Virus record (IMG/VR): IMGVR_UViG_3300018428_000188
Span: 1-23,615 of that record
DNA: 23,615 bases
DNA from: a virus
Direction: 5' to 3' (one strand)
Both the position numbers and the translations under genes were made by a program. The notes beneath the pieces are model-generated. The model saw nothing but the letters and a program-made list of their open reading frames with translations, was not told the origin of the DNA and ran no database searches. Below are positions 1-23,615 of this stretch, one piece after another (within the stretch, counting starts at the first letter, position 1; the number at the start of each line of letters is the position of its first letter).

Positions 1-3000
1 GCAAACACATTACCTGATGATCCTCCACTCACAAGAGTTTTATTAATATCATCATATGTTACAGCCGCAGCCTCACTATTAGCAAAACCTAAAACCGTAC
101 CAATTCCTTGTGCCCCTCCTAAAGCGGTATCATGTAAAATATTAGCGTTAGTTGCCGTGTCTTGAGGCTCAACCACCCCAAAGGCAATGTTAGTGTGTAA
201 ACTATTCCAATCTGTAGATGTAGTAGCAGTTCCCACAATATTGGCAGTGAAGCTAACGGTCTTAACTTGTCCTAAATCTCGCACCTGAGTTTGATACGTT
301 GCTCCTGAGCCAGCTAATAAATCAGTAGGTGACCCACTAATAGCTGCATATCCTGTAGATGTTCCATTTGCGTTATCTGTTGTACTTGAGTCAAAAGGAC
401 TATCTGCTTTGGCAAAAGAAAGTCCTCCTGTATTAGAATTAGCAAAACTTGGGAAGTTAAACTCACCTCTATTCGTATTTGGTATACCTGCAACCACATT
501 ACCTGATGGGGCATCTTCACTATATGCTTGTAACAAGAATAAACTAGATAGTTTAGTTGAAGTAAAGGTAACACCCACAACAGTATCACTCAAGTTACCA
601 CTAGTATCACGAGTTTTAGCTAAATAAGTAAAAGTTCCAAAAGTATCAATTGGAGCTGATTTCTTTGTTGAACCAGCACTAACAACAATATATTCCGTAG
701 CGGTCACAAAAGTACTAGCAAAATCTGCTTCTGCTAAAGTGCCGCTGGCACGTTTAATAACAATGTCTCGTAAATCTGGATCAAACAAAGAGCCATCCGC
801 ATTAGTTACATATGCCCATGAAAATTGCACTTCCTCTCCGACTTGAGCTACACTAAAATTAGTAACATTTTGTGGGGGAGTAGTTTTTCCTGCGATTGCT
901 TGACTTTTCTCTAAAGTAACTCCTCTGATTGTACCATTTAACGGAGTAACTCTAACAGTTACATTATTAACTCCTGATGCACTTCCTCTATCTACGTTGT
1001 TTATAGCAAACCTAATCTTGCCGTCAGGGTCAACTCCTTGTGCAGAAACTTTTACAGTTTGGAAGTTAGTTAAATCAGCAGCAGCTCCTCCAAGTTTATA
1101 TGATATTTCATAATCTGTAACTTCTTGATTTGTGATGTGATCAAAAATTATGGTAATTCTAACAGCCGCTCCGACAGTTTGTTCAATATATAAAGACTCT
1201 GTTATCTCTAAGTTTTCTACTTTTTGGATAGGAACTTGATTAATTAAAATGCTTTCTGTGGCGGGAGCACTTTTTCTCGCAGCACTATTTACATTTCTAG
1301 CTCGGAACACATAAATTCCTGGGTCTTGATTTTTCAATAATCTATCTGCGGGAAGTCCAATAGATTCAAAGTCAGTAGGAGTTTGTATTGAATAAACAGC
1401 GTTATTGGCTAAACTAAAACTTCCAGGGTATAAATTACTATCATAATCAAAAGTAAAAGAGCTACCAAAAACGTTATTAGTTTCTCCAATGGGGTCTGTA
1501 CTAATGTTGATAGCAGTAGTGCCTCTTGTATTAGCTAAAAGTTTTGACCCCAGTTTTATTCTGTATATATTATTAGCAGTTAAGGCAACGTTGTGAGAAG
1601 CACTGTCTGTAGAATAAGTGGTATCTACAACACTATATACATTTCCACTAAAGAATTGTAGATTATCTCCCTGCTCAACAGTAGGAACTGTATAATAATC
1701 AGCTTCTACTCTGCTAGTAACTTCATCATTTAGTCCTGTAATAGTCACAGAATCGTTACTTGAAGAAGTAAAATTCCAAGCAGATGTGGGTATTTGCAGC
1801 CCGTCTACGAACACTCTCACAGCTTCTTTAAAAGGAGCACCTCTTACCAATGGTTGAACAAAATTAGTGCCAGAAGTGAGATTACCTGTAATAACATTAG
1901 ATTGAATTTCTGTAAAGGAAGTTCCAGAAATATACATTTCTCTATTATCAAAAAATCTAGTGTCCACTAATTGATTAATTGTAACAAAGAAAGGAGGAGT
2001 AGGCAAAGAGTTAAATAGGGTTGACCCTCCTGAGTGTTCATTTTCAATTATAATACTACCGTTTGACTCACTTAAATCAGTTCCAATTACGTTTGCGGTA
2101 AAATTAACTAATCTTGTGCCATGATCAACAAAGCCAAAACCTCCTACAGAAGCAGCTCGTTGATTTAAATTAAAAGCAACTTTATCAAAACCTTTTAAAC
2201 CAGAATCAAAAGTAATCCCATCATTAACCTCTAAAACGTGTTTCATAAAGTTAGTGTCACGCACTTGATGTAGACTCGCTACTTTAAATACAACATTACC
2301 ATTTGAAGTATCTGTGACATCGGGATTACTAACTGCGTCACAAATAAGTCTAATTTCTCCAGTATTAGTTTTAAAGCCATTTTTACCTGATAGAATGGAG
2401 GGTTCTCCATTAGCTAAAGGTCCAGTATTAGAAGCCGTCATAGATTTAGGACTTATAGACGCATTGTTAGTGAGATAGGAAGTAAAAATAGCATCTGGAC
2501 GACCTATTTCTACTTCAGTTTGTAAAAATAAAGGATACCCGGTTTGATCAGTCGATACATCAACCAAAAGATCATGAGTAACAGTGCCGTCATCCAGCCT
2601 TCTAGGTCTAGCCTCTAAGCTTAATTCTGGTGTTGGAGGTTGAGTTAAGCTAGAAACAGTATCATCATATCTAACAGGAACATACGCTATTAGTGAATCA
2701 GAGTCCACATACACATTAGAAATATATTCAATCCCTGTAAGAGTTATTTCTTCGTCTTCATTTCTTCCAATGGTAGTTATTTTGAACAATCTATCATTTT
2801 GGTTATCATAAAAATTATCAGGGTTAACTTCTCCAAATGTCCATAAGTCCCCTTTTTGAGGAACATTATTAGCCAAGAAGTCTCCTCCATTAACAAACCC
2901 TTTAGTATTATAATTCCAACGAGCAATGGCTTTAACTTCTACTAAATCTACTCCTGAGTCAGCATTGCTTGTTGAAAGAGTTTGAAAAGCACTATTAGAA

Positions 3001-6000
3001 ACCAAGTAATAATCCACTCTATCAGAATCCATTTTAATTACTCTGACAGCTAAAGGTTGTGAATTAGCAGTAAAAGTGCTAGCAGTAAGAGCAGGGCTTG
3101 TAAAGTGTTCCAACAAAATGTTAGCATCACCAGAGATTGAAGAGTTTGCGGCTACTTTACCACCAAATCCGTAAGCTAATCCATGAGATTTGGTAGCGAC
3201 TGTAATAATATCTCCTACAGTTAAGTTGAGAGCGTCTGTTCCTGCTACAAATTCAACTTGTCTGCGCAAAAATTTAGAAGCAGCAATCATATACTGTCCA
3301 TACCTCGAAGCTTGACTTCTACGTGTTACTCCTGCTAAGTCAATTTGTTTGATATTTTCAATTTGATTTCTGTCTCTTAGTGCCTCTTGATCATCAATTC
3401 TTACAACTTCTCGTTTGAAGTGGTTTGAGGGTTCTACGTAAGAAACATCCACCCCTGTTATAATATCGCTTTCTTTCGTGCCAGAAAATTTTAATGAATC
3501 TTTTTTAATATTAGCATCATTAAAAACAGCTACAGGAACATCATCTGGCATATCAACATTTAAAGTTACTTTACCTCCAGAGTAATACAAAAGACCTCTA
3601 AAGGTTGAAGTAATTTTATTAATTGTGTCCATTACTTGAACATCTTCTTGAATACTTAAGTCAGTAATAAATCTTCTTTCTTTGACCTGAACCCCTCTAG
3701 GAAGCCCAACAAGAGTTTCTTTAACTGTTGAAAATAAATTTCTAGGTTTATGTCTAAAAGTTCCGTCTCCAAAACCATCTACTCCTGTAAATCTTCCCGT
3801 AGTGGTATCACAGCAATCACAATATTGTGCTACTTTATAGAACATAAATTTATCTATATTTTCTTCAGCAATTCCTAAACCATAAGTGTCATTGGTTAAA
3901 ATATCATATATTATCCAAACAGGGTTTTGTGTCCAGGAATAGGTAAAAGTACCATCCCATACCCCTTCATAAATAACAGGATTAACACCAAATTGTTCTG
4001 TAGTTAGTACAGCCGTTGATGTAGCAGTAACACCTGTTAAAGTATGGCTAGCTCCTACACCGTCATCAAGAGCAATCGCAGTACCATCAGCTGCTGCTTG
4101 TGCTGAAGCGGCTAATTTAATTCTATCAGTAGTACCAGTTTTAATAACAAAGTAATTAGTCCCGCTTGTTAATCCAGTAACATTAGTACCTCCCCCGTTT
4201 GAGTAAGTAACTTCATCTCCTGTAACAATAGCGCTATAAAAGTCAGAAGACACTGTGATTTGGTTTTTACCGTCAGCTTCAACTTCTGTAGCACCATTAA
4301 ACGTTTCAGTAGGAATAACACTTGTTAAAGTATGACTTGCTCCTACACCGTCTGAAATACTAATTGCAGTACCTCCAGTAGCATTTGCGAATGAAGTAGC
4401 TAATTTAACTCTATTAGTAGTACCATCCTTAATAATAAAATAATCAGTTCCTGACGTTAGACCACCAACATTAGTGCCTCCCCCATTAGCATATGTAACT
4501 TTTGAGCCAGTAACAATTACATCATAAAAAGCAGAAGCTACACTAATCTTATCGTCTGCAGCATCTTGCTCAACATCAGCAGCAGCATCAAAAGTTTCAG
4601 TAGGAATAACATCTGTTAAAGTATGACTAGCTCCTACCCCGTCTGAAATATTAATTGCAGTTCCTGCAATTGCGTTTGATAAAGAAGAAGCTAATTTAAT
4701 TCTATTGGTAGTACCTGTTTTAATAACAAAATAATCAGTTGCAGTAGTCAGACCTCCTACAGTTGTTCCTCCACCGTTTGCATAAGTAACTTTATTCCCA
4801 GTAACAATTACATCATAAAAAGAAGAAGCTACACTTATTTCATTCTTTCCATCAGCTTCAATTGCTGTAGCAGCATTAAAAGTTTCTGGAGAAGGAGCTG
4901 CAATAGTAATTGTTGGAGTGCTAGTATACCCCGTTCCTTGGTTCGTTACTATAAGTGCTGTAACTTTTCCTGTTGTAAGTGTCGCGGTAGCGGTAGCAGT
5001 AGAGCCACCACCACCACTTATAGATACCAAGGGAGCAGAAGTATATCCAGAACCTGCGTTTGTTATTGTTAAAGATTCAACTTTTCTTTCGGCGTTTCCA
5101 TCTATATTTGATTGTAGATAATAACCTTGCTGTGTGTATCCTATATTAGTAGATTCACCGTCTATGGAAATGGAACCTGTTTCAGGAACTTCGAGATGTC
5201 TCCAATCAATTTCTCCATCAGCTAAAGTAGGTTGATTATAATTAGTAGGAACTTTTACTAATAAGCCTTTGACTAAAGAAGTAAATGTTGGAACTCTTCC
5301 TTCATGCTCATTAAAAGACTTAATAGCATAACCAATTAACGCTGTTCTAGGATAGGCCATATCATCATATTCAATTTCATCCCAACCAACAAATTGAATA
5401 TTGTCTGCGACCCGGTTAGAATCACTATCCCCCGAGGTTTTTTCTACTGTAAATTTATATCCAGCTACGCTTCTATGTTCTTCAGGAATCACAATATCTC
5501 TTTGAAATTTGAATCTTGTGTTTGTTTTACCACTAACAGTGTGTTCGTCTGTAGCAATCTCAGTAGTTCCTGTGCTATCAAAAACAGTAATTTTTATACT
5601 CACACTAGTACCAGATACATTACCGTTTGCATCAGATTTTTGTAGTCCTTGAATAACAAAATTAAATCGTAAAGCGTCCCAGTCTTTTGCACTAGTACTT
5701 TGTAATGTGACTGAAGCTTTTGGAATGCCCTCAACATTACCATTTTTTAGTCCAACAGCATTATTTAAATTTTGAGGAGTAACTGTTTCAGCACCAAAGA
5801 CCTCCATAGCACCCTGAGTTAATGTTCCTGTAGTTGTTAAAGTTTTAAATACTTCATTATTCTCTGTCCCATCACCTTCAATATTAATTAAGTCATCTGC
5901 AACTCCTTCATTAATTTCTATATCTTGAGGACCATTAGGATTAATTCTATAAATAGGTCCCTCACCTAATGCAACAGTTAAAAACAAAATATCAGTAGAA

Positions 6001-6545
6001 AACAAAGTGTTTGGATCTTCACGGGCTGCCGGGGCTGCTCCGCCTCCGCCTTTTCCGCCACCACCTTTATTAGATAATCTGATTCCTTGACAAATATAGT
6101 TGTGATAAGTATTAACAGTTAAATTATAAACTGTTTCCTCTAAGTAATCCTCACTTTCAATTGATAAAATCTTACTAAAATCATTATCTTCTAAAGTTAA
6201 ATATTCTCCGACTGCCCAATCTTTAGCTTCTTTATATTCATTACTCTCATCATATAAATAATGATTATCTGTAACTCTCAACACACCTTTTTCGTGGGTG
6301 ATAGTTAAAATATAACCCACAGTTTCAGAGGGAACATGCTCCCAAGTTTTTTCTACAAAAGATACCCAACGTTTATCATTCTCATCAAAGCAATAAACCT
6401 TATCATTAATTTTTATGTCTTCAATAGGAATTTCGCCCCTAGTCGTAGATACTAGAGAGCCTGCAGGAAAACAGCCACCTTTGCTTCCTGAAATAAAAGG
6501 AGTTTGACCTCCCTGTACGTTAACATATTTTTTATAAACACTCAT
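1..6545 (-). CDS. J: gpJ-like central tail tip / host specificity protein, with intein-like Hint domain (3' end beyond window)
   Basis: Lambda gpJ-type protein, which forms the tail tip hub and the receptor-binding fibre. I read the frame from ATG at 6545 (ATGA overlap with the preceding I-like gene) to the window edge: 2181 codons without a stop, so the C-terminus is missing. Layout by residue: 1-24 Gly/Lys-rich leader; 25-159 Hint domain; 160-175 Gly/Lys/Ala linker; about 176-439 J N-terminal region (EDPNTLFSTD, then GLLVKVPTNYNQP); about 440-857 an insertion holding two GYTS repeats and three 96-97 residue repeats; 858-1120 J core (YEGVWDGTFTYSW, WIIYDILTNDTYGLG, then DVSYVEPSNHFKREV and GVTRRSQASRYGQ, typical of the Phage-tail_3 region); beyond 1120 beta-rich segments with two fibronectin III-like units near 1765-1990 (TTPPQNVTNFSVAQ). 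The J assignment is firm from motifs and gene order; receptor specificity cannot be inferred. Confidence 0.93.
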   Translation of the reverse strand, partial: MSVYKKYVNVQGGQTPFISGSKGGCFPAGSLVSTTRGEIPIEDIKINDKVYCFDENDKRWVSFVEKTWEHVPSETVGYILTITHEKGVLRVTDNHYLYDESNEYKEAKDWAVGEYLTLEDNDFSKILSIESEDYLEETVYNLTVNTYHNYICQGIRLSNKGGGGKGGGGAAPAAREDPNTLFSTDILFLTVALGEGPIYRINPNGPQDIEINEGVADDLINIEGDGTENNEVFKTLTTTGTLTQGAMEVFGAETVTPQNLNNAVGLKNGNVEGIPKASVTLQSTSAKDWDALRFNFVIQGLQKSDANGNVSGTSVSIKITVFDSTGTTEIATDEHTVSGKTNTRFKFQRDIVIPEEHRSVAGYKFTVEKTSGDSDSNRVADNIQFVGWDEIEYDDMAYPRTALIGYAIKSFNEHEGRVPTFTSLVKGLLVKVPTNYNQPTLADGEIDWRHLEVPETGSISIDGESTNIGYTQQGYYLQSNIDGNAERKVESLTITNAGSGYTSAPLVSISGGGGSTATATATLTTGKVTALIVTNQGTGYTSTPTITIAAPSPETFNAATAIEADGKNEISVASSFYDVIVTGNKVTYANGGGTTVGGLTTATDYFVIKTGTTNRIKLASSLSNAIAGTAINISDGVGASHTLTDVIPTETFDAAADVEQDAADDKISVASAFYDVIVTGSKVTYANGGGTNVGGLTSGTDYFIIKDGTTNRVKLATSFANATGGTAISISDGVGASHTLTSVIPTETFNGATEVEADGKNQITVSSDFYSAIVTGDEVTYSNGGGTNVTGLTSGTNYFVIKTGTTDRIKLAASAQAAADGTAIALDDGVGASHTLTGVTATSTAVLTTEQFGVNPVIYEGVWDGTFTYSWTQNPVWIIYDILTNDTYGLGIAEENIDKFMFYKVAQYCDCCDTTTGRFTGVDGFGDGTFRHKPRNLFSTVKETLVGLPRGVQVKERRFITDLSIQEDVQVMDTINKITSTFRGLLYYSGGKVTLNVDMPDDVPVAVFNDANIKKDSLKFSGTKESDIITGVDVSYVEPSNHFKREVVRIDDQEALRDRNQIENIKQIDLAGVTRRSQASRYGQYMIAASKFLRRQVEFVAGTDALNLTVGDIITVATKSHGLAYGFGGKVAANSSISGDANILLEHFTSPALTASTFTANSQPLAVRVIKMDSDRVDYYLVSNSAFQTLSTSNADSGVDLVEVKAIARWNYNTKGFVNGGDFLANNVPQKGDLWTFGEVNPDNFYDNQNDRLFKITTIGRNEDEEITLTGIEYISNVYVDSDSLIAYVPVRYDDTVSSLTQPPTPELSLEARPRRLDDGTVTHDLLVDVSTDQTGYPLFLQTEVEIGRPDAIFTSYLTNNASISPKSMTASNTGPLANGEPSILSGKNGFKTNTGEIRLICDAVSNPDVTDTSNGNVVFKVASLHQVRDTNFMKHVLEVNDGITFDSGLKGFDKVAFNLNQRAASVGGFGFVDHGTRLVNFTANVIGTDLSESNGSIIIENEHSGGSTLFNSLPTPPFFVTINQLVDTRFFDNREMYISGTSFTEIQSNVITGNLTSGTNFVQPLVRGAPFKEAVRVFVDGLQIPTSAWNFTSSSNDSVTITGLNDEVTSRVEADYYTVPTVEQGDNLQFFSGNVYSVVDTTYSTDSASHNVALTANNIYRIKLGSKLLANTRGTTAINISTDPIGETNNVFGSSFTFDYDSNLYPGSFSLANNAVYSIQTPTDFESIGLPADRLLKNQDPGIYVFRARNVNSAARKSAPATESILINQVPIQKVENLEITESLYIEQTVGAAVRITIIFDHITNQEVTDYEISYKLGGAAADLTNFQTVKVSAQGVDPDGKIRFAINNVDRGSASGVNNVTVRVTPLNGTIRGVTLEKSQAIAGKTTPPQNVTNFSVAQVGEEVQFSWAYVTNADGSLFDPDLRDIVIKRASGTLAEADFASTFVTATEYIVVSAGSTKKSAPIDTFGTFTYLAKTRDTSGNLSDTVVGVTFTSTKLSSLFLLQAYSEDAPSGNVVAGIPNTNRGEFNFPSFANSNTGGLSFAKADSPFDSSTTDNANGTSTGYAAISGSPTDLLAGSGATYQTQVRDLGQVKTVSFTANIVGTATTSTDWNSLHTNIAFGVVEPQDTATNANILHDTALGGAQGIGTVLGFANSEAAAVTYDDINKTLVSGGSSGNVF
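4014..4880 (-). repeat. Three tandem ~290-bp repeats (96-97 residues each) inside gpJ
   Basis: Translated gpJ residues about 556-844 form three diverged copies starting at Phe556, Phe652 and Phe749. Each copy carries, in order, an ETF start, a (I/V)xVxSxFY segment, VTYxNGGGT, a GLT segment, YFxIKxGTT, IKLA or VKLA, and DGVGASHTLT. At DNA level the copies occupy roughly 4593-4880, 4302-4592 and 4014-4301. They resemble beta-rich repeats I know from marine phage and bacterial surface proteins; no enzymatic function is suggested. They are probably a stalk or binding module, and the count could vary by recombination. Confidence 0.85.
4902..5078 (-). repeat. Two GxGYTSxP-type repeats inside gpJ
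   Basis: Residues about 490-548 hold two related units: LTITNAGSGYTSAPLVSISG followed by GGG, and then LIVTNQGTGYTSTPTITI. The consensus is a short hydrophobic strand, N-x-G-(S/T)-GYTS-x-P and a further strand, sometimes closed by poly-Gly. Such units recur in structural proteins of marine phages. They lie directly before the three longer repeats and belong to the same insertion in the J core. Confidence 0.75.
6069..6473 (-). other. Hint (intein-like / BIL-like) autoprocessing domain inside gpJ, residues 25-159
   Basis: A 135-residue insert sits between GSKGG and KGGGGKGGGG of gpJ. Block A starts with Cys25 (CFPAGSLVSTTRGEIPIEDI, then KINDKVYCFDE), matching the intein/Hint N-terminus. Block B is RVTDNHYLY, with the TxxH pair Thr92 and His95. 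Block F is VYNLTVNTYHNYICQGI, with His148. The domain ends RLSN, with Asn159 in the block G position. There is no room for a homing endonuclease. Differences from a standard intein are Ser158 instead of the penultimate His and Lys160 instead of Cys/Ser/Thr at +1, as in bacterial intein-like domains. What is seen: the motifs and the clean boundaries. What is inferred: N-terminal thioester cleavage and possibly Asn-mediated C-terminal cleavage or non-canonical splicing. Confidence 0.88.
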
Positions 6546-7249
6546 GCTGCAAATTGCTCCGAAACTTTTATTAGATCGTTTTTTCCGTGATTAAATGTTT
6601 TAACATATCCAGATACTAAATGTCCACCAATTCTAGTCATACCATATCTCATTCCTACAGGGGTTCCTGTGCTAACAGTGGAAGTTAGTCCTGTGAATAA
6701 ATTGTTTTCTGTTCTTGAACCATCGTCTGTAAAAGTTCTATTATTAGAGTTACTTTTAGGTGCGGATTGTACCATTGCCATTATTCCTTGTAATGCGATT
6801 GATGCGCCAAACATAGCTATTTGTGTAAAACTAATACCTACACTACCTATCGAAAAAGCAGTTGCTCCCATAGCTTTACCTAAGCCTGCTAGGCCCCCAG
6901 CAGCTAAACCACCACTAGCTATCACAGCAACAGCTACAATTGCTATTCCTATAGCTACCATAACGCCTCCTCTACCACCGCCCACAATAGAGGGAACTAA
7001 ATAATAAACTTCATCTTTTAACTTTTTGTTAGCTTGCACCTCTGACAAATCTACTCTTTTTTTGTTTTCATTTAAGATAAAAAAATCAGTAGTTAAATTA
7101 TTTTTACTTTGTTTAATAAACTCTGCAAATTTTGGAAAAGAATTTACTAAAAAGCTCATTAAAGAATAATAGTCTTTTACTTCCACTTTTAGTTCTTTCT
7201 CATTTTTAAAATATTTTGTGGCGTTTTGGTGTATAAATAAAGTAATCAT
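6542..7249 (-). CDS. I: Tail assembly protein I-like, second copy (ubiquitin-like N-terminus)
   Basis: A 235-residue protein of the lambda gpI (TAPI) type, whose members act at the tail tip between K and J. Residues 1-88 form a predicted beta-grasp, ubiquitin-like domain (ITLFIHQNATKYF, then SFPKFAEFIKQ). It ends in a Gly-rich IVGGGRGG, followed by a long Gly/Ala/hydrophobic stretch (about 96-165) that could be membrane-active. The C-terminal segment carries ENNLFTGLTS, RYGMTRIGGHLVSGYVKT and the terminal LIKVSEQFAA. The last ten residues equal those of the upstream paralogue, so the pair arose by duplication. ATGA overlaps link it to both neighbours, which implies translational coupling to gpJ. 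Assignment rests on family features and synteny; the exact role of gpI is not settled even in lambda. Confidence 0.82.
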   Translation of the reverse strand: MITLFIHQNATKYFKNEKELKVEVKDYYSLMSFLVNSFPKFAEFIKQSKNNLTTDFFILNENKKRVDLSEVQANKKLKDEVYYLVPSIVGGGRGGVMVAIGIAIVAVAVIASGGLAAGGLAGLGKAMGATAFSIGSVGISFTQIAMFGASIALQGIMAMVQSAPKSNSNNRTFTDDGSRTENNLFTGLTSTVSTGTPVGMRYGMTRIGGHLVSGYVKTFNHGKNDLIKVSEQFAA

Positions 7250-7917
7250 GCGGCAAATTGTTCTGATACCTTAATCAGAGCCCCTTTTCCATGATTAGTG
7301 GTTTTTATATACCCGCTCACTAATTGTCCTGCAGATCGCACCTGTCCATAAATTATAGGCACATTGTTGTTACTAGAGGTAGTGTTTGTTAATCCGTTAA
7401 ATAAATTATTATCCACCCTTTCTTGAACATCAGGAGTTTGTTTCTCAGGAGGTTTAGGTGTTTTTGTAAATAACCCCATGACTCCGCTCAATACCATATT
7501 TAGTCCAGTAGAAAACGCTAGTTTTCCTAGCGTAGTTCCAAATAATTTTGTTGCACCAAGAGCAGGAAAAGCAAAAGGAGCTGCAATTAACGCAATTCCA
7601 ATAGCTATTTGTATAAAACTTCCTTTTTTACCTCCAGCACCCCCAAGAACAGGACTAATATATATCTCTTCGTGGTTAGCCCTAAGTTTATTATATTGAT
7701 AAATTTCACTTTTTATAAGTTTTTTATCCTTATCTAACAAACAAAGATTCTCAGAAATGTTTTCAGTTTGAATTTTTTTAATATACTCTCCAAACTTGGG
7801 AAAAAGATTACACACAGCAGAAATTAAAGAATCAAAATCATCACACACAACAGTATGAGTTTTGATTCCAGTTGTATATTTTAACAAAGAATTATGAAAA
7901 GTTAATGTTATTTTCAT
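7246..7917 (-). CDS. I: Tail assembly protein I-like, first copy (ubiquitin-like N-terminus)
   Basis: A 223-residue protein, the size of lambda gpI. Residues 1-90 form the ubiquitin-like domain (KITLTFHNSLLKYT, NLFPKFGEYIKKI) ending in SPVLGGAGGKK. A hydrophobic Gly/Ala stretch follows (about 100-150), then a Pro/Lys linker (KTPKPPEKQTPD) and the conserved end (NNLFNGLTNT, VPIIYGQVRSAGQLVSGYIK, LIKVSEQFAA). The N-terminal domain has diverged more from the other copy than the C-terminus has, which suggests different partners for the Ub-like parts but a common anchoring surface. It starts by ATGA overlap with the JAMM gene. Phages usually have one I gene, so the tandem pair is odd. Confidence 0.84.
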   Translation of the reverse strand: MKITLTFHNSLLKYTTGIKTHTVVCDDFDSLISAVCNLFPKFGEYIKKIQTENISENLCLLDKDKKLIKSEIYQYNKLRANHEEIYISPVLGGAGGKKGSFIQIAIGIALIAAPFAFPALGATKLFGTTLGKLAFSTGLNMVLSGVMGLFTKTPKPPEKQTPDVQERVDNNLFNGLTNTTSSNNNVPIIYGQVRSAGQLVSGYIKTTNHGKGALIKVSEQFAA

Positions 7918-8282
7918 ACTAGATGTTTTTCAGTAAACTCATCGAATTTAAGCGCGTCTATATTTTTATCTAACCAGTAGATATAAAATTTATTATTAAA
8001 ACCGACGATAAACTTAAACTCTTCAAAAACTGCTCCTTTTTTATCTTCTTCACTAGGAAGAGGGTTTTCTTCCCCTGGATGTGAGTGAAATATGCCCCAA
8101 CAATTATCTTCATGTTCAAAAAGACTTTCTGGGTCAACAACAAAACTATCTTTAGGAAAGGGGCTTATATTTTCACATGCTACATACTTAAAATCTTTTG
8201 TAATTAGTCCACAACACTCTCTAGGATACTCCGCTTGCGCATGTTTTCCCATATCACTAATTAATTTTGAAAATAAAGTCAT
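7914..8282 (-). CDS. K: JAMM/MPN metalloprotease-like tail assembly protein (N-terminal half of lambda K)
   Basis: A 122-residue Mov34/MPN/JAMM domain protein. Visible residues are Glu22 in YPRECCGL (activating Glu), His66 and His68 in FHSHPG (zinc ligands), and Ser77 and Asp80 in LPSEED. The spacing from His68 to Ser77 has eight residues between, one more than the usual HxHx7SxxD. In lambda this domain is fused in protein K to NlpC/P60; here it is a separate gene just after the NlpC/P60 genes and before the ubiquitin-like I genes. Its start overlaps the previous gene by 26 bp and has an AAGGGG ribosome site. A later Met11 start (8252) would lie past the upstream stop but would shorten the first helix, so I prefer Met1. 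Likely acts in tail tip maturation; the substrate is unknown. Confidence 0.86.
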   Translation of the reverse strand: MTLFSKLISDMGKHAQAEYPRECCGLITKDFKYVACENISPFPKDSFVVDPESLFEHEDNCWGIFHSHPGEENPLPSEEDKKGAVFEEFKFIVGFNNKFYIYWLDKNIDALKFDEFTEKHLV

Positions 8283-8709
8283 CTGACACCCCTTCCCATC
8301 TAAAGACTCCTAAAGTATATTGTTTATAATATTTTCCGTATGGAGAAATCCACGATTTTCTATCTATCATAGTTTGTAAAAGTTTATTTTTTTCTACTAA
8401 CAAGGCGCAGTGATTTATTTTATTAGTAGAGCCGATACTCATAATGGCTACATCAAAAGTATCAACTTCATTTAATGTTATTTCTTTCCATCCTAGCCTA
8501 GTATTTCTAAACTCGGTAAAGGGGTTAGTTTCTATTTTATTATACCAGTCTTGGTCTATAATATTACAGAAATCTTGAGTTGAATAAGGAATCACAATGT
8601 TTTTTTGTTCTCTATATACTAATCTAATTAGGTTTAAACAGTCTATTCCTTTTTCAGGGTCATTTCCTAAATGTTTATAAGGAAACCCTGCATATTTATC
8701 ATACCACAT
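8257..8709 (-). CDS. NlpC/P60-family peptidase, tail tip assembly (C-terminal half of lambda K)
   Basis: A 150-residue NlpC/P60-type cysteine peptidase domain. The catalytic Cys24 lies in KGIDCLNLIRLVY and the catalytic His100 in KINHCALLVEKNKLLQTM, with a preceding strand FDVAIMSIG. The third catalytic residue cannot be fixed by eye. In phage tails this fold occurs in K-like proteins and is thought to cut peptidoglycan or a tail protein during tip assembly or DNA entry. It begins one base after the preceding gene's stop, with GAGGGG upstream, and overlaps the JAMM gene by 26 bp. It looks catalytically complete, unlike its more diverged neighbour upstream. Confidence 0.82.
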   Translation of the reverse strand: MWYDKYAGFPYKHLGNDPEKGIDCLNLIRLVYREQKNIVIPYSTQDFCNIIDQDWYNKIETNPFTEFRNTRLGWKEITLNEVDTFDVAIMSIGSTNKINHCALLVEKNKLLQTMIDRKSWISPYGKYYKQYTLGVFRWEGVSDDFIFKIN

Positions 8710-8710
8710 T

Positions 8711-9130
8711 TTACCCCTCTTTACGTCTTAAAATAAAGTGTATTTTATCTCTCCACTCTTGGTTTAAGGCAGTTATTCTAGAACTAGTTTCTTCCTCCAC
8801 ATGTATAAAATTATTATTTGTTGTATACATGCCAAAATGAATTGGTCTATTCTTTTTTGACTTAAATAATATTACATCATATTCTTTTATTTTTGTCAAA
8901 TCAACTTTTATTGCGTTTAAGTCAACCCACTCTTCTATTTTTTTTAAAGTTATTTTAAACTTCCAGCGACTACCCTCTATAGGTTTTCCTTCTAATAAGT
9001 TTAAATGAGTCCATAAACTTTGAAAAACCTCAGAATTTAATTCTTCTTTATATATCTTTTCAATTAATGTAATACAATTTATATTTTGATAATCGTGTTT
9101 TATTCCTAAATATTTTATGTAATCGGTCAT
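8711..9130 (-). CDS. Second, divergent NlpC/P60-like protein
   Basis: A 139-residue protein with the same ground plan as the next gene: a Cys-bearing helix early on (Cys19 in NINCITLIEKIY), a strand YDVILFK, and a His-bearing strand (His98 in RPIHFGMYTTNNNFIHVEE). The usual Gly-x-Asp-Cys is replaced by Asn-Ile-Asn-Cys, so activity is less certain, although Cys and His are both kept. Probably a paralogue of the 8257-8709 gene or the C40 domain of a K-like protein that diverged toward a structural role. It overlaps the gpL-like stop by one base (TAATG). The NlpC/P60 fold call is by motif only; a fold prediction would confirm it. Confidence 0.66.
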   Translation of the reverse strand: MTDYIKYLGIKHDYQNINCITLIEKIYKEELNSEVFQSLWTHLNLLEGKPIEGSRWKFKITLKKIEEWVDLNAIKVDLTKIKEYDVILFKSKKNRPIHFGMYTTNNNFIHVEEETSSRITALNQEWRDKIHFILRRKEG

Positions 9131-11112
9131 TATTTAGGAATAGTCCTGCCTGTTCCAGGAAATCCTCCAAAGTGTATAGTATTGTTTCTAATCTGACAAG
9201 ATTCAAAACTTTTTCCACACTCATCTTCTCCAATACTACCTGCTGTTTGGTTATTGGCAGCGATTGGATTCGTATTTGCGGTTAGAGCAGTACCAGGTAT
9301 AGTCCCGCCCGCAGGACCTGGGTATTGGCACTCTTCACCTTTATATATCCACTGACAAGTATTTTTATAATATTTTCTACGAGGCAAAATTAACTTAAAA
9401 AATTGCAACCAACTAGTTAAACTAAATGAGGCTACTCTTTCATCTAGATTTTGTAGAGAATCAATTTTAAAATTATCTTCTACATATGCCTCATCATCCG
9501 CATCTGCATTTTTTATTAGTAAGTGATCGCCCTGCCCAAGGGTTAGGGCTGTGTTAGTGAAAATAAATCTCTCTTCTTCGATTGCTTGAATCGTGGCAAC
9601 AAAAGCATTATCCCTAACAAAAACTTCATCTCCTACTCTGTATGGAAGAGTTGTTGTCATTTCCAACACGTTTGAATAAGCAGCCCTAACTTTAGAGTAC
9701 TCAGGCCAATAATCCAAGAAGTTAGCAAAAGTTGATTGTATTTCTACTACGCCCCCTAATAAATCTCTGGAATCCATTTTTTCTCTTTTCCAAGTGCCGT
9801 TAACAACTTCCGTTGTGGTAATAGTAAAGCTTGCATTGTCTACTCCATAAGAATCTCTTACAGTTTGATTAAAATTTAGTCCATTACTTCTGGCACGGCT
9901 CAATACATCAGTATGTTCCTGATCTAGGTAAGTTGCTCCTGTCGGGATAGTTCTAGGGTCAATTCCTGTAACAACTTCTCCATTAACTACAGCAAAACAA
10001 GCATTAGAAGTATTATTTCCCACTAAGTCAGGGTTTTCACAAAGTTGTGTAATCAATCCATCAAAGTTAGATATATCAACAGTAACCTCATTAATAGTTC
10101 CTGATGAATCTATATCTATACCACCACTATTAATTGGCATTGGGGTATAGTTAATCCCTCCAAACTGTACGTTGTAAGTTACGTCCGTGTTCAAATCTCC
10201 TCTAACTTCTGCAAATCTTAGAGGGAACCCGTCTGGCCAACTTCTACCTTCTCCCTCTCCTGTAGGATTGCCATTAGGGTTAGCAGGATACCACTCTCCC
10301 GGATAATAAATTGTATATAACCTAACTAAAGGATTTTGGACAAAAGCATTTCTTTCTCTAATGTAATTAGAATTAGCTACGTTAGTAATTTGAAAAGTAG
10401 GTCCATCAATTTGTTCTGCAAAACTTTGTGCTGTAAAAGGAATTGACTCTGTATTTCCTGTATCTACTCTAACCTCAATAGTAGAAGTGTTTGCGCTAAT
10501 CCAATTATTATAATCTACTTGATAGCCATATGCATCGGCAGGTTCTGGTAATTGTTGAACAATTATAGGAGCTGCTAACCTAATTAAAATATGACTACTA
10601 GTTTCTATAATATTACGAAAACTAGCTTTTGTTAGGTCTACGTTTTCTTCTGTGGTTAAAATTTCAGGAATAGGGTTAATATCAAAACCTGTGTTCCCTA
10701 AAGTGGAACTAGGAAAGTTAATAAGACTTTTATCTAATCTTGAACCACTAACAAAAACTTCAAACGTATCCGCAGTAACATTTGATAAACTTAACGCCTC
10801 TACAGGCAAAGAAAAGGTGTTCGTACTACCATCAATTTGAAAAGAGTTACCATTAACGGAAAGAGATGAGGTGTTACTATATGTTACCGTAGCGTTATCT
10901 GAAGAAACAATGTTGGTAACCGATCTCGCATTTTCATTGGCTACGAATTCTTGATGAATATTAGCCACTTTAACTTTAATATTAGAGTTAGCGTAATCAA
11001 CATGAACTACATGAGCTGAAGTATTTGTGGTATTAGACAATATAGAATCACCAGAAATCAATACTTCTGGTTTGTCTACTGTTAAAATATAATCATAAGT
11101 GCGGGTAGTCAT
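9130..11112 (-). CDS. L: gpL-like minor tail tip protein with predicted iron-sulfur cysteines, enlarged N-terminus
   Basis: Lambda gpL family (about 230 residues there), here 660. The last ~220 residues are the recognisable L part: SREL-like SRDLLGGVVEI, FKLILPRRKYYKNTCQWIYK, then Cys586, Cys595, Cys632 and Cys639 as C-x8-C and C-x6-C, followed by HFGGFPGTG. In lambda gpL these cysteines hold a [4Fe-4S] cluster; the same is inferred here. Residues 1-440 are extra and beta-rich. About residues 86-133 resemble a module in the M-like protein (FQIDGSTNTFSLP, FEVFVSGSRLD). A central Gly/Pro-rich part (PNGNPTGEGEGRSWPDG) and two further Cys (near CENPDL and NACFAV) are unassigned. It joins the M-like gene by a TAATG overlap. 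Confidence 0.85.
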   Translation of the reverse strand: MTTRTYDYILTVDKPEVLISGDSILSNTTNTSAHVVHVDYANSNIKVKVANIHQEFVANENARSVTNIVSSDNATVTYSNTSSLSVNGNSFQIDGSTNTFSLPVEALSLSNVTADTFEVFVSGSRLDKSLINFPSSTLGNTGFDINPIPEILTTEENVDLTKASFRNIIETSSHILIRLAAPIIVQQLPEPADAYGYQVDYNNWISANTSTIEVRVDTGNTESIPFTAQSFAEQIDGPTFQITNVANSNYIRERNAFVQNPLVRLYTIYYPGEWYPANPNGNPTGEGEGRSWPDGFPLRFAEVRGDLNTDVTYNVQFGGINYTPMPINSGGIDIDSSGTINEVTVDISNFDGLITQLCENPDLVGNNTSNACFAVVNGEVVTGIDPRTIPTGATYLDQEHTDVLSRARSNGLNFNQTVRDSYGVDNASFTITTTEVVNGTWKREKMDSRDLLGGVVEIQSTFANFLDYWPEYSKVRAAYSNVLEMTTTLPYRVGDEVFVRDNAFVATIQAIEEERFIFTNTALTLGQGDHLLIKNADADDEAYVEDNFKIDSLQNLDERVASFSLTSWLQFFKLILPRRKYYKNTCQWIYKGEECQYPGPAGGTIPGTALTANTNPIAANNQTAGSIGEDECGKSFESCQIRNNTIHFGGFPGTGRTIPK

Positions 11113-12743
11113 TAATCATAAACCTCTTTTAGTTTAAAATTAACTGTATAATAGTTAGTTTGTAAACTAGCATTTGACGAATCCGAGAAAACATGAGAAA
11201 CCTGTAAAGGACCATCAAATCTTGATTGTATTGTACCATTTTCATTGATGTGTGTCAAATCAAAAGTGAATGTCTCAAAAGACCCGTTCCTTGCTATATA
11301 GAACTGCTCAATTGCGTGTTTTTCTACTCCACTAACATTTGTATAAGTTAGATCAAAATCACGTTTAGAGCGACGACTTCTTAGTCTTCTTTTTTCATAG
11401 CCTCCTTGTGATTCAAAATTAATTACATCAAATTCTCGATTAGTAGAAAATCCACGATCTGGTTTTCTATCTGCCATTGAGGTAAATCTATCAAAAGTTT
11501 CAACGTCACTAGAAAATCTTCTAATTACCAAAACATCATCAGACTGAAGAGGGGTATGAATTTTAGAGGCTGGAATGGTAGGTGTTTCAAAAGTATCTGT
11601 TCTAACAGGACTATTATTAACAAATCTAAAAGAATCTATAAAACCTTTTAAATGTTCCTTAGTATCTCCTGCGGTAGCAATACGTCCTATTTCAAAAGCA
11701 CCGGTAGGGTTGATTGTATAGGTGCTACTAGCGTCAAACTGAACCGCGGAACCATTGACAAATAAAGCAGTGTTTCCAGTTTCTTTGTTATGAGCAACAG
11801 CAACATGAGTAAAAGTATCTGCACTAATAGAGCCACCTTGTATATCTGCTACAACCGAGCCGCTCTCTTTTACTAGCCACTGCATTTTATTATTGGCTAG
11901 TCTACTAAGTTTTACAAAATTATTATCATCTGTTCTATGAGAAAAAACTGTATTAGCCTGGCTTGCATCTTCAAAACGAGCAAAACATTCAATACAAAAA
12001 CTACCTTCATATTTAAAATCGGCACTGTCCGCAAAACTAATTAAATCACCTGTTCCATCAAAAGAAGCAGAAGAGTTTCCAAATTGTTTCGTGCTACTTA
12101 GCTCAACATCTCCAGTGACGGTGGCTGCTCCACGGGCTTTATCGCTTTCGTCCGTAAAGTTTGTGTCAAAATTTAAAAGTAAAACTGTATCTTCAAAAGT
12201 ACCAATACTAATACCAGCATTACCTAAATTAAGTGCCGTGTTACCTGTGGTTACTTCAGGAGCAGAATTTATTGCTGGATGAAAATACTGACTAGAAGCT
12301 TGTTCTACACCAGAAACTGTAACTAGTAATTGGTCCGTGCTATTTACATTTTCTTGAAAAGGTAGAGAAAAGTTTTGAGTTACCCCATTAATTGCATATG
12401 TGTTGGCTTGAACCACTGAGGCAGTATTACTGTATTCAACGTATTTTACTGTTTGACCACTTCTAGTAGTTCTATATCTGGTGGGGACTGTAATAACTTT
12501 TAAACTTAAAGAGGAAGCATTAGGAGCGGTCACAAAAGTAACTGTAGCCCCAGAATTGCTAATTGAATAAGTAGAGGTAGCCTGTTCAATACCATCTACA
12601 GTAGCGACCACTTCTCCAACATGCTCAACAGTATAAGGATGAAGATTAAAATTAGTGGCACTTCCTGTGCTTGAAAAAGATAAAGTGTCGATAGTATCAA
12701 AAGCTGTTGTGGTTATAGTTGCGTCTGTAGGATAAGTAGCCAT
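11112..12743 (-). CDS. M: gpM-like distal tail protein with inserted LamG domain
   Basis: A 543-residue protein in the M position (after tape measure, before L). The last ~113 residues match the size and look of lambda gpM/minor tail proteins (RDFDLTYTNVSGVEKHAIEQ, FYIARNGSFETFTFDL, YYTVNFKLKEVYD). About residues 25-85 and 110-160 are two beta modules (VVATVDGIEQATSTYSIS; LLVTVSGVEQASSQYF). Residues about 185-395 form a LamG/concanavalin-like domain: DTVLLLNF, STKQFGNSSASFDGTGDLIS, FTHVAVAH, LFVNGSAV, GFIDSFRFVN. LamG domains often bind glycans, so a role in surface recognition is possible but inferred. TAATG overlap with the tape measure stop. Confidence 0.82.
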   Translation of the reverse strand: MATYPTDATITTTAFDTIDTLSFSSTGSATNFNLHPYTVEHVGEVVATVDGIEQATSTYSISNSGATVTFVTAPNASSLSLKVITVPTRYRTTRSGQTVKYVEYSNTASVVQANTYAINGVTQNFSLPFQENVNSTDQLLVTVSGVEQASSQYFHPAINSAPEVTTGNTALNLGNAGISIGTFEDTVLLLNFDTNFTDESDKARGAATVTGDVELSSTKQFGNSSASFDGTGDLISFADSADFKYEGSFCIECFARFEDASQANTVFSHRTDDNNFVKLSRLANNKMQWLVKESGSVVADIQGGSISADTFTHVAVAHNKETGNTALFVNGSAVQFDASSTYTINPTGAFEIGRIATAGDTKEHLKGFIDSFRFVNNSPVRTDTFETPTIPASKIHTPLQSDDVLVIRRFSSDVETFDRFTSMADRKPDRGFSTNREFDVINFESQGGYEKRRLRSRRSKRDFDLTYTNVSGVEKHAIEQFYIARNGSFETFTFDLTHINENGTIQSRFDGPLQVSHVFSDSSNASLQTNYYTVNFKLKEVYD

Positions 12744-15700
12744 TATGATAAGTTTCCTCTAATTGATCTTCTAATTGGTCCGTTATTTTGCATATCTCTA
12801 GTAACAATATCCACAATGATAGCTTCTGGAGTAACTTGGACATTTGGTTTACCTTCTGATTCTTGTGGGGTTCCTTGGTTATTCATGTTAACCACTACAT
12901 TAGGACTATTAGGCATAGTTCCATGAGCATTCATGGCATTTAGGGCGGGACCGCCAATTGCTTTTGCCATTGGTTTGCGAATGACGAATTCGCCAGGCTC
13001 TAACATGGCGGGAACTCTGTCTCGTAATGCTCCTCCTGCAGCCATATGTCTTACAACACCTCCCGAAGCTGCCGGAAAGAAAGAACTAGCCAACATTTTT
13101 ATACCCTCGCCAGCTATCATTCCCACAATACTTCCAACTGCGCTTCCTGCAGGTCCACCAATTAGTCCACCAGCTAAGGCTCCCAACCCTGCTCCAGCCA
13201 TTCCAGCAAAATCAGCAAGGTTTTCAAAACTGAATCCTAAGTCAGAGGATTTAGTCGCAAGTACTCCTTGCTCCCCGGCAAGACTCTGCGATGTTAATAT
13301 CCCATCTTCATCAGCACTTATTTGTTTTTTTGTAGTGTTTACTGCCTCAGTTTGTTGTTTATCAAGTTTACGTAGACTTCTAGTTTGCCCTGCCAAATCA
13401 AGAGAAGTACCATCTAAGCCCGCGTCAACTTGTTGCACTAACACGGGAGAACCAATTCCTCCAATTCCTCCTACTACCTGAACTCGTTGAACATCCATAC
13501 CTAGACCTTCAAAGATACTCATTTGTTTATCAAAAATATCTTTTAAGTTATTCTGTGCTGTTTGAGCAATTTGTTGACTTACTCCAGTTTGGTTTTGAAT
13601 AGCTTGCACCACCGCTTGTTGAGGGCTAGCTCCACCACCAAACATGCTTGCTAAATTGCCCATCTGTCCTTTAATAAATTCTTTGATAGGATTAATAACA
13701 AACTGTTCAGTAACACTAGTAGTTACATCTTCTAAAATTCCAACAAACAAATCTTTAACGCCTTGCTTGAAGTTTTCCATAGTAAGAGTGCCTTCTCGGA
13801 TAGCTCCGAAGAAGTCTTCGACAGCACCTCCTAGACGGTTTTGTATTTTTTCACTAATATCATCTAAGACGTTACGAATAAGATCACGCTCTCTATCTAG
13901 AGCATCTTGTCTGGCTTTAGCATTATCCTGAGCCGCTGCTTTTTCTCTTGCAAGTGCTTCTAGTTTAGCTTTTTCGTTAGCATCAATGATGTTAAACTCT
14001 TTAAACTGTCCATCAATCTTTTTAGTTAGTAGTTCAGCTTCATTTTCTAAAGCTTTTCGGGCAGTAGCATTTGCAGTCCTAGCGATTTCAGCTTCTACTG
14101 ATTGTCTCTTTTGAATATTGAGTAAAAGAGCAGAGTTAGCTGATTGGTCAAGTTGATTAATTCTCGTTTTTGAAGCGAATTCATCTGTTATGGCCTGATT
14201 ACGTTCTAAATAACCTTGTCTGGCTAATGCATTATTTTTATCTATTTGTTTTTCTAATTCCGCAAAATCAGCAACAATTTTAGCGGCTTTAAACTGTGTA
14301 GGATCTACAATTAAATCTTGTCTATTTGATGCTGCTAGAAACGCGTTAATAGTTTTAGTAAAAAGGTTTTCTTGATTTAAAGCTTCTTGGAACTTCTCGA
14401 CCGTATCTACTTGAATTTTTAAATTGTTAAGTTCTAATTTTTGTCTTGCTACAGCCGCTTGCCTAGCCTTTTCAGCAACGTCATTTTGTGATTGAGCTGC
14501 TCTAGCTTGTGCACCAATTAATTCTGCTTGAATTTTTAATCTCTCACCCTCTTGCCTAATTTTGTTTTGCTCCATTGCAGCGTTAGCTTCGGCAATCACA
14601 CGCTCCTGTTCCTGAACGCGCACTAAAGTAGCTAACTCTTCTTGTTTTGCCGCCCTCTCGGCCATGTTTTGTCGAATAGCTTCTCTTAAATTTTCTCTTG
14701 CTGTTTCTGCTTCAAATTTAGCAACTCGTTCTTTTTCTGCAATTATCTTTAACTGATTATCAAGTTCTCTATTGATAATTTCTTCTTGCTTTTGACGAAT
14801 TGACTCTAGTGTGTTTAAATTTGGAAACGCTTGCATGTCAGCAAGTTGTGCTTGCGCACCACGAATTCCAGATTCTCTTCCACCTTGTGCACCTGCAGCC
14901 GCACTACGCATTCCTATTTCAGCCAACTCTCGTTGTTGCATAAGAGCCTCATGATTAAGCTGATTCATTTGTTTTTGAAAATCTAATTCTTGTTGTTTTG
15001 CTTTGCCCAATTCTTCTTGTAGTTTTTTCTGAGCTTCGAGTAGTTTTACTGCCTCTGCCGCAGCTGTGTTTTCACGTCTATCGGTAGCTTGTTGTTCTGA
15101 TAGTCTTAATTGAATTCTTTTGGCAGTGTTTTGCTCCTTTAAAATAGCTAGTTGTCCTCTAAGTTTTTCTTCTACCTTTTCCTCAGCATCCGCTCTTTTT
15201 TTGATTATTGCAGGAAGTTGTAAAGACATGCCATACAATATTTTCATTGCTTTATTAGCAGCGTCCCTTCTCTCTTTCGAAACTGCATCTTGAGCATCTC
15301 CAGTTGCAGCTCCCCCTATAATAACTTGTTGTAAGCGAGCGAATTGAGCAGCTTCTTTACCCAAACCCTCTAAGTTATTCATTACTCCTGAGAAAGCTGC
15401 CGCGTCTGCTGCTTTAATAAACTTACCGAAATTATCTGTAAGACCTTTTGTAATAGCTTCTGCGGTTTTTAACTCTCTTAGTCGTCCATCTACCTTTTCA
15501 ATTTCAGCAGCCATTTCTGCTAAAGCTTTAGCAGCTTCTCTAGTAGGAGGACCCATTGCATGAAGTTTTTCAAAATTTGATCTCATTCCCGATAATTGCT
15601 TAGAAAGTTTTTCTGAAGAAGTACTGCCCTCTAAAAATTCTTTATTGGCTGCTCTTAGTACGTTCGCAAATAAGGTAACACTTGTAATTACCTCAGTAGT

Positions 15701-17671
15701 TCTTTCACTTAAATTTCTGTTTCCTTTTGCGGCTGCCTCAGTGTCTGCCCCAAAAGCTTGAAGAACATTTATAACGCCCATCCCTTGCTTTTCAAGGTCC
15801 TTAAAAGCATCAGTAACTTGTTGACCACTAATTCCTGCTAGTCTAGCGGCTGGTCCGACTATTAAAGCAGCATCTCCCAATTCTATGAGACCCGCTATAG
15901 TTTGTTCAAGCACTAATTTTTTAAGAGCATCATCAGTACCCTCAAGCTCTTTTTGTAGTGCGGCTATTCCTTTTGCAGCTAGTGTTCCAACTCCGTGCAT
16001 CTGCATCAGAGGCTTTACTGTTTCTTCAAAAAACTTCGCTGCATTTCTTCCAGCGCGCCCAGACCCATCTATAGCCCTTAAGAGACCTTTGTTTAAGGTG
16101 CCTGCCACATCCTCAGAGACTCCATCCAACTCTTCTAATCTCTTTTTTGTGATATTGGCTCGAACAGCTAGTATTTCGAATGCTTTACCTCCTCCAGCCA
16201 TAGTCACAGCGAGTCCTGCTACAGTTACTTTTAAATTTTCTGCTCTAACAGACATATCTGTAAAAAATTCTTTTATCTCTTGTATAATATCTACATCAAA
16301 AAAGCTTCCTACTAGTTGTGCAACAGAAATTGCGGCAAATAACCCACCTACAGCCATGCGTAATCCTGCAAATGCTACAGTTAGCCCTCTAACAGCGAGA
16401 CCTGTAACATTTGCAATTGCGCTATATGCAGCGGTTCTGCCTCCTGCTTTGGTAATAGCAGCATTATTTAGTCGTATAACATCATTTAAAACTTTGTATC
16501 TTTTACTATTTGAATCAAGTAAATCTCTATTCTTTTCATAAACCTTATTAGCTGCTTTAAGGGCAGCAACATTCTTAAGTTGTCCAGATTCTTGCGCTTT
16601 TATAGTTGATGCAAGTTCTCGGGCCTCCGCGGGGTTTTGTTGTCCTGCGATTCTGCTTTGAAAACCAGATAAACCTCTTCTTTCTCTTGCACCCCCAAAA
16701 GCTCCTACTACTCGCTCAATATTAGCAGACGCTATGGTTGCCTTTTCCGCAGCACCCGTTGCAAATGTTCCTAGTTTAGCTAAAGCATTTGTCGCAAATC
16801 CCCCTATTACTTGTAAAGCTTTACCAAAAACTAAACTTATAATAGCTAAGAAAGCTAATAAGGCATTATTACCTTCTCCCAAGAAATCTACAAAGGGTTT
16901 TAAAATAGTAGTGACTCCTTGCCCAAATCCAATAGCTAGCTCTTGAATCTGAACTAAGAATTTTTCAAAACTAGCTTGAGCACTTTCAACATTTGTAGCA
17001 ATAGCAGAAAACTTTTTCTGACCTTCTTCAATCACAGCATTAGCAAAAGCTTGTCGTTTTTCATAGTTAGTTAAGCTTGAAGCAGCGACATTTAGTTTAG
17101 CCGCATACGCCTCTACAGCAGGGTCAATTCTAGCGAAAATACCAAGTTCGTCTAAAAGTTCTGGTTCTAACTTAGCCGTACCTCTGACTACTCGTTGTAG
17201 TGCATCAGTTAAATTTCTACCCAACGCTCTTGAAGCTTTAAAAGAAATATCAGTAAGGTCTTCAATTTGATCTCTTCCTAAACCAGCAGACAACGCAATG
17301 TTAACGTTCTGTGCAGCCTCTTCTAGAGCGATTTGGCCGTCTGTAATGTTTTTTACACTCGCCAATATCTGATCACCAGATTGACCAATTTCTGCAGCTA
17401 AAGCTCTTGTACCCCTGATAACTGTCTCAAACTGGGCAACTTTTTGTAGTGCCGCAAAAGCCTGTTGTAAAGCAAAAACGTTAGCAGCAGCACCCGCGTA
17501 GGCAGCAACAAAACCACCCAAACCAGACGCTTGAGCAGAAAATTGTCTACTTGTTGACGCACTAGCTTGCCCCAGACGTGTTTGAGCGCGACCAACATTT
17601 TCAATGTCTTTGGCCGCTTTCTGGGTTCCTTTAGTTTCAACTGCAATTTGTATTTTGCTTTTTTGTGCCAT
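12743..17671 (-). CDS. H: Tail tape measure protein
   Basis: A 1642-residue tape measure protein: it sets tail length and is ejected with the DNA. The position (after G/G-T chaperones, before M), the size and the Ala/Gln/Glu/Lys-rich helical composition fit. Hydrophobic segments occur near residues 270-295 (NALLAFLAIISLVFGKAL), 435-460 (MAVGGLFAAISVAQLVG) and close to the C-terminus (GAGLGALAGGLIGGPAGS), a usual pattern for membrane passage. The central region (about 830-1250) is heptad-like coiled coil. The C-terminus has AAGGALRDRVPAMLEPGEFV, a motif frequent at tape measure ends. No lysozyme or peptidase domain is visible. At about 0.15 nm per residue the tail would be roughly 245 nm. SD AAGGA lies in the end of the preceding gene, two bases separate stop and start. 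Confidence 0.95.
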   Translation of the reverse strand: MAQKSKIQIAVETKGTQKAAKDIENVGRAQTRLGQASASTSRQFSAQASGLGGFVAAYAGAAANVFALQQAFAALQKVAQFETVIRGTRALAAEIGQSGDQILASVKNITDGQIALEEAAQNVNIALSAGLGRDQIEDLTDISFKASRALGRNLTDALQRVVRGTAKLEPELLDELGIFARIDPAVEAYAAKLNVAASSLTNYEKRQAFANAVIEEGQKKFSAIATNVESAQASFEKFLVQIQELAIGFGQGVTTILKPFVDFLGEGNNALLAFLAIISLVFGKALQVIGGFATNALAKLGTFATGAAEKATIASANIERVVGAFGGARERRGLSGFQSRIAGQQNPAEARELASTIKAQESGQLKNVAALKAANKVYEKNRDLLDSNSKRYKVLNDVIRLNNAAITKAGGRTAAYSAIANVTGLAVRGLTVAFAGLRMAVGGLFAAISVAQLVGSFFDVDIIQEIKEFFTDMSVRAENLKVTVAGLAVTMAGGGKAFEILAVRANITKKRLEELDGVSEDVAGTLNKGLLRAIDGSGRAGRNAAKFFEETVKPLMQMHGVGTLAAKGIAALQKELEGTDDALKKLVLEQTIAGLIELGDAALIVGPAARLAGISGQQVTDAFKDLEKQGMGVINVLQAFGADTEAAAKGNRNLSERTTEVITSVTLFANVLRAANKEFLEGSTSSEKLSKQLSGMRSNFEKLHAMGPPTREAAKALAEMAAEIEKVDGRLRELKTAEAITKGLTDNFGKFIKAADAAAFSGVMNNLEGLGKEAAQFARLQQVIIGGAATGDAQDAVSKERRDAANKAMKILYGMSLQLPAIIKKRADAEEKVEEKLRGQLAILKEQNTAKRIQLRLSEQQATDRRENTAAAEAVKLLEAQKKLQEELGKAKQQELDFQKQMNQLNHEALMQQRELAEIGMRSAAAGAQGGRESGIRGAQAQLADMQAFPNLNTLESIRQKQEEIINRELDNQLKIIAEKERVAKFEAETARENLREAIRQNMAERAAKQEELATLVRVQEQERVIAEANAAMEQNKIRQEGERLKIQAELIGAQARAAQSQNDVAEKARQAAVARQKLELNNLKIQVDTVEKFQEALNQENLFTKTINAFLAASNRQDLIVDPTQFKAAKIVADFAELEKQIDKNNALARQGYLERNQAITDEFASKTRINQLDQSANSALLLNIQKRQSVEAEIARTANATARKALENEAELLTKKIDGQFKEFNIIDANEKAKLEALAREKAAAQDNAKARQDALDRERDLIRNVLDDISEKIQNRLGGAVEDFFGAIREGTLTMENFKQGVKDLFVGILEDVTTSVTEQFVINPIKEFIKGQMGNLASMFGGGASPQQAVVQAIQNQTGVSQQIAQTAQNNLKDIFDKQMSIFEGLGMDVQRVQVVGGIGGIGSPVLVQQVDAGLDGTSLDLAGQTRSLRKLDKQQTEAVNTTKKQISADEDGILTSQSLAGEQGVLATKSSDLGFSFENLADFAGMAGAGLGALAGGLIGGPAGSAVGSIVGMIAGEGIKMLASSFFPAASGGVVRHMAAGGALRDRVPAMLEPGEFVIRKPMAKAIGGPALNAMNAHGTMPNSPNVVVNMNNQGTPQESEGKPNVQVTPEAIIVDIVTRDMQNNGPIRRSIRGNLS

Positions 17672-17673
17672 TC

Positions 17674-17976
17674 TTATTTCCTTGCTTTACGTTGTGCTTC
17701 GTAATGCTTGCTTGATTCTGCAATAATAAATTGTAATAACTCAAAAGCGTCTCGGTTACCTTCAATACCATATAACTCCATGATATCACCAAGACCTGCA
17801 AAGTCTTTACCTAACCATATACCATTCATCCCTTCTATTTTATCTGGCAATGCTTGAAAAAGTGTTACTGCGATTGCCGCCTCATATGACAAATCATTAA
17901 AAGTCATAGGCATTTCATCTGGGTCTGGTTCCCAACCCATTTGTTCACACATTAGCAAGTATTGCTCTTGCGTCAT
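17674..17976 (-). CDS. T: Tail assembly chaperone T part (expressed as G-T frameshift product)
   Basis: A 100-residue open frame in the -1 frame relative to the upstream chaperone, matching the lambda T position. Its ATG overlaps the G stop (ATGA), but the only purine run (GGGGG) is directly against the ATG, too close for a good ribosome site, so independent initiation looks weak. The frame is open upstream of the ATG to 18025, and a slippery heptamer at 18015-18021 would join it to G. The product would be 143 residues of G plus 113 residues ending here, 256 in all. In lambda the T domain binds the tube protein while G coats the tape measure. Confidence 0.82.
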   Translation of the reverse strand: MTQEQYLLMCEQMGWEPDPDEMPMTFNDLSYEAAIAVTLFQALPDKIEGMNGIWLGKDFAGLGDIMELYGIEGNRDAFELLQFIIAESSKHYEAQRKARK

Positions 17977-18443
17977 TCCCCCTGCTTGGAACTGGTGCCG
18001 GAGGAACTTTTCAAGTTTTTTACGTCAGTTTCCTTTTTTGTAATAGAAAACTGTTCAAACTCATTCATAGTATCTGTAACAAATTGATCAAATACTGTAG
18101 AATTAGTAATCAAACTTAACGCTTCTTCTTGAGAATAAGGAATCTCTTCTTCTCCATCATCTCCGCTAATATCAACGGGCAACAATAATGGAAGATGCTT
18201 AACTTTAAGACCTTTCCAGCCTTTAATTGCTCTTTCACAATAGGCGGCTAAAAACTTATCGTTATCAATTTCTTCTTCTCTTTGTCGAGTACGTTTATTA
18301 AACTTAAAGGTTAGACTCGCGTTACGAATCTTCATTAAATCCTCTCTATTTAAATATACTAGACTAATAACAAATTCCTCAATATCTGGGAATTCAACGT
18401 CGACAACTGTTTCAGTTGCCATTAGGGATGCGATCTTACTCAT
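17973..18443 (-). CDS. G: Tail assembly chaperone G
   Basis: A 156-residue protein between the tube protein and the tape measure, as lambda gpG or the N-terminal part of other tail chaperones. It shows the usual make-up: a beta-rich N-terminus (VVDVEFPDIEEFVISLVYLN), a helical middle with charged residues (KFNKRTRQREEEIDNDKFLA) and a hydrophilic C-terminal tail rich in Ser/Lys (KNLKSSSGTSSKQGE). It has a strong ribosome site (AAAGGAGAGGGG) and follows a terminator hairpin, so its dose is probably set low relative to the tube protein. Sequence similarity in this family is low; the call depends mainly on gene order and on the frameshift architecture. Confidence 0.83.
   Translation of the reverse strand: MSKIASLMATETVVDVEFPDIEEFVISLVYLNREDLMKIRNASLTFKFNKRTRQREEEIDNDKFLAAYCERAIKGWKGLKVKHLPLLLPVDISGDDGEEEIPYSQEEALSLITNSTVFDQFVTDTMNEFEQFSITKKETDVKNLKSSSGTSSKQGE
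17976..18021 (-). promoter_or_regulatory. Programmed -1 frameshift signal: A AAA AAC heptamer plus downstream stem
   Basis: In the G frame the codons GTA AAA AAC create the heptamer A AAA AAC at 18015-18021. After eight bases a possible stem follows, TTCCTCC (18000-18006) pairing with GGGGGAA (17976-17982), seven pairs with one U-G, loop 17 bases. The -1 frame from there is open into the T frame with no stop. The only other in-frame heptamer, A AAA AAG at 18033-18039, would hit TGA at 18025-18027. The geometry matches known tail chaperone frameshift sites; efficiency is unknown. Confidence 0.8.
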
Positions 18444-18460
18444 TTTCCCCTCTCCTTTCT

Positions 18461-18489
18461 ATAATAAAAAGGGTGTTCACCGATTTCAA
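18461..18489 (-). promoter_or_regulatory. Possible sigma70-like promoter overlapping the terminator
   Basis: On the minus strand TTGAAA (18484-18489) is separated by 17 bases from TATTAT (18461-18466), each 5/6 to consensus. The start point would lie about 11 bases before the chaperone ATG, leaving a very short leader that still includes GAGAGGGG. The -10 box is made largely from the terminator's U-run, so in an AT-rich genome it may be a chance match. Confidence 0.3.
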
Positions 18490-18543
18490 CTTGAGTTCAG
18501 CCGAGGGGAAAAGCTAAACACATTGTTAACACGATGAACACCC
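18466..18543 (-). terminator. Intrinsic terminator-like hairpin between tube protein and chaperone genes
   Basis: Read on the minus strand, GGGTGTTCATCG (18532-18543) pairs with CGGTGAACACCC (18471-18482): twelve pairs including one U-G, loop of about 49 bases with a smaller inner hairpin (AACTCAAGTT). It is followed at once by TTTTT (18466-18470). The loop is longer than usual, but a stem plus U-run between a highly expressed tube gene and low-dose chaperone genes is a common phage arrangement. It probably terminates partially, as the genes downstream must still be transcribed. Confidence 0.7.
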
Positions 18544-18584
18544 ACATGAAATTTTATTTTAGTTACCCCTCTATAACTAATTTA

Positions 18585-19886
18585 TTAAGCTGCTTCAACA
18601 ACAAATGTTACGTTGGCACCATCACCCTTTTGGGCAGTAGTTTCTTGTGCTAAGAACTCAGCAGTAATACCAACAACGTCTTCAATTGTGTGTGTTGGGA
18701 AACTAAACTGAGTAGCCTGCATATCAATCGCAAAGTAAGGAGCCGTAGCACCACCAATTTTAAGGTTGGCTTGAGTTCCTTGAGCAATTGAAGTTGAGGT
18801 ATTTGCAACAATATCTCGTAAGAATGAAGCAGAGTTATCACTCGCTGTAGCGCCACTTCTTAGATAAGCACTAATTGACCCTGAAATTGTTTGCACACCT
18901 GTAAACTGCGAAATTGGTGAGTTAAGGCTTGCAAGTTCTTCTGGTGTTAAATACGTAATGTTGTTGTTAACATCAAAAGTTAGTCCTGTAACAGGGAATG
19001 TATAGCTTGCAGTATCTCCGCTTGATGTATCTGTAATGTCGATAGTTGATAGCCGGTTCTGAATAAATTCAGCACTAGTAGCTGCTCCTGCAACGTTATA
19101 AGAGTTCCAAGGATGATACTTACTAGTATTTGCTGTATCACCATCAACTTTATAGATATCAATTGAAGATCCGCCAGCAGCTGTTGTACCATTATTTAGA
19201 GTACCACCAAAAACGTTAATAGCAACGTCTCTGGGTGACCCTGTAAGTTCTACAAGGTTGGTGGCAAAACCAGTCCAAGTTGTAGTAGCAATTCCGTCAA
19301 TAGCAGCATCAATTGATGCTTGGTTAACAGTGGCGTTAGCCAACTGATACACAACGTTATCAACTTTCATATATAAATGTGCTTCTGTAGCGGTTGCAAA
19401 GTTTGGGTTACAAGCAGCAACGTTAGAGGAAGCCGCACGGTTGCGGTTTTCCCACTTAGCAATGGAAGTATCCTCTGTGCCTTGCCAAGCACTTTGCATT
19501 TTAGTTCCGTCAGCAGGCGCAGTTGCACTAAGCATTGCTTGCCATAGGAACCAGTCTGCAACAGGGGTAGCGTTACCATTTTCAAGTAAGTTAGTTGTAG
19601 CTGCTCCGTTAATTGAAGTGGCTCGTGTGGGTTTCAAATATGCCTGGAAGTTCCAGTCAACTGGGTTAATAGCTGTATTGAACCTCTGTTGAGAACGATC
19701 AGGTGATGTGCCACTTTCGAGCGATGTAATGTCTTGAGTTGCCGCTGATTGACTAAATGCATATCCTGCAAGTACTTCAACCTGCCAAGTGTTGGCGGGA
19801 CTCATTGCAGTAGCGGCAGCGCCACCATTGATATCAACGGTGGAGTAGAAAATTTTTGTATTTCTTTGTAAGTTAAGCGATGCCAT
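18585..19886 (-). CDS. Major tail tube protein
   Basis: A 433-residue protein between the tail terminator and the chaperones, the place of lambda gpV or HK97 major tail proteins. It is rich in Ala, Thr, Ser and Asn, with few charged residues and no Cys-rich motif, and predicted as largely beta. An inner part with GSPRDVAINVFGG and FPVTGLTFDVNNNITYLTPE followed by SGSISAYLRSG and a C-terminal GITAEFLAQET fits a tube domain with an added surface domain, since simple tube proteins have 150-250 residues. The ribosome site is strong (AAAGGAGCTT, nine bases from ATG). A terminator-like hairpin follows the gene. Its base composition is less AT-rich than its neighbours, as expected for a very highly expressed structural protein. 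No close family name is claimed. Confidence 0.85.
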   Translation of the reverse strand: MASLNLQRNTKIFYSTVDINGGAAATAMSPANTWQVEVLAGYAFSQSAATQDITSLESGTSPDRSQQRFNTAINPVDWNFQAYLKPTRATSINGAATTNLLENGNATPVADWFLWQAMLSATAPADGTKMQSAWQGTEDTSIAKWENRNRAASSNVAACNPNFATATEAHLYMKVDNVVYQLANATVNQASIDAAIDGIATTTWTGFATNLVELTGSPRDVAINVFGGTLNNGTTAAGGSSIDIYKVDGDTANTSKYHPWNSYNVAGAATSAEFIQNRLSTIDITDTSSGDTASYTFPVTGLTFDVNNNITYLTPEELASLNSPISQFTGVQTISGSISAYLRSGATASDNSASFLRDIVANTSTSIAQGTQANLKIGGATAPYFAIDMQATQFSFPTHTIEDVVGITAEFLAQETTAQKGDGANVTFVVEAA

Positions 19887-19900
19887 TTCTTAAAGCTCCT

Positions 19901-20353
19901 TTAATCTTCTATTTCATATCCAACGTTTATAAAGACTTCTCCAAGACCAAATGGTTCTATGAGTCCTTCGTCTGTTGAAATATTTGATATGTTAAATTGT
20001 AGTATTCCTTTATCAGATTGACTTGATATGCCATATATAACATGTTCCACGTCGTCTATCAAGTTTTCTAGACCGTCTTGTGCCTCTTCTTGTTTTATAT
20101 AACATCTAATAACTATAGGAAGATTAGCTAAAGTAAATCCTTGAGTCTGATAATCTCTGGTTTCTGCTCCCGCACTTAAATATAAGGCAGGAAAATCATT
20201 TACTTCGTCAATAAATTTTAGCTGTCTAAAAACATTATTTGCTAAATCAAAGTTATAAGTGTAGGAGTCGTCAAAAGTTGAAGAGTCACCATTAATTTTT
20301 TTTAATTCTGTGACAAGGAAATTTACAATATCTCTTCTTCGACTATTTGCCAT
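19901..20353 (-). CDS. Tail terminator protein (start placed at internal ATG 20353)
   Basis: A protein of 150 residues from the ATG at 20353 (MANSRRRDIVNFLVTELKKI), which has AAGGA eight bases upstream. An in-frame ATG at 20428 would add 25 residues (MDVKIYRLQTRKW...), but that stretch overlaps a candidate promoter and has no clear ribosome site, so I reject it. The pattern is that of tail terminator (lambda gpU-like/TrP) proteins: an N-terminal helix, then strands around FIDEVNDFPALYLSAGAE, LPIVIRCYIKQE, a helix LENLIDDVEHVIYGI, and a final strand pair ending FINVGYEIED. These cap the finished tube and join it to the neck. Position just before the tube gene supports this. Medium-high confidence by synteny and fold pattern, not by a signature motif. 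Confidence 0.75.
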   Translation of the reverse strand: MANSRRRDIVNFLVTELKKINGDSSTFDDSYTYNFDLANNVFRQLKFIDEVNDFPALYLSAGAETRDYQTQGFTLANLPIVIRCYIKQEEAQDGLENLIDDVEHVIYGISSQSDKGILQFNISNISTDEGLIEPFGLGEVFINVGYEIED

Positions 20354-20378
20354 TAATTTTTTCCTTAGCCTATATAGA

Positions 20379-20407
20379 AGTATAACAGACCATTTTCTTG
20401 TCTGCAA
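20379..20407 (-). promoter_or_regulatory. Candidate sigma70-like promoter before tail terminator and tube genes
   Basis: On the minus strand TTGCAG (20402-20407), 17 bases, then TATACT (20379-20384; 5/6 to consensus), with an AT-rich stretch upstream. Predicted start near 20372, giving a leader of about 20 bases with AAGGA before ATG 20353. It lies in the only gap (86 bases) of the neck region and would boost the tube protein. Motif match only; it may be chance. Confidence 0.42.
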
Positions 20408-20439
20408 TCTATAAATTTTTACATCCAATAAATATCTAT

Positions 20440-21696
20440 TTAAAATCCCTTTAAAACATTAAATTGTCTTCCAACTCTTCGTTGGGTTATGTTTCTAATA
20501 CTTCCCTCAATAGTCTCATTAGGATTTCTTGAAGTATTTTGATGCACTTCGTAAATAGGGTTATAATAATATCTAATTAAGTTACCTCTAACCTGAGTTA
20601 GAACACTTCTAACGAAACGTCCACTTCTGTTTGTTAATATTTCGTCACTCAGAGGAGGTCCTTGTAAAGGTCCTTTAGGCATTCTCGCAAACAAAGATCT
20701 TTGAACTGCTGCAGTGAGTTGAGAAGAAGAAATAGTAGCTTGCATCTCCTTCTTTTTTCTTGGGCCTCCCTTGCGTGAACCTTTAATTTTACCCTTTGTC
20801 ATTGGAATACTAGCACCTGATGGGTATTCCATTATAATATCAAAATCAATTCCTGATGCTTGATTAGTTACTTTTCGTCTACCTGGTAAGGTAGTTAGTG
20901 CTTTTTCAAATTCTTCTGCTGTCCCGACAGTGATTGCGGGTCCCGCATCTAATATTGATTTTATTAATTGTCTCTCAAAAGATTCGCTTAATTTTAAAAC
21001 AATGGCAGCAGGCTTAGTTAATTCTGTAACAAAAGGAGGAGAAGTAAACTTATTTAAAGGAAATGCTATATTTATTACGTCTACTGCTGTAACTTTATTA
21101 CCTCCACTTACTTGAAATTTAGAAATCTGTAAAACTCTTGCTTTACGATAAAACTGCATAAATAAATCGGGGTCATTTTCTTTAATTAAGTTAAAAAATC
21201 CACCAGCCCCACCTAAAGCGGTTCTAGCAGCTTTTAAGACTCCTTGTTTATCTTCTATGTCTACTCCTGGGTCTGCTGTTTGGGCTGCTCTTTTTATAGA
21301 GTCTGTTAAAGATAATGAGCCTACTTGTTGTCCCTCCTCAACGGCAAAAGGAGACGCTTGTCCAATAGTAGCACCACCTTTTCCTCCTCGGGTTGCTTTT
21401 AACTCTGTTTCTGTTATTTCTTCTAGGCCAAGAGCTGCGGCTAAAGGTGCAGATATTTCTTCTGCGTTAATCTCAAAGTCTGGAACTAAACGAGCACTAC
21501 CACCCCTAACTGTTGCTTTGTAAAATTTATCTATTGATTGCTCTAAAGCAGTTTGACTAATTCTTCTAGTTGGCTTTCCTCCAAGAAGAGGTTTACCTCC
21601 TTTTTTGACTCCGCGTAAAAAATTAGAATAATTATCTAATAATTCTGGTTCTGTAATTCTTACGCTAAATGCTGTAATTCCTACAGGAGATGCCAT
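20440..21696 (-). CDS. Neck protein of unknown family, possibly gp10-like
   Basis: A 418-residue protein that I do not recognise with confidence. It lies between the head-tail connector and the tail terminator, where HK97 gp10-type or head-closure proteins of 100-150 residues usually sit. The N-terminus (SPVGITAFSVRITEPELLDN) is followed by basic and Gly-rich segments (GVKKGGKPLLGGKPTRR; GKIKGSRKGGPRKKKE). The C-terminal third (LTNRSGRFVRSVLTQV, IRYYYNPIYEVHQNTSRNPN, ending RRVGRQFNVLKGF) has the N-R-S/T-G-R-F-type pattern seen in gp10-like neck proteins, so the rest may be an N-terminal addition. It starts in TAATG overlap with the connector stop and is therefore in the same operon. No signal peptide or membrane segment. 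Confidence 0.6.
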   Translation of the reverse strand: MASPVGITAFSVRITEPELLDNYSNFLRGVKKGGKPLLGGKPTRRISQTALEQSIDKFYKATVRGGSARLVPDFEINAEEISAPLAAALGLEEITETELKATRGGKGGATIGQASPFAVEEGQQVGSLSLTDSIKRAAQTADPGVDIEDKQGVLKAARTALGGAGGFFNLIKENDPDLFMQFYRKARVLQISKFQVSGGNKVTAVDVINIAFPLNKFTSPPFVTELTKPAAIVLKLSESFERQLIKSILDAGPAITVGTAEEFEKALTTLPGRRKVTNQASGIDFDIIMEYPSGASIPMTKGKIKGSRKGGPRKKKEMQATISSSQLTAAVQRSLFARMPKGPLQGPPLSDEILTNRSGRFVRSVLTQVRGNLIRYYYNPIYEVHQNTSRNPNETIEGSIRNITQRRVGRQFNVLKGF

Positions 21697-23009
21697 TATT
21701 CAATTATCCTATATAAATCTAAAACTCGTTTAATATGAGGAGGAAAGTTTGCGGTAAGAGCAGGTCTTGTTACAGATTCTCCAGCAAGAGCAAAACCAGA
21801 ACGATCTTGTTCTTCTTTGTGCAATAGCTTTATATAGTCTAGAGTAGCTAATTTTAAATCTTGTGGCACACTACCAGATTCATACCCTGCACGATAGTTA
21901 ACACGCACAGCTTGAGGAAAGTTTTGGAAAGTCTTTGGTCCGTGTAAAGTTAGTTTTTGATACCCTGCACCAGAACCCGTATTACGACTAATTTCTCCTG
22001 TATCTTTTTTAAATACAAATTCTTCTTGAGAAGCATGAGTATCATTAACATCCACCGCTGCGTTAGCACCCTCAAAATGAAGTAATAACACAGTCTCATC
22101 GTCTGTTAGGTGTTGATACTCAGGAGCAGTAAAGGCCCCGGTATAGTGTGCTGCTTTAGAAATTCGTAATTCGTCCATATATCCTGTGAAATGAGCAGGG
22201 GTGGTATTGCCTGATTTTGCAATAAGTAAATCTCCACTAAAGTTTGGAGCGTCAACTGTTTTGGCAATTGTTACTGTACTACCAATTTGTCCTCCATCTC
22301 TAAATAATTTAAGAGAGGTTCCACTTTTACTCACTGCGAGATGGTGAAAAGTATTGGCTGTATAACCACTAGTAGCAGCGTGAGCAACATTCATAACTTC
22401 AGTGCCTGCATCTACTACTCTAAACTGTAATCCTTCTACTGCATTATATCTAAGTTGCCAAAAATCATTAGCATCCTGATATTGTTCTACTAACACTTGT
22501 GAAGTGCTAAAACTAGCAAACCTAGCTTGCACATCAATAGTAAAATCTCCTGTATCAAACCACCAATCATCTCCGTTAGGGGCGGTCAAAAAATCTCCGT
22601 CTCCGTCAAAATACATAGAAGATTGTCCAAACTTTTTAACTCTTGTTGTTAAATGTGCATCTCCACTTGTTGTTATTGTATGATTATCCGAATCTTGATC
22701 CACTAATAATCCATCCGCTGCAGGAGGATTTAAACTTTCATATCTTGTTCCATCATATTCAAAAACTGAGTGTACGTTTGCAAGAGGTAAACGGGAGGTA
22801 AAAACAGAGCTGTACCCTCCATCAAAAGTTTCTGAGTAGTTATTCGCTAACACCTCCCGTTCAATATAATGTTCTACCACACCACAAGCGTAATTAATTA
22901 CATTAGCTAACCTACCGTCATGTGTAGTGCTATTGATACTTAGATAATCTTTAGTTTCTACTAATGTAATATATGGATATTTACCTAAATTACTTTCTGT
23001 GATAGCCAC
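21696..23009 (-). CDS. Head-tail connector (gp6/phiE125 gp8-like) with inserted LamG domain, GTG start
   Basis: A 437-residue protein. Residues 1-92 (YITLVETKDYLSINSTTHDG, RLANVINYACGVVEHYIERE, FTSRLPLANVHSVFEYDG) and about 326-437 (FPQAVRVNYRAGYESGSVPQ, LKLATLDYIKLLHKEEQD) make a ~200-residue head-tail connector of the HK97 gp6-like adaptor type that docks on the portal. Between them, residues about 95-325 form a LamG domain: KKFGQSSMYFDGDGDFLTAP, FDTGDFTIDVQARF, FHHLAVSKSG, KLFRDGGQIG, GYMDELRIS. Just after it LTDDETVLLLHFEGANAA looks like the first strand of another LamG unit. The start is GTG at 23009 with AAGGAG ten bases upstream, overlapping the preceding stop. The connector assignment is good; the exact subfamily is less sure. 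Confidence 0.8.
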   Translation of the reverse strand: MAITESNLGKYPYITLVETKDYLSINSTTHDGRLANVINYACGVVEHYIEREVLANNYSETFDGGYSSVFTSRLPLANVHSVFEYDGTRYESLNPPAADGLLVDQDSDNHTITTSGDAHLTTRVKKFGQSSMYFDGDGDFLTAPNGDDWWFDTGDFTIDVQARFASFSTSQVLVEQYQDANDFWQLRYNAVEGLQFRVVDAGTEVMNVAHAATSGYTANTFHHLAVSKSGTSLKLFRDGGQIGSTVTIAKTVDAPNFSGDLLIAKSGNTTPAHFTGYMDELRISKAAHYTGAFTAPEYQHLTDDETVLLLHFEGANAAVDVNDTHASQEEFVFKKDTGEISRNTGSGAGYQKLTLHGPKTFQNFPQAVRVNYRAGYESGSVPQDLKLATLDYIKLLHKEEQDRSGFALAGESVTRPALTANFPPHIKRVLDLYRIIE

Positions 23010-23021
23010 CCTCTTTTCTCC

Positions 23022-23300
23022 TTACTTTTTATTAAATAAAGATTTCTTAGTTTTTACTGCTGGCTTGGCCTCTTCTACTGCTTCTTCCTTAACCTCTTCT
23101 ACAACAGGTTCAGGTTCTGGAGCAGGAGCAGGAGCAACTTCTACTGCTTTTGGCTCGCCTTTCCACTCAGCAACAAATTCATCAAGCACAGCTAAACCGT
23201 AACCATGTTTCATAGCCCAGTTTTTAACTTCTTCTTCTGTTTTTAAACCTTCTTCTTTGACTTTATCAACATCAGAAACAACGTCTGCATAATTTGTCAT
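23022..23300 (-). CDS. Small acidic Pro/Glu-rich protein after the capsid gene
   Basis: A 92-residue protein with no family I can name. Residues 1-50 are helical and acidic (VVSDVDKVKEEGLKTEEEVK, then NWAMKHGYGLAVLDEFVAEW). Residues 56-70 are a Pro/Ala/Glu linker (APAPAPEPEPVVEE), followed by charged helix and a basic end KTKKSLFNKK. It has an excellent ribosome site (AAAGGAG, eight bases from ATG). The slot between major capsid and connector is used for small head proteins (lambda FI-like or similar head completion factors) in other phages, so a head-related role is likely but unproven. The low-complexity tail could be a flexible arm. Confidence 0.75.
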   Translation of the reverse strand: MTNYADVVSDVDKVKEEGLKTEEEVKNWAMKHGYGLAVLDEFVAEWKGEPKAVEVAPAPAPEPEPVVEEVKEEAVEEAKPAVKTKKSLFNKK

Positions 23301-23321
23301 TTATTTTCTCCTTTTACTAGA

Positions 23322-23355
23322 AAGGGGAGGCAGATAAGAACACCTACCTCCCCTT
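23322..23355 (-). terminator. Terminator-like hairpin after the major capsid gene
   Basis: On the minus strand AAGGGGAGGTAG (23344-23355) pairs with CTGCCTCCCCTT (23322-23333): twelve pairs with one U-G, ten-base loop. The following run is only CTTTCT-like, so termination would be partial; it may instead protect the capsid mRNA end. It lies between the capsid stop (23387) and the ribosome site of the next gene. Confidence 0.55.
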
Positions 23356-23386
23356 GGGCATAACTAAGTATGTTACCTAGTAAGTA

Positions 23387-23615
23387 TTAACCGCACTCAA
23401 TTAGTGATGCATATGCGAAGTTTGTTGCATCAAGGGCAGCGCTACCGTTAGAGCTAAGTGCTTTGAAGTCAAAGCGGGTGCTCATATACATTGCTGTAAC
23501 CTGCTGGCGTGGTTCATACTCGCTCTCAATCTCCATGCCACGGCGTTCACCAATGATGAATCCTGGCTTGTAGACTAGAACACCGATTTCGTTTCCGGTA
23601 GAACCTACATTATCC
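23387..23615 (-). CDS. Major capsid protein, HK97 fold (C-terminal 75 residues only)
   Basis: An open frame enters from the window edge at 23615 and ends with TAA at 23387-23389, giving 75 residues. It reads VLVYKPGFIIGERRGMEIES, EYEPRQQVTAMYMSTRFDFK and ends ASLIECG. The pattern of P-x-F-x-x-G-x-R-R, a conserved strand, and a closing RFDFKAL is typical of the C-terminus of HK97-fold major capsid proteins. The rest of the gene is outside the window. Codon use is less AT-rich than in the tail genes, as for the tube protein, consistent with very high expression. Confidence 0.88.
   Translation of the reverse strand, partial: DNVGSTGNEIGVLVYKPGFIIGERRGMEIESEYEPRQQVTAMYMSTRFDFKALSSNGSAALDATNFAYASLIECG

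Follow-up and report, generated by a model that had tools for sequence, protein, structure and literature searches.

Phage inteins have been described mostly in enzymes that act in DNA metabolism or packaging, and those of mycobacteriophages are reported to lie in terminases and non-structural genes (PMC3706429). Bacterial intein-like (BIL) domains have no nucleophile at the +1 position, and those studied mostly cleave (PMC4031507, PMC7664689); type A BILs can also splice, in which case a freed amine attacks the thioester (PMC4031507). BIL2 of Tetrahymena forms isopeptide bonds to lysine, and zinc moves its block B His to the active position (PMC8616854). In Hedgehog proteins, the general base lies at Hint position 46 (D303), where His is functional too (PMC9163320).

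We analyzed a window of 23,615 nucleotides (IMG/VR record IMGVR_UViG_3300018428_000188), the minus strand of which encodes a lambda-type tail-tip module: L (9130–11112), two NlpC/P60 proteins, a JAB protein, two gpI-like proteins and a gpJ-like protein. All features given below are on this strand. The gpJ-like tail-tip (central fibre/host specificity) protein occupies positions 3–6545, with 2181 aa within the window, and is truncated by the window end. Its start codon (ATG) overlaps with the stop of the gpI-like gene upstream, which ends at 6542. Pfam matched this ORF to Phage-tail_3 (8e-16) and FNIII-A_GpJ (1e-14), PHROG 31 'central tail fiber J' matched at 1e-92, and tblastn with the protein led to annotated host specificity proteins J. 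By these matches, the Hint-bearing host protein is gpJ. An ORF of 1642 aa adjoining the tail-tip genes (12743–17671) had no Pfam match at E 0.1.

The earlier note had assigned residues 25–159, in the N-terminal part of gpJ, to a Hint domain lacking an endonuclease, from the motifs Cys25, Thr92-x-x-His95, His148 and Asn159, and had proposed structure prediction as a check. All four motifs were present, the second reading Thr92-Asp-Asn-His95, and the 135 residues correspond exactly to positions 6069–6473. Pfam searches with the full gpJ-like protein returned Hint (PF01079, 2e-6), PT-HINT (PF07591, 2.9e-6) and Intein_splicing (PF14890, 3.6e-5), and all 52 aligned relatives matched a Pfam Hint family. 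A solved bacterial BIL domain, 2lwy, was matched by phmmer at 1.4e-4 and by a profile of the 52 sequences at E = 4.1e-19; by these comparisons, the Hint match is far beyond chance. AlphaFold2 run on the 52-sequence alignment gave a pLDDT of 90.5 and a pTM of 0.85, superseding a model from 12 close sequences (pLDDT 68), and the solved folds nearest to it were Tetrahymena BIL2 (6y75) and the C. thermocellum BIL (2lwy). The domain thus combines the Hint fold with Cys1 and the block B T..H that characterize the Hint superfamily, and the endonuclease-free Hint in gpJ is borne out.

Residue conservation was scored in 32 non-redundant Hints (<85% identity). Ten positions were invariant in all 32: C1, F2, I17, V26, H46, T68, N70, H71, I102 and the terminal N. 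In the window, these include Cys25 (6471–6473), the predicted nucleophile of the N-S acyl shift, and His70 (Hint position 46; 6336–6338). They also include Thr92, Asn94 and His95 of block B (Thr92-Asp-Asn-His95; 6261–6272) and the terminal Asn159. His70 was missing from the motifs listed previously, whereas His148 of block F (6102–6104), which was listed, is kept in only 28 of the 32, with Gln or Ala in the other four. The BIL2 zinc ligands His48 and His125 align with His46 of the gpJ Hint and with its block F His. By analogy, the invariant His70 may be a general base or a metal ligand; its equivalence with the Hedgehog position reflects shared numbering and profile coverage, not a residue-by-residue alignment.

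The residue before Cys1 is Gly in every Hint. Upstream of it, the N-extein (residues 1–24, MSVYKKYVNVQGGQTPFISGSKGG; 6474–6545) carries a conserved P.[IV].G..GG motif. At the other end, the Hint of the window closes with Ser158-Asn159 (6069–6074), as in the rest of its clade, whereas His-Asn closes most relatives (51/64 Hints; 28/32 non-redundant). Seven residues upstream of the terminal Asn, a Cys (Cys152 in the window; Cys152 to Ser158, 6072–6092) occurred together with the penultimate Ser in 13/13 members of the window clade and in none of the 51 others. The C-extein starts with Lys160 (+1) and the linker KGGGGKGGGG (6039–6068). Across the family, the +1 residue is Lys in 50/64 and Gly in 14/64, never Cys, Ser or Thr.

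Among IMG/VR viral contigs, we identified 82 distinct gpJ N-termini, of which 64 carry the Hint and 18 lack it. The Hint lay at the same position in all 64 and measured 129–135 aa, which leaves no room for a homing endonuclease. The phages bearing it are an environmental, largely uncultured family; in the viral structure library, an unannotated 'Putative gp62 [uncultured virus]' came closest, at 34% identity. The earlier note had called this placement unusual, and its rarity held in 50,697 annotated phage records, where similar Hints occurred in helicase, terminase, polymerase, thymidylate synthase and a few other proteins, never in gpJ. One Hint-like stretch was seen in a protein annotated as tape measure, likewise a structural part of the tail, in Gordonia phage BearBQ (OR253908.1, L200). 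The one gut 'phage' match resembling the gpJ Hint, MT836326.1, turned out to encode an RHS-repeat protein whose Hint is of the ordinary pretoxin type. No prophage with a window-type gpJ was found in the genomes of 84,980 prokaryote species scanned with a J-body profile, the single match covering 24 residues, and no second Hint was found in 10 larger contigs of Hint-gpJ phages. The literature searched, with subscription journals largely outside its scope, described no Hint, BIL or intein in gpJ or another receptor-contact tail protein, an absence that is not proof.

Compared with type A BILs, such as that of C. thermocellum (2lwy), the gpJ Hint has the same fold (TM 0.86 by target), Cys1, block B His and terminal Asn, and likewise has no +1 nucleophile. 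It differs in residing in a phage tail-tip protein with empty sites and a fixed insertion point, as in inteins; in His46, which is Arg in 2lwy; and, in the window clade, in its Ser-Asn end. Type A therefore fits apart from that end, and type B, which has no similarity to intein block G, was set aside given a block G-like end with terminal Asn in all members. BIL2 of the Tetrahymena BUBL1 polyubiquitin locus (6y75, 6tmm) has the fold and the Gly before Cys1 in common with the gpJ Hint. However, BIL2 lies between ubiquitin-like domains, and the gpJ Hint is flanked by a peptide of ~13–27 residues and by gpJ, so a BUBL-type assignment was rejected.

Class 1 mini-inteins (gp41-1, Npu DnaB) have in common with the gpJ Hint the fold, Cys1, block B TxxH and terminal Asn, as well as clean in-frame insertion with intein-less alleles and cassette exchange. 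They differ in that the gpJ Hint has no +1 Cys, Ser or Thr and occupies a Gly-rich linker of a structural protein rather than an enzyme active site. Because the +1 residue is always Lys or Gly, the sequences place the gpJ Hint as BIL-like and not a canonical class 1 intein. A class 3 intein (no Cys or Ser at position 1, WCT motif, block F Cys) was ruled out by the invariant Cys1. The Hedgehog Hog domain has the Hint fold and, by numbering, a catalytic residue at position 46, but the gpJ Hint has no sterol-recognition region and does have a terminal Asn, followed by the gpJ linker and body. PT-HINT domains of polymorphic toxins are linked to it by PF07591, which matches all 52 members; the gpJ Hint, however, lies near the N-terminus, with gpJ rather than a C-terminal toxin domain after it. 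Phage tailspikes carry C-terminal self-cleaving chaperone domains that act by trimer folding. These are likewise self-processing domains of a phage tail protein, putatively so in gpJ, but their fold is unrelated and their position C-terminal. Its way of working, Hint-type splicing or cleavage, has firmer support than assignment to any one named class. What is new is the host protein in which this BIL-like Hint, inserted much as an intein would be, resides: the Hint is conserved, intact in its catalytic residues, and at a fixed site of a receptor-contact hub protein.

In gpJ proteins without the Hint, an N-terminal peptide of the same type is joined directly to the Gly/Lys linker (..P.I.GAKGG/KGGGG.., the slash marking the junction), which identifies the Hint as a clean insertion. 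Two such empty sites read MATKQFTTHSNLLIPDIRGAKGG joined to KGGGGSDPR (L114) and MTHRRYIKQQDILIPQISGAKGG joined to KGGGGGSTF (L160). The P.[IV].G motif precedes the junction in 31/32 non-redundant proteins with the Hint and in 18/18 without it. Since motif and junction are the same, removal of the Hint would restore an ordinary gpJ. On a tree of the gpJ body, three changes account for the presence or absence of the Hint, which is mostly kept within lineages and was gained or lost a few times.

One contig records an exchange. L068 and L058 are 100% identical in the N-extein and 96% in the body but only 69% in the Hint, and the L068 Hint shares 98% identity with its L066 counterpart. One switch point falls at the codon for Cys1 and the other close to the Asn end, each placed with a precision of a few bases. 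In these metagenome contigs, the Hint alone appears to have been replaced by a foreign one, between two gpJ lineages. The L068 Hint has Gly-codon-rich flanks on both sides, which could provide homology for recombination. The N-peptide tracks the gpJ body more closely than it does the Hint (Mantel 0.48 vs. 0.24). In close pairs, it is under purifying selection (pN/pS 0.17–0.33); the ratios are from close pairs only, as synonymous sites over all pairs are near saturation and uninformative.

We consider the chances slightly better than even that this BIL-type Hint excises itself from gpJ and rejoins the flanks. We infer the chemical steps, and the processing of gpJ itself, from the observed fold, conservation, fixed site, empty sites and Hint swap. 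In the first step, Cys25, aided by Thr92 and His95, would convert the Gly24-Cys25 bond to a thioester. Cyclization of Asn159 would then free Lys160, whose amine (that of Gly in some relatives) would attack the thioester with no Cys, Ser or Thr at +1. The product would be a normal chain, GSKGG-KGGGGKGGGG, of the sequence type of Hint-less gpJ, and excision would probably precede or accompany tail assembly. The amine of Gly or Lys would be a reasonable acceptor within a flexible Gly linker. Several points count against splicing: the prevalence of cleavage among the BIL domains studied; the Ser-Asn rather than His-Asn end of the window clade; and the site in a linker rich in Gly, which might accommodate the domain unspliced. 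Lys+1, Gly+1, Ser-Asn, His-Asn and empty sites together form a natural series for splicing without a +1 nucleophile.

The main rival is plain double cleavage, in which both flanks are cut, the N-peptide and the Hint are released, and gpJ starts at Lys160. This is the usual outcome for domains of this kind, and the residues for both cleavage chemistries are conserved; even so, we regard it as unlikely. Whether or not a gpJ carries the Hint, its N-peptide is conserved, and the peptide stays attached in proteins that lack the Hint, which suggests that gpJ needs it. Rejoining is favoured over cleavage for this reason, and also because the N-peptide evolves more with the gpJ body than with the Hint and, among close pairs, shows purifying selection. 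The conservation could instead reflect a function as a free peptide or the cleavage reaction itself. By splicing or by autocleavage, many environmental phages may process their own protein in building the tail tip.

A conjugation reaction has a distinctly lower probability. Here, the Gly-Gly thioester of the N-peptide would pass to the side chain of a lysine, either within the KGGGGK linker or in a neighbouring tip protein, and form an isopeptide bond, as Tetrahymena BIL2 does. Such chemistry is consistent with BIL2 being among the nearest folds, with the His46 and block F His positions common to both, and with Lys at +1 or +6 in 64/64 Hints. The same module also contains gpI and JAB, for which a pairing of ubiquitin-like protein and peptidase has been proposed (PMC1779556). 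However, the linker Lys occurs in several Hint-less gpJ proteins too, and a Gly/Lys-rich linker accounts for it; the block F His is absent in 4/32; and the reaction has no known substrate. That the Hint is by analogy a conjugating device and not a parasite, placing the N-peptide on tail-tip lysines beside gpI/JAB, seems very improbable.

Excision with rejoining also bears on the cleavage proposed in the earlier note. Its Hint domain in gpJ stands, but N-terminal cleavage is probably half the story, since relatives with empty sites fit excision and rejoining better. N-terminal cleavage alone, or cleavage in the virion triggered by host contact, is very unlikely: the N-terminal catalytic residues are invariant, but the terminal Asn is equally so, and C-terminal cleavage therefore appears to be selected too; nothing points to a host-contact trigger. 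There is similarly little chance that the Hint is the relic of an intein, now inactive and retained as a spacer or structural domain, as its place in a Gly-rich, probably flexible linker and the loss of the penultimate His in the window clade would allow, given nucleophilic and assisting residues that are invariant even among Hints ~30–40% identical to that of the window and no degenerate Hint among the 82 distinct gpJ N-termini.

Other features of the tail-tip module were also recorded. At its end, the gpJ N-peptide (VP.I.G.GG type) looks like the terminus of the ubiquitin-like portion in the two gpI paralogues (LVPSIVGGGRGG and ISPVLGGAGG), the point at which JAB cleavage has been proposed (PMC1779556); this likeness is possibly a coincidence. 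The gpI-like genes (tail plug/assembly protein I) are tandem paralogues at 6542–7249 and 7246–7917, 36% identical. Across 32 loci checked, tandem gpI occurred only next to Hint-containing gpJ, and in part of those, with a single gpI at all Hint-less loci; ancestry alone may explain the association. The functions of lambda gpK are divided in the window (7914–9130) among one JAB protein and two NlpC/P60 proteins, all separate, and the order of these genes is kept in relatives.
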